Of a stretch of DNA of 64,000 bases, positions 1-64,000 are shown in pieces. Position 1 is the first letter of the stretch. Each line of letters opens with the position of its first letter. Below the pieces are notes generated by a model. It saw nothing but the letters and a program-made list of their open reading frames with translations. It did no database searches and had not been told where the DNA came from. The DNA comes from Halobacillus salinarum (lineage in GTDB: Bacteria > Bacillota > Bacilli > Bacillales > Halobacillaceae), in assembly GCF_022919095.1 (NCBI RefSeq), contig NZ_CP095073.1, forward strand, positions 682,001 through 746,000, written 5' to 3'. Position numbers and translations under genes: made by a program.

Positions 1-98
1 CCGACTTCATGCTCTGCTACTACATTTCCTTTTCGATCAAAAATAATGGATTTAGCACTGGTCGTGCCCAAATCTAATCCGATAACATAGGCCTTCAT
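1..98 (-). CDS. gntK: gluconokinase / FGGY-family carbohydrate kinase, N-terminal fragment
   Basis: Only the first 32 or so codons are inside the window; the gene runs off the left edge. The visible N-terminus contains GLDLGTTSAKSIIFD, the phosphate-1 motif of FGGY sugar kinases (actin-like ATPase fold). A strong AAGGAGGAAATT ribosome site sits just before the ATG. It starts 16 bases after the stop of the RpiR-type regulator, so the two form an operon. Together with gnd across the divergent promoter, gluconokinase (gluconate to 6-phosphogluconate) is the most likely activity. Xylulose or another FGGY kinase cannot be excluded from so short a piece. Confidence 0.7.
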   Translation of the reverse strand, partial: MKAYVIGLDLGTTSAKSIIFDRKGNVVAEHEV

Positions 99-114
99 AA
101 TTTCCTCCTTATCT

Positions 115-972
115 TCATACACGCTTCCTGGAAATGGCTTTCCTCATTTTCTGAATGGACGTTTGTGATTGGTTTTTTGTTTTCATGCTGTAACTGACAA
201 ACAAAGAATCGATTAACGATAGTTCTGCAATTCTCGATGTTAACGCTTCAGAGCGAAATTCGGTTTCCTGAGCGACTGTAAACAGGGAAATATCTACGAG
301 CTTCGTCAGCGGGGACTTAGCGAAATTGGTAATTGCGATCGTCTTGGCCCCGTTTTCTCTAGCTACGTCAACCAGATCAAGTGCATCTTTGTTTGAGCCT
401 GTATGGGAAATAATAACGGCTAGATCTTTAGGCGTCAGCTGGGAAGCGGACATTAACTGCAGGTGGTTATCTGCAAAAGCGTGAGTTGACATTCCTGTAC
501 GGATGAACTTGTGCTGAGCATCGAGGGCAACGATCCCAGAGCCACCGCTGCCATAAAAAAACACACGTTCAGCTTCAAGTAAGTAGCTCAACGCACTTTC
601 AAGGGTATCCTGGTTTTGAATATCCCTTGAGGCTTCGAGCGCCCGTATATTAGCTTGGAAGACTTTTTCTGAGATGTCCAGTTCAGAATCATTTTCAGTA
701 ATGGTTTCATGGATATCTTTAATAGGGTTCACGGTTTCTGATGCTAAGGCGATTTTCATTGCTTGATAGCCTTTAAAACCAAGACGCTTGCAAAACCTGA
801 AAACCGTTGCGTCCGCGACCATTAAATCGTCGGCCACTTGATTAATTGTCGAATGAACGATTTCATCTTTATTTTCCAGTATATAATCGGCAATCAATTT
901 TTCCTTTTCACTAAATTGACTGTAAGAAGACCTTATCCGGTTAATTACGTGTTTTGTCGGAGCATCTGCCAT
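115..972 (-). CDS. MurR/RpiR-family transcriptional regulator of sugar-acid genes
   Basis: 285 residues, the normal size for the family. Residues 1-80 form the RpiR helix-turn-helix domain (VADDLMVADATVFRFCKRLG is the recognition region). Residues about 125-260 are a SIS sugar-phosphate-binding domain (FFYGSGGSGIVA and VIISHTGSNKDALDLV). The ATG follows a TAGGAGG ribosome site. It is divergent from gnd and leads into gntK, so it probably senses a phosphorylated sugar acid such as 6-phosphogluconate or KDPG and controls both directions. Repeated TTGTAT half-sites in the intergenic region, one overlapping its own promoter, suggest autoregulation. The effector is inference. Confidence 0.88.
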   Translation of the reverse strand: MADAPTKHVINRIRSSYSQFSEKEKLIADYILENKDEIVHSTINQVADDLMVADATVFRFCKRLGFKGYQAMKIALASETVNPIKDIHETITENDSELDISEKVFQANIRALEASRDIQNQDTLESALSYLLEAERVFFYGSGGSGIVALDAQHKFIRTGMSTHAFADNHLQLMSASQLTPKDLAVIISHTGSNKDALDLVDVARENGAKTIAITNFAKSPLTKLVDISLFTVAQETEFRSEALTSRIAELSLIDSLFVSYSMKTKNQSQTSIQKMRKAISRKRV

Positions 973-1009
973 ACATTTTCCTCCTATTTACCTTTAACAA
1001 GTTATCTCT

Positions 1010-1037
1010 ATTGTATATGAAAATAATTTCAATACAA
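1010..1037 (-). promoter_or_regulatory. promoter and putative operator of the RpiR-type regulator gene
   Basis: On the minus strand TTGTAT (1037-1032), a 16-base spacer and TACAAT (1015-1010) form a SigA-type promoter. The same stretch is an imperfect inverted repeat: TTGTATATGAAA on one strand against TTGTATTGAAA on the other. A repressor bound here would cover both -35 and -10. The assignment to the RpiR-type protein is inference. Confidence 0.5.
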
Positions 1038-1072
1038 AGCGAAAAAGAGTGAAAATTTTTTCTTGAAAACGC

Positions 1073-1100
1073 TTGTATTAAAAAATAATTCTTGTATAAT
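1073..1100 (+). promoter_or_regulatory. SigA-type promoter of the gnd-dct-kdg operon with TTGTAT repeats
   Basis: TTGTAT (1073-1078), 16 bases, then a perfect TATAAT (1095-1100), 59 bases before gnd. TTGTAT occurs again at 1093-1098, and AATACAAAGCG at 1031 is nearly the reverse complement of CGCTTGTATT at 1070. Regularly placed half-sites fit an operator shared with the divergent regulator promoter. Confidence 0.55.
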
Positions 1101-1158
1101 CGGAAACATAGAAAAAATATTTCAAAGAGTTGCTGAGGCGGAAAAAGGGGGTTGAGAG

Positions 1159-2055
1159 ATGCAAGTAGGGTTAATTGGGCTCGGGAAGATGGGATATAAC
1201 CTGGGATTAAATCTTCTTGACAACGGACACAGCGTCCACGTAAATGACGTGAACATGGAACGGTCAGCCCAGATGACTGCAAAAGGAGCACATCAGGCTC
1301 AAGATTTAGAAGACCTCGTCAATCAGCTGAAAGCGCCGCGGACGATTTGGGTAATGGTCCCAGCAGGTGACATCACTGCTAAAGTTCTGGAGAAGCTTTC
1401 TCGTTTATTAGAAGCGGGAGATCGTGTCATTGATGGAGGCAATTCAAATTACAAGAATAGCCTTCAGCATGCAGAGATGTTTCAAAGAAACGGCATTTAT
1501 TTCTTCGACGTAGGTACGAGTGGAGGCACGGATGGAGCGAGAAATGGAGCCTGTTACATGATCGGCGGAGATGCCGATGAATTTAAGGCCATTGAACAGC
1601 TTTTTTTTGACACAGCGGTTGAAAGCGGTTACCTCTATTCAGGTCCACCCGGCAGCGGCCATTTCTTGAAAATGGTACATAACGGCATTGAGTACGGGAT
1701 GATGCAATCCATTGCAGAAGGCTATGAAATCTTGGATAAGAGTCCTTTTGAATATGATTATGAAGCGGTCTCAAAAGTATGGAACAATGGCTCAGTCATC
1801 CGTTCCTGGCTGATGGAACTGATGGAGCACGCGTTTTCCAAGGATGCGAAGCTTGCGGATATTCGGGGAGTGATGAATTCCTCCGGGGAAGGCAAGTGGA
1901 CTGTTGAAACCGCGGTGGAGCTTGAATTAGCGGCCCCAGTGATCGCAATGTCACTGATGATGCGGTATCGTTCTCAGGAAGATGACACCTTCTCAGGAAA
2001 AGTAGTTGCGGCTTTAAGGAATGAATTCGGCGGCCATGCTGTCGTAAAATCTTAA
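1159..2055 (+). CDS. gnd: 6-phosphogluconate dehydrogenase, decarboxylating (short form)
   Basis: Oxidatively decarboxylates 6-phosphogluconate to ribulose 5-phosphate. 298 residues, the length of the short bacterial class (YqeC/GndA-like), against about 470 for the long class. An N-terminal Rossmann motif GLIGLGKMGYNLG, then DGGNSNYKNS, the substrate loop GTSGGTDGARNG and the catalytic-helix segment HFLKMVHNGIEYGMMQS are all present. First gene of the rightward operon, 24 bases before dctP, and divergent from gntK. Gluconate taken up could thus be phosphorylated by GntK and oxidised here. The ATG follows a G-rich ribosome site (AAGGGGG). Confidence 0.9.
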   Translation: MQVGLIGLGKMGYNLGLNLLDNGHSVHVNDVNMERSAQMTAKGAHQAQDLEDLVNQLKAPRTIWVMVPAGDITAKVLEKLSRLLEAGDRVIDGGNSNYKNSLQHAEMFQRNGIYFFDVGTSGGTDGARNGACYMIGGDADEFKAIEQLFFDTAVESGYLYSGPPGSGHFLKMVHNGIEYGMMQSIAEGYEILDKSPFEYDYEAVSKVWNNGSVIRSWLMELMEHAFSKDAKLADIRGVMNSSGEGKWTVETAVELELAAPVIAMSLMMRYRSQEDDTFSGKVVAALRNEFGGHAVVKS

Positions 2056-2079
2056 ATTAATAAAAAGGAGCTTTCATTC

Positions 2080-3135
2080 ATGAAAAAAATTTTAATGCTA
2101 TTATCTACAGTTTTGTTAATTGCTATGCTCGCGGCTTGCGGTAACAGTGATTCAGATGCAAGCGGAGGTTCAGATGGCGGTGACTCATCCAGCGGGGATG
2201 CAAAAGTGATCAAAGCTGGAATTGGTCTTAATGATAAGCACCCGCAATATAAAGGACTATTAAAATTTAAAGAGATCGTTGAAGAGAAAACAGATGGCAA
2301 AATCAAAGTCGAAACGTATCACAGCGGACAGCTTGGTGATGACCGTTCTATGACGGAAGCCCTGCAGCTTGGTACTCAGGAAGTAACGATTCCTTCTACA
2401 GCACCACTTGCGAACTTCGTACCAGAATTCAGTGTTTTCGATATTCCATTCTTGTTCCCGAGTGAAGAAGTAGCCGATAAGGTGCTTGACGGTAAAGTAG
2501 GTCAGGGCATTCTTAAGAAATTGGAAAGCCAGAATTTAGTAGGGCTTGCTTATTGGGAAAATGGTTTCCGTGACGTAACGAACAGCAAGCATCCAATTAA
2601 GACAATGGACGATTTCCAAGGCTTGAAACTTCGTACAATGGAAAATGACCTTCACCTTGATGCGTTTAAAAAATTAGGGGCTAACCCGACACCAATGGCA
2701 TTTACCGAATTATTTACTGCCATGCAGCAAGGGACAGTGGACGGACAGGAAAATCCTTATGCTACGATTTATCTTCAGAAGTTCTATGAAGTTCAGAAAT
2801 ACGTTTCCAACACACACCATATTTACAGCCCATTTGTTTTCCTAATGAGCAAATCCTTCTATGATGGATTAACAGATGAGCAGCAGAAAATTGTGAAGGA
2901 TGCTGCAGTAGAAGCAGGTAAATATGAGCGTAAATTGAATCGTGAAGCAAACGAAAAGTATCTAAAGAAACTTCAAGACGAAGGCATGAAATATACAGAG
3001 ATTACTCCTGAAGCACGCGAAGAAATGAAGAAAGCCGTTCAGCCTGTCATTGATAAGTACAAGAGTGAAATTGGTGAAGAAACAGTAGAAAAAGTGTATA
3101 AAGCGGTTGAAGAGGCCGAAGAGTCTACGAAGTAA
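2080..3135 (+). CDS. dctP: TRAP transporter substrate-binding lipoprotein (DctP family)
   Basis: 351 residues. The lipoprotein signal peptide ends in the lipobox LAAC, with Cys20 as lipidation site, followed by a Ser/Gly/Asp-rich linker to about residue 42. The rest is a DctP/SiaP-type fold; the region LKLRTMENDLHLDAFKKLGA contains the conserved Arg that binds the ligand carboxylate. It captures an organic acid outside the cell and delivers it to DctQM. From the operon the ligand is probably a sugar acid (gluconate, galactonate or a 2-keto-3-deoxy acid). A hairpin separates it from dctQ, as expected when the binding protein must be made in excess. Confidence 0.93.
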   Translation: MKKILMLLSTVLLIAMLAACGNSDSDASGGSDGGDSSSGDAKVIKAGIGLNDKHPQYKGLLKFKEIVEEKTDGKIKVETYHSGQLGDDRSMTEALQLGTQEVTIPSTAPLANFVPEFSVFDIPFLFPSEEVADKVLDGKVGQGILKKLESQNLVGLAYWENGFRDVTNSKHPIKTMDDFQGLKLRTMENDLHLDAFKKLGANPTPMAFTELFTAMQQGTVDGQENPYATIYLQKFYEVQKYVSNTHHIYSPFVFLMSKSFYDGLTDEQQKIVKDAAVEAGKYERKLNREANEKYLKKLQDEGMKYTEITPEAREEMKKAVQPVIDKYKSEIGEETVEKVYKAVEEAEESTK

Positions 3136-3157
3136 GAACACAAGATTTAGAGGAGGG

Positions 3158-3185
3158 TACGTTGCAAAGGCATGTTTGCAACGTA
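3158..3185 (+). other. intercistronic stem-loop between dctP and dctQ
   Basis: Perfect 11-base stem TACGTTGCAAA / TTTGCAACGTA with a 6-base loop, followed by a weak pyrimidine stretch (CTCTTTCTATTT). There is no long T tract, so it is more likely a partial attenuator or an mRNA-stabilising 3' end for dctP than a full terminator. Confidence 0.7.
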
Positions 3186-3236
3186 TCGCTCTTTCTATTT
3201 AATGATTTTATTATAAGGGTCAGTTGAGGTGAAATT

Positions 3237-3779
3237 ATGAACATCATTCGAGCCATAGATCGAAGACTGGAAGAGGTACTGCTCGTCCTTTTCTCTTCTG
3301 TAATGGTCGGGGTTATTTTTCTCCAAGTCGTGATGCGTGTCTCTGGGAATTCCTTGTCTTGGTCTGAGGAGTTAGGGAGATACTGTTTCATTTGGTTAGT
3401 GTACATAGGCATTAGCTACGGAGTGAAAAAACAGCGCCATATTAAAGTGGAAGTCGGGCTGCTTCTTTTAAAAGAAAAAGGAAAACTGGTCGTTGCAATG
3501 CTTGCAAATCTATTATTCTTAGTGTTTTGCTTTTTTGTTATGTACTACGGTTTTGATATTGCAAGCCAGCTTTTAAGTTTTGGACAGAAATCGCCAGCCC
3601 TTCACATCCCGATGGGGGCTGTGTATATGGCAACACCTATAGGATTTGGCTTGTCTGCGATCCGGCTTATCCAAAATCTTATTGCCCAATTTAAAATGCT
3701 GATTGGGAAAAAAGAAGTGGAGATCGCAGACGAACGCGAACGAATTTTGAAGCAAGAAGGGGAGGAGGATGAATCATGA
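3237..3779 (+). CDS. dctQ: TRAP transporter small permease (DctQ family)
   Basis: 180 residues with four predicted membrane segments (about 15-37, 50-68, 88-110, 125-150). WSEELGRYCFIWLVYIG is the characteristic DctQ signature after the first helix. It joins DctM to form the membrane unit of a secondary, ion-driven (usually sodium) importer. Its stop overlaps the dctM start (ATGA at 3776-3779), which indicates translational coupling. A sodium-coupled importer fits a saline habitat; that is inference. Confidence 0.92.
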   Translation: MNIIRAIDRRLEEVLLVLFSSVMVGVIFLQVVMRVSGNSLSWSEELGRYCFIWLVYIGISYGVKKQRHIKVEVGLLLLKEKGKLVVAMLANLLFLVFCFFVMYYGFDIASQLLSFGQKSPALHIPMGAVYMATPIGFGLSAIRLIQNLIAQFKMLIGKKEVEIADERERILKQEGEEDES

Positions 3780-5056
3780 CAACATTAGTACTTTTTGGTT
3801 CCTTCGCCATTCTCCTGCTTTTAAGTGTTCCAATTGGGATAGCTTTAGGTCTTTCCACATTGTTTACTTTATTTTATTCAGGGGGCATTCCGCTTCCGTT
3901 CCTGATGAAGGAATTAGTAACTTCTGTTGACAGCTTTCCATTAATGGCTGTTCCGTTCTTTATCCTTGCTGGAGAAATCATGGGAAAAGGCGGTATTTCA
4001 GAACGTTTATTTAACTTCGCTAACGCATTAGTAGGGAATAAGACGGGCGGATTTGCGATGGCAACCATCGTCACTTGTATGTTCTTTGCGGCAATTTCCG
4101 GTTCAGGACCTGCAACAGTAGCTGCCATTGGCGGCATCATGATTCCTGCCATGGTAAAACAAGGCTATGATAAAAAGTTTGCTACCGCGACAGTAGCTGC
4201 CGCAGGATCAATTGGGGTTATTATCCCTCCGAGTATTCCGATGGTTATTTATGGAGTAGTCGGCGGTGCCTCAATCGGTGATATGTTCATTGCCGGCATT
4301 ATCCCTGGAATCCTTGTCGGCCTTTCTCTCATGGTGTGGGCATACTTCTATTCCAAGAAGCACAACTACAAAGGGTCTGAACAAAAAACCTCTTTAGCCA
4401 ACATTGGTAAAACTTTCTGGGAAGCTAAATGGGCGCTGGTTATCCCTGTTGTCATTCTTGGAGGAATCTATGGCGGAATATTTACACCGACAGAAGCAGC
4501 GGTTATTGCTGTAGTCTATGGCATGATCGCCGGGTTGTTTCTATATCGCGAACTGGCGATCAAGGATTTACCTAAGCTGCTAGCAGATGCTTCCTTAACG
4601 ACGGCGACAGTATTAATCATCGTCGGTTCTGCGACAGCCTTTGGTCGGCTATTAACAATCGAACAAATTCCTACGCAAGTAGCGAATCTACTGCTGTCTA
4701 TCTCTGAGAATGAAATAGTTATCATTCTATTGATTACTGTATTGCTGCTCATTGTCGGCTGTTTTATGGATACGTTGGCAGCTATTATTATTTTAACTCC
4801 AATACTGCTTCCTATTGCCGTCAATCTCGGCTACGACCCTATCCATTTTGGTATCATTATGGTCGTGAATTTAGCGATTGGGTTTATCACTCCTCCCCTT
4901 GGGGTTAATTTATTCGTTGGTTCAGGAATATCAGGATTGTCTATTGAACAACTATCAAAAGCGATCCTTCCTTATTTCTTTGCCATGTTGTTTTCACTCC
5001 TAATGATTACATTTATACCAGAGCTCTCTCTATGGCTGATCAGCTTTGCCGAATAA
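3776..5056 (+). CDS. dctM: TRAP transporter large permease (DctM family)
   Basis: 426 residues, about a dozen hydrophobic segments, the standard DctM length. Conserved segments include FILAGEIMGKGGIS, the glycine-rich ISGSGPATVAAIG, and IPPSIPMVIYG, all typical of the ion-transporter superfamily. It makes up the translocation channel with DctQ. The gene is followed by a strong hairpin (5097-5125) before the kinase gene, so distal metabolic genes may be read at a lower level or from their own promoter. Confidence 0.94.
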   Translation: MTTLVLFGSFAILLLLSVPIGIALGLSTLFTLFYSGGIPLPFLMKELVTSVDSFPLMAVPFFILAGEIMGKGGISERLFNFANALVGNKTGGFAMATIVTCMFFAAISGSGPATVAAIGGIMIPAMVKQGYDKKFATATVAAAGSIGVIIPPSIPMVIYGVVGGASIGDMFIAGIIPGILVGLSLMVWAYFYSKKHNYKGSEQKTSLANIGKTFWEAKWALVIPVVILGGIYGGIFTPTEAAVIAVVYGMIAGLFLYRELAIKDLPKLLADASLTTATVLIIVGSATAFGRLLTIEQIPTQVANLLLSISENEIVIILLITVLLLIVGCFMDTLAAIIILTPILLPIAVNLGYDPIHFGIIMVVNLAIGFITPPLGVNLFVGSGISGLSIEQLSKAILPYFFAMLFSLLMITFIPELSLWLISFAE

Positions 5057-5096
5057 ATGGAATGAATCCTCACCCTCCCTTATAATGAAGAAAAAT

Positions 5097-5125
5097 CCCT
5101 TGCTTTTTTCAGCAAGGGGTTTTTG
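5097..5125 (+). terminator. Rho-independent terminator after dctM
   Basis: Stem CCCTTGC / GCAAGGG with an 8-base loop, followed by GTTTTT. Sits between the transporter genes and the kinase gene, and so divides the operon into two expression levels unless it is read through. Confidence 0.75.
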
Positions 5126-5162
5126 ATAGAAAGGGAAAAATTCTAAGAAAGCAGGGATGCAG

Positions 5163-6131
5163 ATGAAGTCATTAGATGTAGTAACCATAGGGGAAACGAT
5201 GGTGTTGTTCAGCTCATCTGACCAACTCCCCTTAGAGTATGTCAACCAGATGCAGAAACAGATTGGTGGAGCTGAGTCCAATGTGGCAATTGCCCTTTCC
5301 CGGTTAGGATTTAAAGCAGGGTGGATCAGTAAACTGGGAGACGATCCTTTCGGCAGGTATGTGCGGAAGTTTATTAGAGGGGAAGGCGTAGATACGAGCG
5401 CCGTTACATTTACGAATCAAGCTCCGACCGCCGTATATTTTAAGGAAAAGCTATCGGCTGAAGAAGTAAACGTTTATTATTATCGTCATCAATCTGCCGC
5501 AAGTTTGCTTCATCCCGCCGACATCAATGAGAATTATTTATCTTCGGCAAAGTTTTTACACTTGACTGGTATAACTCCAGCTTTAAGCGACTCCTGTCAG
5601 GAAACGATCTTTCACGCAATCCGTCAGGCAAAAGCAAATGGTTTGAAAATTGTATTTGATCCTAATCTTCGTTTTAAGCTTTGGAAGAACAAAGACAAAG
5701 CACGAAAGACACTGATGGAAATGGCCACGCTATCTGATTACATTCTGCCGGGAATCGAAGAATCGTACTTTTTAACGGGTGAAGAAGATTATGAAAAAGC
5801 GGCACAAACACTTTTAACGAACGAAGAACAAACGATCATTACGAAGCTCGGCGCGGAAGGGGCTTTTTATTATTCTGCAAACGAGTCAGGTAAAGTGGAA
5901 GGCTTCCCTGTCAAACAGGTCGTCGATCCGATTGGTGCAGGAGATGGATTTGCCGCTGGAGTGATCAGCCGCTTACTAGAAGGCGGTTCGATAAGAGAAG
6001 CAGCTGAACGAGGAAATGCTGTCGGAGCTTTCGTTGTACAAATGAATGGTGATGTGGAAGGTGTACCTACAAGAACACAGCTTGATCAATTTATTGACTC
6101 TGAAAACACGCGCACAGATGTAGAAAGGTAA
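5163..6131 (+). CDS. kdgK: 2-keto-3-deoxygluconate (or -galactonate) kinase, PfkB family
   Basis: Phosphorylates a 2-keto-3-deoxy sugar acid at C6. The PfkB signatures are complete: GGAESNVAIALSRLG near residue 38, DPNLRFKLW in the middle, and the ATP/anion-hole motif DPIGAGDGFAAG, whose Asp is the catalytic base. I prefer the ATG at 5163, 6 bases after AGGG, over the ATG at 5157, which directly abuts the same AGGG. 322 residues. It is followed after 16 bases by the aldolase, with which it makes the lower Entner-Doudoroff or De Ley-Doudoroff branch. Confidence 0.88.
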   Translation: MKSLDVVTIGETMVLFSSSDQLPLEYVNQMQKQIGGAESNVAIALSRLGFKAGWISKLGDDPFGRYVRKFIRGEGVDTSAVTFTNQAPTAVYFKEKLSAEEVNVYYYRHQSAASLLHPADINENYLSSAKFLHLTGITPALSDSCQETIFHAIRQAKANGLKIVFDPNLRFKLWKNKDKARKTLMEMATLSDYILPGIEESYFLTGEEDYEKAAQTLLTNEEQTIITKLGAEGAFYYSANESGKVEGFPVKQVVDPIGAGDGFAAGVISRLLEGGSIREAAERGNAVGAFVVQMNGDVEGVPTRTQLDQFIDSENTRTDVER

Positions 6132-6147
6132 AGAGGAGGGGTTATTT

Positions 6148-6804
6148 ATGGAAAAAGCTAGTAAACTATTGCAGCTCGAGCAATCTGGAGTGGTAGCTGT
6201 GATTCGAAAGCCGCGCCCGGAAGATATTCTCCCATTGGTAGATGCCCTGGTCGAAGGGGGAGTGAAAACACTGGAACTTACCGTGGATACGGAGCAAGCG
6301 TTTACCCAAATGCGTAAGGCGAAAGAACGTTTAGGCAAAGACGTGCTCGTTGGTGCAGGAACGGTATTGGACGCGGAAACCGCTCGTACTGCCATTCAAG
6401 CCGGTGCAGAATTTGTTTTCTCTCCTAACTATAATGAAGACCTCATCCAAATGGCGAATAGTTACGGGGTCATCTCTATTCCAGGAGTAATGACGCCTTC
6501 TGAGATTGTAGAAGCTTATAAACTGGGAGCTGACGTCGTTAAAATTTTTCCTGCTTCCATAGGAGGACCATCCTATATCAAAGATTTACAGGGACCGCTC
6601 GGACACATCCCGATGATTCCGACCGGTGGTGTAACCGCGGAGAATGCGGGTGATTTTATTAAGAACGGAGCCACGGCTGTAGGGGCAGGTGGATCACTCG
6701 TGAATAAGCGTTTACTGGAACAACAGGATTTTGCTGGTATTACGACTCTCGCAAAACAGTTTACAGCGAATGTAAAAATGGCAAGAGAGGAGCAGCAGTC
6801 ATGA
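6148..6804 (+). CDS. kdgA: KDPG/KDPGal aldolase (2-dehydro-3-deoxy-6-phosphogluconate aldolase)
   Basis: Class I aldolase of the KDPG/KHG family, 218 residues. It splits the 6-phospho-2-keto-3-deoxy acid into pyruvate and glyceraldehyde 3-phosphate. Visible motifs are VVAVIRKP at the N-terminus, the catalytic Glu in ELTVDTEQA, GAGTVLDAETA, and the Schiff-base Lys in GADVVKIFPAS. MIPTGGVTAENAGDFIKNGA forms the phosphate loop. Its stop overlaps the start of dgoD (ATGA at 6801-6804), so both are translated from one message. Confidence 0.93.
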   Translation: MEKASKLLQLEQSGVVAVIRKPRPEDILPLVDALVEGGVKTLELTVDTEQAFTQMRKAKERLGKDVLVGAGTVLDAETARTAIQAGAEFVFSPNYNEDLIQMANSYGVISIPGVMTPSEIVEAYKLGADVVKIFPASIGGPSYIKDLQGPLGHIPMIPTGGVTAENAGDFIKNGATAVGAGGSLVNKRLLEQQDFAGITTLAKQFTANVKMAREEQQS

Positions 6805-7948
6805 AGATTACGAACATTGAAACTTTTGTAGTACCCCGAGGTGGCTGTTTTTAAAAATAACAACAGATGAGGGATTAGAAGGATGGGGTGAACCTGTCGT
6901 CGAAGGCAGAGCCGCTACAGTTGAAGCCGCTGTTCATGAGCTGAAAGATTACTTAATCGGCAAAGATCCTCTGCCTATCGAAGACCACTGGAATGTTCTC
7001 TACCGCTCAGGATTTTACCGTGGCGGGCCGATCCATATGAGCGCGATTGCTGGAATTGACCAGGCGTTATGGGATATAAAAGGCAAGTATTATCAAGCAC
7101 CGGTTTCCGATCTAATGGGAGGAAAGTGCCGTGATTCTATTGATGTATATTCCTGGATTGGAGGCGATCGTCCTTCAGATGTAGGCAGTGCAGCCAAGGA
7201 AGCGGTTGAACGAGGCTTTCGTGCGGTAAAGATGAATGGTACAGAAGAGCTGCAGTATATCGATTCTTACAAAAAAGTGGATGAAACGTTGGAGAGAGTG
7301 GATGCAGTCCGAAACGCAGTAGGAAAAGATGTAGGCATAGGCATCGATTTTCATGGCCGTGTGCATAAACCTATGGCTAAGATTCTGGCGAAAGAATTAG
7401 AAGTCTACAGACCGATGTTTATCGAGGAGCCCGTTTTACCTGAGAACAACGAAGCTTTAAAAGAAATTGCTTCTCATACCTCGATTCCAATCGCTACAGG
7501 GGAGCGGATGTTTTCACGTTGGGATTTTAAAAAGGTACTTGCTGAAGGGTATGTTGACGTGATTCAGCCTGACCTTTCTCACGCAGGCGGCATCACAGAA
7601 TGCAAAAAAATCGCCACGATGGCAGAAGCCTACGATGTAGGGCTGGCTCCTCACTGTCCGCTTGGACCTATTGCGTTATCCGCTTGTCTGCAGGTTGATG
7701 CGACCTGCCATAATGCCTTTATCCAGGAGCAAAGCTTAGGCATTCATTACAATCAAGGCAGCGATTTACTGGACTACCTTGAAGATCCTTCTATCTTCTC
7801 TTACGAGGATGGGCAAGTGGAAATGCTGAAAGGGCCGGGCCTTGGCGTAACGATTAATGAAGAAAAAGTCAGGGAAATGGCGAATGAAGGTCACCGCTGG
7901 CGTAATCCAGTATGGCGGCACAAGGATGGAAGCGTTGCAGAGTGGTAG
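6801..7948 (+). pseudogene. dgoD: D-galactonate dehydratase, frameshifted by one missing C
   Basis: Enolase-superfamily enzyme that dehydrates D-galactonate to 2-keto-3-deoxygalactonate. The ATG frame reads [12 protein letters not shown] and then meets a stop at codon 18. Adding one C to the CCCC run at 6834-6837 restores [14 protein letters not shown] and an uninterrupted 382-residue protein, exactly the length of E. coli DgoD, with the same SVAEW C-terminus. All catalytic residues remain downstream: the DFHGR loop, metal ligands in FIEEPVL and ATGERMF, and His in APHCPLGP. An internal ATG at 7037 would give a 303-residue product without the capping domain, probably inactive. Either a sequencing error in a homopolymer or a recent loss of function. 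Confidence 0.9.
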
Positions 7949-7979
7949 AGTATTATTTATTGATTAAGGGGTGAAGGAT

Positions 7980-8243
7980 ATGGAGCAAAAAGTAAATAAA
8001 ACGATGAACGTTTCGATTCAAGAATCACAAACAATTATGGAATTAAGCCAAATCATCCAGCAGTACGATTCTGAAATCATTTTAAAGAAAAATGTGAATG
8101 GCAGCCTTTATGAAGCCAATTTAAAGAGCCTGCTTGGTTTGATTAATCTGCAGCTTCATGATGGTGATGAAGTCATTGTGGAATGTATTGGCGAGGATGC
8201 CGAAGATGCTTTGAAGGAAGTAGAAGCCTTCTTAAAGCCATAA
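7980..8243 (+). CDS. HPr-like protein lacking the phosphotransfer histidine (Crh-like)
   Basis: 87 residues. The second half follows the HPr pattern: ANLKSLLGLINL, where Ser50 matches regulatory Ser46 of HPr, then GDEVIVECIGEDAEDAL. At the position of His15 (LHARPA in HPr) it reads IQESQT, so Gln replaces His, the same substitution as in B. subtilis Crh (LQARPA). It therefore should not carry phosphate from PTS enzyme I, but could still be phosphorylated on Ser by HPr kinase. It lies 31 bases after dgoD with no terminator between, so is probably in the operon. The ATG at 7980 is preferred over a GTG at 7971 because of the AAGGGGTG site. Confidence 0.75.
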   Translation: MEQKVNKTMNVSIQESQTIMELSQIIQQYDSEIILKKNVNGSLYEANLKSLLGLINLQLHDGDEVIVECIGEDAEDALKEVEAFLKP

Positions 8244-8257
8244 GTAGTAGAAGTCAT

Positions 8258-8299
8258 ACTTGCAGAGAACTACTTCGTTTCTCTGCAAGTTTATTTTTT
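8258..8299 (+). terminator. Rho-independent terminator of the sugar-acid operon
   Basis: Stem ACTTGCAGAGAA / TTTCTCTGCAAGT with a short loop, followed by TTATTTTTTG. Fifteen bases after the HPr-like gene. Confidence 0.85.
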
Positions 8300-8376
8300 G
8301 TCCAAACCAGTCTCTCTATATTCCTGTCGGGTAAGCTCATTAGAATAGACGTTGCGTGCGGGCTGATAAAAGAAAA

Positions 8377-8404
8377 AAACTTTGCTGTGTAAGCAAAGTT
8401 TTTA
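8377..8404 (-). terminator. terminator of the hxlR gene
   Basis: Hairpin AAACTTTGCT / AGCAAAGTTT; on the minus strand it is followed by a T-rich run (TTTTTTTC). It overlaps the hxlR stop codon region. Confidence 0.7.
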
Positions 8405-8740
8405 TTTGGCTGCTGCAGGGTGGTCTCCTTCTTCTGAAAGCCAGGCATGTGACCATTTCTCTATTTCATCCATGATCGGTTTAAGGGATCGTCCTTTTTC
8501 CGTTAAAGAATATTCGATTCGGACTGGAGTTTCCGGATAAACATCACGCTTCACCAGCCCCTCTTTTTCCATGTCTTTTAAGCGGTCTGAAAGTACTTTT
8601 CCGCTGATTCCAATAGCTGACTCGATTGTACAAAATCGTTGTTGACCGTCTAACAGATGGTAAATAATTAAGCCAGTCCAACGCTTACTCAAAAGACCAA
8701 TGGCCTTCTCGAAGCGCGGGCATATGGAAGATTTATTCAT
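8402..8740 (-). CDS. HxlR-family winged-helix transcriptional regulator
   Basis: 112 residues, typical of the HxlR (MarR-related) family. It carries the N-terminal ICPRFEKAIGLLSKRWTGLI motif with a Cys at position 7, GISGKVLSDRLKDMEKEGLV as recognition helix, and wing residues YPETPVRIEYSLTEKG. Members such as YodB and HypR use an N-terminal Cys to sense quinones or oxidants; whether this one does is not shown by the sequence. It is monocistronic, and a palindrome 65 to 83 bases upstream is a candidate own operator. Confidence 0.88.
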   Translation of the reverse strand: MNKSSICPRFEKAIGLLSKRWTGLIIYHLLDGQQRFCTIESAIGISGKVLSDRLKDMEKEGLVKRDVYPETPVRIEYSLTEKGRSLKPIMDEIEKWSHAWLSEEGDHPAAAK

Positions 8741-8804
8741 GTTTCATCACTCCTACGACTATCATAGCATATTCACAGTTGTAATTAAATGAAATACAAT
8801 CACT

Positions 8805-8823
8805 AACTTACTAAAAGTAAGTT
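8805..8823. promoter_or_regulatory. palindrome upstream of hxlR, putative operator
   Basis: AACTTAC, five bases, GTAAGTT: a perfect 7-base inverted repeat between capA and hxlR. A second partial repeat TTGTAA ... TACAA lies just downstream at about 8779-8799. Position and symmetry fit autoregulation by the dimeric HxlR protein; this is inference. Confidence 0.4.
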
Positions 8824-8845
8824 GTAATCGATCGTTTAAAGCTTT

Positions 8846-9982
8846 CTAGTTTATAAAGGAAAGTTCAGGCATCCATTGGGAAAGGTGTTTTTTTGTTTCT
8901 TCGTAGTCACCGCTGTACTTTTTTAACGATGCCATCGGCACGACTTCATATTTATAAGCGCCTTCAGAGCTGACAAATGTAATAAGAAATCTGGGGTCCT
9001 CAGCTTGGATTGGATCCTTTTTATTAGAAGTAGTGACCAGGTCAAAGGTTAGCATACCTCCGATCCGTTTTTGAAAAGCATCTTGTCCAGAGAAGAAATT
9101 ACCTAATGAATAAGCAACGAGTGTTTTGTTTCCGTTCTTACCGGTCAGCCATTCCAGTGGCTGCAGCACGTGAGGGTGGTGTCCGATTACCACATCCACC
9201 CCCTGGTCAGCTGCAAATTGAGACAGCTTCTTTTGCTCCTGAGTCGGTAAAGGGTGGTATTGCTTTCCAAAGTGAAAGCTTATAACTATAGCATCGGCTC
9301 GTTTTTTAGCTCTGTTGATATCGCTTTTTATCACAGAGTAGTTGATTCGATTAACTAGATAAGATTTACCGGCAGGGGTTTTAATTCCATTGGTTCCGTA
9401 AGTGTAGCTTAAAAAGGCTACACTCGGCTGGGCAGGAGTCTTATAGACGCGGATCTGCTGCTGGTCCTTACGGCTTTTGTACGCTCCTGTGTACATCATT
9501 CCTAAATCTTCCCAGTTTTTAATGGCATGTCGAATGCCTGTTTCTCCTTTGTCGAGACTATGGTTGTTTGCGATAGAAACGATATCGACCCCTGACGCTT
9601 TTAAGGCTTCGCCTACCTCTTTAGGAGAGTTAAAGGATGGATATCCGGAAAGCCCGAGCTCTTTGCCGCCGATCATCGTTTCTTCATTGGCAATCGTAAT
9701 GTCAGATTTAGTTAAATAAGGCTTGACTTGATCGAGCATCGGCAGAAAATCGTAGCCGCTTTTCGTCTTTGCATTTGTATAAACTCGCTTATGGATAAGG
9801 ATATCTCCAATGGCAGAAATCGTTAGAGGGTCTCGGATATTTGCGGGAGCATCTTTATGAAGGCTGGTGTTGGTGAGATTCGGCATGTTTTTGGAATCAA
9901 TGGTGTTTAAAGGCTTCTCGGCACAAGCAGTTATGAGCATGCATATGAGTACCAGGTTTGCGATCGCTAGTAAAAGGCGCAT
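8846..9982 (-). CDS. CapA-family lipoprotein (poly-gamma-glutamate-type metallophosphoesterase fold)
   Basis: 378 residues. A lipoprotein signal peptide ends in ITAC with Cys20 as the lipidation site, so the protein is anchored outside the membrane. The PGA_cap domain shows all conserved blocks: SAIGDILIHKRVY, the NEET motif in TIANEETMIGG, IANNHSLDKGETG, SFHFGKQYH and GHHPHVLQPLEW. Related to CapA/PgsA and YwtB, but no capB or capC genes stand beside it, so a role in polyglutamate synthesis is not supported here. It is an isolated gene. Confidence 0.85.
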   Translation of the reverse strand: MRLLLAIANLVLICMLITACAEKPLNTIDSKNMPNLTNTSLHKDAPANIRDPLTISAIGDILIHKRVYTNAKTKSGYDFLPMLDQVKPYLTKSDITIANEETMIGGKELGLSGYPSFNSPKEVGEALKASGVDIVSIANNHSLDKGETGIRHAIKNWEDLGMMYTGAYKSRKDQQQIRVYKTPAQPSVAFLSYTYGTNGIKTPAGKSYLVNRINYSVIKSDINRAKKRADAIVISFHFGKQYHPLPTQEQKKLSQFAADQGVDVVIGHHPHVLQPLEWLTGKNGNKTLVAYSLGNFFSGQDAFQKRIGGMLTFDLVTTSNKKDPIQAEDPRFLITFVSSEGAYKYEVVPMASLKKYSGDYEETKKHLSQWMPELSFIN

Positions 9983-10154
9983 CTGCTATCATCTCCATCG
10001 ATTTTTCAAAATCAGTCAATATAGGACTTTTATCTCCGTTTATAGGATTATTATAACAAAAATATCCAAATAAATTCCATATGATGACAGATTTATAACG
10101 GCAATTTTTGGGTATTCAAAAAAGTGAGAGGAATGCACGAAGGAGGAAGATGTC

Positions 10155-10469
10155 ATGAGCTTGAAAAATACAGAAGCTGCTGATGCAGATTTTCATAGTA
10201 AAGAGCAGTATGTGGACATAAAAATGGGGCGTCACGATATCTTTTTTAAAAAAGGTTACGATGTCCTCTATACCATCAACGACTTTATCATTGGCATATG
10301 GTTTTTAATTGGAAGTATTTTTTTCTATTTTGAAAGCTTGCAGACGTGGGGCGTCACTTTATTTGTTCTAGGAAGTGTCCAGCTGTTAATACGACCAACA
10401 ATCAGGCTGATTCACCGTTTCCACATGCGTAGTTATTACAAAAATGAGTATGAACAGAAGCGTAATTAA
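10155..10469 (+). CDS. YrhK-like small membrane protein
   Basis: 104 residues. A charged N-terminus is followed by the region GRHDIFFKKGYDVLYTINDF and two hydrophobic helices (about 48-68 and 72-88: IIGIWFLIGSIFFYFES and WGVTLFVLGSVQLL). This is the architecture of the YrhK domain. Function unknown. The ATG follows an AAGGAGGAAGA ribosome site. Stands alone between the CapA-like gene and the alkylation-repair gene. Confidence 0.7.
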   Translation: MSLKNTEAADADFHSKEQYVDIKMGRHDIFFKKGYDVLYTINDFIIGIWFLIGSIFFYFESLQTWGVTLFVLGSVQLLIRPTIRLIHRFHMRSYYKNEYEQKRN

Positions 10470-10557
10470 CATCGATTCCTCTGCTGATAAAGCAGGGGAT
10501 TTTATCGTTGAAGGAGAATGTACCAAGTAAGAACAGTTGTCGAAGGGGGAGAAGGCA

Positions 10558-11268
10558 TTGACTTATGAAGAAGTATTGACAAAGCTTGAAGAATTAGGAG
10601 ATGAACAAACGAAAAAAACGTTTAAACGTCATGGAGCCAAAGAACCTGTGTTGGGTGTGAAAGTAGGGGATTTAAAAAAACACCTTGTCAAAAGAGTGAA
10701 GAAAGATCAGGAGCTGGCCCTTTCCTTATTTCGCTCGGGCAACAGTGATGCTATGTACCTGGCAGGGCTGACGGTAAATCCTAAACTCGTTTCCAGAGAG
10801 GAACTTGAGCAGTGGGTCAAGCTTGCGAACTGGTACATGATTCATGAATATACGGTAGCTCAAGTGGCAGCGGAATCTCCTTATGCTCTGGAACTTGCTC
10901 GTAAGTGGATGAACTCGGGAAATGAGGGAGTGGCAACTGCCGGCTGGAGTACGTATTCCAATTATTTGTCGATCACTCCTGATGAAGACATTCATCCTAA
11001 TGAAGTCAAACAGCTGCTTGAGAAGGTGGAACAAACGATTCATGATCAGCCCAATCGAGTGAGGTATGTGATGAATGGATTCGTAATTGCCGTGGGAGCT
11101 TATTATCCGCCGCTCCATGAGGAAGCAAAGAGAGCAGCAGAATCCATTGGTAAGGTTCATGTCAATATGGGAAAGACAGCTTGTAAAGTTCCGTATGCCC
11201 CTGATTATATTGAGAAAATTGAAAATAGAAACGCGATTGGTAAAAAAAGAAAAACATGTATTTGTTAA
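10558..11268 (+). CDS. DNA alkylation repair protein, AlkD-like HEAT-repeat fold
   Basis: 236 residues from a TTG start at 10558, which follows GGGGGAGAAGG at good distance and gives the usual family start TYEEVLTKLEELG. A TTG at 10537 would add seven residues but has no ribosome site. The conserved segment KRHGAKEPVLGVKVGDLKK and the following helical repeats match the AlkD/AlkC-like family, which removes alkylated purines. The Lys/Arg-rich C-terminus is normal. It is probably transcribed alone and ends at a hairpin shared with dinB. Confidence 0.8.
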   Translation: MTYEEVLTKLEELGDEQTKKTFKRHGAKEPVLGVKVGDLKKHLVKRVKKDQELALSLFRSGNSDAMYLAGLTVNPKLVSREELEQWVKLANWYMIHEYTVAQVAAESPYALELARKWMNSGNEGVATAGWSTYSNYLSITPDEDIHPNEVKQLLEKVEQTIHDQPNRVRYVMNGFVIAVGAYYPPLHEEAKRAAESIGKVHVNMGKTACKVPYAPDYIEKIENRNAIGKKRKTCIC

Positions 11269-11287
11269 GAAATCTAGAAAAGCAGTA

Positions 11288-11319
11288 AAAAGCGTGCAAG
11301 GTTCTCCCTGCACGCTTTG
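11288..11319. terminator. bidirectional terminator between alkD-like and dinB-like genes
   Basis: Stem AAAGCGTGCA / TGCACGCTTT with a 12-base loop, placed between the convergent stop codons. Confidence 0.75.
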
Positions 11320-11322
11320 TGA

Positions 11323-11781
11323 TTATTCATTTCTAATATAAAATGGAAGCTCAGTATGGCCCATTTCTCTAACATAAACAAATAATTGGCCTTTATGGTG
11401 AATTTCGTGATCCAATCCTAAATGAAGCAGACTACCGGCTGGAATATCGCGGCCAAGCATTTTTTTGACATCCACAATTTCTTCCATGTCTTCATCAGAC
11501 AGAGCGTGAATTAATTCCACTGTTTTATCCGTATAGTTCTTGGCGCGTTCAGGGAGCGGAGTGCTGTCTTCTTCTTCATAAAGTTTACCTGGCTGCTGCT
11601 TGTTCGCGATGTTAGCAAACATATACATGCTTTCCAGGATGTGATTGACGAGCTTCTGTGCTTCCATTGATGTAGGAGTAGGTTTATACGTATAATGCTC
11701 GTGTTCAATCTTTTCGATTAATTCATTTAACACTTCCCGATGAGATAGAAAATAGTTGATAAACTGTTCACTTCTGCTCAT
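11323..11781 (-). CDS. DinB-family protein (metal-binding four-helix bundle)
   Basis: 152 residues. Helical throughout, with three conserved His positions: H48 region (LVNHILESMYMF), and LGLDHEIHHKGQLFVYVREMG, where the HxxxHKGQ motif is the family signature. Bacillaceae DinB/YfiT-like proteins are putative thiol- or bacillithiol-dependent S-transferases; the substrate is unknown. GGAGGGT ribosome site before the ATG. Confidence 0.82.
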   Translation of the reverse strand: MSRSEQFINYFLSHREVLNELIEKIEHEHYTYKPTPTSMEAQKLVNHILESMYMFANIANKQQPGKLYEEEDSTPLPERAKNYTDKTVELIHALSDEDMEEIVDVKKMLGRDIPAGSLLHLGLDHEIHHKGQLFVYVREMGHTELPFYIRNE

Positions 11782-12060
11782 TATATACCCTCCTCAATAG
11801 ATCTTCCATTCAGCATTAAGGATATTCCTCTCATAAAAAGCTCTCAAACAATAAACCTTCTAATGCAGCTATATTAGTACTATTTATCTATTTTTCAGCC
11901 CGATTAGCCATCTTACTTTTTTGGAGTTTTATGAAGGCAGTTCGAATAAATTAGGGAGGTCCTCCGCCAACATCGAACGACCTTTCATCGTGCCGCGAAG
12001 TGAATTTTTGCTGGGCATAAAAAGGTTTTAGAAAAACCATGGGGTTTCTTTACAAGCTGA
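11782..12060. other. non-coding stretch with a degenerate repeat
   Basis: No convincing gene in this gap of about 320 bases. Its right end (about 12021-12060) contains TAGAAAAACCATGGGGTTTC and TTTACAAGCTGAAA, which match a hairpin near 58230-58256 with only a few differences. It appears to be a decayed copy of the same dispersed repeat. Confidence 0.45.
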
Positions 12061-12094
12061 AACCTCTACCGTATGTCCGGGTAGAGGTTTTTCT
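12061..12094. terminator. terminator-like hairpin downstream of nadA
   Basis: Stem AACCTCTACC / GGTAGAGGTT with T tract on the plus strand (TTTTTCTGCTTTT). It lies just beyond the nadA stop; for nadA, read on the minus strand, the stem is there but the T tract is weak. Confidence 0.5.
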
Positions 12095-12102
12095 GCTTTT
12101 CA

Positions 12103-13209
12103 TTATACCCGTGCAAGCATGCGTTCCAACGCTTTTTTCGCGTGGAAGGCGATAGCTGGATCGACTTTAATCGTATTATGAGGTTCTCCTTTTTCTACCG
12201 TTTCAAGGCACCAGGCAAGGTGCGGAAGGTCGATACGGTTCATCGTGAGGCACGGGCACATATTGGGATTTAATGAAACGATATGCTTGTCAGGATGTTC
12301 CTTAATAATTCTTTTTACAAGATTCATTTCCGTCCCAATCGCCCAGGAGGTCCCTGCTGGAGCGTTATTTATCGTTTGAATAATGTGATTGGTAGACCCG
12401 GCGTCATCCGCGATCGCTACCACCTCACGACGGCATTCCGGATGAACAATGATGGTCATATCGGCATACTGACGGCGAATCTGTTTAACATTTTGGACCG
12501 TAAAGTTCTCATGAACAGAACAATGGCCTTTCCATAAAATAACCTTAATATCCTCCATGGCTCCTTCATAAAGAAGAGTTTCAGCAATTGGGTCCCAGAC
12601 AGCCATTTGTTTGAGAGGAACACCGAGGTTGTAAGCTGTATTTCTCCCTAAATGCTGGTCAGGCAGAAATAGTATTCTTTCCTTTTGAGAAAAGGCCCAT
12701 GACACCATTTCTTCAGCATTGGAAGAAGTGACAGTCGCCCCTTCATGCAGCCCTACAAATGATTTAATAGCTGCTGTAGAGTTGACATAGGTTAGAGGGA
12801 GAATTGTATCATCAAAAAGTTCGAGAAGCTTTTCCCAGGCTTTTTCCGTTTGTGTTAAATCCGCCATATCTGCCATGGAACATCCAGCTCTCATATCAGG
12901 AAGAAATACTTCCTGATCGGGCCGTGTTAAAATATCTGCGGTTTCCGCCATAAAGTGGACGCCGCAAAAAACAATCGCTTCTGCTTCACTTTGCCTGGCA
13001 GAGATCTGGGCAAGCTTCAAAGAGTCTCCTCTGGCATCGGCAAAGCGGATGACTTCATCTTTTTGGTAGTGGTGTCCGGGCAGGAAGAGCTTTCTTCCCA
13101 TTTTCGCTTTTACATCTTCTACTCTTTCGATGAGTTCTGCTTCAGTTAATTGATTGTAATTATCAGGCATTTCAGGCTTTTGAGCTTTAAGTGTATCAAA
13201 TAGATTCAT
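12103..13209 (-). CDS. nadA: quinolinate synthase (4Fe-4S)
   Basis: Condenses iminoaspartate with dihydroxyacetone phosphate to quinolinate. 368 residues, the Bacillus-type length. The three cluster Cys are in [21 protein letters not shown] and [12 protein letters not shown]. Other motifs: [16 protein letters not shown] and [10 protein letters not shown]. Last gene of nadBCA; its start overlaps the nadC end by 14 bases. The Fe-S cluster is probably supplied by the divergent NifS-like desulfurase. Confidence 0.96.
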
Positions 13210-14062
13210 AGGAAAATCCTCCTTTGACGTGCGTATGGACTTGCACGCTTATATCCAACGACGGTACAGAATGAGTGAGAAAACCGAGAGAAATGTAATC
13301 GACCCCTGAATTGGTGTAAGCAGGCAGTTGCTCGATAGTGATCCCGCCTGATGCTTCTGTTACAATGGCAGGAGGAACAAGCTGTACAAACTGCCTCGTT
13401 TCTTCCACTGTGCAATTATCAAACATGATACAATCTACTTTGTTCTCGACCGCTTCTAATACCTGGTCTTTCGTTTCAGTTTCTACTTCAATTTTGACCA
13501 TATGACCGATCTGATTTTTTATCCGGCTGACAGCTTTAGTAAGTGATCCGGCTAAAGCAATATGATTGTCTTTAATCATGACTGCATCGTAGAGGCCGTG
13601 CCGGTGATTATAACCACCTCCAGTGCGGACTGCATATTTTTCGAGCATCCGTAATCCCGGGGTAGTTTTTCGTGTATCGCATATTCTTGTATGAGAACTG
13701 TTTAAAGCCTTCACTGCTTCATTCGTAAGTGTTGAAATTCCGCTCATACGCTGGAGGAGATTCAAAATCACGCGTTCCCCCTTTAAGAGACTGGATAGAG
13801 TGCCTGCAGCAGAGGCAAAGGTTTCTCCTTTGCGGATATGTTCCCCGTCTTTTTTCGTAAGGGTTACTTCTATTGCAGGATCTAAAAGTTGAAATCCAGT
13901 AGTGATTATACTTCCACCGCATAAAATCCCATCCTGCTTAGCAACAAAAGCAATTTCTCCGCTATCATTTTTTGAGAATAATAGATCACTCGTAACATCG
14001 TGCTCCCCAATGTCTTCAATGAAAAAATGTTCCAGCATTTGTTTAAGCTTTAAGCTGTTCAT
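13196..14062 (-). CDS. nadC: nicotinate-nucleotide pyrophosphorylase (quinolinate phosphoribosyltransferase)
   Basis: Converts quinolinate and PRPP to nicotinate mononucleotide. 288 residues. Conserved motifs: [13 protein letters not shown] near the N-terminus, [13 protein letters not shown], the PRPP/quinolinate site [30 protein letters not shown], and [10 protein letters not shown] with EASGGIT near the end. Overlaps nadB by 20 bases and nadA by 14 bases, which suggests tight translational coupling. Confidence 0.96.
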
Positions 14063-15601
14063 ACATACCCTTCCTTTTCTCTGTTCGATGTCTCACAATA
14101 TGTGTTAATTTCCATTCGTCCCGTTCCTCAGGGAAATCGCTTCGATAATGGCCTCCTCTGCTTTCTGTTCGTTTCAGAGCTGAAGTAGTGATCAGCCAGG
14201 AGGTTAGTCCCATAAATCCTGCCGTAATTTGTTTCTCTGTAAATCTATCTAAAGAACCTGACATCCAATCATTGATCTGAAAGCTCTCCAGCCAATGGAG
14301 TTGACGCATCAGTGTTTCTGCCGTTCTTTCAATTCCAACAGCATCCATCATTCTATTCCGGAGCTCATCGATGGGAGGGAAGCGGCGGGGATGACGGAAC
14401 TGACGAAGGGAGCTTTCTTCACTACGCAAGAGAAAAGAACGTTGGTTTAAATACCCAGCTAGACTTTTGCCATAGACAAGCCCTTCCAGTAAGGAATTGC
14501 TTGCTAATCGGTTGGCGCCGTGAATGCCTGTGTAAGCGGCCTCCCCAATTGCATACAGTCCCTGTATAGTTGTGCGGCCAAATTCATCAGTCCGAATTCC
14601 ACCCATGGAAAAATGACAGCCTGGAGCAACGGGAATTCTGCCCTTTGAGAGTGAGATATTATTTGCTCTACAAAGACGAGTGATGGCTGGAAAGCGCTTT
14701 TCAAAATGAGGAATGGAAGAAATGTCTAAGTAAATCATTCTGCCCTGTTTCATCTCCTCGTATATGCTTTTCGAAACAACGTGACGAGGAGCGAGATCTT
14801 TGAGTGGATGTTTCCCCTCCATAATTCTTCTGCCTGTTTCATCCACGAGTAAGGCGCCTTCTCCTCTTACAGCTTCAGAAACAAGTCCTTTTCCTTCTCC
14901 GTTGCAAATTAAGAGAGTGGGATGAAATTGGACAAATTCCATATCGCAGAGTTCAGCGCCTGCTCTAAATGCCAGTGCATATCCGTCGCCTGTCACTGAA
15001 GGAGCATTCGAAGTTAATGAATAAATTTGTCCAGCCCCGCCAGTCGCTAGCACAACGTGAGGGGAGTGAAAGGTTTGATTATTACCATCTGCGTCCTTAG
15101 CTTTGATGCCCGTGCACTCTCCGTTCCTGTTGACTAATAGATCGTAAGCAAAGTGGTTTGTGCAAAGGTGAACATTCCTGCCAATACGTGAGATTAAACA
15201 ATTTATCATCCGTTGCCCTGTCTGGTCACCGCCTCCGTGTACGATACGGTGATGACGGTGGGAACCCTCCCTGCCAAGGCAAAGCGTGCCATCTTTATGA
15301 ACATCAAATTGGCATCCATGATCCAGTAATTCTTTAATGACCATGGGGCTTCTTCTACTAGCTTTTTAACTTTAGATGGATCATTGTGAAAACGGCCCGC
15401 TTCGATCGTGTCAAGAAAATGAAGGGAGGGATCATCCATTTTGCCTAGAGCAGCTGCAATACCGCCTTGAGCAATGGAAGAGTTACTACTTTTCAGGGCA
15501 GACTTTGTGAGAACAATCACATTAAGATCATTACGTAGATGAACCGCCAGCTGTAAAGCCGCAACCCCGCTGCCGATGATGATAACGTCGGCTTTATTCA
15601 T
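14043..15601 (-). pseudogene. nadB: L-aspartate oxidase, frameshifted by one missing C
   Basis: FAD enzyme that oxidises aspartate to iminoaspartate, the first step of NAD synthesis. From the ATG at 15601 (after AGGAGG) the frame gives IIIGSGVAALQLAVHL, SSNSSIAQGGIAAALG and then goes wrong after KLVEEAP. Adding one base to the C4 run (GGGG at 15345-15348 on the plus strand) restores a 519-residue protein, normal for NadB, with HHRIVHGGGDQTGQ, VLATGGAGQIY and the FAD motif GANRLASNSLLEGLVYG. It is the same type of lesion as in dgoD. Since the pathway genes around it are intact, a base-calling error is likely. Confidence 0.9.
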
Positions 15602-15703
15602 TATTATGCCTCCTGTAAATTGCACATGTATTGACACCTATATTTACACACATTTACACTAATGACAAGTGTTTTATCGAAATTACGTGAGGGAGAGGAA
15701 AAG
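15602..15703. promoter_or_regulatory. divergent promoter region of nadBCA and nifS
   Basis: TTGACA at 15631-15636 with a poor -10 (TACACT at 15655) could serve nifS. TTGTCA on the minus strand (15668-15663) could serve nadB. The region holds ATTTACAC twice and TGACACC ... TTTACA as a partial inverted repeat. In B. subtilis the equivalent region is controlled by NiaR (YrxA); that it binds here is inference, and no niaR gene is in the window. Confidence 0.4.
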
Positions 15704-16840
15704 ATGAAGTATTTTGACTATGCAGCGACGTGTCCCATTGATCCCGCTGCTTTGGATGCTTATCAGCAGGCTGCCTTACATTACTTTGGAAACACCAGCA
15801 GTTTGCATAATATTGGTACAGAGGCAGATAAACTGCTGGAGCACTGCCGAAATCTTATCGCTGAAACGCTTGGAGTGGAAAGCTCTGGTATTTATTTCAC
15901 CAGTGGAGGTACCGAAAGTAATTTCCTGTCTTTGTACGGACTGGCAAAGGCAAGAGGAAGAAAAAGAATCGTTACTTCAGAAGCGGAGCATTCTTCTATT
16001 CAGCATGCCTTGGAAAAGCTTGCAGAAGACGGGTTTGAAATTGTTAAGGTTCCTTTCACCTCAAAAGGGGTCATCGATTTAGCGAAGCTTAAAAGAGTGG
16101 TGAATGACAGCACTGGAATCGTATCGATTCAATCGGTTAATGGGGAGATCGGCACGATTCAGCCTGTAGAAGAAATACGTGAAATTTGTAATCAGGAGAA
16201 TGTCTATTTTCATAGTGATTGCGTCCAGGCTATGGGAAAGGGGTTTGATTTCACTCCTTTAGACAGTTTTTCAATAGCCAGTCATAAAATATATGGTCCG
16301 AAAGGAGTCGGGGCCTTTTATATTAAGCCTTCGCTTACTTCCCGTGCGTTTGTTCCTAATGCTGTTCATGAAAAAGGAATGCGTCCTGGAACGGTAAATC
16401 TGCCTGCAATCGCTGGTTTTGCTGTTGCAGTGGAAAAGTTTGAGAAGGATTTAAATCACCAACAGCATATGAAGTTTTTGAAGGAAGTGTTTATCGAGCA
16501 AATCCAGGAAGCAGGGGCCGCTATCCAATTGGTCGGCGAACCGCTTCTGCACCATGCCTCTTCAATCGTGGGATTATGTATAAAGGAAACAGATGGACAA
16601 TGGACGATGATGGAAGCTAATCGGAAAGGATTTGCTATCTCTACTGGAAGTGCCTGCAAGGCTGTTTCTCAGTCTCCAGCGCACACGCTGTTATCGATGG
16701 GGTATCCGGAAGAAAAAGCAAAAACGTTTATCCGCATTTCGTTTGGCAAGGAGCAAACAAAAGAGGATGTGATCGATTTAGCGGCTTGTCTCACAACGAT
16801 GATTATGGAAAGACAAAGGATGACTTTTCAATCTAATTAA
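15704..16840 (+). CDS. nifS: NifS-type cysteine desulfurase linked to NAD synthesis
   Basis: 378 residues from the ATG at 15704, after GGGAGAGGAAAAG. PLP enzyme of the NifS/IscS class: SGGTESNFLSLYGLA, HSSIQHALE, the Schiff-base Lys in SHKIYGPKGVG, and the active Cys in STGSACKAVSQ. It takes sulfur from cysteine. Its divergent position to nadBCA is conserved in Bacilli, where NifS matures the Fe-S cluster of NadA. The N-terminus (KYFDYAATCP) is typical. Confidence 0.92.
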   Translation: MKYFDYAATCPIDPAALDAYQQAALHYFGNTSSLHNIGTEADKLLEHCRNLIAETLGVESSGIYFTSGGTESNFLSLYGLAKARGRKRIVTSEAEHSSIQHALEKLAEDGFEIVKVPFTSKGVIDLAKLKRVVNDSTGIVSIQSVNGEIGTIQPVEEIREICNQENVYFHSDCVQAMGKGFDFTPLDSFSIASHKIYGPKGVGAFYIKPSLTSRAFVPNAVHEKGMRPGTVNLPAIAGFAVAVEKFEKDLNHQQHMKFLKEVFIEQIQEAGAAIQLVGEPLLHHASSIVGLCIKETDGQWTMMEANRKGFAISTGSACKAVSQSPAHTLLSMGYPEEKAKTFIRISFGKEQTKEDVIDLAACLTTMIMERQRMTFQSN

Positions 16841-16853
16841 TCGTATGAATCAT

Positions 16854-16882
16854 AAAAAAAAGACCCGGACGGGCCTTTTTTT
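16854..16882 (+). terminator. terminator of nifS
   Basis: A-rich tract, GACCCGGACGGGCC core and TTTTTTT; the A and T tracts pair with the short GC stem. Fourteen bases after the stop codon. Confidence 0.7.
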
Positions 16883-17165
16883 ATCGTTTACTTTTTTTAC
16901 TGTTTTTTGTGGTGCGTTTTTCTATAATTCTTTTTATAAAAACAGTTTCCATTGTATCACTCTTTTCTAGGTTCTATTGGATATTTAATACATTTTCCCA
17001 AAATAATATTGAACGAAACATATTTATAGAGATTTTTACTGAAATTTTATCTGTTGGGGAATTAACAGCTCAAACAATCACGGAAACAAGCCTCTTTGCT
17101 GAAACATTGTATCTCTTTTATAGAATGTATTAAAATAGAGGGAGCAAAAGAGAGGACGTGGGTAC
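16883..17165. promoter_or_regulatory. AT-rich non-coding region with a candidate promoter of the HAD gene
   Basis: No convincing gene. Near its right end TTGTAT (17107-17112), 18 bases and TAAAAT (17131-17136) could be the promoter of the HAD gene, whose ATG is at 17166. Confidence 0.35.
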
Positions 17166-17912
17166 ATGACACAGCAAAATATACAGCTGATCGCTTTAGA
17201 TATGGATGGAACATTAGTGAATTCGAATGGCAAAGTATCAAAAGAAAACAGGGCGGCCATTCAGAAGGCGAAGGATAAAGGCTTTCATGTTGTATTAAGC
17301 ACGGGACGGTCGTTAGTGGGCTGTAAAGCCATTGCGGAATCGCTTGGAGAATCATCGTATATCGTAACGATTAATGGTGGAGAAATATATAATCATAATT
17401 TTGAACTGGTAGAGAGAAATCTTCTTGACCATAAGCATGTGAAGCGCTTATGGGAACTGAAGGAAAAGCATGACCTCCATTTCTGGACCTCCACCGTACA
17501 AGGGTTGTTTAATAGCAAGTCTCCGTTCGAAAAAGAAATTGAGGATTATGAATGGCTGAAATTTGGTTTTGATATTGAAGATGATGAAGTCCGCGAAATG
17601 GTCCTTGAAGAATTAAACCAGAATGATGATCTTGAGTTAACGAATTCAAGTCCAACGAATATTGAAATTAATGCACAAGGAATTAATAAAGCAGCAGCTC
17701 TTTTAAAAGTGAGCCGGTGGCTGGACCTTTCCATGGATCATGTCATGGCTGTTGGAGACAGCATGAATGATATTGCCATGATCCGTGAAGCATCTATTGG
17801 GATAGCTATGGGAAATGCGCAGGAGAAAGTGAAAGAAGCAGCAGATTGGGTAACTTCAACAAACGATGAACATGGGGTAGCCGAGGCCATCGAGAGCTTG
17901 TTTACGAAGTAA
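17166..17912 (+). CDS. Cof-type HAD-IIB phosphatase
   Basis: 248 residues. HAD motif I ALDMDGTLVNSNGKVS with the nucleophile Asp, motif II in LSTGRSLVG, a type IIB cap in the middle, NKAAALLKVSRWL with the motif III Lys, and motif IV AVGDSMNDIAMIREA. Members such as YkrA and YitU dephosphorylate sugar phosphates or flavin precursors; the substrate cannot be read from the sequence. Single gene, closed by a hairpin it shares with the convergent peptide gene. Confidence 0.88.
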   Translation: MTQQNIQLIALDMDGTLVNSNGKVSKENRAAIQKAKDKGFHVVLSTGRSLVGCKAIAESLGESSYIVTINGGEIYNHNFELVERNLLDHKHVKRLWELKEKHDLHFWTSTVQGLFNSKSPFEKEIEDYEWLKFGFDIEDDEVREMVLEELNQNDDLELTNSSPTNIEINAQGINKAAALLKVSRWLDLSMDHVMAVGDSMNDIAMIREASIGIAMGNAQEKVKEAADWVTSTNDEHGVAEAIESLFTK

Positions 17913-17915
17913 AAG

Positions 17916-17946
17916 AACCAGACTCCTCCCGGGGTCTGGTTTTTTG
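17916..17946. terminator. bidirectional terminator between HAD gene and peptide gene
   Basis: Stem AACCAGAC / GTCTGGTT, 10-base loop, T tract on the plus strand (TTTTTTG) and TTCTTTT on the minus strand. Serves both convergent units. Confidence 0.8.
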
Positions 17947-17948
17947 AT

Positions 17949-18092
17949 TCAGGATACCGGTGGATAAATGGCATCATTGTCAGGCTGATAGGCGTTGCCG
18001 GCGGTATCTTGCCATCCAGAAGAGTACCCATAGCCAAAACTTAAGGCAATGGCGAACACTCCAGCTGCGATGAAGGCAGTTACTTTTTTCAT
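17949..18092 (-). CDS. small exported peptide, putative signalling peptide precursor
   Basis: 47 residues: a Lys pair at the N-terminus, a hydrophobic secretion signal (VTAFIAAGVFAIALSFGYG) and a hydrophilic tail that ends QPDNDAIYPPVS. It starts 13 bases after the stop of the TPR regulator, and its AAAGGGGG ribosome site overlaps that stop, so translation is coupled. I use the ATG at 18092; the ATG at 18098 lies too close to the ribosome site. Size, secretion signal and position match PapR, NprX and Phr propeptides of RNPP systems, which mature to 5-10 C-terminal residues. The sequence is not one I recognise. Function is inferred from context. Confidence 0.72.
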   Translation of the reverse strand: MKKVTAFIAAGVFAIALSFGYGYSSGWQDTAGNAYQPDNDAIYPPVS

Positions 18093-18105
18093 CGTCATTC
18101 CCCCT

Positions 18106-19335
18106 TTAGCTGATGATCTGCTTGTAGTAGTCAGAAGCTGATTTATATTTATGTTCCTCATAATAGAGGTCTGCAAGTTTCTTAATATAAAAGTGAAGGT
18201 CGTCCTTATCTCCATATTTTGAGAAATAGGGAAGGATATGATCTTTTAACAATACCTCTATTTCATGATGATCAGCTTCTCTTAATTGGCAGGAAAGATA
18301 TTCAAACTTAAGAAGATATTCTTTATTTTCGTTCTTCTCAGCCAATTCCTTTCCTTTCTTAATAGATATGCGGGCACTTTCTGAATTATTCATAGCCATA
18401 TGGGACTTGCTCATTAAAAATAGAGAGCCCAGCTGTGTACTTGCAGAATCAGAAAGGATATCTATCGCTTTTTGTAAGTAAAGAAGAGCTTGATCATAGT
18501 GCTGCTGATTATATAATAGATAGCCGAAATTATGATAGAGCATTCCCTTGAAAGAGATGTCAATATCTTCAAAAGGACGGTCCATCATTTTTTGGAAATA
18601 ATCCTTTGATAATTCATACTCTCCCAACAGGTTGTAATTAATCCCGAGAATCATATAGCAGTCCATGATCCGTCGGTATTCCAATTGATCCTGAAACAGT
18701 ATGACTGCCTGCTCAGCGTAGGAATTCGAATGAATGAGCTTGTTATGCCGGCTGTAAGCAATGGCCAGCTTATAGCGAAGGTCCCCTTGCTTCTTTGGAC
18801 CTTCAAAGGATAGAGCTGCGTGGAAGGCATGAATGGCTTCTTCAGCTTGGAAAAAGGATAGAGCAGCAGTCCCTTTAATTAACTCAAAATAATACCGTTG
18901 TTCTTCATTCATCAGCGTTTTCATAGGGTCCAGCTCGTGAAGCTGCCTTTGATAAAGCTCTATCTCTCGTTTGAAGAAAAAATAGTAAAGGGAAAATAAT
19001 TCAAAATAGATTTCCATATGATAACTGAGTTCAGCTTCTGAGAATTCAGTTTTCAGCTGGTGATACATTCTATCAGCTTCTAATTCGTTCCTTTGCTGAG
19101 TAAAAGAGTAGAACGAAAAGAGTTCTTTTCTTAATAAGAGGGAGTCGGCTTGAAAGATTCTATGGATTTCAAGACCGAGACGGGTGCAGAGCTTTGCGAG
19201 CACATCTTCCCGTGGCATTCTTTTTCCGTTTTCGATTTGGCTTAAATAAGTGATCGAACATATCTGGTCAGCCAATTGTTCGAGAGTGAGGTCGGATTTT
19301 CGGCGGAAGTAGTGAATTAAATGTCCAAGTTCCAT
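18106..19335 (-). CDS. RNPP-type regulator: XRE helix-turn-helix plus TPR repeats (NprR/PlcR-like)
   Basis: 409 residues from the ATG at 19335; an ATG two codons upstream is possible but stands only 4 bases from GGAG. Residues about 3-60 are an XRE DNA-binding domain (LTLEQLADQICSITYLSQIE, NGKRMPREDVLAKLCTRLG). The rest is a series of TPR-like helical pairs (YHNFGYLLYNQQHYDQALLY and LADLYYEEHKYKSASDYYKQ are clear units). This layout is that of quorum-sensing regulators NprR, PlcR and PrgX, whose TPR domain binds a re-imported peptide. It is not a Rap phosphatase, which would have no HTH. The peptide gene follows directly. A subtilase lies upstream on the same strand, as proteases are common targets. 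Confidence 0.85.
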   Translation of the reverse strand: MELGHLIHYFRRKSDLTLEQLADQICSITYLSQIENGKRMPREDVLAKLCTRLGLEIHRIFQADSLLLRKELFSFYSFTQQRNELEADRMYHQLKTEFSEAELSYHMEIYFELFSLYYFFFKREIELYQRQLHELDPMKTLMNEEQRYYFELIKGTAALSFFQAEEAIHAFHAALSFEGPKKQGDLRYKLAIAYSRHNKLIHSNSYAEQAVILFQDQLEYRRIMDCYMILGINYNLLGEYELSKDYFQKMMDRPFEDIDISFKGMLYHNFGYLLYNQQHYDQALLYLQKAIDILSDSASTQLGSLFLMSKSHMAMNNSESARISIKKGKELAEKNENKEYLLKFEYLSCQLREADHHEIEVLLKDHILPYFSKYGDKDDLHFYIKKLADLYYEEHKYKSASDYYKQIIS

Positions 19336-19446
19336 AGCCATCAAACTCCTTTAATGAAAATGGGGAATGTATGTTCTATTCGATGGAGACCTGGCTGAAT
19401 CCTACCAATCTGTAATAAATTCCTTCCTTAGACCCAAAAAAGACCC

Positions 19447-19481
19447 AAAAACGCTCCATTGTCCTAAAGAACAATAGAGCG
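19447..19481 (-). terminator. terminator of the subtilase gene
   Basis: Stem CGCTCTATTGT / ACAATGGAGCG with an 8-base loop; on the minus strand followed by TTTTTGGGTCTTTTTTGGG. It separates the subtilase from the regulator. Confidence 0.75.
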
Positions 19482-19491
19482 AAGAATCAAG

Positions 19492-20691
19492 TCACTTTAC
19501 CAGGGCAAACCGGCCATCCAATTGCTCATCATTACATGGACTACGTTCTTTGTTTTGAGCTTCTGCGAACGCTTTTAATTTAAGCCGCAAGGAATGGTTC
19601 GACATTTGTAAATCCTGGCTCCAAATTCCCGCAGCTAATCCGGCGATATGAGGGGGAGCCGTGCTGTTCCCGCTTAATGTACGATAACCTCCATCCTTCC
19701 AAGTGGATTCAATCCCTATACCCGGAGCTTTTACGTGGATCTCGCCATCAATAATTTCGTAACCAGCGCCAGTTTGTTTTATAAGTGGGTGTTTATTATT
19801 GGATCTAAGAGAAGTGACTGTATTTGGACCAGATAAATAACTGATCTCTCCTGGCGAAATTTTCGCACGGTTACTTCCTTCGTTAGCCCCTCTAATGATA
19901 AGGGCACCTTTATGATTCGCATAAGTGATCGCTTGTGAGATTAGAGCGTCTCTTTCTTCAAAGCACATGGATATGACTACTTTTGTCCCCGCTTTCTCAG
20001 CTTGATCGGCGGCATGGCGGATGGCATAAGCAACGTCATCAGAATAGCCGCTTCCGTTTTTGCCAAGGACTTTGTATGCCCATAATTTAGCTCCAGGAGC
20101 AATCCCAAAGATTCCTAATCCGTCGGATCCTCCATTTGCTAATACAGTTCCTGCTGCATGGGTTCCATGCCCGTGCTCATCATGGCATTGGTTTCTAAGA
20201 GAGTGCTCTGCACTGCTGAAGTCTTTGCATTGCTCGACATTTTCTGCTAAATCGACGTGATTGATATACACGCCGGTGTCGAGAATAGCGACTCTAACTC
20301 CGCTGCCCCGTCCAGAAGTTCCGTTCATCCCTGCTTCCTGGTACAACGTTTTCACACCTCTTGGAATCCGATCCTTTGGCATTGAGTGGTGAGAAGTGTC
20401 TGAAGAAAGGCCAGGCTCAAGCTTAACTTTGGGTATTAATTCAACATTTATGTTTTGTTTCTTTTTCAATAGTTGATATTGTTTTTCACTTACCGTCGTT
20501 GAGAAACTTTTATCAAAATTCCAACGTACTCCATACTGTTTTTTTACTTGAGGACTAGGCTGATTTTCTCGAATAAGGACACGGATGGTTTTCTTATTTG
20601 CTCTGCTATGTTTTTCATCGGAGAAAAGAACAGAGGAAATTTTCGTTGCAACTACTAGGAACAAATGGCTTAGTAATGAAACGCTCTTCAT
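19492..20691 (-). CDS. subtilisin-like serine protease (S8 family), probably exported
   Basis: 399 residues from the ATG at 20691, which follows GAGGTGGAG; the frame is open further upstream but without a ribosome site. An N-terminal hydrophobic stretch (SLLSHLFLVVATKISSVLF) may be the signal peptide, followed by a propeptide to about residue 110. Catalytic triad: Asp138 (AILDTG), His175 (HGHGTHAAG) and Ser343 (LSGNSTAPPHIAG); oxyanion Asn270 in RGANEGSN. The Ser box reads GNSTAPPH instead of the usual GTSMAxPH. The last ~45 residues form a short extension. It lies beside the NprR-like regulator and may be a target. Confidence 0.88.
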   Translation of the reverse strand: MKSVSLLSHLFLVVATKISSVLFSDEKHSRANKKTIRVLIRENQPSPQVKKQYGVRWNFDKSFSTTVSEKQYQLLKKKQNINVELIPKVKLEPGLSSDTSHHSMPKDRIPRGVKTLYQEAGMNGTSGRGSGVRVAILDTGVYINHVDLAENVEQCKDFSSAEHSLRNQCHDEHGHGTHAAGTVLANGGSDGLGIFGIAPGAKLWAYKVLGKNGSGYSDDVAYAIRHAADQAEKAGTKVVISMCFEERDALISQAITYANHKGALIIRGANEGSNRAKISPGEISYLSGPNTVTSLRSNNKHPLIKQTGAGYEIIDGEIHVKAPGIGIESTWKDGGYRTLSGNSTAPPHIAGLAAGIWSQDLQMSNHSLRLKLKAFAEAQNKERSPCNDEQLDGRFALVK

Positions 20692-20916
20692 TTTTCTCCA
20701 CCTCACATATTTATTATTCCTAAGCTGAACATCCGATGCTTGTCCTTTAGGTACACCCCCTTGAAAAATATCTGAATATTCAATCTTTGTAATCATTATT
20801 GTATCATCGCTTGATCTCAAGGGGTATTGAGAAAAAAACGATAAAAGATTCTATTAAAATACATGTTTACCCTTTTTTTTCTCCACCTCTCTAAAGCAGG
20901 CTGAATGAAAAGCTGT

Positions 20917-21360
20917 TTAGTCCTCGTTTTGCCTGGGAGAATTATGACTGGTGCCAATATTTAATTGTCCGCTTAAATCCCTTACTCCGATTTGCTCAAT
21001 ATTGTTGACATTCTCAAATTTTTCTAAGAAAAGCTGATCTACATAAATGGATGGGCTCTGGTTCCTTTGACAATCTGTAGAATTTAATTTTTCTTTAATC
21101 TCTTTAACTTCGGTTTCGATTACGTGCAGCTTTCGATTGAGTTGAGAACTCAACTTTTTATATAACACAGATGTCTGTTTTTGTATGGTTTGATCAATGT
21201 ACTGTTTTATTTCAATTTCTGAAAGGAAGTCATGAGGTGCTGCCGCTTTTTCCAACTGTCGTTTCATGTGAACTTCTTGGGACCGTAGCTGCTTTAATTT
21301 ATTTTCCACTTCGCTAACGCGTTCACTTAAAGATGAAGGCTTTTTTTGAAAAAGAGACAT
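20917..21360 (-). CDS. coiled-coil spore protein, GerPC-like
   Basis: 147 residues from the ATG at 21360 (AGGTG six bases upstream). A long amphipathic helix covers about residues 10-95 (LSERVSEVENKLKQLRSQEV and similar heptads). The tail VDQLFLEKF ... LSGQLNIGTSH resembles the C-terminal motif of GerPC (DQLKVE..LEGTLNIG). Last gene of a five-gene sporulation operon with GerPA/GerPF-like proteins. GerP proteins are needed for permeability of the spore coat to germinants. The link to GerPC is by motif only. Confidence 0.6.
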   Translation of the reverse strand: MSLFQKKPSSLSERVSEVENKLKQLRSQEVHMKRQLEKAAAPHDFLSEIEIKQYIDQTIQKQTSVLYKKLSSQLNRKLHVIETEVKEIKEKLNSTDCQRNQSPSIYVDQLFLEKFENVNNIEQIGVRDLSGQLNIGTSHNSPRQNED

Positions 21361-21377
21361 AGGTCTCACCTCATAGT

Positions 21378-21815
21378 TTATTCAATCATAATTCTGCGTT
21401 CTGGTTTTTGGATTCGCATGTAACGGATGAGTAAAAGGCCATTTACATATTTGGTTTGCAAAGGTACATCTTCCGCCGGTTCGGGAAGGATGATGGTCCG
21501 TTCGAATTCCCCGTATTTCCGTTCTTGTTGAATGGTTTTGTGTCCTTCAAGAAGAGGATGGACAATCCCTTTTATTCTTAGCTTATTTTCAGTAATTGTA
21601 AGCTCAATGTCTTCTTTATGCACCCCTGAAAGTTCAATAAATACATATACCTCTTCTTCTGTTGTGTGTATATCAGCCGGAGGATAGGCAGGGCTTGTGG
21701 ACTGCTTATCGATTTCAACCATATTTCCGTCTTTCTCAAAAACGTGGGTCCAGAAATCTCCTGTTTGATATTGTTTGGCAATATCCATCCACTGGTGAAG
21801 CTTATCGGACTCCAT
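21378..21815 (-). CDS. Hsp20/alpha-crystallin family protein, probable spore coat type
   Basis: 145 residues. The alpha-crystallin domain runs from about 50 to 140: PPADIHTTEEEVYVFIELSG, VHKEDIELTITENKLRIKG, then YGEFERTIILPEPAED and the VNGLLLIRYMR strand that replaces the usual GVLTVxxPK. The N-terminal region is short. A tandem second Hsp20 gene is upstream with 15 bases between. Their place inside a gerP-like operon points to coat function as for CotP rather than heat shock. Confidence 0.78.
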   Translation of the reverse strand: MESDKLHQWMDIAKQYQTGDFWTHVFEKDGNMVEIDKQSTSPAYPPADIHTTEEEVYVFIELSGVHKEDIELTITENKLRIKGIVHPLLEGHKTIQQERKYGEFERTIILPEPAEDVPLQTKYVNGLLLIRYMRIQKPERRIMIE

Positions 21816-21830
21816 TCAAAACCCTCCCTG

Positions 21831-22277
21831 CTAATCCCTTTTGACATTGATTTCAGAATACTGAGTATCGACTTTCTTCGGAAGCCTGATTTGTAGTTCT
21901 TCATCGCTGTACCTGGCGACCGCGCCTTTTTTCTTTACTAGGGCGGGAAGTGTAATTGTATGAAGGTCTCCAGGCTTTGGAAATCCTTCAATCATCAATT
22001 GGTAGGACTTGTGGTAAATTTTCAATTCTTCAAGCGAATCACTGGGGTGGACAGGGATCTTTATATACACATGGTCATGAGTATCAAAGACGCTTTCATT
22101 GAGGTTCTTTTCTCTTGGTGTTGCCGGAGCAGCAAGTCCGCCCATATGAGCGAATCCTGCAGGCATGGAATTTTCCAATACTCCGTTAACGAACTTATGA
22201 ATATCGTTAGACTGGGCAGCTTTCATCCATTTTTGGGCATCTTCGCCAAAAGGAAACATCGATTGAAATGGATTCAT
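21831..22277 (-). CDS. Hsp20-like protein with divergent alpha-crystallin domain, probable spore coat type
   Basis: 148 residues. The C-terminal half has the crystallin pattern: VFDTHDHVYIKIPVHPSDS, LEELKIYHKSYQLMIEGF, HTITLPALVKKKGAVARYSD and ELQIRLPKK. The N-terminal 60 residues, with KWMKAAQSNDIHKFVNGVLE, are unlike ordinary small heat-shock proteins. AGAAGGAGAT ribosome site. Third gene of the operon that starts at the SigK-type promoter. B. subtilis CotP/YdfT-like coat proteins are the nearest idea; not certain. Confidence 0.65.
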   Translation of the reverse strand: MNPFQSMFPFGEDAQKWMKAAQSNDIHKFVNGVLENSMPAGFAHMGGLAAPATPREKNLNESVFDTHDHVYIKIPVHPSDSLEELKIYHKSYQLMIEGFPKPGDLHTITLPALVKKKGAVARYSDEELQIRLPKKVDTQYSEINVKRD

Positions 22278-22299
22278 AAGATCTCCTTCTTTCTATCCG

Positions 22300-22542
22300 C
22301 TAAAATTGACTTGTGAATGGAGGGGATGGGTTGGCATTTTGATCTTGATCTGTTAAGGATGTATCGAAGTAACTATTCGCCATACAAGAGGCTGAGGAAG
22401 AAAGGTCTCCATTTGAAAAGTTGATGCCTATATTTTTCGAGTTTGCGGTGTGACTGTTCTGAACGATGCCTCCAAAATCTAGGTTTGCGTTTTGAGTAAC
22501 TCCGTTCGTCTTCACGTTAAATACGTTGATTAGAAACGGCAT
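22300..22542 (-). CDS. GerPA/GerPF-family spore germination protein
   Basis: 80 residues. It starts MPFLINVFNVKTNGVTQNAN, then NLDFGGIVQNSHTANSKNIG, the small-residue, Asn-rich beta pattern of GerPA/GerPF proteins. The tail is Asp/Asn/Ser-rich. Good GAAAGGAGGGAG ribosome site, 15 bases after the paralogue upstream. Thought to act in the inner spore coat to let germinants through. Confidence 0.78.
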   Translation of the reverse strand: MPFLINVFNVKTNGVTQNANLDFGGIVQNSHTANSKNIGINFSNGDLSSSASCMANSYFDTSLTDQDQNANPSPPFTSQF

Positions 22543-22557
22543 AAGCTCCCTCCTTTC

Positions 22558-22800
22558 TTATTGCTGCGTAGCATTAACATCGGCGGAGTTTCCGCTTTGT
22601 CCTTGATCCTCAACATCAGGATCAATATATACATTCTCCATGCCTGCGCTGGCAGGAGCTGCGTCCCCGTAGGAAGTATTCTGACCGGTGGCTTTTGAGT
22701 TGGCAGTAGGGGAATTATGGAGGGCATCGCCTATGTTGACCGAGCCGTTATGAGAGATGCTGTTAACTTTAATGTTATAAATGTTATTTATGGACGGCAT
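22558..22800 (-). CDS. GerPA/GerPF-family spore germination protein
   Basis: 80 residues, paralogous to the next gene: MPSINNIYNIKVNSISHNG, then VNIGDALHNSPTANSKATGQ. The NxGD..xxSP.xxxK pattern is the family signature (compare GerPA INFGDSFxISPKxxxK). The tail VYIDPDVEDQGQS matches the DPDVxDQ motif of GerPA. First gene of the operon, with AAAAAGGAGGAG before the ATG and a SigK-type promoter 36 bases further up. Confidence 0.82.
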   Translation of the reverse strand: MPSINNIYNIKVNSISHNGSVNIGDALHNSPTANSKATGQNTSYGDAAPASAGMENVYIDPDVEDQGQSGNSADVNATQQ

Positions 22801-22835
22801 CTGTCAAACTCCTCCTTTTTCTCCCTAATCTCTTG

Positions 22836-22863
22836 TAATGTATGCGAATTTCTTGGGGAACGT
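22836..22863 (-). promoter_or_regulatory. SigK-type promoter of the gerP-like/Hsp20 operon
   Basis: On the minus strand AC (22863-22862), 17 bases, then CATACATTA (22844-22836). This matches the late mother-cell consensus AC-N16/17-CATAnnnTA exactly, and lies about 40 bases before the gerPA-like ATG. The B. subtilis gerP operon is SigK-dependent. Confidence 0.65.
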
Positions 22864-22979
22864 TATAAGAACTTGTTGAAAGCGTTTACGAATTTCGAGC
22901 AGGAGATTGCATTAGAAAGGAAGAATAAGCAAGTAAGGAAAAGTTTACGCCCAAAACGATGGCTTATGAGGAGGCACAT

Positions 22980-24128
22980 ATGAAAGCTTCTTACATACAG
23001 GAAGAACATGAAATCCTAAGAAAATCTCTTCGCAGGTTTCTTGAAAAGGAAGCCTATCCTTCCTTTCAGGAATGGGAAGACAACGGCCTGATTCCGAGAA
23101 GCTTTTGGAAAAAGCTTGGCGGCCAAGGATATTTGTGTCCGTGGCTTCCTGAAAAATACGGTGGTTTTGAAGCGGATTTTGGTTATTCCGTCATCATTAA
23201 TGAAGAACTTGAAAGGGTCGGCACAGGTTTGATTGGCGTTGGCCTCCATAGCGATATTGTAGTCCCCTATTTAATGGCATATGGAAAGGAAGAACAAAAA
23301 GAGAGATGGCTTCCTAAATGTACAACCGGAGAGATTATTACCGCTATTGCGATGACTGAACCTGGAGCAGGATCTGACCTTGCAGCTATACGGACGTCGG
23401 CAGTAAAGCATGCGGATCATTATGTAGTAAATGGGGAAAAGACATTTATTACAAATGGAAAGCATGCAGATTTGATCCTGCTCGTGTGTAAGACAAATGT
23501 TAAAACCAGCCCCGCTCACAAAGGGATCAGTCTTTTGCTCGTGGAGAAAGATACAGAGGGATTTACGAAAGGAAATAAACTATCTAAAGTCGGCCTGCAT
23601 AGTCAGGATACAGCTGAATTAATCTTTGAAGATGCTAAAGTGCCAGTCACAAATCTCCTTGGCAGTGAAGGAGAAGGTTTTTATTATCTAATGAAACATC
23701 TGCAGCAGGAACGCTTGATTGTAGCTATTGGTGGAATTGCAGCCTGTGAGAGAATGCTTGAAATCACGATTGATTATGTGAAAAAGAGAGAAGCATTTGG
23801 ACGACCTGTTGCGGCTTTTCAAAACACCCAGTTTACGCTGGCTGAATTGCAAACGGAAGTGGAAATCGGCCGTGCTTTCTTAGACCGCACAATAGAGGCG
23901 CATATGAATAAAGAAGAGGTCGTAAAAGAAGTGTCGATGGCAAAGTGGTGGATTACAGACTTAGTAAAGAAGACGGCCGCTACCTGTATGCAATTACACG
24001 GAGGCTATGGATATATGGAAGAATATGAGATTGCAAGAAGGTACAGGGATGCACCTGTCGCTGCGATCTATGCAGGTTCCAATGAAATTATGAAAACGAT
24101 CATCGCGAAGAAAATGGGACTTTCTTAA
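22980..24128 (+). CDS. acyl-CoA dehydrogenase
   Basis: FAD enzyme for the first step of beta-oxidation, 382 residues from the ATG at 22980 just after GAGGAGG. Motifs: IAMTEPGAGSDLAAI (substrate/FAD site), VVNGEKTFITNG, and QLHGGYGYMEEYEIARRYRD near the C-terminus. At the position where many short-chain enzymes have the catalytic Glu (IYEGT) it reads IYAGSNEIM, as in long-chain types, where the base comes from another helix. First gene of a four-gene fatty-acid operon with close spacing. Confidence 0.93.
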   Translation: MKASYIQEEHEILRKSLRRFLEKEAYPSFQEWEDNGLIPRSFWKKLGGQGYLCPWLPEKYGGFEADFGYSVIINEELERVGTGLIGVGLHSDIVVPYLMAYGKEEQKERWLPKCTTGEIITAIAMTEPGAGSDLAAIRTSAVKHADHYVVNGEKTFITNGKHADLILLVCKTNVKTSPAHKGISLLLVEKDTEGFTKGNKLSKVGLHSQDTAELIFEDAKVPVTNLLGSEGEGFYYLMKHLQQERLIVAIGGIAACERMLEITIDYVKKREAFGRPVAAFQNTQFTLAELQTEVEIGRAFLDRTIEAHMNKEEVVKEVSMAKWWITDLVKKTAATCMQLHGGYGYMEEYEIARRYRDAPVAAIYAGSNEIMKTIIAKKMGLS

Positions 24129-24140
24129 GGAGTTGAGTTG

Positions 24141-25295
24141 ATGAGAGAGGCAGTAATCGTGGAGGCTGTGCGTACTCCAGTTGGGAAGAGGAATGGAACT
24201 CTTGCCCACACAAGACCAGATGACTTATTAGCGCTGGTTTTAAAAGAATTGATAAACAGGTCCGGAATCAACGTGGAGGAAGTCGATGACGTTATTGCCG
24301 GCTGTGTATCTCAAGTAGGGGAACAATCGGGGGACATTGCCAGGATAGCTGCTTTAAGTGCCGGTTTTCCCGTGGAAGTTCCAGGGGTCACTATTGACCG
24401 TCAATGTGGGTCAAGCCAGCAAGCCATTCATTTTGCCTCCCAGGCCATTGTGAGCGGAGATATGGATGTAGTGATTGGATGCGGGGTGGAAAGCATGTCG
24501 CGGGTGCCTATGTTTTCAAACCGGCAAGGAAGCGAGTACAGCCGTCAGCTGACAGAGCAGTATGAAATGATCAATCAGGGGTTGTCAGCTGAAAGAATTG
24601 CAGAAAAATGGAACCTGAGTAAACAATCATTGGATCAATTTGCGGTCGAAAGTCATAGAAAGGCGCTGCAAGCAATTAAGGAAGGCAGATTTGAAAAAGA
24701 AACGATGGAGGTCCACGTAGTAAACGAAGAAGGAAAAACGAAGGCTGTGACTATCGATGAAGGTCCGCGGCCGGGAACTTCAATCGAAGCTCTATCTTCC
24801 TTAAAGCCACCCTTTAAAGAAAGTGGACGGATTACGGCTGGTAATGCAAGCCAAATTAGTGATGGAGCGGCTGCGGTGCTAATAATGTCAAAAGAGAAAG
24901 CGGAGTCGTTAAATATAAGGCCGCGTTTTAGAATTCGGTCGAGGGCAGTGGTTGGATCAGACCCTACTTTAATGCTTACGGGGCCGGTGGCAGCTACATA
25001 TAAAGCTTTACAAAAAGCCGGACTGAGTATTGGCGATATCGACCTTTTTGAAGTCAATGAAGCTTTTGCCTCTGTTCCGTTATATTGGCTTAAGGAAACG
25101 GGTGCCTCAGCGGCTAGGCTGAATGTGAATGGCGGAGCTATTGCACTTGGTCACCCACTTGGGGCAACTGGAGCGAAACTGATGACGACTTTAATACACG
25201 AACTTGAACGCACAGGAGGACAATATGGCCTTCTGGCGGTTTGTGAAGGATTAGGTATGGCTAATGCTACAATCATTGAAAGATTGGAGGATTAA
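24141..25295 (+). CDS. acetyl-CoA acyltransferase (thiolase)
   Basis: 384 residues, ATG at 24141 after GGAGTTGAG. The acylated Cys is in TIDRQCGSSQQAI, the catalytic His in GGAIALGHPLGATGAK, and the second Cys in VCEGLGMANATI, where CEGLG replaces the usual CxGGG. FEVNEAFASVPL is also typical. Cleaves 3-ketoacyl-CoA in fatty-acid breakdown; type (FadA or acetoacetyl) cannot be settled. Twelve bases after the dehydrogenase and 3 bases before the SDR. Confidence 0.93.
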   Translation: MREAVIVEAVRTPVGKRNGTLAHTRPDDLLALVLKELINRSGINVEEVDDVIAGCVSQVGEQSGDIARIAALSAGFPVEVPGVTIDRQCGSSQQAIHFASQAIVSGDMDVVIGCGVESMSRVPMFSNRQGSEYSRQLTEQYEMINQGLSAERIAEKWNLSKQSLDQFAVESHRKALQAIKEGRFEKETMEVHVVNEEGKTKAVTIDEGPRPGTSIEALSSLKPPFKESGRITAGNASQISDGAAAVLIMSKEKAESLNIRPRFRIRSRAVVGSDPTLMLTGPVAATYKALQKAGLSIGDIDLFEVNEAFASVPLYWLKETGASAARLNVNGGAIALGHPLGATGAKLMTTLIHELERTGGQYGLLAVCEGLGMANATIIERLED

Positions 25296-25298
25296 CTT

Positions 25299-26066
25299 AT
25301 GGACATTGCGAACGTCATAGCCGTTGTTACGGGTGGTGCTTCAGGATTAGGAGAGGCTGCCGTCAGAAAGATCGCAGCTGGCGGAGGCAGGGCAGTAATT
25401 GCAGATCTTAATGCAGACAAAGGGAGAAAGTTAGCGGAAGAGTTAGGGGAACAAGTACTCTTTCAAGAGGTCGACGTTACTTCAGAAACGGATGTTGCAT
25501 ACACACTCGAAGCAGCAGCCGATAAATTTGGTCCTGTAAATACAGTGGTTAATTGTGCAGGAATTGTAATTGCAGAAAAAGTATCCGGCAGAGATGGACC
25601 ACATGCTTACGAGAGCTTTTCTAAAGTCATTGAAGTGAACCTGCTTGGCACTTTTAACGTGATTCGGTTAGCTGCGGACAGCATGAAAAACAACCCGGCA
25701 AATAGCGATGGAGAACGCGGTGTCATGATTAATACGGCTTCTATAGCTGCCTTTGAAGGACAGATAGGACAAGCGGCTTACAGTGCCTCAAAAGGAGGCG
25801 TGGCCAGTATGACCCTTCCCATTTCGAGAGAACTCGCTCGTTATGGTATACGGGTAATGACTATCGCACCTGGAGTATTTGAAACCCCGATGTTCAGCGT
25901 GCTGCCGGAATCCGCAAAAGAAACGCTTGGGAAGATGACTCCGTTCCCGAATCGTCTTGGCAAACCAGACGAATACGGGAAATTAGTGATAAGTATTTTG
26001 GATAACCCAATGCTTAATGGGGAGGTGATCCGTCTCGACGGAGCAATACGTATGCAGCCGAAATAA
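25299..26066 (+). CDS. SDR-family 3-hydroxyacyl-CoA dehydrogenase
   Basis: 255 residues. Rossmann motif [20 protein letters not shown], catalytic Ser and YxxxK in [24 protein letters not shown], and the lipid-type segment [18 protein letters not shown]. The pattern closely follows human HSD17B10 (type II 3-hydroxyacyl-CoA dehydrogenase), which oxidises 3-hydroxyacyl-CoA. It starts 3 bases after the thiolase stop, so coupling is likely. No enoyl-CoA hydratase is in the operon. Confidence 0.9.
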
Positions 26067-26126
26067 CTGTCTTGGGTGAGAGGTCATGTCTTGTGTCAAA
26101 TCATACAAAGGAGTCGATTTTAAAAA

Positions 26127-27683
26127 ATGGGACCAACTTTAAGAAGTATGTTTGAGCAAACGGTGGCAAAATATCCAGAAAAAGAAGCGTTAGTCGATAG
26201 CCGTATCGGTCAAAGGTGGACCTATTACCAGTGGAACTTGGAGGTGAATAAACTCGCCAATGCTCTGTCAGCAAACGGCATTAAAAAAGGCGATAAAGTA
26301 TCTACCCTTCTGTTCAATACAGCTGAGTTTGCCACTACTCTCTTCGCCTGCATGAAAATAGGGGCGATTTTTAACCCGATTAATTTCAGGCTTTCTGCCA
26401 AAGAAGTTGAATTTATCGTCAAGGATGCCAAGCCAAAATTACTGATCTTTGAAAAAGCAACAGCGGAGAGAGTAAAGCCTCTGGCGAAAGAAGCATCGTT
26501 TATTCAGTACTGGTCTATTGACGAACACGACCTCGACTATGCAGTAAATTATTATGACCAAATTGATCAAGTGTCTAATAAGCGTCCGGATTGCGATCTG
26601 GATGAGGATGATATCTATTCCATTATGTACACGTCAGGAACAACCGGATCTCCTAAAGGAGTGATCCATACCCATCGTGACATGATGGACCAAGCCCTGA
26701 TTATGACAGCTTCGATGAGACTTACTAAGAAAGACATCGGCTTATCCGTCGCTCCTATGTTTCACTGTGCAGAGCTTCATTGTGCATTTCTTCCGAGAGT
26801 ATTAATCGGAGGTACCACAGTCATCTTACATCATTTTGAAGCGGATAAAGTTATCGAGACGGTAAGAGAAGAGCAAGTGACCACGTTCTTTGCAGCTCCA
26901 ACGATGTGGAATATGATGCTGCAGGAAGACTTTACGAAAGAAGATTTCCAGACGCTTCGCCAAGGATTATATGGTGGAGCACCGATGGCCCCAGCCTTAA
27001 CGACACGTCTGCATGAAGCGATCGGTATACAGCTTCTTCAGGCGTATGGAATGACGGAGATGGGTCCGGCTATTACAGTCTTATCTGAAGACGAGCAGCT
27101 TGAAAAAGCGGGTTCAGCCGGACGGCCGCTTATGAACCATGAAGTCAGAGTCGTTCGTACGAGGGAGGGGTGGCCTTCTGAACCAGATGATACTTGTCAA
27201 CAAGGAGAGCTCGGAGAAATAATCGTACGGGGACCGAGTATGATGCCGGGGTATTATAACCGGCCGGAGGCTTCCCAGGAAGCTTTGTTCAAAGGATGGT
27301 ACCATACTGGAGATATCGGTACCTTTGATCAAGACGGCTACTTATGGGTGCGCGACAGACTTAAGGACATGATCATTTCCGGAGGAGAAAATATTTATTC
27401 AAGGGAGGTGGAAGATACCCTCTTCGACCACCCGGGGGTTCTCGATGTAGCAGTAGTCGGTGAACCCGATGAAACCTGGGGGGAAAAGGTAACGGCCTAT
27501 ATTGTTAAAAAAGATGAAAATTTAAATGAGCAGATCCTTGATGAATTTTGCAAATCAGAAGAGCGGCTTGCCAGGTACAAACGGCCGCGCCATTACAAAT
27601 TCGTTAATGAATTGCCGAGAAATGCCAGCGGCAAACTGCAAAAGTTTAAATTGCGTGAAAAAGCCACCCATATATTAGAATGA
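26127..27683 (+). CDS. long- or medium-chain fatty-acid-CoA ligase (AMP-forming)
   Basis: 518 residues. ANL-superfamily motifs: ATP loop MYTSGTTGSPKGV, LLQAYGMTEMG, the hinge WYHTGDIGTFDQDGY followed by KDMIISGGENIYSREVE, and the C-terminal Lys in NASGKLQKFKLRE. It activates fatty acids for the operon. The gap of 60 bases before it is the longest in the operon and has a weak GGAG site; no separate promoter seen. Length and motifs also fit other acyl substrates. Confidence 0.92.
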   Translation: MGPTLRSMFEQTVAKYPEKEALVDSRIGQRWTYYQWNLEVNKLANALSANGIKKGDKVSTLLFNTAEFATTLFACMKIGAIFNPINFRLSAKEVEFIVKDAKPKLLIFEKATAERVKPLAKEASFIQYWSIDEHDLDYAVNYYDQIDQVSNKRPDCDLDEDDIYSIMYTSGTTGSPKGVIHTHRDMMDQALIMTASMRLTKKDIGLSVAPMFHCAELHCAFLPRVLIGGTTVILHHFEADKVIETVREEQVTTFFAAPTMWNMMLQEDFTKEDFQTLRQGLYGGAPMAPALTTRLHEAIGIQLLQAYGMTEMGPAITVLSEDEQLEKAGSAGRPLMNHEVRVVRTREGWPSEPDDTCQQGELGEIIVRGPSMMPGYYNRPEASQEALFKGWYHTGDIGTFDQDGYLWVRDRLKDMIISGGENIYSREVEDTLFDHPGVLDVAVVGEPDETWGEKVTAYIVKKDENLNEQILDEFCKSEERLARYKRPRHYKFVNELPRNASGKLQKFKLREKATHILE

Positions 27684-27693
27684 CTCCATCAAA

Positions 27694-27730
27694 AACTGCG
27701 AATGGATATTTATCCGTTCGCAGTTTTTTT
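27694..27730 (+). terminator. terminator of the fatty-acid operon
   Basis: Stem AACTGCGAATGGATA / TATCCGTTCGCAGTT (one mismatch) with a very short loop, then TTTTTTT. Strong. Confidence 0.9.
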
Positions 27731-27780
27731 ATCGTTCCGACATTTTTCAAATTTATTTCCCGGGCAATATTCGACAAATT

Positions 27781-29550
27781 TCATGAAAGGAACCATTTTT
27801 TTATTTGCTCGACAGGCTGTTGTTTTCTAACACGGTCATAATCCTTAAAAGGGCATCCACGCTGACGAATCCGCGCAATTGTATTTAGAATCGTAAATGA
27901 TTCAGGAGATAAATCCTCCGTTAATTCCTCCCAAAATAATGGGGCTGCAACGGTGGCTTTTTCGGTGGCCCGTGCTGAATAAGGAGCCACAATCGTTTTT
28001 CCTTCTGCGTGTTGAATATAATCCAAATACAACCGATTTCCCCGATTTTTCTTCAAACGCTCAATCGTAAATATATCGGGCTTTTCCTTTACTAAGAGCC
28101 GGGCAATAGCTTCGGTAAAACCCCTTGTTTCCTCGTAGGTAAGCGCCCCTTCTTCAATGGGAATATGCAGCTGCATCCCTTTATTTCCAGAGGTTTTAAC
28201 AAAGCTTATCATGTCAAGTTGATCCATCAAATGTTTAATCAGTTGTGCAGCGGTGACAGCCAGGCTGAATTCGCTTCTGCTTGGAGGGTCTAGATCAAAG
28301 ACAATTTCATCTGGGTAGGAGGAAGAAACCTTTTGAAAAGGAATATGAAACTCGAGAGCACCGTGATTTCCCATCCATAATAACGAGGAAAGGTCGTTGC
28401 ATAACATGAATTGTTCCCCATCATTCTCCCAGGATTCAATGAACTCAGGAGCATAGTCCGGTCTATGCTTTTGAAAAAAAGAATGTTCACCAATACCGTC
28501 AGGATAACGAATCAGCGTGACTTTTTTCTGCTTTAGAAATGAAAGCTGATAAGGAGCAATATGCCTTAGGTAGATCAAGTAGTCTCTTTTCGTAACCCTC
28601 GGCCAAAGCTCTTTTTCTAATTTAGAAGCTCCGATTTCCTCAGGAATCACAGCTAAATCAAAGTCTCTTTTTTCGACAGTGCAGTCATCAGGTTCGAGGT
28701 CAAAACGAAACTGTGAAAATACTGGTTCGCGGAGTTCCCCATTTTCAGCCCCCAGACAGTGAACATCAGCACAAATGCTCGGTGCAAGCTCCCACTTTTT
28801 CCCTCGTTGGGTTCCATGTTTTTTAAAAAATGTACGCAGCGTCTGAGACTGTTCTGATTCGATACCGTTTTTAACGGATCCAAGCGGAACACGCTGCCCT
28901 TTGTCCCATATTTCCATGTGATAGTAGCTGTTTTGGGGATCAAATCTTGTTAAAAACCCAGACACATCTTTCCAAAGCTTTGTCTTGATCCATTGTTTCG
29001 TCCGATGGCCAGGTTCATAACGGCTCTGTTTATGCTTAGCAATGATTCCTTCCGACAGGTGCAGGGAAGCAATCTTGTGGATTTCCTCTGAATCGTCGTA
29101 GGTTTCTACATATTGAATGCGGGAAGAGGGGAAGGATTTCAAAAACGAGGCTAGCTGCTTTTTTCTCTTTTTGTAAGGATGGTCGTTATCGGTAAGGAAA
29201 TCAAAAGCCATATACGTAGCAGGGCGGCTTTGTGACGCAGCAATAATCTTATCATGATTCTGTAAACGTCCTCTTTGCTGGAGTCGTGCAAAGTTTGCTT
29301 GATAGGGGTTGTTCAAAATGACCAGCTCCCCGTCCAGCGTTAGTGGCAGATGAGTATGGTTAAAACGAGCGGCTGCTTCAATAATTTCAGGAAATTGCGC
29401 AGATAAATCCTTGCCATTCCGGCTGATCAACCGGCAGTCACTTTCCGTGCAAAATAAAAGGGCGCGGTATCCATCATATTTAATTTCATAAAGCCAGTCC
29501 TTTCCTTCCGGGACATCATCTGACATCGTTAACAGCATCGGCTTAATCAA
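27781..29550 (-). CDS. ligD: ATP-dependent DNA ligase LigD with ligase and polymerase domains
   Basis: 589 residues from a TTG start after AAAAGGAGGAAG. The ligase half comes first: nucleotidyl Lys24 in YEIKYDGYRALL, LDGELV around 74, SEGIIAKHKQSRYEPG near 165, and the OB fold to about 290. The second half is a primase-polymerase domain (residues 310-580) with metal-binding VFDLDPP at 418-423 and FVKTSGNKGMQLHIPI. No phosphoesterase domain, the normal arrangement in Bacillus, which is the reverse of the mycobacterial order. Works with Ku in end joining, mainly in spores. Confidence 0.95.
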   Translation of the reverse strand: MIKPMLLTMSDDVPEGKDWLYEIKYDGYRALLFCTESDCRLISRNGKDLSAQFPEIIEAAARFNHTHLPLTLDGELVILNNPYQANFARLQQRGRLQNHDKIIAASQSRPATYMAFDFLTDNDHPYKKRKKQLASFLKSFPSSRIQYVETYDDSEEIHKIASLHLSEGIIAKHKQSRYEPGHRTKQWIKTKLWKDVSGFLTRFDPQNSYYHMEIWDKGQRVPLGSVKNGIESEQSQTLRTFFKKHGTQRGKKWELAPSICADVHCLGAENGELREPVFSQFRFDLEPDDCTVEKRDFDLAVIPEEIGASKLEKELWPRVTKRDYLIYLRHIAPYQLSFLKQKKVTLIRYPDGIGEHSFFQKHRPDYAPEFIESWENDGEQFMLCNDLSSLLWMGNHGALEFHIPFQKVSSSYPDEIVFDLDPPSRSEFSLAVTAAQLIKHLMDQLDMISFVKTSGNKGMQLHIPIEEGALTYEETRGFTEAIARLLVKEKPDIFTIERLKKNRGNRLYLDYIQHAEGKTIVAPYSARATEKATVAAPLFWEELTEDLSPESFTILNTIARIRQRGCPFKDYDRVRKQQPVEQIKKWFLS

Positions 29551-29652
29551 GGTGGCTTCCTCCTTTTCATTCTTAGTTTATATCAGTCAATCCCTTTTAG
29601 TCATATTTGCTGTCATTTAACAAAAGCTAAAGAAAAAGGAGGAGCTATAGCT

Positions 29653-30486
29653 ATGCACACTATGTGGAAAGGGTCTATCAGCTTTGGGTTAGTAAATATC
29701 CCGATCAAGCTGCATGCGGCCACTGAAAATAAAGATATTAAGCTAAGACAGCTTCATAAAGAATGCCAATCCCCAATCGAATATAAGAAAAGGTGCCCCG
29801 TTTGTGAACGAGAGGTCGAGCGAGATGAAATTGTGAAGGCGTATGAATATGCCAAAAACAAGTTTGTCGTGCTTGATGACGAAGATTTAAAAGCATTAAA
29901 GAAGGAACAGGAAGACAAAGCCGTGGAGATTCTTGATTTTGTAAAATTAGAAGAAATTGACCCTATCTATTTTGAGAACAGCTACTTTATTTCTCCCAAT
30001 GATGGAGGATCGAAGGCTTATGGACTGCTTCGGCAAGCTCTTGAAGACACTGGGAAAATCGGAATCGCAAAAATTATCATTCGTTCAAAGGAACAATTAG
30101 CGATTGTCCGGGTGTACGAAAACACACTCTTAATGGAGACGATTCATTTCCCTGATGAAGTGAGGAATGTACAGGATGTACCTAATGTTCCTGAAAATAC
30201 GGAGCTAAGCAAAAAAGAACTCACCACAGCGATATCATTAATTGACCAGTTAACTGCTGAGTTCGACCCAGATAAATACCAGGATGAATACCGGACAGCT
30301 TTAATGGAGCTCATTGAAGCGAAACGGAACAACGAAGAAATCACTACTGCAAAAGTGAAGCCGAAGCAAGCCAATGTCACTGATTTGATGGAGGCATTGG
30401 AAAAATCACTGGAATCAACGAAAGGAAACAAAAAGAAAACAACAAAGCGAAAAACAGTGTCCAAAACAAAGAAAAAGACATCTTAA
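29653..30486 (+). CDS. ku: Ku protein for non-homologous end joining
   Basis: 277 residues, the bacterial Ku size. N-terminal SISFGLVNIPIKLHAATE and KRCPVCEREVERDEIVKAYE with two Cys, then the ring core with ENSYFISPNDGG and the C-terminal extension rich in Lys (KKKTTKRKTVSKTKKKT), which is DNA-binding and recruits LigD. Divergent from ligD with 102 bases between, so one intergenic region can control both; in Bacillus this pair is under SigG/SpoVT in the forespore. No clear SigG site was found by eye. Confidence 0.96.
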   Translation: MHTMWKGSISFGLVNIPIKLHAATENKDIKLRQLHKECQSPIEYKKRCPVCEREVERDEIVKAYEYAKNKFVVLDDEDLKALKKEQEDKAVEILDFVKLEEIDPIYFENSYFISPNDGGSKAYGLLRQALEDTGKIGIAKIIIRSKEQLAIVRVYENTLLMETIHFPDEVRNVQDVPNVPENTELSKKELTTAISLIDQLTAEFDPDKYQDEYRTALMELIEAKRNNEEITTAKVKPKQANVTDLMEALEKSLESTKGNKKKTTKRKTVSKTKKKTS

Positions 30487-30513
30487 ACTGGGATAGTCAA
30501 AACGAGCGTGCAG

Positions 30514-30762
30514 TCATTCAGTATTTTGGGCTGTACGCTGTTCCTGCCAGTTTCTCATCCCGAACCAGTCGTGTAAAAACGTGATGATCGACACATTTGA
30601 AGGATATACGAGTCTGTCCTTGTATTTAAAAGGATTTTGCAGTACTCTCCAATATTTCCAAGCGATAGTCTCATATGCCCATTGTTTTCTTTTTTTGGTG
30701 GTATACCCGTGTTGAAGAATCATATGGACAAGCGTACCATTAGTAATCGATTCAAATAACAA
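30514..30762 (-). CDS. small hypothetical protein
   Basis: 82 codons, rich in Trp and basic residues (KKRKQWAYETIAWKYWRVLQ, then FKYKDRLVYPSNVS). Not recognised. The composition is protein-like, but no good ribosome site precedes the possible TTG start at 30762 or the internal ATG. It lies in the space between ku and asnB on the opposite strand. It may be a genuine small protein or chance. Confidence 0.3.
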   Translation of the reverse strand: MLFESITNGTLVHMILQHGYTTKKRKQWAYETIAWKYWRVLQNPFKYKDRLVYPSNVSIITFLHDWFGMRNWQEQRTAQNTE

Positions 30763-30793
30763 GGTTGTCTATGCCGAGGAGGATTTAGAATTT

Positions 30794-32299
30794 ATGTGTG
30801 GGATATTTGTTTCCATGGGTGAAATAGAAGAGAAAGAAATGGATGAAGTATTAGACTTGCTTTATCACCGGGGGCCGGACGAAGGGAAATCCGTTGTGCT
30901 GGATAATGTGAAGCTCGGCCACCGCCGTTTGTCTATTATTGGATTAGAAGACGGGATCCAACCGATTCATAATGAAAAAAAGGATCAATGGATCGTTTGC
31001 AATGGTGAAATCTACAATTATTCATCCATTAAGGAGCAATTACAGAGTGAAACAAATTTCCTAACTCATTCTGACAGTGAAGTTGCTCTTAAACTTGTGG
31101 AAACTCAAGGGGCAGAAGCGATCGATCAGCTGGACGGAATGTTTGCTTTTTTTATTGCTGATCAAAGAAATAACAGTTTTATCGTTGCCCGGGATACGTT
31201 AGGGATCAAGCCCTTATATTATGGAAGAGATGAACAAGGAAAATATGTCTTTTCGTCTGAATTAAAGGCGATCTACAGGTTTGTAGAAGAAGCCCATGAG
31301 TTCCCTCATGGCCATTACTTTACTCCAGAATCAGGTTTTGTCTGCTACCGCAAAATAGCAGAACCTGAACATGAATATAGTACAGATCAACTTTCTGATG
31401 TGAACCATCAGATCCGTCAGACCCTTGAAATTGCCGTTCAAAAACGGCTTGTCGCAGATGTAGAAGTAGGTGTACTGCTCAGTGGAGGACTGGACAGTAG
31501 TTTGATCGCTGCTATAGCAAAGAAATATCACAAGGGGCCATTTCCGCTCAAATCCTTCTGTGTAGGAGCTGAGGGCAGTGCGGACGTACGAAATGCACGA
31601 ATCGTTGCTGAAGCACTCGGAACTGAGCATTATGAATACATTTACACTGAAGAGGAATTGATCGAGGCCGTATCTGATGTTATATACCATCTCGAATCAT
31701 ATGAACCCTCATTAGTAAGAAGTGCCATTCCCAATTATTTTGTATCGAAGCTCGCAGCCCAGCATGTGAAGGTCATACTGTCTGGTGAAGGAGCGGACGA
31801 ACTGTTTGCTGGATACGCCTATATGGAAAAGTACCAGGAGACAGCGGATCTTAACCAGGAAATTATTCGGATCTTAAATACGCTTCACCATGTCAACCTG
31901 CAGCGTGCGGATCGAATGAGCATGGCGCATTCCCTTGAATTGCGTGTTCCTTTCCTTGATCTGGACGTCGTGGAGAACGCATTGAAGATTCCAGCTGGAT
32001 TAAAGATTCACAAAGAGGAGCGCATGGAAAAATGGCTCTTAAGAAAATCTTTTGACGGAGAACTTCCTGATGAGGTCCTCTGGAGGAAGAAGGCGGAATT
32101 CTCTGAAGGAAGCGGAGCGCTGGATTTATTGGATCAGTATGCTGAGAAAAACATTTCGGATGATGAAATGCAGGCGCTTCAGTCTAAAGCCCCTATTGAT
32201 ATTCGTTCCAAACAGGAAGCTTTTTATTATAAAATTTTTACTCACCATTTTAAAGATCCGGCCATGCTTGAAACTGTCGGACGCTGGGCGACAGCCTAG
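30794..32299 (+). CDS. asnB: asparagine synthetase (glutamine-hydrolysing)
   Basis: 501 residues. Cys2 is the N-terminal nucleophile of the glutaminase domain (MCGIF; LYHRGPDEG; CNGEIYNY; SDSEVALK). The synthetase domain has the PP-loop SGGLDSSLIA at 230-239, LSGEGADELFAGYAYM and LRVPFLDLDVVE. Converts aspartate to asparagine with ATP and glutamine. GAGGAGG precedes the ATG by 10 bases. Single gene with its own terminator. It is shorter than E. coli AsnB (554), as are several Bacillus forms. Confidence 0.93.
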   Translation: MCGIFVSMGEIEEKEMDEVLDLLYHRGPDEGKSVVLDNVKLGHRRLSIIGLEDGIQPIHNEKKDQWIVCNGEIYNYSSIKEQLQSETNFLTHSDSEVALKLVETQGAEAIDQLDGMFAFFIADQRNNSFIVARDTLGIKPLYYGRDEQGKYVFSSELKAIYRFVEEAHEFPHGHYFTPESGFVCYRKIAEPEHEYSTDQLSDVNHQIRQTLEIAVQKRLVADVEVGVLLSGGLDSSLIAAIAKKYHKGPFPLKSFCVGAEGSADVRNARIVAEALGTEHYEYIYTEEELIEAVSDVIYHLESYEPSLVRSAIPNYFVSKLAAQHVKVILSGEGADELFAGYAYMEKYQETADLNQEIIRILNTLHHVNLQRADRMSMAHSLELRVPFLDLDVVENALKIPAGLKIHKEERMEKWLLRKSFDGELPDEVLWRKKAEFSEGSGALDLLDQYAEKNISDDEMQALQSKAPIDIRSKQEAFYYKIFTHHFKDPAMLETVGRWATA

Positions 32300-32306
32300 T
32301 CTTATG

Positions 32307-32340
32307 AAACTGCCAGGGCTTTACAGCTCTGGCAGTTTTC
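32307..32340 (+). terminator. terminator of asnB
   Basis: Stem AAACTGCCAGGGCT / AGCTCTGGCAGTTT with a 4-base loop, then a short T stretch. Confidence 0.85.
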
Positions 32341-32488
32341 TTTATGGTTGGAGCGTTAGAAATTCTCCCCGTTTCTTTTCTTCCCTGCAGAAATTGAATT
32401 ATAATTAAGGAAATCGATCTTTTTTTCGATTTTTTTATCAGAAAAATCTGAATAATAAGTTCATATACTTGACTAAAGGAGGAATTTG

Positions 32489-33454
32489 ATGGTACAGCTG
32501 GTCCCACGCGACCTTTGGAAAGCAAAAAAAAGAATTTCTTCACTCGCTTCCTATACACCGCTTTTGTACTCGGAGCCCTTATCACGACAGTTGGAATCCC
32601 ATATTTATTTGAAGCTGGAGAATGACCAGCCAACAGGTGCGTTTAAACTGCGAGGAGCTGCAAACAAGATTTTATCCTTATCGGATAAAGAAAAAAAGCA
32701 AGGAATCGCTACTTTTTCAACAGGGAATCACGGGATTGCTGTAGCTTATGTTGGACAGCAGATGGGGATTAAAGCGACCGTATGTATTTCCAACCGCGTT
32801 CCTCAAGAAAAAGTGAACCGTTTGAAGCGGTTAGGAGCAGAAGTGAAAATTGTGGGCAGTAGTCAGGATGACGCAGAAGAATACTGTTATCAGCTGGAAA
32901 AAGAGCAGGGAATCAATATCATCAAACCTTTTGATGATTTAGAAATTATTGCCGGACAGGGAACAATTGGATTAGAGCTGATGGAGCAATGTCCGGACTT
33001 AGAGCAAGTGATTGTCCCTCTGTCAGGAGGAGGTCTGCTTTCAGGAGTCGGGTTCGCTTTAAAGAATATTGATCCCTCTATTCAAGTCACAGGCGTGTCT
33101 ATGGAGCAATCCGCCGTTATGTATGAAAGCCTGAAGCAAGGCAGTCCTATCGTTATGCAGGAGGCAGAAACGCTGGCAGATAGTCTTCTAGGTGGTTTAG
33201 GACGGAGCAACCAATATACTTTTACAATGACAAGGGAGTATATGGATGAAGGGGTTCTAGTTCCAGAAACCTCGATTGCCCGCGGCATGTTAACACTAAT
33301 GGATCTTCATAAGATGGTTGTTGAAGGAGCGGCGGCTGCTGGAATAGGATGGCTGCTGGAACAGAAATCATTAAGGAATCAGCATATCGCTGTAATTGTA
33401 AGCGGCAATAATGTCGATCACCAGACCATCGAGCAGGTGATTAAGACTAGTTAA
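32489..33454 (+). CDS. PLP-dependent threonine/serine dehydratase-like protein, EutB type
   Basis: 321 residues, ATG at 32489 after AAAGGAGGA. Fold type II PLP enzyme: the Schiff-base Lys in TGAFKLRGAANK, TFSTGNHGIAVAYV, GQGTIGLELMEQ and the phosphate loop PLSGGGLLSGVG. It lacks the ACT domain of biosynthetic threonine deaminase. The size and the PucR-family regulator behind it match EutB, a protein of hydroxyectoine catabolism whose exact reaction is uncertain. An ectoine-type cluster lies 8 kb further right. Catabolic threonine or serine dehydratase is the plain alternative. Confidence 0.72.
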   Translation: MVQLVPRDLWKAKKRISSLASYTPLLYSEPLSRQLESHIYLKLENDQPTGAFKLRGAANKILSLSDKEKKQGIATFSTGNHGIAVAYVGQQMGIKATVCISNRVPQEKVNRLKRLGAEVKIVGSSQDDAEEYCYQLEKEQGINIIKPFDDLEIIAGQGTIGLELMEQCPDLEQVIVPLSGGGLLSGVGFALKNIDPSIQVTGVSMEQSAVMYESLKQGSPIVMQEAETLADSLLGGLGRSNQYTFTMTREYMDEGVLVPETSIARGMLTLMDLHKMVVEGAAAAGIGWLLEQKSLRNQHIAVIVSGNNVDHQTIEQVIKTS

Positions 33455-33471
33455 CCTATAGGGGTGAGAAC

Positions 33472-35151
33472 ATGGGGATCACAGTGGAGAGAATTTTGCA
33501 GCTGCCGGTCTTGGAAAAAGCCAAAATTCTGGCAGGAAAATCGATCAAAGATGAAAAAGCGGTAGAGTGGATATCGGTTATCGAAACTCCTGTAGAGAAC
33601 TTTGTGCGGAGAAATGAGTTTGTTCTCAGTACAGGTATCGGCTGCGGAGACGACCCGATTTGCCTCGAAGAATACGTAAAAGATGTCATTCATTCCGGAG
33701 CGTCTGCTCTTGCGTTTGCGACAGGAAGATACATTTACAAAGTACCCGATCGGATTGAACAATTAGCTGAACAGAATGATCTGGTCGTCATTGAGATCCC
33801 TTGGGAAGTGAGGTTTGGTGATGTAATTCAGGAAGTACTGCGCGAAATAAGTAAAGAAAAAGAAGAAGAACAACAACAGGCGGAAGAACTGCGGCAGGAA
33901 CTAATTAATTGTGTTCTCAATGGAAAAGGACTACAGGAAATTACGACGATTTTGTATGAAAACACAAAAATTCCTGTTGCCATCAGTGACCATAATAAAG
34001 TCATCCGGGCCAATCATCATTTTGATAAACGGTTAATTGATATTTTAAACGGAGAGGTGAACGGAGAGTATGAACTTGTTCCTCCAATCCCTTTTAGTGA
34101 ACATCCTTTATATCATTATATTGAAAAATACCGCTTTAAAGAGGAAGAATGTTATCAATTAACCATTCTATCGAATTATAAAAAGCAAGGATATTTGTTG
34201 TTTAAACCTGCAGATGACCGGGAGTTAAGCTGGGTTGTGCTGAATATTCTCGAGCATGCGTTAACCGCATGCGCCCTTTATTTTGTCAAAGAAAATGCCA
34301 TCGAGATGACGGAAATCCGCTTAAAGGATAATTTCTTACTTGATTTAGCTAAATCCGGAGTAGAGATCGATGACCATTTATTATCAAAAGCTCAATTGCT
34401 CGGCTATGATTTGAACCGTCCGTACATTTGTCTTGTCGGAAACATTCGATTTAAGAAAAAAGTGGATGCCCATATCGGTTCAGTGGACCACCCGGTGAAA
34501 TCTTCTTCCATGCACAGCAGGAACTATTATATTCAAAAAGAAGTTACTCACGCAGGAGATGTGTTAAACCGTAGAACGATGACGACGTTTGAAAATGGGG
34601 AAGTGATTGTCTATTTAGAAGCTGATTCTCACCCCTATGCGGAAACGGCTAATCAGTTTTTAGACTTAGTAGAGCGGCGGTTGAATGAATTGCTGGCCGG
34701 GATTGTTATTTCCTGGGGAATATCTCTTCACAAAGAGGGAATTTACACTTTTTATCAAAGCTATGATGAAGCCGTAACCGCATTAAATATTGGGCGTCAG
34801 CAGCATGAAGAAGGGGAACGTACATTTTTCAGTGATACGAAGATGAACCGGCTGTTAATGCGGCTTTCTCATGATAAAGGGGTAGAAGGCATCGTGGAAG
34901 ACACCCTGGCGCAGCTGATCGACTACGATCAAAGACGGCAGACGGACTTAATTCATACGTTTATTATTTATAATAAATACAACAGCAATGTCAGTCAGAC
35001 CGCCCGTGCCCTTAATCTTCACCGGCAGTCTTTGCTGCACAGGCTGAGGAATATCGAACAATTAACAGGGCTGTCTCTCTTAAATGCGGATGATTTATTT
35101 CTGTTAGAGTTAAGCGTACGATTATGGATGCTGAAAAAAGTTAAGGAATGA
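33472..35151 (+). CDS. PucR-family transcriptional regulator
   Basis: 559 residues. Residues 1-125 are the PucR N-terminal domain (purine catabolism regulator type), a GGDEF-like middle region follows, and the C-terminal helix-turn-helix is at about 500-555 (YNSNVSQTARALNLHRQSLL, HRLRNIEQLTG). Starts 17 bases after the EutB-like gene, so the two are one operon. Such regulators are often activators of nitrogen-compound catabolism. A PucR-box-like palindrome in front of doeA (41344-41363) makes the ectoine-type cluster a possible target; this is inference. Confidence 0.88.
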   Translation: MGITVERILQLPVLEKAKILAGKSIKDEKAVEWISVIETPVENFVRRNEFVLSTGIGCGDDPICLEEYVKDVIHSGASALAFATGRYIYKVPDRIEQLAEQNDLVVIEIPWEVRFGDVIQEVLREISKEKEEEQQQAEELRQELINCVLNGKGLQEITTILYENTKIPVAISDHNKVIRANHHFDKRLIDILNGEVNGEYELVPPIPFSEHPLYHYIEKYRFKEEECYQLTILSNYKKQGYLLFKPADDRELSWVVLNILEHALTACALYFVKENAIEMTEIRLKDNFLLDLAKSGVEIDDHLLSKAQLLGYDLNRPYICLVGNIRFKKKVDAHIGSVDHPVKSSSMHSRNYYIQKEVTHAGDVLNRRTMTTFENGEVIVYLEADSHPYAETANQFLDLVERRLNELLAGIVISWGISLHKEGIYTFYQSYDEAVTALNIGRQQHEEGERTFFSDTKMNRLLMRLSHDKGVEGIVEDTLAQLIDYDQRRQTDLIHTFIIYNKYNSNVSQTARALNLHRQSLLHRLRNIEQLTGLSLLNADDLFLLELSVRLWMLKKVKE

Positions 35152-35182
35152 GCGTCTCTCTGTTGGGAAACGCTCTTTTTTA
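35150..35182 (+). terminator. terminator of the eutB-pucR operon
   Basis: Stem GAGCGT / ACGCTC, 14-base loop, then TTTTTT. Confidence 0.75.
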
Positions 35183-35671
35183 TTGATCAGGAATTTCTTC
35201 CACGACGGTTTCCCCAGCAGATACAATTTTCTGCAGAGCAATTTTCCATCGATCTAATTCCGGCTGGTAACTGATCGACTCTACTGCAAATGCTTCTTTG
35301 GCAGACTGGTTAAGGTCAAGCGCCTTCTTTAACGCTTCCTGCTGCGTCAAATCAGTTTCTTCATTCCTTGAGACATCTACCTTTTTCACCTTTCCTCCCT
35401 CTGCCTGTTCAGGATAAGATTCCTGCACAGGACCTTCCAGCCATACCTTAACCTTATACCCCTCCCATTCCTTCTCCGGAACTTGTGCCACCCAAACCGC
35501 TCTGGGATTGCTGTTTGATTTTGAACTTGGCGACTCCGTAATTAAAATCCTGTCTTCTTTTTGGTCGGTCACAAAACCAGTGATAGGAGTGGATTCTTCT
35601 TTCGCGTCAGTCTGACATCCTGCTAATAAAGTGATCATTCCAAATAAAATGGATAATCGATTCATCTTCAT
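35180..35671 (-). CDS. DUF3221-type lipoprotein
   Basis: 163 residues. Signal peptide with lipobox LAGC (Cys19), then ITGFVTDQKEDRILITES, typical of the YobA/DUF3221 family, followed by a small beta domain (VWVAQVPEKEWEGYKVKVWL). Function unknown; anchored on the outer face of the membrane. Convergent with the PucR gene, the two ends overlap the terminator. Confidence 0.72.
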   Translation of the reverse strand: MKMNRLSILFGMITLLAGCQTDAKEESTPITGFVTDQKEDRILITESPSSKSNSNPRAVWVAQVPEKEWEGYKVKVWLEGPVQESYPEQAEGGKVKKVDVSRNEETDLTQQEALKKALDLNQSAKEAFAVESISYQPELDRWKIALQKIVSAGETVVEEIPDQ

Positions 35672-35787
35672 GCAAATTCCTCCCTGCCTGTCTATTTATT
35701 TAGTCGTTGAGAGTTTGAAATGGTTACAAAGTGACAGCTGGTGCCTTCTTTGTTAAGATGAAAATACCAAGTGAATAACCATGCAAA

Positions 35788-35882
35788 ACTACTAGGGGGG
35801 CCTGAACGGGCTGAGAGGAAAGCAATGAAGCTTTCCGACTCTTACAAACCTGATCTGGTTAAGACCAGCGGAGGGAAGTAGT
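35788..35882 (+). ncRNA. TPP riboswitch upstream of thiW
   Basis: Begins ACTACTAGG and ends GGGAAGTAGT, which form P1. Inside are the conserved GGGCTGAGAGGAAAG, ACTCTTACAAACCTGATCTG and GACCAGCGGAGGG blocks of the thi-box. Binds thiamine pyrophosphate. A terminator follows at 35918-35948, so control is by transcription attenuation. Confidence 0.95.
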
Positions 35883-35917
35883 AAATCGACTTTTACGATA
35901 TACGCTGCCTTTTCAAA

Positions 35918-35948
35918 ACCAGATTCTTTTTGAATCTGGTTTTTTTTC
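35918..35948 (+). terminator. riboswitch-controlled terminator before thiW
   Basis: Stem ACCAGATTC / GAATCTGGT with a 5-base loop and TTTTTTTT. Its left arm region repeats AAACCAGATT-like sequence of the aptamer (ACCTGATCTGG), consistent with a switch between two folds. Confidence 0.88.
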
Positions 35949-35980
35949 GTCTTGTCCCTTAGAAAGGGAGGTAAATGACA

Positions 35981-36466
35981 ATGAAAACCCGCACGTTAAC
36001 TAGGATGGCTGTGCTGGCAGCTATCGGGACCCTTGGTTCTCAGTGGCTGTGGTTTCCAGCAGGTATTGCAAAAGCCTATCCTGTTCAGCACGCTGTTAAT
36101 GTGATTGCGGCGGTTACACTTGGCCCGCTGCCGGCTGTCGGTATCGCATTTGTAATCGGAGTATTAAGGAATCTGTTGGGGATCGGTACTTTGCTTGCTT
36201 TCCCTGGGGCAATGATTGGAGCATTCCTTTCAGGCATTCTTTACCGGCTGTTTCAAAGGCCGATTTACAGCGCGCTTGGGGAAGTCATGGGCACAGGTTT
36301 AATCGGTTCTTTAGTATCTGTACCTTATGCCCACGTCCTTATGGGAAGCGCTGGAGGAGCTTTTGTTTTTCTCCCTTCCTTTTTAATCAGCAGCTTTACG
36401 GGAGCATTAATCGGCTGGTTTCTTGTCGTACGCATGAAGCCAAGTCGTGCGTTACCAACATTCTAA
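35981..36466 (+). CDS. thiW: ThiW, thiamine-precursor S-component of an ECF transporter
   Basis: 161 residues from the ATG at 35981, 9 bases after GGGAGG; the ATG at 35975 is only 3 bases from it. About five to six hydrophobic helices; the start KTRTLTRMAVLAAIGTLGS carries the S-component AxxxA pattern and FPAGIAKAYPVQHAVNVIAA is ThiW-specific. Thought to bind a thiazole precursor and work with shared EcfAAT energising modules, which are not in the window. Between two TPP riboswitches. Confidence 0.9.
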   Translation: MKTRTLTRMAVLAAIGTLGSQWLWFPAGIAKAYPVQHAVNVIAAVTLGPLPAVGIAFVIGVLRNLLGIGTLLAFPGAMIGAFLSGILYRLFQRPIYSALGEVMGTGLIGSLVSVPYAHVLMGSAGGAFVFLPSFLISSFTGALIGWFLVVRMKPSRALPTF

Positions 36467-36476
36467 TCTATTGGAA

Positions 36477-36569
36477 ACTACTAGGGGCGCGATGATTCGC
36501 TGAGATAAGGCTGATCAAGCCTTTGTCCCTTACTACCTGATCTGGATTATGCCAGCGGAGGAAAGTAGT
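36477..36569 (+). ncRNA. second TPP riboswitch, upstream of tenA
   Basis: Starts ACTACTAGGGG, has CGCTGAGATAAGG, CCCTTACTACCTGATCTGG and ATGCCAGCGGAGGAAAGTAGT. No terminator hairpin with T tract follows. Instead CTAGTAG at 36592-36598 is the exact reverse complement of the P1 left arm CTACTAG (36478-36484), and CTTCC/CTCTCC lie between it and the GAAGGAGG ribosome site. This suggests translational control. Confidence 0.93.
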
Positions 36570-36628
36570 CATATCTCTCCAAATCTCTCCACTAGTAGCT
36601 TCCGAACTTTATGAAGGAGGCCATATTT

Positions 36629-37315
36629 GTGACATTTACAGAATTACTAAGAAAAGAAAATAATGATTTATTCGAAGCAATTTTTGATCATCCATTTGTT
36701 AGAGGGCTTGGCGAAGGGAATCTTCCTGCTGAGTCCATTGCCCATTATGTAAAAGCAGATTATGAATACTTGAATGCTTTCATGCAAATTTATGGAACAG
36801 CGATCTCCAAGTCTTCCGCCCGGGAGGATATCCTATTTTATAACGAACAAATTAATTTTGTCTTAAACAGCGAAATCCACCCTCACCGTAACCTTTGTGA
36901 GGTTATCGGAATTCGCTATGAAGACCTTCAAGGATACGCTCTGCCTCCTACAGCAGATCATTATGTGAAGCATATGCTTTATCATGCTCATTACGGAGAC
37001 TTAAGTGAAATTTTAGCAGCTCAGCTTCCTTGTCCATGGACGTATTTGGAAATCGGTAAGCATCTGCGTGACCGCTTCCAGCCTGGCGAAGATCATCCTT
37101 TTTCCCCTTGGATTCACTTTTATGCAGATGGGGAAATGGAAGAGTTAACGGACCATTTGCGCAGCCGGCTGGATGAGTTAGCAGAAAACGTGTCTGAAGC
37201 TAAGGAAGCCAGGTTGAAAGATGCCTTCCGCAAGAGCTGCCAGTTAGAATGGGCCTTCTGGGATATGGCTTATAATTGTGAGCAATGGCCTTCCGAAAAG
37301 GTGGTGGTAAAATGA
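36629..37315 (+). CDS. tenA: TenA, aminopyrimidine aminohydrolase (thiaminase II)
   Basis: 228 residues from GTG at 36629, 8 bases after GAAGGAGG; an in-frame ATG at 36611 lies upstream of the ribosome site and is unlikely. Helical bundle with the catalytic Cys in ILAAQLPCPWTYLEIG and YEYLNAFMQIYGTAI and FYNEQINFVLNSE. Hydrolyses 4-amino-5-aminomethyl-2-methylpyrimidine to HMP for thiamine salvage. Stop overlaps thiD start (ATGA). Confidence 0.94.
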   Translation: MTFTELLRKENNDLFEAIFDHPFVRGLGEGNLPAESIAHYVKADYEYLNAFMQIYGTAISKSSAREDILFYNEQINFVLNSEIHPHRNLCEVIGIRYEDLQGYALPPTADHYVKHMLYHAHYGDLSEILAAQLPCPWTYLEIGKHLRDRFQPGEDHPFSPWIHFYADGEMEELTDHLRSRLDELAENVSEAKEARLKDAFRKSCQLEWAFWDMAYNCEQWPSEKVVVK

Positions 37316-38115
37316 GAATTCCTTGTTCTTTAACGATTGCCGGTACTGATCCCAGCGGCGGGGCTGGGATACAAGCCGATTTAAAAACTTTTCAGGAAAT
37401 AAAGAGTTACGGGATGTCCGTTATAACCTCTGTTGTTGCCCAAAACACGACAGGCGTACAAGCGGTACATCACCTGCCGGTTGAAATATTGAGAAATCAG
37501 CTTGAGTCCATCTCATCGGATATGCCCATTCACGCGTTTAAAACGGGGATGATCGCCAGTAAGGAAATGATGAAAGCTATTGCTGATTGGATCCCCGAAG
37601 TTTCCGCTCCTTATGTCATGGATCCGGTGATGGTTGCACAAAGTGGGGATCCGCTCATTGAGGAGGAGTCGAGAACGTGGTTGAGAGACCAGTTGCTTCC
37701 TTTTGCCTCAGTCGTAACCCCAAACATTCCAGAAGCAGAGGATTTGCTTGGGAAAAAAATTGAAACGACCGAAGATATGCAAATCGCGGCTGAAGAAATT
37801 GTGACGAAGCTGGGAGCCGGTGCTTCTCTTGTTAAAGGGGGCCATTTAAACGGGAAAGCGGTCGATTTCCTATTTGACGGCGATAAGATTCATTCCTTTT
37901 CAGCAGAAAGAATAGAGACAAAAAACCTTCATGGAACCGGCTGTACGTATTCTGCAGCGATTACCGCTTATTTAAGCCAAGACTGTGATCTTGTTCAGGC
38001 GGTTGATCAATCGAAACACTTTGTTACTGCAGCTATCCGCTCTTCCTTTAATATTGGTTCAGGAAGCGGACCAACTAATCATTGGGCTATTCGTGAGGAG
38101 GCAGGTCATAAATGA
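37312..38115 (+). CDS. thiD: hydroxymethylpyrimidine/phosphomethylpyrimidine kinase
   Basis: 267 residues. Ribokinase-like fold: SLTIAGTDPSGGAGIQADL at the N-terminus, MDPVMVAQSGDPLI, and the anion hole HGTGCTYSAAITAYL. Two successive phosphorylations of HMP to HMP-PP. Overlaps tenA and thiM by four bases each. Confidence 0.95.
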   Translation: MRIPCSLTIAGTDPSGGAGIQADLKTFQEIKSYGMSVITSVVAQNTTGVQAVHHLPVEILRNQLESISSDMPIHAFKTGMIASKEMMKAIADWIPEVSAPYVMDPVMVAQSGDPLIEEESRTWLRDQLLPFASVVTPNIPEAEDLLGKKIETTEDMQIAAEEIVTKLGAGASLVKGGHLNGKAVDFLFDGDKIHSFSAERIETKNLHGTGCTYSAAITAYLSQDCDLVQAVDQSKHFVTAAIRSSFNIGSGSGPTNHWAIREEAGHK

Positions 38116-38885
38116 ATGAGATTGTACAGAAAGTAAGAGCGCAGGAACCTTTGATTCATAACTTAACAAATGCAGTAGTGATGAATTTTAGCGCAAATGG
38201 GCTGCTTGCTTTTGGAGCTTCCCCGATTATGGCAAATGCTAAAGAAGATGCAGCAGATGTGGCAAAGCTTTCAAATGGGGTGCTTATCAATATCGGCACT
38301 TTGACTGAAGCCCAGCTTGAAGCCATGATAGAAGCTGGTAAGGCTGCAAATGAAGCAGGCATCCCGGTCGTGATTGATCCAGTTGGTGTAGCCGCAACCA
38401 ATTTTAGAACCGAGGCTTTTCAAAGAATCGTAGAGCAGGTTCACCCCGATGTGATCAAGGGGAATGCAGGTGAGCTTGCTCATCTAGTCGGAATCGAGCT
38501 GGAAACCAAAGGTGTCGATGCAGTTGGCGAGGGGAACAGTCAGGAAATTGCCGGAAAAGTAGCCGTACACTTTCAAACGATAGCCGTCTTAACTGGAAAA
38601 GTCGACACGGTAAGTGATGGAAAGCAGACCCTTACGAATGAGACAGGCCATGCTTTGCTTTCTAAAGTGACAGGCGCGGGCTGCCTGCTCGGATCAATTA
38701 TTACAGCCTGTCTCTCCGTTGAAGGAGAGAATTTAGAGAAGGCTTATGCCGCTGTGAAATATTACGGTATGGCAGCTGCGTATGCTGCTTCTCAAAGCGG
38801 TGTGAACGGACCTGGTACATTTCTTCCGCAATTTTTGGATGCGCTGACTATGGAACCGGATACTCTAGAGAAGGGACTAATGTAA
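38112..38885 (+). CDS. thiM: hydroxyethylthiazole kinase
   Basis: 257 residues. Starts with PLIHNLTNAVVMNFSANGLL; VIKGNAGELAHLVG binds the substrate phosphate side and TGAGCLLGSIITACL holds the catalytic Cys/anion hole. Phosphorylates the thiazole moiety for salvage. Stop codon directly precedes the thiE ATG. Confidence 0.95.
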   Translation: MNEIVQKVRAQEPLIHNLTNAVVMNFSANGLLAFGASPIMANAKEDAADVAKLSNGVLINIGTLTEAQLEAMIEAGKAANEAGIPVVIDPVGVAATNFRTEAFQRIVEQVHPDVIKGNAGELAHLVGIELETKGVDAVGEGNSQEIAGKVAVHFQTIAVLTGKVDTVSDGKQTLTNETGHALLSKVTGAGCLLGSIITACLSVEGENLEKAYAAVKYYGMAAAYAASQSGVNGPGTFLPQFLDALTMEPDTLEKGLM

Positions 38886-39503
38886 ATGGACCTTTCCTTG
38901 AGGCTTAGAAAGTATTTAGTCATGGGCAGCCAGGACTGTTCAAGAAATCCTGAAGAAATTTTACGAGAGGCGATTGCTGGCGGAATTACAGCTTTTCAAT
39001 TCCGTGAAAAAGGCCCCCATTCGCTTCAAGGAGAAGAAAAAATAGAACTGGGGTTAAAGCTAAGGGCTCTCTGCCAAAAGCATGACGTATTGTTCATCGT
39101 GAATGATGACGTCGAATTAATCCATGCATTACAAGCGGATGGTATTCATGTAGGACAGGACGACCAGAGCGTGAACGACCTGCGGCCGAAATATCCGGAT
39201 CTCATTATTGGGCTTTCTGTGTCCAATGATGAAGAAGTAGAAAAAAGTCCAGTTGAATTAGTCGACTATCTAGGGGCAGGGCCTGTGTTTCCAACTACGA
39301 CCAAGCATGATGCAAGCCCGGTTGTCGGAACAAGCTGGCTGGAGAGCCTTAGAAGTTCTCATCCTCATCTTCCTCTTGTAGGAATAGGGGGCATCACTGT
39401 CGAAAACGCCCGTTTTGTAATAAATGCGGGAGCAGATGGTGTAGCCGTAGTATCAGCCATAACGAAAGCTGCAAATGTGAAAGAAGCTGTAGAGAATCTA
39501 TGA
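38886..39503 (+). CDS. thiE: thiamine phosphate synthase
   Basis: 205 residues, TIM barrel. AFQFREKGPHSLQGEE (diphosphate-binding), VNDDVELIHALQADGIHVGQ, GAGPVFPTTTKHDASP and VGIGGITVENARFVINAGADG are the known ThiE blocks. Joins HMP-PP and thiazole phosphate. The set tenA-thiDME plus thiW is a salvage set; no de novo thiC or thiG here. Confidence 0.96.
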   Translation: MDLSLRLRKYLVMGSQDCSRNPEEILREAIAGGITAFQFREKGPHSLQGEEKIELGLKLRALCQKHDVLFIVNDDVELIHALQADGIHVGQDDQSVNDLRPKYPDLIIGLSVSNDEEVEKSPVELVDYLGAGPVFPTTTKHDASPVVGTSWLESLRSSHPHLPLVGIGGITVENARFVINAGADGVAVVSAITKAANVKEAVENL

Positions 39504-39504
39504 A

Positions 39505-39537
39505 AAAGATGCGATCTAATCAAAGATCGCATCTTTA
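39505..39537 (+). terminator. terminator of the thiamine operon
   Basis: Stem AAAGATGCGATCT / AGATCGCATCTTT, 6-base loop. The T tract is short but the stem is strong. Confidence 0.8.
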
Positions 39538-39975
39538 GATTGTCGAACTGTCAGACAGTTTTTTTGAGGCAAATACAAGTACAACTGAATTGGATTCGCC
39601 TTAGTATTGACTGGCATCAAGAAGCTTACTTTACTGTGTTTTTCATCCCTGTGGAAGTATCTCATGATAATAAGAGTTGGAACTTGCTTTTCTTTTGAAT
39701 TCTAATTGCTTAAGCTTTTGAGATAAGAGGATGAAAGTTTCTATTTTGTAAAAAGGGAAGGGAAACGAGAGACTCTTATGGGAACAAAAAGACAGGGAAA
39801 GGCTCCGGAAGCCGCAGGCTGAGGAGACTTGCCGTCGCCCATGGAAAGCGAGCGTTTCCCTGACCCTTTTCTTCTTATCAATATTCAGAACCATTGGTGG
39901 TTTTATAATTTTCTTACCGTTCATTGGTCGTCTTTAGTTGGGATGCTTTTCATCATGTCCCAGCGCTCTATTGAT
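39538..39975. other. intergenic region containing a GC-rich repeat
   Basis: No supported gene in about 440 bases. It contains the repeat element at 39793-39862; the remainder is AT-rich and featureless to the eye. Confidence 0.5.
39793..39862. repeat. GC-rich intergenic repeat with inverted ends
   Basis: 70 bases bounded by CAGGGAAA and TTTCCCTG (8-base perfect inverted repeat). The inside (GGCTCCGGAAGCCGCAGGC, GAGGAGACTTGCCGTCGCCC) is far richer in GC than its surroundings. It resembles the class of dispersed Bacillaceae repeats with a CGG...GAGGAG...CCGCGGAAAGCG layout; the element near 58100 is of the same general kind. Confidence 0.6.
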
Positions 39976-41199
39976 TCAGGAGGAAGCGGGAATGGATTCG
40001 TCTGGTCCCAGCGTAGGAACGTCTAAATCGACCGTATCTGGATATTTTATCCCAGCTCCAGTGTTTAGAACCACTACCGATTCTCCTTTTTTAATCCAAT
40101 CTTCCTCTCTTAATTTCCGGGCAGCAGCAAAGCAGGCGGCTCCTTCCGGGCATATAAACGTACCTTCTTTTTCAGCTGCCAGTTTTTGTTCTTGTAAAAG
40201 AGCGGAGTCATCCACTGAAACAGCACAGCCTTCTGTTTCGTAAACAGCATCCAGCACAAGAAAATCTCCAATTGCTTTAGGGACGTTGATGCCAAAAGCA
40301 ACCGTCTCTGAGTTTTCCCAAAAGCTGGACTCACGTCTGCCTTCCTTCCATGCTTCGACAATCGGGGCACATCCTGAAGACTGAACGGCGACTAATCGGG
40401 GAAGCTTATCATTTTTCAGCCAGCCGAGCGCTTGAAGCTCCTTAAAGGCTTTATACACCCCAATCAGGCCGACTCCTCCCCCTGTAGGGTAGAGAAGGAC
40501 ATCTGGAAGCTCCCAATTTAATTGCTCTGCAATTTCAAGACCCATCGTTTTTTTTCCTTCAATCCGGTACGGCTCTTTGAGAGTGGATACATCATAGATT
40601 CCGCGTTCTTTTACAGCCTGGCTGACAATTTTTCCTGCATCACTGATCAGGCCGTCCACAAGAAACAAATCGGCCCCTGAAACTGCACATTCATTGCGGG
40701 TGATTTTAGGCGCGTCAATCGGCATGACGATCGTTGATTTAATATTTGCTCTTGCTGCATATAAAGACCACGCAGCTCCTGCATTTCCGTTTGTTGGCAT
40801 AGCGATCTCCTCAACCCCAAGTTCCTTCGCTTTAGAAACGCCTACAGCAGCCCCTCTTGCTTTAAATGCCCCTGTTGGAATCACTCCTTCATCTTTCAAA
40901 AACAGCGGTTCAATTCCTATTTCCTTACTCAGTGAGGAGAGTCTAATCAATGGTGTCATCCCTTCACCGAGTGTAACTACGTGGGCTTTGTTTTGAACGG
41001 GAAGCAGCTCATGATAGCGCCATAAGTCAGGAGCTCTCGTAGTTAAATCTTCTTTTAACCAATCGGTTTTAAGAGAAGAAAGGTCGTAACCGACGAGCAA
41101 AGGAGATCCGCACGCTTCACACAAATGTTGTGGTTCATCACAAGAATAGACGATCGAGCACTTTGGACAGGACAAGTGAGATACATAGCTATACTTCAT
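39976..41199 (-). CDS. threonine synthase-like PLP enzyme with zinc ribbon
   Basis: 407 residues from the ATG at 41199, after AAGGGG. N-terminal zinc ribbon (LSCPKCSIVYSC, HLCEACGSPLL), then fold type II PLP domain with TLGEGMTPLIRL, the Schiff-base Lys in TGAFKARGAAVG, MPTNGNAGAAWSLYAA and LYPTGGGVGLIGVYKA. This is the ThrC class-2 pattern, but the gene stands alone, divergent from doeA, rather than with hom and thrB. It may be a lyase of the degradation pathway rather than biosynthetic threonine synthase. Confidence 0.82.
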   Translation of the reverse strand: MKYSYVSHLSCPKCSIVYSCDEPQHLCEACGSPLLVGYDLSSLKTDWLKEDLTTRAPDLWRYHELLPVQNKAHVVTLGEGMTPLIRLSSLSKEIGIEPLFLKDEGVIPTGAFKARGAAVGVSKAKELGVEEIAMPTNGNAGAAWSLYAARANIKSTIVMPIDAPKITRNECAVSGADLFLVDGLISDAGKIVSQAVKERGIYDVSTLKEPYRIEGKKTMGLEIAEQLNWELPDVLLYPTGGGVGLIGVYKAFKELQALGWLKNDKLPRLVAVQSSGCAPIVEAWKEGRRESSFWENSETVAFGINVPKAIGDFLVLDAVYETEGCAVSVDDSALLQEQKLAAEKEGTFICPEGAACFAAARKLREEDWIKKGESVVVLNTGAGIKYPDTVDLDVPTLGPDESIPASS

Positions 41200-41343
41200 G
41201 TTCATCCCCTTAATTAAGTATATTTTCTTCCATCCTATCATACTCGGCTGCTGACTTGGGAAAGCCTGTTTCGCTGCGGACACGCTAATTTGTATAAAAC
41301 GTCTCTTAAAAAATTCATACACTTTTTACATTACATTCATAAA

Positions 41344-41363
41344 TTTCGTTGAATACAATGAAA
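41344..41363. promoter_or_regulatory. PucR-box-like palindrome in the doeA upstream region
   Basis: TTTCgTTG-aata-CAAtGAAA: an inverted repeat with 7 matched bases on each side. Each arm reads WWWCNTTG, the first part of the B. subtilis PucR box (WWWCNTTGGTTAA). Located 48 bases before doeA and 145 before the divergent threonine synthase-like start. TTGAAT (41349) with TATTTT (41371) at 16 bases could be the promoter it overlaps. Confidence 0.45.
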
Positions 41364-41410
41364 GTACCATTATTTTAATATTCAGATAAATGGTAGGAGG
41401 GGGAATAACA

Positions 41411-42613
41411 ATGGTGCTTCCTTTTGATATTTTAGAATATCATCAGCGACTTAAAGAGACCAAAGAGCGTATGGAGGAAAAAGGAATCGAAGTACTGCTC
41501 ATCACAGATCCGGCAAACATGAATTACCTTTCCGGCTATGATGCCTGGTCTTTTTATGTACACCAGATGATGGTAATTATTGTCGATGAACCACAGCCAC
41601 TTTGGATCGGAAGGTTTCAGGATGCCAATGGAGCCCGCGCCACCACTTGGATCTATGATGAAAATGTGATTGCTTACCCAGATTATTATGTTCATTCGAC
41701 GACCTACCACCCGATGGATTTTATTGCGGAGATTCTTTCGCAAATAGGACAGGGGAACCGGAATATTGCGGTGGAAATGGACCACTATTATTTCACGGGC
41801 ATGGCCTTGGAACGGTTAAAAAGAGGGCTGCCAAACGCCGCTTTTCACGATGGAACCCTGATCGTAAATCAAGTGAGAATTGTGAAATCAGACCAGGAAA
41901 TTGAATATATGAGACGGGCTGCTAAAATAGCAGACCTCGCGATGGCCAAAGGTGTTCAAAGTATAAGCCCTGGAGTTCGCGAATGCGATACAGCGGCTGA
42001 AATTTATTATCACTTAGTAAAAGGAACCCCTGAACATGGGGGCGAGTACCCAGCGATTGTCCCTCTTTTACCAACTGGTGACCAGACGTCCATTCCCCAC
42101 TTAACTTGGACAGAACGGCCTTTTGTGGAAGGGAATGCGGTCATTGTAGAGCTGGCAGGCTGCTACAAACGTTATCATGTGCCACTGGCACGAACCGTGT
42201 CTATCGGCCAACCTGGCGAAAAGCTGCAATATTTGGCTCCTGTTGTTTTAGAAGGAATCCAAAACGTTCTTACAGCTGCAAAGCCAGGGGTCACGTGCAG
42301 TGACTTAGAAGAAGTATGGCGCAAGAGTATTAAGAAATACGGTTTTGAAAAGGAATCGAGATTAGGCTATTCTGTCGGTTTAAATTACCCGCCGGACTGG
42401 GGTGAGCATACCGCGAGCATCCGCAAAGGAGATACCACAGTGTTAAAGCAGAATATGACTTTTCACCTGATTCCGGCTTTGTGGTTTGATACGGACGGCA
42501 TAGAAATAAGCTCGACATTCAGGGTTACAGATAGAGGCTGCGAAAAATTTACTACCTATCCAGAGGAGTTAATCGTTCGCGACCATCTGGATTTAAGCGG
42601 ACAAATCAGTTAA
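41411..42613 (+). CDS. doeA: ectoine hydrolase DoeA (M24 metallopeptidase fold)
   Basis: 400 residues, ATG at 41411 after TAGGAGGGGG. Creatinase/Xaa-Pro peptidase fold; the DoeA hallmarks are NMNYLSGYDAWSFYV, RFQDANGARATTW, YPAIVPLLPTGDQTSIPHL, CYKRYHVPLARTV, and NYPPDWGEHTASIRKGDTTV. It opens the ectoine ring to N-acetyl-diaminobutyrate in known organisms (Halomonas DoeA, 399 residues). First gene of a six-gene operon with very short gaps. Confidence 0.88.
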   Translation: MVLPFDILEYHQRLKETKERMEEKGIEVLLITDPANMNYLSGYDAWSFYVHQMMVIIVDEPQPLWIGRFQDANGARATTWIYDENVIAYPDYYVHSTTYHPMDFIAEILSQIGQGNRNIAVEMDHYYFTGMALERLKRGLPNAAFHDGTLIVNQVRIVKSDQEIEYMRRAAKIADLAMAKGVQSISPGVRECDTAAEIYYHLVKGTPEHGGEYPAIVPLLPTGDQTSIPHLTWTERPFVEGNAVIVELAGCYKRYHVPLARTVSIGQPGEKLQYLAPVVLEGIQNVLTAAKPGVTCSDLEEVWRKSIKKYGFEKESRLGYSVGLNYPPDWGEHTASIRKGDTTVLKQNMTFHLIPALWFDTDGIEISSTFRVTDRGCEKFTTYPEELIVRDHLDLSGQIS

Positions 42614-42629
42614 AGAGGAGGTGGCTGAG

Positions 42630-43598
42630 ATGCACCTTTTTAACAGGGATCAAATTGAAAAAGTCGTGCAGTTAAATAAAGAAGTGATTCAAGTTATTGA
42701 GGATGCCTTTACAGCATTACAGACTAAATCTGTCCAAATGCCACCGATTATGAGAGTGGATGTCCCTGAGCATAACGGAGAGGTGGACATTAAATCCGCT
42801 TATATCAGCGGGTATGACAGCTTTGCCGTGAAGCTTTCCTCCGGATTTTTTAATAACCCGCAAAAGGGACTGCCAAGTGCAAATGGACTAATGATCCTTC
42901 TTAGCTCAGAAACAGGGATGCCTAAGGCTGTGCTTGCAGATAACGGGTTGCTGACGGATATTCGTACTGCTGCTGCTGGAGCTGTTGCCGCCAGACATTT
43001 GAGCAGGAAAGATAGTAAAACTGCGGGAGTCATTGGGGCAGGAGCCCAGGCCCGTTTACAGCTGGAAGCCCTCATGCAAGTGCGTTCCATTGAACGGGTG
43101 CTTGTGTTTGGAAGGAGACAGGAGCAGGCAGATGTCTATAAAGAGGATATGGAACGGAAGCTTGGGGTGGACGTGATCGTTTGCCGTTCACCTGAAACTG
43201 TGGTTACTGAAAGCGATATTGTGATGACCACTACACCGGCTAAAGAACCCATTATAAAAGCAGAATGGATGCATCCCGGACTTCATATCACGGCCATGGG
43301 GTCTGATGCTGAACACAAACAGGAGCTTGAAGCGAAAGCAGTTCTTTCAGCTGATCTGTTTACGTGTGATGTGAAATCCCAGTCGTTAAGACTTGGAGAG
43401 ATGCGGATGGTCCATGAAAATGATAAAGCGATACAGCAGGCTTTGGAATTAGGTGAAATCACCAGTGGACAAAAACAAGGGCGTTCGAATAGCGAACAAA
43501 TAACCATCTGTGATCTAACAGGAACGGGAGTTCAGGATACTGCGATCGCACGATTTGCTTTCGAACTTTTAGATTCTAAAGGGGGCGTATATCGATGA
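42630..43598 (+). CDS. eutC: ornithine cyclodeaminase-family protein, EutC-like
   Basis: 322 residues from the ATG at 42630, 8 bases after GGAGG. OCD/mu-crystallin fold: KSAYISGYDSFAVKLSSGFF, LADNGLLTDIRTAAAGAVAA, and the NAD loop GVIGAGAQARLQLEAL, ICDLTGTGVQDTAIARFAFE. EutC is the partner of EutB in hydroxyectoine catabolism. Here the EutB-like gene is 9 kb away beside a PucR regulator. Alternatives in the family are alanine or ornithine cyclodeaminase. Confidence 0.82.
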   Translation: MHLFNRDQIEKVVQLNKEVIQVIEDAFTALQTKSVQMPPIMRVDVPEHNGEVDIKSAYISGYDSFAVKLSSGFFNNPQKGLPSANGLMILLSSETGMPKAVLADNGLLTDIRTAAAGAVAARHLSRKDSKTAGVIGAGAQARLQLEALMQVRSIERVLVFGRRQEQADVYKEDMERKLGVDVIVCRSPETVVTESDIVMTTTPAKEPIIKAEWMHPGLHITAMGSDAEHKQELEAKAVLSADLFTCDVKSQSLRLGEMRMVHENDKAIQQALELGEITSGQKQGRSNSEQITICDLTGTGVQDTAIARFAFELLDSKGGVYR

Positions 43599-44788
43599 AA
43601 GAGACAAAGTTTGGTACAAAATCAATTTGGGCTGGCGAGAAGGATTCTTTAGCATTTGGAGCTACTCAAGTTCCAGTTGTGCACAGTGTTTCCTTTGGTT
43701 ATGAAGATATGGATGAATGGTATGAAGTGGCAATAGGAAATAAACCAGGACATATTTATGGCAGAAACACAAACCCTACCGTCCAGGCATTTGAAGAAAA
43801 AGTCCGAATCCTGGAGAATGCGGAAGCTTCAACGAGCTTTTCAACGGGAATGGCTGCGATCAGCAACACCCTCGGTACGCTGCTGTTTCCTGGTGACCGT
43901 GTCGTGTCCATCAAAGATACGTATGGCGGAACCAATAAAATTTTTACTGAGTTTCTTCCTAAACAGCAAATAGAAGTTATGCTTTGCGATACAGGGGATC
44001 ATGAAGCGATCGAACGGGAAATAGCGAAAGGCTGTAAAGTTCTCTATTTGGAAAGCCCTACGAACCCAACAGTTAAGATTACAGACATTAAGCGCATGGC
44101 TAAAGCAGGCAAATCCGTCGGTGCCACTGTAATTGTTGATAACACATTTGCAACCCCAGTCAACCAGAATCCAATTGAGCTCGGGGCAGATTTAGTTATT
44201 CATAGTGCAACCAAGTTCCTTGGCGGTCATGCAGACGCCCTCGGCGGGGTTGTTTGCGGCAGCAAAGAGCTTGTTGAGGCGGTGTATCATTACCGTGAAA
44301 TCAATGGAGCGACGCTGGACCCTATGGCTGCTTATCTGCTCCTCCGCGGGATGAAAACGCTGAAGCTTAGAGTCGAGCAGCAAAATAAAAATGCTCAGGA
44401 AATCGCAGAGTATCTAAAAGGTTTTGAGCTTGTAGAAGGTGTTTATTATCCAGGTCTGCCTGATCATCCAAATCATGATATTGCGAAGACACAGATGAAA
44501 GGCTTCGGCGGCGTCCTCAGTTTCGCTGTGCGAGGAGGAGTAGAAACCGTGCGTCAATTCCTTCCGCAATTACAGTTCGCCAACCGGGCAGCAAACCTGG
44601 GCTCAGTAGAAACGGTTGTTGGCCCGTCGCGAACTACAAGCCACGTGGAATGTACACCGGCAGAAAGGGCGGCTATGGGAATTCCGGAAGGGCTGATTCG
44701 TTATTCAGCAGGCATCGAGGATATTGAAGACTTAAAGCAGGATCTTCATCAGGCTTTTCAAGCGATTCATACAACCGTTCAAAGTTAG
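43595..44788 (+). CDS. cystathionine gamma-synthase/lyase-family PLP enzyme
   Basis: 397 residues, overlapping the previous gene by four bases (ATGA). Fold type I, Cys/Met metabolism class: HIYGRNTNPTVQAFEEKV (phosphate-binding Tyr/Arg), FSTGMAAISNTLG, VDNTFATPVNQNPIELGADL, Schiff-base Lys in SATKFLGGHADALGG, and C-terminal SVETVVGPSRTTSHV. This family performs gamma-eliminations and replacements. In this operon, a substrate such as 2,4-diaminobutyrate or a homoserine derivative is possible. Sulfur-amino-acid metabolism is not suggested by the neighbours. Confidence 0.85.
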   Translation: MKETKFGTKSIWAGEKDSLAFGATQVPVVHSVSFGYEDMDEWYEVAIGNKPGHIYGRNTNPTVQAFEEKVRILENAEASTSFSTGMAAISNTLGTLLFPGDRVVSIKDTYGGTNKIFTEFLPKQQIEVMLCDTGDHEAIEREIAKGCKVLYLESPTNPTVKITDIKRMAKAGKSVGATVIVDNTFATPVNQNPIELGADLVIHSATKFLGGHADALGGVVCGSKELVEAVYHYREINGATLDPMAAYLLLRGMKTLKLRVEQQNKNAQEIAEYLKGFELVEGVYYPGLPDHPNHDIAKTQMKGFGGVLSFAVRGGVETVRQFLPQLQFANRAANLGSVETVVGPSRTTSHVECTPAERAAMGIPEGLIRYSAGIEDIEDLKQDLHQAFQAIHTTVQS

Positions 44789-44801
44789 GAGTGGTAGACT
44801 G

Positions 44802-45986
44802 ATGACGATCAAAGTGACGGACTTAGCTTCCCAGGTCGAAGACTTATATCCAAAGCTTGTGGAACTGCGGCGTCATTTTCACAGCTTCCCTGAATTGAGC
44901 TTTTCAGAAAGAATGACCAGCGAAAAGATTCTTCTTGAGCTAAAAGCACTGGACGCTTTTGAAATAGAAAGCGGAGTCGGAGGGCACGGAATTATAGCCA
45001 CCTTGAATATGGGGGAAGGTCCAATCATCGGCCTTAGAGCTGATATGGATGCTTTACCGATCCAGGAACAGTCCAAAGAGTCCTTTACTTCGCGGCATCC
45101 AGGAGTGATGCATGCCTGTGGTCATGATGCTCATATGGCCATTCTATTAGGAACGGCAAAATTACTTGCTGAAGCAGCCCATTCGGAGTTTCTTCAAGGC
45201 ACCGTTAAGCTGATCTTCCAGCCGGCCGAAGAAGATTGTGATGAAAAAGGCGATACTGGAGCAGTAAAGATGTTAAACTCCGGAAAACTTGAAAGGTTAG
45301 ACCGTGTTTTAGCCCTTCATATGTGCCCGTGGAGAGAAACAGGAAGCATCCAGATTCATGACGGCCCAAGCATGGCCAATAATGATAATTTCGAACTCGC
45401 GATTAACGGAAGCGGGGGGCATGCAGGCTATCCTCAGCATGTTACTGACCCTGTGTGGATCTCAACGTTTATTCTGCAGGCATTGTACAGCTTAAACAGC
45501 CGGAAAGTGAACCCACTCGACGTTGGCACACTTAGTGTTGGGGAGATCCACGCCGGCCATTCAAATAATGTGATTCCTCACACAGTGAACATCAAGGGGA
45601 CGATGCGTTCCTACACTAGTGAGGTTCGGGAATTGCTTGTTCAAGAGCTCAAACAGACGGCCCAAATTGTAACAACGATGGGAGGAAGTTTTGAGCTGGA
45701 TATTCAAAAGGGAGAACCTGCTCTTGTTAATCACCCGGAAATCAACCAAGTGATTAGAAAAGCTGCTGAAGGGTTGAGGATCGTCGAGGAACCCTTTGGC
45801 ATGGGAAGTGAAGACTTCAGCCACATGACAGCAAAATATCCTGGTGCACTGTTTTTTCTTGGATGCGGCTTAGATCCAGAAAGAAGTCTGCACCACCCTG
45901 AATTTGATATAGATGAACGGGCCATGGTTCACGGAGTAACGATTTTTATGAAGAGTATCCAACACCTCTTATGGAAAGGAGAGTGA
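44802..45986 (+). CDS. M20-family amidohydrolase, probable N-acetyl-diaminobutyrate deacetylase (DoeB2-like)
   Basis: 394 residues. Metal-binding blocks HACGHDAHMAILLGTAKLL, FQPAEEDCDEKG and GMGSEDFSHM, with GLRADMDALPIQEQ and a dimerisation domain in the middle (GHAGYPQHVTDPVW). Usual M20D arrangement (hippurate hydrolase/amidohydrolase). In ectoine degradation, DoeB2-type M20 enzymes remove acetyl from N-acetyl-diaminobutyrate; the position after doeA supports this. Start ATG at 44802 after GGAGTGG. Confidence 0.82.
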   Translation: MTIKVTDLASQVEDLYPKLVELRRHFHSFPELSFSERMTSEKILLELKALDAFEIESGVGGHGIIATLNMGEGPIIGLRADMDALPIQEQSKESFTSRHPGVMHACGHDAHMAILLGTAKLLAEAAHSEFLQGTVKLIFQPAEEDCDEKGDTGAVKMLNSGKLERLDRVLALHMCPWRETGSIQIHDGPSMANNDNFELAINGSGGHAGYPQHVTDPVWISTFILQALYSLNSRKVNPLDVGTLSVGEIHAGHSNNVIPHTVNIKGTMRSYTSEVRELLVQELKQTAQIVTTMGGSFELDIQKGEPALVNHPEINQVIRKAAEGLRIVEEPFGMGSEDFSHMTAKYPGALFFLGCGLDPERSLHHPEFDIDERAMVHGVTIFMKSIQHLLWKGE

Positions 45987-45992
45987 GTCCGA

Positions 45993-47045
45993 ATGGCTGC
46001 AAAAATTGCCTTTATTGGCTTTGGTGGCGTCGGCCAGGCATTAGCGGAAATTCTGGAAGAACGGAGGGAGGATTTAAATAATAAACACGGACTTGAAACG
46101 GTGGTCGTTGCAGTAGCAGATATGAAAAAAGGTGCGGTGTACGACCCGGGTGGCTTAGAGATAACTGAACTTCTCCGTTGTGTTCGCGAAGAGGGAAGCG
46201 TAGAAGCTTATTCAGACGGAGCGCATACGGTGAAAGGAATGACCAGCCTTGAAACCATCGAAAAAACGAACGCCGATATTATTGTTGAAGTCACTTTTAC
46301 GGATGTAAAAACGGGAGAACCTGCTATTTCACACTGTCGCACTGCTTTTAAGCACCAAAAAAGCGTGATTACAACAAATAAAGGACCGATCGCGCTTGCT
46401 TATCAGGAACTTGCGGAAATGGCAGCTGATCACGGAGTTTATTTTGGATTTGAAGGAACGGTCATGAGCGGGACACCTGCCTTACGTATGCCAAAGATTG
46501 CGCTTGCTGGAAATGAAATCACCGAGATTAAAGGAATTCTAAATGGTACGACCAATTACATTTTGACAGAAATGGAAAAAGGGCATTCTTATGAAGAAGC
46601 CTTAAGCGAAGCTCAAAAGCTTGGTTATGCCGAAGCTGATCCTACAAGTGATGTGGAAGGGTTTGATGCCCGCTATAAAACCGCCATCTTAGCCAATTAT
46701 ATAATGGGCGTTCCTCTTTCTCATACTGAAGTGGAATGTGCCGGAATTACCAACTTAACTGTAGATGACGTGCAGCAGGCTCTTAAAGAAGGGGCGAAAT
46801 GGAAGTTGCTGTCCAGAGTCACGCTTAGTAATGGTCAAGTGTCAGCAAGTGTAAAACCAGAGAAATTGGCGGCTGATGATCCACTCGCTGCGGTAACAGG
46901 GTCAACCAATGCCATTCTTTATGACTGTGATTTAGCAGGACCGATTATGCTCACAGGGGCTGGAGCAGGGCTGAAAGAAACCGGTTATTCCCTGCTTATT
47001 GATTTGATTCATTTTCAGAAGCAGAACAGCTTTGCGAAAATCTGA
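45993..47045 (+). CDS. homoserine dehydrogenase-like protein
   Basis: 350 residues. NAD(P) loop FIGFGGVGQALAEILEE, TNKGPIALAYQELAEMA, EGTVMSGTPALRMPKIALA, GILNGTTNYILTEMEKG and the catalytic Lys region GYAEADPTSDVEGFDARYK. It lacks the ACT domain found on biosynthetic Hom of Bacillus (about 430 residues), so it is likely not under threonine feedback. It interconverts aspartate semialdehyde and homoserine; in this operon it may consume or supply aspartate semialdehyde. 6 bases after the amidohydrolase. Confidence 0.87.
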   Translation: MAAKIAFIGFGGVGQALAEILEERREDLNNKHGLETVVVAVADMKKGAVYDPGGLEITELLRCVREEGSVEAYSDGAHTVKGMTSLETIEKTNADIIVEVTFTDVKTGEPAISHCRTAFKHQKSVITTNKGPIALAYQELAEMAADHGVYFGFEGTVMSGTPALRMPKIALAGNEITEIKGILNGTTNYILTEMEKGHSYEEALSEAQKLGYAEADPTSDVEGFDARYKTAILANYIMGVPLSHTEVECAGITNLTVDDVQQALKEGAKWKLLSRVTLSNGQVSASVKPEKLAADDPLAAVTGSTNAILYDCDLAGPIMLTGAGAGLKETGYSLLIDLIHFQKQNSFAKI

Positions 47046-47056
47046 GGAGGGGTCTT

Positions 47057-48505
47057 ATGCATACAAAAGTAAAAGCCGTTAAAATGTTGCTGGCTGGAAA
47101 ATGGGTACATGCTGAAGATACGTTCGAAGTGTGTAATCCTCAGAATAACCAGCCGATTGCAACGGTTCCTTTGGCCTCAAAGAAAGAGATGATTACGGCT
47201 ATAGAAAAAGCAGATGAGGCTTTTCGCAATACCGAAGTATGGCCGACTCATGAACGCATTAAGGTGTTGAATAAAGTAGCCGCTTATATGAAGGAGCATG
47301 CAGAGACTTTTGCCCAAACCATTGCCTCCGAAGGAAGCAAGACGATTAATGAAGCACGCGGAGAAGTTAAAAGAGCAGCACAAACCATTCAAATCAGTGC
47401 AGAAGAAGCAAGAAGGCTGAATGGTGAAACCATTAATTTTGACCAGAATGAAGGAAGTGAAAATAGAGTAGGGTATCATTACAGATTTCCTGTAGGTGTT
47501 ATAGGGGCAATCACCCCTTTTAACGACCCGCTCAACCTAGTGGCTCACAAAATAGGTCCGGCTATCGCAGCTGGTAATGCGATTGTTGTAAAACCAGCTT
47601 CGGTTACACCGTTGAGTGCCTTATTGCTGGCAGAAGCTTTTGTTGAAGCAGGTCTGCCCGAAGGATTTTTGTCAGTAATTACAGGTTCGGGAAGAGAAAT
47701 TGGGGAAGAACTCGTCACTCATCCAGCTGTTCAAGTCATTTCTTTTACCGGCGGACCAAATGCAGGGGAAAAAATCACTCAAAAGGCCGGAACGAAAAAA
47801 GTGAGTATGGAACTGGGATCAAATTCCCCAGTGATCGTATTAAAAGACGCGGACCTTCACGATGCTGTGCAATCTTGTGTGTCAGGAGCCTTTTCAGCTG
47901 TAGGGCAGAATTGTATTGGAGTACAGCGGATTTATGTTGAAGAAGAGCTTTATTCTTCCTTTCTGGATACGTTTGTCAGCCGCACGGAAGAATTAAATGT
48001 TGGAGATAAGATGGATGAATTGACTGATATCGGGCCGATGATTAATGAAACAGAAGCCGAACGGGTGGAAGAATGGGTGGAAGAAGCCGTTTCAACCGGT
48101 GCAAAAGTTGAAACTGGTGGAAAACGGAGCGGTGCCTTTTATTCCCCTACTGTATTAACGGGTGTAGCGGAAACTGCAAAAATTTCAAAAGAAGAAATTT
48201 TTGGACCGGTCGTATTAATTGAATCCGTATCTGACTTGAGAGAGGCCGTCCAAAAATCAAATAACGTCGATTACGGATTGCAGGCGGGGATTTTTACAGC
48301 TGACATCAATCATGCTTTCTATGCCATTAAGCATATGGATGTTGGAGGCATTATGATTAATGACAGCAGTGATTATCGGATTGATGCGATGCCTTTCGGT
48401 GGTACGAAACGGTCGGGTATCGGCAGAGAAGGTATCCAATATGCCATGAATACGATGACAGAGCAAAAAGTCGTATGCTTCCGATTACAAGAAAATATGC
48501 TGTAA
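47057..48505 (+). CDS. doeC: NAD-dependent aldehyde dehydrogenase, DoeC-like (aspartate semialdehyde oxidation)
   Basis: 482 residues. ALDH superfamily: ITPFNDPLNLVAHKIGP, GNAIVVKPASVTPLSA, catalytic Glu in SMELGSNSPVIV, and catalytic Cys in VGQNCIGVQRI. DoeC of Halomonas oxidises aspartate semialdehyde to aspartate and belongs to this superfamily. The last gene of the operon; a UUCG-capped terminator follows. Specificity is taken from context only. Confidence 0.8.
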   Translation: MHTKVKAVKMLLAGKWVHAEDTFEVCNPQNNQPIATVPLASKKEMITAIEKADEAFRNTEVWPTHERIKVLNKVAAYMKEHAETFAQTIASEGSKTINEARGEVKRAAQTIQISAEEARRLNGETINFDQNEGSENRVGYHYRFPVGVIGAITPFNDPLNLVAHKIGPAIAAGNAIVVKPASVTPLSALLLAEAFVEAGLPEGFLSVITGSGREIGEELVTHPAVQVISFTGGPNAGEKITQKAGTKKVSMELGSNSPVIVLKDADLHDAVQSCVSGAFSAVGQNCIGVQRIYVEEELYSSFLDTFVSRTEELNVGDKMDELTDIGPMINETEAERVEEWVEEAVSTGAKVETGGKRSGAFYSPTVLTGVAETAKISKEEIFGPVVLIESVSDLREAVQKSNNVDYGLQAGIFTADINHAFYAIKHMDVGGIMINDSSDYRIDAMPFGGTKRSGIGREGIQYAMNTMTEQKVVCFRLQENML

Positions 48506-48538
48506 CCAATGGGACGCTTCGGCGTCCTTTCTTATTGG
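48506..48538 (+). terminator. terminator of the ectoine-type operon
   Basis: GGACGC-TTCG-GCGTCC, a stable UUCG tetraloop hairpin, then TTTCTT. CCAAT and ATTGG flank it and lengthen the stem. Confidence 0.88.
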
Positions 48539-48550
48539 AAACAAAGCTAG

Positions 48551-48625
48551 ATATTTACATCCTGACTTTTTTCGTGAAAAATTGGAAAGATCCTTATAGG
48601 ATAAGTTCGTCACGAAAGTAAATAT
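48551..48625. repeat. nested inverted repeats in front of the CAP lipoprotein gene
   Basis: ATATTTAC (48551) and TTTCGTGA (48570) are matched in reverse complement by TCACGAAA (48610) and GTAAATAT (48618). In the centre stands ATCCTTATAGGAT, itself a palindrome. The right end is 35 bases before the gene start, so this could be a folded leader or operator. Confidence 0.55.
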
Positions 48626-48659
48626 TAAATGTGATGAATTCCTAAGGAGGAAGTACAAC

Positions 48660-49376
48660 ATGAAAAAAGGACTATTTTCGATCCTTTCCTTAGTGTTTAT
48701 GGTAAGTGTCTTAGCAGCTTGTAACACCAATGAAGGTGCTATGGATCGTGGAAAATACGATTATAATCAAGTCAACTATGGACCTCAAAACCAAGGAAAG
48801 CCAGGTCAGTACAGTGATCGCCAGCAGGGGTATATTCAGCGGATTATCCCTGGGCAGAATCGTTTTGATGCAAACATTCCATATGAAGGATTAAATCCTA
48901 ATGGAACGACTCAAACGCCGAACCAGTTTGATCAAGCGGAGCAATATGATAAAAATGGTGACCAAGTCAATACAAATGAAAACCGTGTCGATCAAGTCAA
49001 TGGTGCTTTTCAAGAGCAAGTTGTCCAATTAACGAACAAAGCTCGTAAAAAACAAGGGCTTGACCCATTAAAAATTGATCCGGAAGTCGCTAAAGTAGCC
49101 CAAAAGAAAACAGATGATATGGCTAAGAAGAATTATTTCTCCCATACGTCTCCGACTTACGGTTCACCATTCCAAATGCTAAAACAATTTGGAGTCGATT
49201 ATCGTACAGCTGCGGAAAATATCGCTGCAGGACAGCAGACACCAGATCAAGTAGTAAAAGGCTGGCTGAACAGCCCGGGACACCGTAAAAATATCATGAA
49301 TAAAAACTTAACCCATATTGGAGTAGGTTATTCCGAAGATGGTTCATACTGGTCCCAAATGTTTATAGGCAAATAA
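48660..49376 (+). CDS. CAP-domain lipoprotein (YkwD/SCP-like)
   Basis: 238 residues. Lipobox LAAC, Cys21. Low-complexity Gln/Asn/Gly-rich linker to about residue 115, then a CAP domain: VQLTNKARKKQGLDPLKID, YFSHTSPTYGSPFQMLKQFG, AENIAAGQQTPDQVVKGWLN and SPGHRKNIMNKNLTHIGVGY. Bacterial CAP proteins are secreted; function is uncertain, several are linked to spore or envelope processes in Bacillus (YkwD). AAGGAGGAAG ribosome site. Confidence 0.9.
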   Translation: MKKGLFSILSLVFMVSVLAACNTNEGAMDRGKYDYNQVNYGPQNQGKPGQYSDRQQGYIQRIIPGQNRFDANIPYEGLNPNGTTQTPNQFDQAEQYDKNGDQVNTNENRVDQVNGAFQEQVVQLTNKARKKQGLDPLKIDPEVAKVAQKKTDDMAKKNYFSHTSPTYGSPFQMLKQFGVDYRTAAENIAAGQQTPDQVVKGWLNSPGHRKNIMNKNLTHIGVGYSEDGSYWSQMFIGK

Positions 49377-49407
49377 AAAGCAGGGCGCATGTTGCGTCTT
49401 GCTTTTC
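49376..49407 (+). terminator. terminator of the CAP lipoprotein gene
   Basis: Stem AAAAGCAGGGCGCA / TTGCGTCTTGCTTTT with two mismatches, then TCTAT. Confidence 0.75.
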
Positions 49408-49478
49408 TATCTTAAAATTCATGAGCTGAGAAAAAATGAGAAACATAAGAAAGGCGCATTTGGAAGGGGAGTATGGTT

Positions 49479-50183
49479 ATGAAGCCGATGAAAGTAATCC
49501 TAGTTATACTTATGATCACCCAATTGTTAACTCCCTTTTCAGCGGAAGCTAAAGAAGGAGGTCATCTTGTTGCGATCGGCGATTCAATTCCTTATGGATA
49601 TAATTTAACTGTGGATAATAAAATGCCTTCAGGTGCGGCGTTTCCCTACTTAATAGGTAACAAAGCTGGACTTGAAGTGACAAACCTAGGAATACCCGGT
49701 CTTACTTCTAAAGAATTGCTCCAAGCGGTAAAAACAAATAAGGTTTTCCGTGAAACCATTAGAGACGCAGACTACGTGCTCGTATATATTGGAGGAAATG
49801 ATTTACTTAATGTAGTCAAAAAGAACAAAGGCTTAAAAAATGTAACGGTTGAAGAAATTGCTCCAGTCATCAGAGACTTACTTTTTAATGTATACGGCAC
49901 GATTTTGACCCTCGATAAACTCACGGATGCCAAAATCATTGTATACAACATATACAATCCATATCCTGCTGCGGGAGATAAGTTAAATACGCCGTTAAGC
50001 TACATCAACAAGCAGTATGCCTCTTTAGTTGAATTATTAAGTCATTTTACTGAAGTAAAGCTTGTGAACGCATATAAGGCTTTTAAAGGTCATCCGGAAT
50101 ATATTCTCCCTAAAGATGTGCACCCAACATCGGAAGGGCAGAAGGTATTAGCCAGAATTGGGTTGAGGGCTTTGCATAGCTGA
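49479..50183 (+). CDS. secreted SGNH/GDSL-type hydrolase
   Basis: 234 residues from the ATG at 49479 after AAGGGGAG. A signal peptide (KVILVILMITQLLTPFSAEA) probably is cut after AEA. Block I AIGDSIPYGYNL with nucleophile Ser, block II Gly in NLGIPGLTSKELL, block III YIGGNDLLNV, and block V DVHPTSEGQKVLA with the Asp-His pair. Esterase or lipase of the cell surface; substrate unknown. Confidence 0.88.
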   Translation: MKPMKVILVILMITQLLTPFSAEAKEGGHLVAIGDSIPYGYNLTVDNKMPSGAAFPYLIGNKAGLEVTNLGIPGLTSKELLQAVKTNKVFRETIRDADYVLVYIGGNDLLNVVKKNKGLKNVTVEEIAPVIRDLLFNVYGTILTLDKLTDAKIIVYNIYNPYPAAGDKLNTPLSYINKQYASLVELLSHFTEVKLVNAYKAFKGHPEYILPKDVHPTSEGQKVLARIGLRALHS

Positions 50184-50195
50184 AAATGAATTCAG

Positions 50196-50204
50196 TGTTA
50201 TAAT
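50196..50204 (+). promoter_or_regulatory. extended -10 promoter of the Gfo/Idh oxidoreductase gene
   Basis: TGTTATAAT, an extended -10 hexamer, 35 bases before the ATG at 50239. No good -35, which extended -10 promoters do not need. Confidence 0.45.
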
Positions 50205-50238
50205 ACTCTTAACAACTTTAAGGTTAGGAGGATAACTA

Positions 50239-51231
50239 ATGATACGGTTTGGAATCATCGGGACAAATACTATTACAGAAAAACTCTTAGAAGCTGCAAG
50301 TACGATGGAAGAGTTTAAGCTTACCGCTGTTTACTCACGGACGGAGGAAAAGGCGAAGACGTTTGCCAGGAAATATGGAGCTGAATTCACATTTACATCC
50401 GTGGAGGAATTTGCCAATAGTGACAGCATTGATGCAGTTTATATTGCCAGTCCCAACGCATTTCATGCAGAACAGGCAGTGACCTGTATGAGCCGAGGAA
50501 AACATGTCCTATGTGAGAAGCCGCTTGCTTCCAACCAACAGGAAGCTGCTGTAATGATGAAAGCTGCGAAAGAACACAAGGTGGTGTTGATGGAAGCAGT
50601 TAAATCAACGCTTCATCCAGGATTTATTTTTGTTCAGGAGAACTTACATAAGCTTGGAAAGATCCGCCGATACGTAGGGAACTTCTGTAAATATTCTTCC
50701 CGTTATGATGCGTATAAAGAGGGAACTATACTTAATGCCTTTAATCCTAAATTTTCAAATGGGTCGCTTATGGATTTAGGGGTGTATGGAATTTATCCTA
50801 TGGCCGTTCTTTTTGGGCAGCCTTCGCAAATTCAAGCAAGTGGAGTGAAGCTTGAATCTGGTGTAGATGGAGAAGGAAGTATTCTCGCTTCCTATAACGA
50901 TATGGAAGCTGTCATCATGCATTCAAAAATAATAAATTCTTTTTCTGCTTCTGAAATCCAGGGAGAAAAAGGAACCATGATCATACCGAATATTTCTGAG
51001 CCGGAAGAAGTTAGCATTCAGTATACAGATGGGGAACAGGAAGAATTCTCATCTGATGGTTTACAGCATCCTATGTATTATGAAATGAAAGAATTTATTA
51101 AGATCGTCGAAGAAGGGAAAGATCAGTCACAAGTGAATTCGTTAGAAAACAGTTTGATTACGGCTCAAATCATTCAGGAGGCACGCCATCAAATTGGAAT
51201 CAGCTTTCCAGCTGATCATCATACGGTTTAA
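50239..51231 (+). CDS. Gfo/Idh/MocA-family oxidoreductase
   Basis: 330 residues. N-terminal Rossmann RFGIIGTNTITEKLLEAA, then AVYIASPNAFHAEQAV, the signature Lys in CEKPLASNQQEAA, and C-terminal domain with LMDLGVYGIYPMAV. It oxidises a sugar or inositol-like compound with NAD(P). Bacillus YulF/YrbE-type proteins are of the same size. Single gene, TTAGGAGG ribosome site. Confidence 0.87.
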   Translation: MIRFGIIGTNTITEKLLEAASTMEEFKLTAVYSRTEEKAKTFARKYGAEFTFTSVEEFANSDSIDAVYIASPNAFHAEQAVTCMSRGKHVLCEKPLASNQQEAAVMMKAAKEHKVVLMEAVKSTLHPGFIFVQENLHKLGKIRRYVGNFCKYSSRYDAYKEGTILNAFNPKFSNGSLMDLGVYGIYPMAVLFGQPSQIQASGVKLESGVDGEGSILASYNDMEAVIMHSKIINSFSASEIQGEKGTMIIPNISEPEEVSIQYTDGEQEEFSSDGLQHPMYYEMKEFIKIVEEGKDQSQVNSLENSLITAQIIQEARHQIGISFPADHHTV

Positions 51232-51240
51232 AAAAGTGAG

Positions 51241-51280
51241 CCCGTGTTTTTGGCGTGGAAATACACCAAAAACACGGGCA
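51241..51280. terminator. long hairpin between convergent genes
   Basis: Perfect 13-base stem CCCGTGTTTTTGG / CCAAAAACACGGG, loop of 14. The minus side is followed by CTCACTTTTTT, so it best ends the Dph6-like gene. Confidence 0.82.
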
Positions 51281-51297
51281 GACCACTTTCTATGGAG

Positions 51298-51987
51298 TTA
51301 TGCACGATCATCCAATTGCCCCTGAGTGATATCCAAAGACCAAAGCCCAGCATTCAGTATAATTTGAGAGTGGGTAAGGATTACTTTGTTTTGGAACATA
51401 GGACCATCCAATACAAATGTATGGTATTCCCCGTATTCACCCATAACACAAACATCCATATTCTGAATATCGTTAAAAAAATGCCAGTCCAAAAACCGGC
51501 CTGCCCATGTTTGGTCAAAATGCTTTTCAGAAGCACGGCAGACGATTGCTGAAAAACCAAGCTCAATAAATTCCTCAAGAAGCTTATGGGCCTTATCTTT
51601 TGCAATCCAGATTGGAAATAAAGGCTCGAGTTCCGCTTTGCGGGCCACTTGCTCATTCCATTTTCTGTCTTCTTCCGCATATAAACTTCCGAAAATTATT
51701 TCCTCTATGCCATATTGGAGTTTTAAATCTTTAAGCGCCGAGATTAAGGAGCTTTCATAGTGATCTGCGGAGTCCACTAAAATTAAAGGCAGACTTAAAG
51801 CCTCGGCCTGCAATTTTAAGATCCCCAATTTTATTCCATGGGCATGATTACGCTCATCACGTATTGATACCATTGATAATAAACAAACGATATTCTTGTT
51901 TTCCTTTACAGCATGGTATAAAGCTAGTGAGCTGTCTTTTCCTCCGCTCCAGCACACGGCAGCTTTTTTTCCTTTAACCTTCTTCAA
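51298..51987 (-). CDS. Dph6-related ATP pyrophosphatase (PP-loop)
   Basis: 229 residues, TTG start at 51987 after GGGGAGAG. PP-loop CWSGGKDSSLALYHA, MVSIRDERNHAHGIK, IIFGSLYAEEDRKWNEQVA and GEYGEYHTFVLDGPMF are typical of the ATP_bind_4/Dph6 family, which in eukaryotes makes diphthamide. Bacteria have no diphthamide, so the substrate is unknown; perhaps an amidation. Confidence 0.85.
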   Translation of the reverse strand: MKKVKGKKAAVCWSGGKDSSLALYHAVKENKNIVCLLSMVSIRDERNHAHGIKLGILKLQAEALSLPLILVDSADHYESSLISALKDLKLQYGIEEIIFGSLYAEEDRKWNEQVARKAELEPLFPIWIAKDKAHKLLEEFIELGFSAIVCRASEKHFDQTWAGRFLDWHFFNDIQNMDVCVMGEYGEYHTFVLDGPMFQNKVILTHSQIILNAGLWSLDITQGQLDDRA

Positions 51988-52086
51988 AGCTCTCCCCGCC
52001 TTTTATGGTTCCCCTCTTTTATAGATGCAGTTAAATTCATTCGCTGTTTATCCAGTGTACCACAATCAACTTTTAACTCTTTTATG

Positions 52087-52124
52087 AAAAAAGCAGACCC
52101 TGAATACCAGGATCTGCTTTTATA
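52087..52124 (-). terminator. terminator of the second hxlR operon
   Basis: Stem AAAAGCAGATCCTG / CAGGGTCTGCTTTT on the minus strand, one mismatch, then TTCATAAAAG. Confidence 0.78.
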
Positions 52125-52156
52125 AACTTGATAAATACTGAATTGAAGCCTTACTG

Positions 52157-52528
52157 CTATCCTTGCTCGTCATTTACCAATTCTGCCATCTCCTGCCTGG
52201 ATAACTGATACTTCTTATGCTCCAGTCCCCATTTATTCATGGCCTTAAGAAAGGGAGTAGTCGTTTTTCCGTAAGGGGTCAAGCGGTATTCAACTTTAGG
52301 AGGAACTTTTTGATAATCAATCCTCTCTACCAGCCCATCCTCAATCAGCTTGCTCAGTTCACGGGACAGGATCCGGGAGGAGATATTGCCATTAATTGCG
52401 CGTCGCAATTCATTGAATCGCAGTTTGTGAGTATGGAGAAGTTCCCATAAGATCAGCCCTTTCCATTTTCCGCACACGACTTCGAGAGAGGTGTCTATTC
52501 CTGTTTCATAATCCCTCACCTGATTCAC
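52157..52528 (-). CDS. HxlR-family transcriptional regulator
   Basis: 123 residues. Core EVVCGKWKGLILWELLHTHK, winged helix RRAINGNISSRILSRELSKL, and wing PPKVEYRLTPYGKT. It differs from the HxlR at 8402 in that the first conserved Cys-Pro pair is not present; a Cys stands before GKWK. Follows the 63-codon gene after 18 bases, on the same strand. Confidence 0.87.
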   Translation of the reverse strand: MNQVRDYETGIDTSLEVVCGKWKGLILWELLHTHKLRFNELRRAINGNISSRILSRELSKLIEDGLVERIDYQKVPPKVEYRLTPYGKTTTPFLKAMNKWGLEHKKYQLSRQEMAELVNDEQG

Positions 52529-52546
52529 CTCGGTTTGTTTGATAGT

Positions 52547-52738
52547 TTATGCCTTGCTTTGTTTATCAATTGCTTTTTGATACCCTTCCATTATTCCTTG
52601 AGCATATACTTTGTTTAGTACGGTCATCGTCTGAGGAATGATTTCGTCGTCAGCAGTATCGGAAATTTGGTTTAATAAGTCTACCAATTCCAGGAACTCT
52701 TCAGAGAGTGGAAAGATAGGTTTAATGTTATTCCTCAT
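52547..52738 (-). CDS. small hypothetical protein in operon with hxlR
   Basis: 63 residues, mainly helical and acidic (FPLSEEFLELVDLLNQISD, VLNKVYAQGIMEGYQKAID). Not recognised. A good AGGAAGGTGATAAC ribosome site precedes the ATG, and a perfect palindrome lies further up, so it is probably real. DUF-type helical partner of the regulator possible. Confidence 0.6.
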   Translation of the reverse strand: MRNNIKPIFPLSEEFLELVDLLNQISDTADDEIIPQTMTVLNKVYAQGIMEGYQKAIDKQSKA

Positions 52739-53100
52739 GTTATCACCTTCCTAATTAGTTCGGAAAACATTTCTGATATAATTCTATTGCGTTTTCTTTA
52801 TAACGACAAGTACTTACAAAATTGTAACTATAAAAAAATGACAAATTAGAAAAACATGAAAGAAACGTAATTTTATGAATTAATTCACGTTCATTAACTC
52901 CTTTCTTATGGCCTCTATGTGAAAGCTTGATGCTCTAAAAACTTTTGGAGGAAGAAAACTATATTTAAAAAATGAAAGCTGGAATAAGTCCGTATTTTTG
53001 TATTGTTTCGAGTTGCGTATATTCGTAAATCGGATTAGTTCTCTATCCATTGCATATCCTGTATAATTATAGGAACTTTCAGGCAATGGAGGAACAATCC
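52739..53100. other. non-coding region upstream of the ABC exporter and the small-ORF/hxlR operon
   Basis: No convincing gene in 360 bases. It holds the 14-base palindrome at 52814-52827 and a TATAAT at 53062-53067 that could be the -10 of the exporter promoter, but its -35 is poor (TTCTCT). Confidence 0.45.
52814..52827. promoter_or_regulatory. perfect palindrome, putative HxlR operator
   Basis: TTACAAAATTGTAA, a 14-base perfect palindrome 76 bases upstream of the 63-codon gene that starts the hxlR operon. Comparable to the palindrome near the other hxlR gene, so autoregulation is likely. Inference. Confidence 0.4.
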
Positions 53101-54822
53101 GTGAGAACCATTCTATCTTATGTTTATACATATAAATCCCCAGCCGTCATCGCTTTGCTGCTCATGCTTGTAGAGCTGGCCGTTGAATTGCTGCAGCCGC
53201 TGCTGATGGGGAGGATCATTGACGAAGGAATTCTAAATCAGGACTTTACTTATGTCTCGGTTTGGGGCTCCGTGCTCATAGGGCTTTCCTTACTAGCCTT
53301 TACCGCTGGAATTACGAATTCATTTTTCGCAGCGAAAGCCAGTCAGGGAGTCGGATTTGACCTGAGACGAGATCTCTTTAAAAAAGTACAAAGGTTTACT
53401 AATGAAAACTTTCAGTCCTTTTCCACTCCGGGTTTGATTACTAGAATGACAAATGACGTGACCCAGATCCAAAACCTGCTGTTCATGTTTGTCAGGATTG
53501 CTTTGAGAGCTCCATTATTTATTATTTTTGCCATGGTGATGGCTTTTTCAATTAACGTGAAGCTTGCAGCAATTCTCGTGGTTACTGTCCCTGCCTTGCT
53601 GTTGTTTTTAATATGGGTGCTGTCTAAAGGGATCCGGCTTTTTAAAGATGTACAAAATAAGCTCGACCGAGTGAATACAGTGATCCGTGAGAACTTGACC
53701 GGCATCCGCCTCATTAAAGGGTTTAACCGTGGGTCTTATGAAGAATCCAGGTTCCAGCAGGTAAACGAGTCATTAATGGACAAAAACAAGCGTGCATTAT
53801 GGCTGATGGAACTCGCTATGCCTACAATTATGCTCGGCATGAATATCGTCATCCTCGTAGTGATATGGGCTGGTGCAGCCCAACTGCAAAATGGCGGAGC
53901 AAGACCTGGAGAAGTTGTTGCTATGGTGAATTACGCTACGCGGATCATGTTCACCTTCTCAGCATTCACCTTCCTTATCCTCGTTTTTTCCCGCGGAAAT
54001 GCTTCTGCTGGGAGATTAAGCGACGTACTTCAAGAACGTACACCGGCCTACTTGGAAAAGCAGGGTAAAGATGTAAAGCTTTCTGGCAGCATCCGTTTCG
54101 AAGAGGCAGGCTTTGCCCACCATTCTGTAGACGTACTTAAAGGGATAAGCTTTGAAGCAAGCGGTGGGGATACCGTTGGAATTATAGGCGAAACAGGTGC
54201 TGGAAAGACGGCTCTCTTAAACCTTATACCCCGTCTTTATGAAAAGAAATCAGGGAAGATTTATTTGGATAATTGGGAGATTAGTGAAATTGATGTGAAA
54301 TCACTAAGACAACAAATAAGTCTTGTCCCTCAGGAAGTCCATCTTTTTTCGGGAAGTGTTAAAGAAAACATTGCCTGGGGAAAAGAAGACGCAACGGAGA
54401 AAGAGATTGTTCAAGCCGCCAAAGCCGCTCAAATTCATAACTTTATCAGGACTTTACCCAATGGATATGATACGCGGCTTGCTCAAAAGGGAGTGACCTT
54501 TTCCGGAGGACAGAAACAGCGTATTTCTATAGCGCGGGCTTTAATTAGAGAGCCGAAAATACTTATCCTGGATGACAGTACAAGTGCCCTGGATGCTCAA
54601 ACAGAAGAACGGTTATTAAAAGCACTAAAAGAACTGCAGTGTACGGTATTTATGGTCGCTCAAAAAATCAGTTCATTAAAAGCAGCCGATACAATTTTAG
54701 TACTTAAAAAAGGGGAAATTATCGCCAGGGGAAGTCATGAAGAGTTATTGATGAACAGTGAAACCTATCAAGAAGTCTATCAATCCCAATCGCAAAAAGA
54801 GGATGTGAGCGGCCATGGCTGA
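53101..54822 (+). CDS. heterodimeric ABC exporter subunit with degenerate ATP site (YfiB-like)
   Basis: 573 residues from GTG at 53101, 8 bases after GGAGG; the frame is open further upstream without a ribosome site. Six membrane helices (to about 300) then the ATPase domain: Walker A GETGAGKTALL, signature FSGGQKQR, Walker B LILDDSTSALD with Asp in place of the catalytic Glu, and Gln instead of the switch His (MVAQKISS). It overlaps its partner by 8 bases. Type IV multidrug exporter of the YfiBC/BmrCD kind; substrate unknown. Confidence 0.9.
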   Translation: MRTILSYVYTYKSPAVIALLLMLVELAVELLQPLLMGRIIDEGILNQDFTYVSVWGSVLIGLSLLAFTAGITNSFFAAKASQGVGFDLRRDLFKKVQRFTNENFQSFSTPGLITRMTNDVTQIQNLLFMFVRIALRAPLFIIFAMVMAFSINVKLAAILVVTVPALLLFLIWVLSKGIRLFKDVQNKLDRVNTVIRENLTGIRLIKGFNRGSYEESRFQQVNESLMDKNKRALWLMELAMPTIMLGMNIVILVVIWAGAAQLQNGGARPGEVVAMVNYATRIMFTFSAFTFLILVFSRGNASAGRLSDVLQERTPAYLEKQGKDVKLSGSIRFEEAGFAHHSVDVLKGISFEASGGDTVGIIGETGAGKTALLNLIPRLYEKKSGKIYLDNWEISEIDVKSLRQQISLVPQEVHLFSGSVKENIAWGKEDATEKEIVQAAKAAQIHNFIRTLPNGYDTRLAQKGVTFSGGQKQRISIARALIREPKILILDDSTSALDAQTEERLLKALKELQCTVFMVAQKISSLKAADTILVLKKGEIIARGSHEELLMNSETYQEVYQSQSQKEDVSGHG

Positions 54823-56635
54823 AGTTAACAAGACGAATCGTACGCCAATCAGGCGCCATCAGGGATTCGGAACGGCGCCTCCGAAAGTAGACGATATCCG
54901 TTCAACTTTAAAGCGAATTTGGACATATATGGCAAGTGAAAAGAAGCTGTTCTTCATAGTTCTTGGATTTATTATTGCCAGTTCAGGTCTGTCGCTTCTA
55001 GCGCCCTACATACTCGGCCTTACGGTAGACAAAGTCATTGCTGACCCTGCTGCTGATACTTTAGGGAAGATGCTTACGTTTTTGTTTGGAATTTATTTTT
55101 TTCAAGCGGTATGTTTGTGGCTGCAAAATTATTGGATGATTAGTATTGCACAAAACACAGTCTTTGATATGAGGAGCCACTTATTCTCACATTTACAAAA
55201 GCTTCCGATCTTATTTTTTCAAGAAAATCAACAAGGCGAATTAATGAGCAGACTGACTAACGATGTGGATAATGTCAGCAGAACTTTGAACAACGCTGTC
55301 ATTCAATTTGTGACGAGCGTTTTGACGATTACGGGTACGATCGTAATCATGCTCTGGCTGAGTCCTTTGCTCACTCTATTGACGCTTACAATTGTTCCTG
55401 GCATGTACTTTGGGATGAAGTGGATTACAAAACGGACAGGGCGCTACTTTAAAGAACAGCAAAAAAATCTGGGCGTCGTCAATGGTTACGTGGAAGAAAT
55501 GTTTTCTGGTCAAACGATCGTTTCCATGTTTTCCAGAGAAGAACGAGTTATGGAAGACTTTGAAGAAAAAAATGATGCTTTAAGAGAGTCAGGGTATTGG
55601 GCTCAGGTCTATACGGGTTTTATTCCTAAGCTGATGAATATGCTGAACAACGTGAGCTTTGCAATCATCGTAGGGGCAGGCGGGCTGCTTGCATTGAATG
55701 GAGCGGTGTCTATTGGAGTGATCGTAACGTTCACCACTTATTCGCGGCAATTTACCCGCCCGCTCAATGATCTTGCAAACCAGTTTAATATGATCCTTTC
55801 TGCAGTTGCAGGAGCCGAGCGTGTCTTCCAAATCATTGATGAGAAGGAAGAAAAAGAGGATGAATCTGAAGCGGCAGCGATAACTGGCATGAAAGGGAAG
55901 ATAGAATTTAAGGATGTACATTTTTCGTATGAGAGTGGACAAGAGACGCTGAACCATATTAACTTTACCGCTGAACCAGGGGAGACCGTAGCATTGGTAG
56001 GACCGACAGGAGCAGGGAAAACGACGATCATTTCATTATTATCCAGGTTCTATGATGTCAACTCAGGAGAAATTCTTGTGGATGGCAGAAGTATTAAACA
56101 AATCACAAGAACCAGCTTGCGGAGCCAGATGGGGGTAGTTCTCCAGGACTCCACCATGTTTCATACAACAATTAGAGAAAATATAAGATATGGACGGCTG
56201 AAAGCATCGGATGAAGAGGTAGAGCACGCTGCCAAAGCTGCTCATGCTCATGAATTTATTATCAACCTGACCCAAGGGTATGATACGGTCCTTGATTCTG
56301 ATGGGAAAGGGGTCAGCCATGGACAGAGACAGCTTTTATCAATTGCACGAGCAATGCTTGCAGACCCTGCGCTTTTAATTCTGGACGAAGCGACAAGCAG
56401 TATTGACACAGTGACAGAAATGAAAATTAACGACGCACTTTCAAAGCTGATGAAAAAGAGAACGAGTTTCGTAATTGCTCACCGGCTCAACACCATTCGA
56501 TCGGCCGATATCATCATTGTGCTTCGTCAAGGGGAAATAGTTGAGAAAGGAAGCCATGAGCAGCTTCTTAAGAAAGGTGGCTTTTATGCGGAGCTTGTAG
56601 CAGCCCAACGTGCAGAAAACGAGGCTACGATGTAA
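54815..56635 (+). CDS. heterodimeric ABC exporter subunit, catalytic partner (YfiC-like)
   Basis: 606 residues. Membrane domain to about 330; Walker A GPTGAGKTTII, Q-loop, Walker B LLILDEATSSID with catalytic Glu, switch His in VIAHRLNTI. Its signature is VSHGQRQL rather than LSGGQ. Combined with the partner, the site built from the partner's Walker motifs and this signature is non-canonical and the other site is intact, the usual plan of heterodimeric exporters. Probably exports drugs or lipophilic compounds. Confidence 0.92.
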   Translation: MAEVNKTNRTPIRRHQGFGTAPPKVDDIRSTLKRIWTYMASEKKLFFIVLGFIIASSGLSLLAPYILGLTVDKVIADPAADTLGKMLTFLFGIYFFQAVCLWLQNYWMISIAQNTVFDMRSHLFSHLQKLPILFFQENQQGELMSRLTNDVDNVSRTLNNAVIQFVTSVLTITGTIVIMLWLSPLLTLLTLTIVPGMYFGMKWITKRTGRYFKEQQKNLGVVNGYVEEMFSGQTIVSMFSREERVMEDFEEKNDALRESGYWAQVYTGFIPKLMNMLNNVSFAIIVGAGGLLALNGAVSIGVIVTFTTYSRQFTRPLNDLANQFNMILSAVAGAERVFQIIDEKEEKEDESEAAAITGMKGKIEFKDVHFSYESGQETLNHINFTAEPGETVALVGPTGAGKTTIISLLSRFYDVNSGEILVDGRSIKQITRTSLRSQMGVVLQDSTMFHTTIRENIRYGRLKASDEEVEHAAKAAHAHEFIINLTQGYDTVLDSDGKGVSHGQRQLLSIARAMLADPALLILDEATSSIDTVTEMKINDALSKLMKKRTSFVIAHRLNTIRSADIIIVLRQGEIVEKGSHEQLLKKGGFYAELVAAQRAENEATM

Positions 56636-56700
56636 ACACATAAAAGTGACTCATCCTTGTGGCTGTCGGTGTGATGATACGTACCTCCTTTATTTATCGA

Positions 56701-56732
56701 AAACTGTGGAGAGAATTCTCCCCAGTTTTTTT
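56701..56732 (+). terminator. terminator of the ABC exporter operon
   Basis: Stem AAACTG-GGAGA / TCTCC-CAGTTT (one mismatch), then TTTTTTT. Confidence 0.82.
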
Positions 56733-56806
56733 ATGTTGAAATGCTGACAAGGTCTAAACCATTTAAAGATGATGAACATACGATAAGAGTAAAAGGGGGT
56801 GAAGGG

Positions 56807-57700
56807 ATGTCAAGCGAAAGAGATTATATCCGCTGGACAGATGTCCCTTATGCAGGGGAGAGTGTACCGCCGACTATTTCGGGAGGGGTAGAACCAACGG
56901 CTGGGAATTGGCGGACGTATTTTATTAAGCATAGCAAAAGGCATGGTTTTGAAAAGCTGGATGGCCGACCAATCCGCTTAGCGATTCGTGATCCTAAAAC
57001 GATTGATTGGCGCGAGCAGCTGAAGGTAGTCCAGAAAACGTTGAAAAACTTAACAGAACGTCAAAAGAAAATTGCAGCTTATTGGGGGTCTGGACCACCT
57101 TCAAAACAGTGGATCCCGATAGTAGATCGTTTGATTGATACCTATAGCGTGGAAGCTCCTCGAGCTGCCCGGATATTGGCTGGCTTATTTGCTGGGATCA
57201 ATGATGCCTTTGTAGTTTGCTGGCATTTGAAATATAAATGGCTGGTTGCGCGCCCTAATCAGTATGACCGCCATCTTGCTACGTATTTATGCACACCAAA
57301 CCATCCGACCTATCCTTCGGGCCATGCTACTGTTGCAGGGGCTGCAGAAGTCATATTAAGCTACTTCTTTCCAGCAGAAAGAAGAAAGCTCCAGCAGCTA
57401 GCGGAAGAATGTGCGAATTCAAGGCTTTATGCAGGCGTTCACTTTCCAGCCGACAATGAACAGGGACTAAGGCTTGGAAGGCAGATAGGAAGGATTGTTA
57501 CGGAACAATTAAAAGAAGACAGGGCTGATGGTCATCCGTTAGACCGTCCATTTGAATTGTATAGGAATGCTGAGCTATTACCGGAAGATTACGAACAGGT
57601 CATACCTTATGATTATCCTGATAACTGTCCGTCACTGTTATTGGGAAGAGACGACGAAGAATCCGAAACGGACTGGCCGGACCCAAAGTTATTTTACTAA
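56807..57700 (+). CDS. vanadium-dependent haloperoxidase-like PAP2-superfamily protein
   Basis: 297 residues from the ATG at 56807 after GGGGGTGAAGGG. It carries the complete PAP2/haloperoxidase signature: KYKWLVARP (K-x6-RP), PSGHATVAG, and SRLYAGVHFPAD (SR-x5-H-x3-D). No signal peptide or membrane helix, so it is a soluble member closer to bacterial VHPO-like proteins than to lipid phosphatases. Whether it has haloperoxidase or phosphatase activity cannot be told. Single gene. Confidence 0.82.
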   Translation: MSSERDYIRWTDVPYAGESVPPTISGGVEPTAGNWRTYFIKHSKRHGFEKLDGRPIRLAIRDPKTIDWREQLKVVQKTLKNLTERQKKIAAYWGSGPPSKQWIPIVDRLIDTYSVEAPRAARILAGLFAGINDAFVVCWHLKYKWLVARPNQYDRHLATYLCTPNHPTYPSGHATVAGAAEVILSYFFPAERRKLQQLAEECANSRLYAGVHFPADNEQGLRLGRQIGRIVTEQLKEDRADGHPLDRPFELYRNAELLPEDYEQVIPYDYPDNCPSLLLGRDDEESETDWPDPKLFY

Positions 57701-57841
57701 ACGAACCTTTCTTATAGATCGAGGCTAGTGGGTGAGTAAGGCAAAGTAGAAAGGACTACATGATCAGAATTCAACTTCCTTTCTGATTATTAGCAAGCAA
57801 AAGAAGCTGTGAGGTCCACAGATTTCAGGCTGTCGAAAAGT

Positions 57842-58055
57842 CTCAGCAGCTTGATTTTTTGCCTCAATCAAGAAAAGCACGACAACATGAAATGGAAATC
57901 GGAACGATTGAAGAACTAGTGTTAGAAAAAAAGAACTGTATGCGCTGCTTTACTGCTGTTTGCGTGGAAAAGAAAAAGTAAAGGAACAGGCGCTGATGAC
58001 AGCTGCCTGTCAGAACATGAAAAAGATTGTCCTCCATCTAGCTAGGGTGAGATAG
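57842..58055 (+). pseudogene. remnant of an IS1182-type transposase C-terminus
   Basis: From about 57932 one frame gives ELYALLYCCLRGKEKVKEQ and ALMTAACQNMKKIVLHLARV up to a stop at 58053-58055, the typical end of IS1182-family transposases. A further piece, QLDFLPQSRKARQHEMEIG, lies upstream in another frame. No start, no catalytic core, no clear inverted repeats. A decayed fragment. Confidence 0.6.
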
Positions 58056-58084
58056 GTGAAGGAAGTCTTTTTTCTGTCTTTAAA

Positions 58085-58254
58085 GAATACCAAGGAACGA
58101 GGTCCCTTCCACTCCTGCGGAAGAACGAGTGAGCCGAGACCGCCGAGCGTGGGTTTCGCGAGGAAGCTCGGGCGCTCGTCCGCGGAATGGGAAGGTGCAA
58201 TCGCTCCTGGCGGTAAGGAAACTTGTAGAAAACACGAGGTTTCTCTACAAGCTG
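58085..58254. repeat. GC-rich dispersed repeat next to the transposase remnant
   Basis: Much richer in GC than its neighbourhood: CCACTCCTGCGG ... GAGTGAGCCGAGACCGCC ... GGAAGCTCGGGCGCTCGTCC ... CCGCGGAATGGGAAGG. This is the layout of the common Bacillaceae intergenic repeats. It ends with a hairpin CTTGTAGA / TCTACAAG (about 58222-58250), which also occurs in decayed form at 12020-12060. Confidence 0.6.
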
Positions 58255-58281
58255 AAAGCTGTGGAGTCGACAGCTTTTTTA
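58255..58281 (+). terminator. terminator-like hairpin after the repeat
   Basis: AAAGCTGT-GGAGTCG-ACAGCTTTTTT. Marks the right end of the mobile-element debris. Confidence 0.7.
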
Positions 58282-58351
58282 TTAGATAAAATGGGTCATT
58301 GATCATTCCAAATAACTTAAAATAGAAAAGTTACATTTTCCCGCAATAGCA

Positions 58352-60133
58352 TTAGACTGAAAAACGGCTTAATAGTTTTTCCAGCTCTTGCGAGGAATTG
58401 TTTAATTGTACAATGGAATGCGAGATCTCCTCTGCAAATGAAAGCTGCTGGCCTGAAGAAGCGGAAACGTGATTCATTTGGCTTTTGGATTCCTTAGCAC
58501 TGGAAGTGGATTCTTTTAAAGAGTACAGGACATCCTGAGAGTTTGTATAGATATCATTTGAGGAGTGGGATACTCCTTTCATATTACTCGTAATATTCTT
58601 AATTAAAGCATAGATTTGGTCAAACTTTTTCCCGGATTTATTGATGTTGGTAATCCCTTGCTCTGTTTTACGTAACACTACACTCATGAGTTCTGAGGAT
58701 TGTTGAACATCATTCTGAATGGATCCGATTACTTCTGTAATTTCTTCTGCAGACAGTCTTGACTTCTCCGCTAAATCCTTCACCTCATTTGCGACTACTG
58801 AAAAACCTTTTCCATGTACTCCTGCCCGGCTTGCTTCAATCGTGGCATTTAACGCTAGTAAATTAGTCTGCTTAGATATTTTATTGATAATTTCCACAAA
58901 GGAAGAGATTTCATTCGATCGTTTTTCCAGCTCTTGAATAACTTCAGAAAATTTCTGTACCGATTGGGAAATTTCATTCATGTCATTGTCAGTCGTAACG
59001 ATTAAAGAATTTCCGTCTTCAGCTTCGTCTGTTGCCAAGCTGGATTGTTCAAAAACGAAATTCGACTTGTCTTTAATCTGTTCCACTTCTGCTAATATCC
59101 TATGGAATTTTTCATGATTCTTTTCATTTTGCGAAAGCTGCTGTTCTACACCTTCATTGACTTGTTCAATTGCAGTTGAAACGTGGGAAGTAGACCGATA
59201 GATTTCCTCTGCACCTTTGTTAAGTTCTGCTGAAAAATGAGACACGTGATTAGCTGTTTCGTGCGATTGCTGAATGATTTCCTTTAAATGGTCTATCATT
59301 GAGTTTAAAGAATTCTGCAAACTTCCAATCTCATCTTTCGAGCTGATTTTGACCTTTTCTGAACCTAAATCTCCTTCTGAAATACGGTCAGTTAATGCAG
59401 ACAGCTGGATAATAGGTTTCACAATCATTTTAGAAAAAAACCAATACAAAAGACCTAGAGAAGCAATGAGAATAAGTGATGAAAGAATCGAAGAAACAAT
59501 AACCTTCTGAAAGCTTCCAGATGAACTTAGCTCGATGGCGTCGTTTTGATTTTTCGTTTCCTCAATCATTTTACTGAAGTCAGCGAAGATAGCATTGGAT
59601 TTGTTTTCAAGCTCTTGTTGGGACTCTTCCATTCCACTCTGGTTATAGGTAATGATTTGAGGAATTAATCCAGTTAAAATAATTGTCTTCATTTCTTCAT
59701 GGTTTGTTTTAATACTGTTTATGTAGGAGGCCTGTGACTTGGCGAGTGGATTCGATTCCAGAGCAGAAATCAGCTGTTCAAATTCCTTTTCAGCACTCTT
59801 ATACTCGTTGACAAACGAATCATCCTGGTTAATCGCAAACCGGTTTAGCAAAAGGGTCTCCTTTTGGAAAAAGGACTGAATATTAGACAGCTGCGAAATA
59901 TAATTCGAACTGCTTTTTAAGGCATTCACATCTTCTTTAAGAGATTGGATCTGATAAATAATTAATAGAAAACTCAACGTTGAAACAAGCAGAATAGGTA
60001 AAAACATAAGCAGTACCTTCTTCTTTAGGTTCAGCTTAGTGAATAGCTTAAGTTGGTTTAGGTATTTTGCATTATTAAGACGCGGCAGGTTTGTTATGCT
60101 TCCTTTTAACCGATTGATTATGGCATTGATCAT
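58352..60133 (-). CDS. methyl-accepting chemotaxis protein
   Basis: 593 residues. Membrane helices at about 40-60 and 211-233 enclose a four-helix sensory domain outside the cell. A HAMP linker follows ([20 protein letters not shown]), then the long coiled-coil signalling domain; the hairpin tip is [20 protein letters not shown] and [20 protein letters not shown]. Binds CheA/CheW. The ligand is unknown. The N-terminal cytoplasmic stretch of about 38 residues is longer than usual. Single gene. Confidence 0.95.
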
Positions 60134-60240
60134 GAAGTCTCCCCCTTGTTTGTAGTTACTAAGTCCCGTACATATGCTACCAAATTCCTGTTAAGGGGAA
60201 GTAAAGATACATGATATTTTTGTTAAATTTTACGGCAAGT

Positions 60241-60271
60241 AAAAAACACACGTGCTGGACGTGTGTTTTTT
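60241..60271. terminator. hairpin terminator of the PspC gene
   Basis: Stem AAAAAACACACGT / ACGTGTGTTTTTT with a 5-base loop, active on both strands; overlaps the pspC stop codon. Confidence 0.85.
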
Positions 60272-60461
60272 ATAATTCTTTATCTGTTGGCATAATGATC
60301 GCCGCTGCAATATAAACAAGCAGTGTGAAGCCGCTTGTTACAATAACAGAGAGAACAAATATGATTCGGAGGAGGCTTGCATCAAGATTATACAGCTCGC
60401 TGATTCCTCCCAGCACTCCTGTAAGCTGGTGGTTGCTCGTTGACTTATAAAGCTTTTTCAT
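60270..60461 (-). CDS. PspC-domain small membrane protein
   Basis: 63 residues. KKLYKSTSNHQLTGVLGGIS and ELYNLDASLLRIIFVLSVIV are the PspC motif, followed by a hydrophobic helix and IIMPTDKEL. Related to phage-shock-type envelope-stress proteins (YvlC, LiaI neighbours). Single gene. Confidence 0.9.
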   Translation of the reverse strand: MKKLYKSTSNHQLTGVLGGISELYNLDASLLRIIFVLSVIVTSGFTLLVYIAAAIIMPTDKEL

Positions 60462-60530
60462 AAAATAAACACTCCTTTACATGCCCTTTGTTTACTTAGG
60501 AAATTGTAGTCCCCAAAGGCAGCGTGTATG

Positions 60531-62576
60531 TCACTTTTTTGGGCTATTCCCGTTCTCTTTGCTTTTTATGTTTACTTTTCCGGAAAAAAATACGGCACCT
60601 CCACCCATATCTGCTATCCGATCGGGCGTCAGCGCATTGACCGGCGCTTTCGGCCATAATCCCTGGCATACGAGAACTCCTTCCAATACATGATCACCGA
60701 CATCTGCAGGGAGCTCACACATTCCACGATCATTCCAGACAATTACCGAATCTCCACTTTCAATGCCTTCCCGCGCTGCGTCCTTGTTATGAATGAACAG
60801 CTTGGGCTCTTTTTCAAGCTGCTGGTGTTTTTCCTGACTTGAGAAAGTAGAATTCAGAAAGCTGTGATTCGGACCAGGTATGAAGGTATATTCATAGCCT
60901 TCTTCCGTTTGGTTTGGAACATAAGTGGGAAGAGGAGGAAGTCCGTCTTTTTCCATCGTTTCAGAGTAGAGCTCTATTTTTCCGCTGGGTGTCGGTAAAC
61001 GGCCTATAGGCATCGAGCCTTCCCTCTTAGCAAAGTGGTCTTCTTTGAGCTTTGTCCATAAATCCTCCGTAAAATAAGGGTTCTCCGGGTTATTTAACGC
61101 TGAATAGATTAAATCCTCATCCTTTTCAAACAAAGCAGGTTCTTTATACCCCATACCTTCTGCCAGCAGACGAAAAACCTCAGCATTTGATTTGCTTTGC
61201 CCATAACCAGGTATGACAGGCGCTTGAAGATGAAGGTAATGGTGCCAGTATGATGTGTACAAATCCATATTTTCAAAAGAAGATGTTGCGGGTAGAACAA
61301 TATCAGCGTAGCGCGCACTTTCCGTTAAAAATAGATCGTGGACAACAGTAAATAAATCCTCCCGTTCTAGTCCTTTCACGACATTATTCGTATCTGGAGT
61401 AACTACGGCCGGGTTACTATTATAAATAAACAACGATTTAATTGGCGGTTCGGCACTTAACAAAGCTTTTCCCAAAGTATTCATATTAATCGAGCGAACC
61501 TCATGGTCTGGCCGAAGATGATCTGCTTGAAGAGCGGATTCATTTAATTGCATGTAACCTAAATTTGATTTAATTGCACCTCCGCCTTTATGTTTCCACT
61601 GACCGGTAATCGCAGGAAGGCAGGCGATGGTCCTGACACACATGCCTCCATTATCATGATGCTGAATGCCGTTGCCAATTCGAATGAAAGCAGGAGAGGT
61701 TTCTCCGTAAAGCTCCGCTAAGCGGTAAAGGTCTTCAATAGGAACTCCAGTAATGGCAGACACTCTTTCCGGCGGGTAATCTTTGACGTGGTCCCTCAGC
61801 TCTTGGTGTCCTTTAGTGAAGGAATGAAGAAACTGATCATCCTGCAGATTCTTTCTGAACAATACGTGCATAAGCCCTAAGGCAAGAGCAGCATCGGTTC
61901 CCGGTTTTACGGGAATAAACCAGTCTGCAAAGCGTCCGGTCTTATTTTTATGTACATCGATGGTCACGATGGTCGCTCCATTTTTTCTGGCTTTTTGAGC
62001 AAGAGCTACTTGATGCATATTGGTACTAACCGCGTTTATCCCCCAAAAAATGATGAGCTTTGAGTGGATCGTTTCTTCAGGATCTGTACCAAACCCGCCG
62101 CCCATCGTATAGGTGTATCCTGCAGCTCCTGCTGAAGAGCAGATCGTACGCTCCAATTGACTGGCCCCTAAGCGATTAAAAAAGCGACGGTCCATCCCTT
62201 CTGCATTCACTCGGCCCATATTCCCGTAAAAACCGTGCGGCAAAATGCTTTCAGCACCGTAATTCTTACTGAGATCCTTCCAACGACCAGTGATCGTTGA
62301 AATGGCTTCCTTCCACGTTACTGGCTGAAAGCGGGCTTCTCCTTTTTTGCCGATTCTCTTAAGTGGGCAGGTGAGTCGTTCTTCATCATATAATCGTTCT
62401 GTCATATGACGGACTTTATTGCAGATGCTCCCTTGGGTTACGGGGTGGCCGGGGTCTCCTTCTACTTTTGTGATTTTTCCATTTTCTTTATGGATGAGAA
62501 GACCGCACTGGTCGGGACAATCCAATGAACAAACGGAAGGGAAAACTCCATTACGTTCATTTTTGTAGTCATTCAT
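60531..62576 (-). CDS. molybdopterin oxidoreductase with N-terminal 4Fe-4S site
   Basis: 681 residues from the ATG at 62576 after AAGGGGG. VCSLDCPDQCGLLIHKENGK and a later Cys in GSICNKVRHMTERLY bind a 4Fe-4S cluster, typical of the DMSO reductase family. Conserved core ICSSAGAAGYTYTMGG, IFWGINAVSTNMHQVALAQK and the C-terminal molybdopterin domain (PGPNHSFLNSTFSS). No twin-arginine signal, so it is cytoplasmic. Of the YoaE type; substrate unknown. Confidence 0.9.
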   Translation of the reverse strand: MNDYKNERNGVFPSVCSLDCPDQCGLLIHKENGKITKVEGDPGHPVTQGSICNKVRHMTERLYDEERLTCPLKRIGKKGEARFQPVTWKEAISTITGRWKDLSKNYGAESILPHGFYGNMGRVNAEGMDRRFFNRLGASQLERTICSSAGAAGYTYTMGGGFGTDPEETIHSKLIIFWGINAVSTNMHQVALAQKARKNGATIVTIDVHKNKTGRFADWFIPVKPGTDAALALGLMHVLFRKNLQDDQFLHSFTKGHQELRDHVKDYPPERVSAITGVPIEDLYRLAELYGETSPAFIRIGNGIQHHDNGGMCVRTIACLPAITGQWKHKGGGAIKSNLGYMQLNESALQADHLRPDHEVRSINMNTLGKALLSAEPPIKSLFIYNSNPAVVTPDTNNVVKGLEREDLFTVVHDLFLTESARYADIVLPATSSFENMDLYTSYWHHYLHLQAPVIPGYGQSKSNAEVFRLLAEGMGYKEPALFEKDEDLIYSALNNPENPYFTEDLWTKLKEDHFAKREGSMPIGRLPTPSGKIELYSETMEKDGLPPLPTYVPNQTEEGYEYTFIPGPNHSFLNSTFSSQEKHQQLEKEPKLFIHNKDAAREGIESGDSVIVWNDRGMCELPADVGDHVLEGVLVCQGLWPKAPVNALTPDRIADMGGGAVFFSGKVNIKSKENGNSPKK

Positions 62577-62641
62577 AAATAAGCAACCCCCTTGCCTTAA
62601 CGCAGTTTTATTCATGGTATCATATGATGCAAGCGATAAGA

Positions 62642-63793
62642 TTAAGTAGTTGCCTGATTCTCATTTGTTTGATTTTGTTTCCCATTTTCAGATGGGGTGT
62701 TTTTCTTTCGAATCCGGTTTTTAATAGAGAGGCCGGCCCATACGAATAAAGGAAGGACTAAACCATGGGTCAAAGCATATGGAAACCACGTATTTTTTAC
62801 GAATGTTTCGTAGTAAGCCACGTTAGGATAAGCAATGATAGAAAGAACGATGATTCCTATTCCAATCGGAAACAGTAAGGGACGGTGATTCTCCATTTTT
62901 AGAAATTGAGCAATTCCTACGGTGCAGGCATAGTAAAGGATTGTAAGCTTAAAAAAAATGGTGAGCATCCAAATAATCGCGACAATAATTTCCAAACCTT
63001 CTAGAAAACCTGCAATGTTAATTTTCTCTGCAATTACATAACTTGGATAATTATTGATGGACGTAAGATCGCTGCCGAGCACAAGAATACTCAATAATGT
63101 GATAGCAACCAGAACCCCGCCTCCCAATAAAACACCGAGAAGCCAACCATGAATGGCTTTTTTTCTTTCTTTCACGTAAGGGAAAATCATTAGTAAAATG
63201 ATCATTTCTAATAGCGGAGTTCCTATTACAACCGTTGAAGCCCCTAAAACAGGTGTCAAACCTTCCCCAAGCATAGGCTGAAGATTATCTACTTTGATTT
63301 GCGGAGATACAGCGGCTAATAAAAAGCAAAATAACAGGATGATCCATGGTACAAATATTTCAGAGGTCCGCCCGATCGCTTCAATTCCAAGCCAAGCTCC
63401 CCAAATTACAACGAGAAGAAACAGGATATGTGTAAACTGCAGCGGTGTATCCGGAATGATTTGTGTCGTCATAAAATCGCCGATATTCCGCAGCACTAAT
63501 GCCGCCAGAATATAGATGAATGAAAGGTAAAAGAAACAGAGGATACGCCCGAAAAAACCGCCGAACGTCTCTATTACTCCTTGAACGAAAGTCTTTCCTT
63601 TCATCATTGAACCAATTTTGCTATAGAAGAGCATCAGCAGCAACCCGATGAGTATAGAAAGGATAACAGACATCCACGCGTCCTGCTTCGCCTGGGCTGT
63701 AGCCGGGGTGGGAATAATGAGGATGGAACTGCCTATGGTGTACATCATCACAAGAAACATAAACTGGCGGGGGCTGATCGTTTGATTGTCCAT
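62642..63793 (-). CDS. GerAB-family spore germination permease
   Basis: 383 residues with about ten hydrophobic helices; endospore germination permease of the APC superfamily (N-terminus ISPRQFMFLVMMYTIGSSIL). GerAB-type subunits bind the germinant amino acid or sugar in the inner spore membrane. Normally comes with GerAA and GerAC. The gene upstream is not complete in the window, and downstream, after a short gap, is the oxidoreductase, so no GerAC follows. Confidence 0.87.
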   Translation of the reverse strand: MDNQTISPRQFMFLVMMYTIGSSILIIPTPATAQAKQDAWMSVILSILIGLLLMLFYSKIGSMMKGKTFVQGVIETFGGFFGRILCFFYLSFIYILAALVLRNIGDFMTTQIIPDTPLQFTHILFLLVVIWGAWLGIEAIGRTSEIFVPWIILLFCFLLAAVSPQIKVDNLQPMLGEGLTPVLGASTVVIGTPLLEMIILLMIFPYVKERKKAIHGWLLGVLLGGGVLVAITLLSILVLGSDLTSINNYPSYVIAEKINIAGFLEGLEIIVAIIWMLTIFFKLTILYYACTVGIAQFLKMENHRPLLFPIGIGIIVLSIIAYPNVAYYETFVKNTWFPYALTHGLVLPLFVWAGLSIKNRIRKKNTPSENGKQNQTNENQATT

Positions 63794-63818
63794 CAGTAAT
63801 CCTTCTTTCTTTCATCGT

Positions 63819-64000
63819 TTATAATCCGATCCAGGATAAAGTAGTTGAATAAATCGCTTCAATGTAATCGAGCGGGTTAATTAATTGATAGCCTCGGCTT
63901 TCTATTACGGCTGCGATCGTAGAGGGAACTAGGATGATGGCAACGTACCAAATTTCCCGTTTTTTTCTTTTATTCTTTTTAAGCAAACGAAATTCAAAAT
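63819..64000 (-). CDS. C-terminal part of an unrecognised membrane protein
   Basis: About 60 residues are visible: a basic stretch (LLKKNKRKKREIWYVA), a membrane helix (IILVPSTIAAVI) and a tail LINPLDYIEAIYSTTLSWIG. The beginning lies beyond the right edge. It is 25 bases before the GerAB-like gene on the same strand, so it may belong to the same germination operon, but the tail does not look like GerAA. Confidence 0.5.
   Translation of the reverse strand, partial: FEFRLLKKNKRKKREIWYVAIILVPSTIAAVIESRGYQLINPLDYIEAIYSTTLSWIGL

Follow-up and report, generated by a model that had tools for sequence, protein, structure and literature searches.

Work on NprR has centred on the Bacillus cereus group and on a single peptide. 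Described relatives include Rap and QssR, which are placed with NprR in one clan of nine-TPR receptors (PMC12700828), and 11,872 strict candidate pairs have been reported in 34 clusters (PMC10075063). The locus described here resembles NprR-NprX of the Bacillus cereus group (structures 4gpk and 5dbk) in that an HTH domain is followed by a predicted nine TPRs and a gene for an exported-type peptide lies directly downstream. It also shares features with three other systems: with Rap-Phr the modelled nine-TPR fold and an exported-peptide gene beside the receptor, with PlcR-PapR an HTH and TPR regulator followed by an exported peptide, and with AloR-AloP of Paenibacillus, which is reported to occur as many pairs per genome (PMC7425212), an HTH-TPR receptor with an adjacent propeptide. 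However, Rap lacks an HTH domain, whereas HTH_3 is present here; PlcR is described as having five TPRs (PMC12700828); and AloR-AloP differs by description, being placed in another clan (PMC12700828) and having a mature AloP13 given as SHGRGG.

The window, which is the whole 64,000-nucleotide stretch of Halobacillus salinarum DNA analysed, comes from a probably halophilic host whose genome is assembled as a single contig of 4.24 Mb; the 60 relatives searched all belong to other genera. On its minus strand a subtilase gene, a terminator-like hairpin, a regulator gene and a peptide gene follow one another in that order. The sequence-only reading had proposed an XRE-TPR regulator beside the gene for a 47-residue exported-type peptide, with the regulator stop touching the ribosome site of the peptide gene and a subtilase gene adjoining, and all of these points hold. 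The receptor gene (18106..19335, minus strand) encodes 409 aa from the ATG at 19335 (the alternative starts are ATG 19338 or TTG 19344) and has the Pfam domains HTH_3 (E 1.1e-10) and TPR_2 (E 3.5e-9). Its stop codon (18106-18108) has one base in common with the Shine-Dalgarno sequence of the peptide gene, AAGGGGGA (18099..18106, minus strand), and the peptide ORF begins 13 nt downstream of the stop. This open frame is 88 aa long, and the ATG suitably spaced from the Shine-Dalgarno sequence gives 47 aa (putative pro-pheromone MKKVTAFIAAGVFAIALSFGYGYSSGWQDTAGNAYQPDNDAIYPPVS, gene at 17949..18092, minus strand). The peptide starts with KK, continues with a hydrophobic stretch, ends in the polar tail QPDNDAIYPPVS and is predicted to be exported. 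It matches no Pfam family, and the NCBIfam library gave one chance-level match (E 0.23). The predicted signal core NDAIYPPVS (residues 39-47; 17952..17978, minus strand), with mature ends placed by prediction, contains the motif D-A-I-Y-P.

The subtilase gene (19492..20691, minus strand; 399 aa from the ATG at 20691, the start codon being a choice) matches Peptidase_S8 (E 9.5e-29). The enzyme has a signal-peptide-like start and keeps the D, H and S motifs (VAILDTG, HGTH and GNSTAPP). Between it and the regulator stands a hairpin of 13 pairs with a T tail (19452..19481, minus strand), one of 4 terminator-like sites observed in the stretch against 2.7 expected. Thus, the receptor/peptide pair may have its own promoter. 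Upstream of the subtilase (21378-22277) lie two adjoining small-heat-shock-like genes, the first supported by a Pfam match to HSP20 (E 5.8e-13 for 21378-21815) and the second judged by eye.

We propose, with a probability of about 0.72, that this locus is a quorum-controlled exoprotease switch, a two-gene NprR-like cassette that would act via a dyad of about 60 bp on secreted proteases. What computation contributes to this proposal is the gene pair and its nearest relative, a conserved motif, a subtilase linkage that recurs, and the dyad, present in relatives and as a diverged copy in the window.

The regulator had been called NprR/PlcR-like, and only the NprR half of that name stands. In a phmmer search of known structures NprR 4gpk was the top natural protein (E 3e-10), and only designed TPR proteins scored higher. 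A profile built from 19 homologues, which also served as the AlphaFold2 input alignment, placed NprR 4gpk first (E 2.9e-59), followed by a designed TPR protein (7.1e-57), by Rap proteins (2.4e-45 and weaker) and by PlcR, which was matched at positions 2-125 only (E 4.4e-8). The AlphaFold2 model (mean pLDDT 92.7) has an XRE HTH at about residues 2-57 and then 18 helices, which would form nine TPR-type pairs. Foldseek put NprR 5dbk at the top for this model (E 2.1e-10). VIA-align did likewise (Z 32.6, rmsd 3.6, 345 residues), with NprX-bound NprR (Z 30.8) and Rap (Z 30.7) tied for second place and AimR further down (Z 19.6). By profile and by model, the closest solved relative of the receptor is NprR, not PlcR. 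A PlcR-like identity was dropped because profile and fold searches both put NprR first, and the five-TPR PlcR type was excluded by the 18 helices after the HTH and by an NprR alignment that spans 345 residues. The TPR domain, which had been expected to be of a peptide-binding type, models as the NprR/Rap superhelix, and window Asn269 aligns to the column of NprR N275, which is Asn in 51/53 other peptide-linked receptors and in 54/59 of those without a peptide gene.

We compared the locus with 113 distinct regulators of at least 330 aa (loci L002-L131); identical regulators were merged, and a match was left out if it fell short of 330 aa or if its stop codon was not contained in the locus. An S8 gene adjoins 18 of 112 regulators (tblastn plus S8 profile, window excluded), against 0.82 expected in the flanks examined from the S8 density of 61 genomes (404 matches in about 238 Mb). 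The linkage is commoner where a peptide gene is present (13/53) than where it is not (5/59; Fisher P 0.037). The linked enzymes vary in size, type and orientation, a pattern that looks more like an association formed several times than like a single block passed down. The closest locus, in Thalassobacillus sp. CUG 92003, has the same order of subtilase-like gene, receptor and propeptide (NDAKYPGF), and its subtilase-like gene (L052:1837-2955) ends just before the receptor. However, none of the D, H and S motifs is present in that gene, which weighs against our reading. It is possible, from its sequence, that it encodes a pseudoprotease in a locus whose order and candidate operator have been kept.

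Promoters of subtilase-linked receptors contain a wide inverted repeat. The consensus of this dyad is TTGGGAAA-N43-45-TTTCCCAA, about 60 bp in all, and it is found before receptors and before subtilases; apart from it, the short palindromes in the same promoters share no pattern. With up to one mismatch per half and a gap of 20-80, dyad halves were found before 21/113 receptors (Markov mean 1.6, max 6), and in 20 of these 21 the gap is 43-45. Three loci (L115, L124 and L046) have two copies each, the distal copy lying toward a divergent subtilase. The exact dyad occurs at 27 sites in 14/61 genomes, and the reversed-pattern control at 0 in the same 61. For 17 of these 27 sites an S8 open frame is no more than 350 bp away, and one site lies before a receptor only. 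The other nine, at neither subtilase nor receptor, count against our reading; they comprise one site ahead of an M4 neutral protease, three ahead of small proteins, one near an O-methyltransferase gene and four without an assignment. The exact-dyad loci away from subtilases and receptors are L135, L137, L145, L147, L157, L158, L160 and L163. The M4 neutral protease is that of L157, and the small proteins, in L135, L145 and L160, begin in a signal-like way and match no Pfam family.

Across the order, the dyad was found in 83 of 397 genomes (control matches were noticed in G068 and G205), and in 78 of those 83 a receptor is matched at E<=1e-100, versus 50 of the 314 others. Among the 28 further loci listed, the site is no more than 400 bp from a subtilase in 21 and from a receptor in 10, which gives 23/28 with at least one of the two; the remaining 5/28, at neither, again weigh against our reading. 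Six second sites in these loci were left uncounted, three beside the same receptor/subtilase pairs and three at a locus end. Altogether 38/55 of the dyad sites examined stand at a subtilase. Nearly all of the dyad, motif and linkage counts are over related sequences and so are not independent, which inflates the figures. From the constant spacing, the control and the placement, the simplest reading is that the dyad serves as a functional site of the receptor family.

The exact dyad is absent from the window genome (0 sites). Near copies there (N44, up to three mismatches) number 39, versus 35 in the control, and this lack of enrichment leaves no basis for drawing a regulon of this genome. A diverged copy, the candidate operator TGGAGAAA-N43-TTTCTCAA, precedes the window subtilase (20827..20885, minus strand; 3 mismatches from the family dyad; P 0.008 or 0.012 in Markov shuffles, depending on the stretch chosen). 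The Thalassobacillus subtilase promoter has TTGAAAAA-N44-TTTCTCAA (3 mismatches, P 0.010), and the variant right half TTTCTCAA is common to both. Six regions were tried and the P values are uncorrected for that number, so the diverged copies at both subtilase promoters are moderate, not strong, evidence for an operator. A relaxed pattern, TKGRRAAA-N43-45-TTTYYCMA, matches once in the Thalassobacillus genome (G002), at the subtilase promoter, and six times in the window genome; it was derived after both subtilase promoters had been viewed, and we set it aside as circular. No dyad copy was found before the window receptor (P 0.83), before the Thalassobacillus receptor (P 0.76), or before the paralogues L032 and L033 of the window genome. 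Thus, autoregulation is unsupported here.

These results bear on the alternative that the pheromone/receptor cassette is genuine and has its own operon or distant genes as target rather than the subtilase, the dyad in the window being a chance occurrence. It would fit the hairpin that stands between subtilase and receptor, the lack of an exact dyad and of any enrichment of near copies in the window genome, and the description of B. thuringiensis NprR as controlling at least 41 genes (PMC5641580). It accounts poorly, however, for S8 linkage at 18/112 regulators where 0.82 is expected, for the identical gene order in Thalassobacillus, for the 38 of 55 examined dyad sites at subtilases, and for a correctly spaced copy in both subtilase promoters. 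We consider it unlikely, and retain the subtilase as the foremost candidate target.

The contact residues of NprR suggest how far the likeness to NprR-NprX extends. R126, reported to be essential for peptide binding (PMC4970707), corresponds to R123 in the window receptor and to D in that of Thalassobacillus. The residues W167 and H201, described as stacking on a lysine of NprX, and D107, Y118, E188 and Y223, described as contacting Spo0F (PMC4970707), are replaced in the window by A164 and R196 and by S104, S115, Q183 and L218, respectively; N306 and D309 have become T and G. By alignment, the scaffold would thus be kept and the pocket retuned. The peptides also differ, with a D/E-x-x-aromatic-P core (here DAIYPPVS) against the reported SSKPDIVG of NprX (PMC4970707). 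NprR-NprX controls extracellular protease, and here this has its counterpart only in the adjacent gene, for an S8 subtilase, and its candidate operator, a 60-bp dyad not found in the literature searched. The window tail has no KPD and A164 and R196 occupy the stacking positions, and we therefore classify the pair as NprR-like and keep it apart from the NprR-NprX system proper.

The receptor might instead, like B. thuringiensis NprR, moonlight as a phosphatase that dephosphorylates Spo0F when empty and so restrains sporulation until the peptide releases it. The Rap fold score close to those of NprR (Z 30.7 vs 30.8 and 32.6) would suit such a role, as would the presence of D107 in 24/53 and of Y223 in 28/53 other peptide-linked receptors. 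However, the window has S, S, Q and L at the four Spo0F contacts and Tyr is not listed at column 118 for any receptor group. The phosphatase side-line is thus probably absent from the window protein, and this alternative has little chance of being right.

We identified a small exported-like ORF (Lys/Arg start, hydrophobic stretch, Shine-Dalgarno sequence) downstream of 54/113 regulator homologues, as expected if a small gene recurs beside the regulator in relatives. By the same criteria 59/113 homologues lack one, which weighs against our reading. Sixteen homologues, mostly from Halobacillus, form a class ending in TQKKDLL or similar, and none of these has a small ORF by the criteria. The counts include three unlikely cases (L020, L034 and L094, scored motif-negative) and miss likely ones, such as L017, which has three DELYPDP repeats and falls below the hydrophobicity cut. 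Among 53 distinct propeptides, that of the window included, 38 have [DE]x(1,2)[YHFW]P after residue 22, where 2000 tail shuffles gave a mean of 5.2 and a maximum of 12 propeptides with the motif. As a further control we took 290 other long frames (at least 200 aa, six frames) from the window and the 80 named loci L052-L131. With the same criteria, exported-like small ORFs stand behind 40/84 regulators versus 11/290 of these frames, and motif-bearing ones behind 31/84 versus 0/290.

The peptide C-terminus had been expected to vary in a non-random way, and the D/E-x-x-aromatic-Pro core is indeed kept in the propeptide tails while the residues behind it change. NDAxYP is common to the Thalassobacillus tail, FANDAKYPGFDSVEDTF, and the window tail, PDNDAIYPPVS. 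Several propeptides contain the core in tandem: AGDDSDYPDNKIG three times in L036, an IDQHPDPT unit five times in L085 and three repeats in L114, with L128, L115 and others as further cases. A published survey reports repeats in 17/17 NprR-type propeptides of atypically large size and found that 40% of its NprR matches had a peptide gene (PMC9765709); the propeptide repeats and peptide-gene frequency found here agree with that study. In two Fictibacillus propeptides (L106 and L122) the tandem units are HDDNPR or HDQNP, with Asn in place of the aromatic residue before Pro. The window genome has a second pair, L033 (G000:C1:815392-818400), consisting of a receptor and a 39-aa exported-like peptide that ends in SAEHAYPKPLSTEQL and has relatives ending YPRPL in L044 and WPRPL in L045. 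Behind three further receptor homologues of this genome (L032, L034 and L035) no convincing peptide gene is found; L032 is one of the TQKKDLL class.

The recurrence of motif and small ORF behind the homologues makes it very probable that receptor and small gene are a pheromone/receptor pair with the predicted signal core ...NDAIYPPVS. A small gene that is a chance neighbour, encoding an unrelated secreted or membrane peptide and no signal, would fit its absence by criteria from 59/113 homologues and the variable residues after the core, but given the motif behind 31/84 receptors against 0/290 other frames, the tandem repeats of the core and the coupling of the regulator stop to the peptide-gene Shine-Dalgarno sequence, this is the least credible explanation of all. 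The RNPP-type reading first made from the letters of the locus is strengthened by the recurrence, the kept core and the modelled TPR superhelix. Three features of RRNPP (RRNPPA) systems are found here, namely a predicted TPR superhelix receptor, an adjacent propeptide of 10-100 aa that is predicted to be exported, and conservation of the propeptide beside homologues, and so are those of the NprR receptor type (HTH followed by a predicted nine TPRs, with NprR nearest). A phage or mobile origin was rejected: there was no match in the phage collection, viral contigs gave 28 pattern stretches and no relative, ten plasmid records matched only distantly (23.7-34.3% identity), and nothing suggests a mobile element.

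For the proposed exoprotease switch we infer a cycle that runs from co-transcription, export, trimming, import and binding to a tetramer, activation and the sign of that activation. Receptor and pro-peptide would be made from one transcript, and the pro-peptide would be exported by Sec, after which trimming outside the cell would yield a short peptide from the region of NDAIYPPVS. An oligopeptide permease would re-import this peptide (the window genome has six SBP_bac_5 genes), and it would then occupy the groove of the receptor, with its nine TPRs. Once loaded, the receptor, probably assembled as a tetramer that carries two pairs of HTH domains as NprR-NprX does, would bind the dyad of about 60 bp and activate secreted proteases, the adjacent subtilase foremost. 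The NprR-NprX tetramer is reported to have two sites for DNA binding (PMC4970707); by analogy, two such sites per tetramer would match half-sites with a separation of four to five helical turns.

The cycle might close on itself. The Phr peptides of B. subtilis are reported to be matured by extracellular proteases, subtilisin, Epr and Vpr among them (PMC11343458), and here such a protease recurs beside the receptor in many genomes. By analogy, the loaded receptor would, via a rigidly spaced dyad with a tetramer bound to it, switch on the subtilase that trims the pro-pheromone, so that in many Bacillales the signal would drive its own maturation. We regard this extension as rather doubtful.

The kind of system is already known, whereas the peptide core, the subtilase linkage and the dyad appear to be undescribed. 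None of the three was found in literature searches, with the search for the core confined to DYP-like strings in a few papers. The word protease is absent from the main text of two surveys of the family, and relatives of the pair may be in their supplementary tables. Searches with the half-sites and with NprR and operator terms found no description of the dyad; one Bacillus promoter paper contains both half-site strings, as a primer pair. Because this family has a distinct and recognisable core, occurs in many natural variants and comes with a candidate DNA site, it would allow receptor-peptide specificity and an NprR-type regulon to be tested across many genera of soil and salt water. The dyad may also offer a route to predicting which secreted proteases, including those of the subtilisin type, are under cell-density control.
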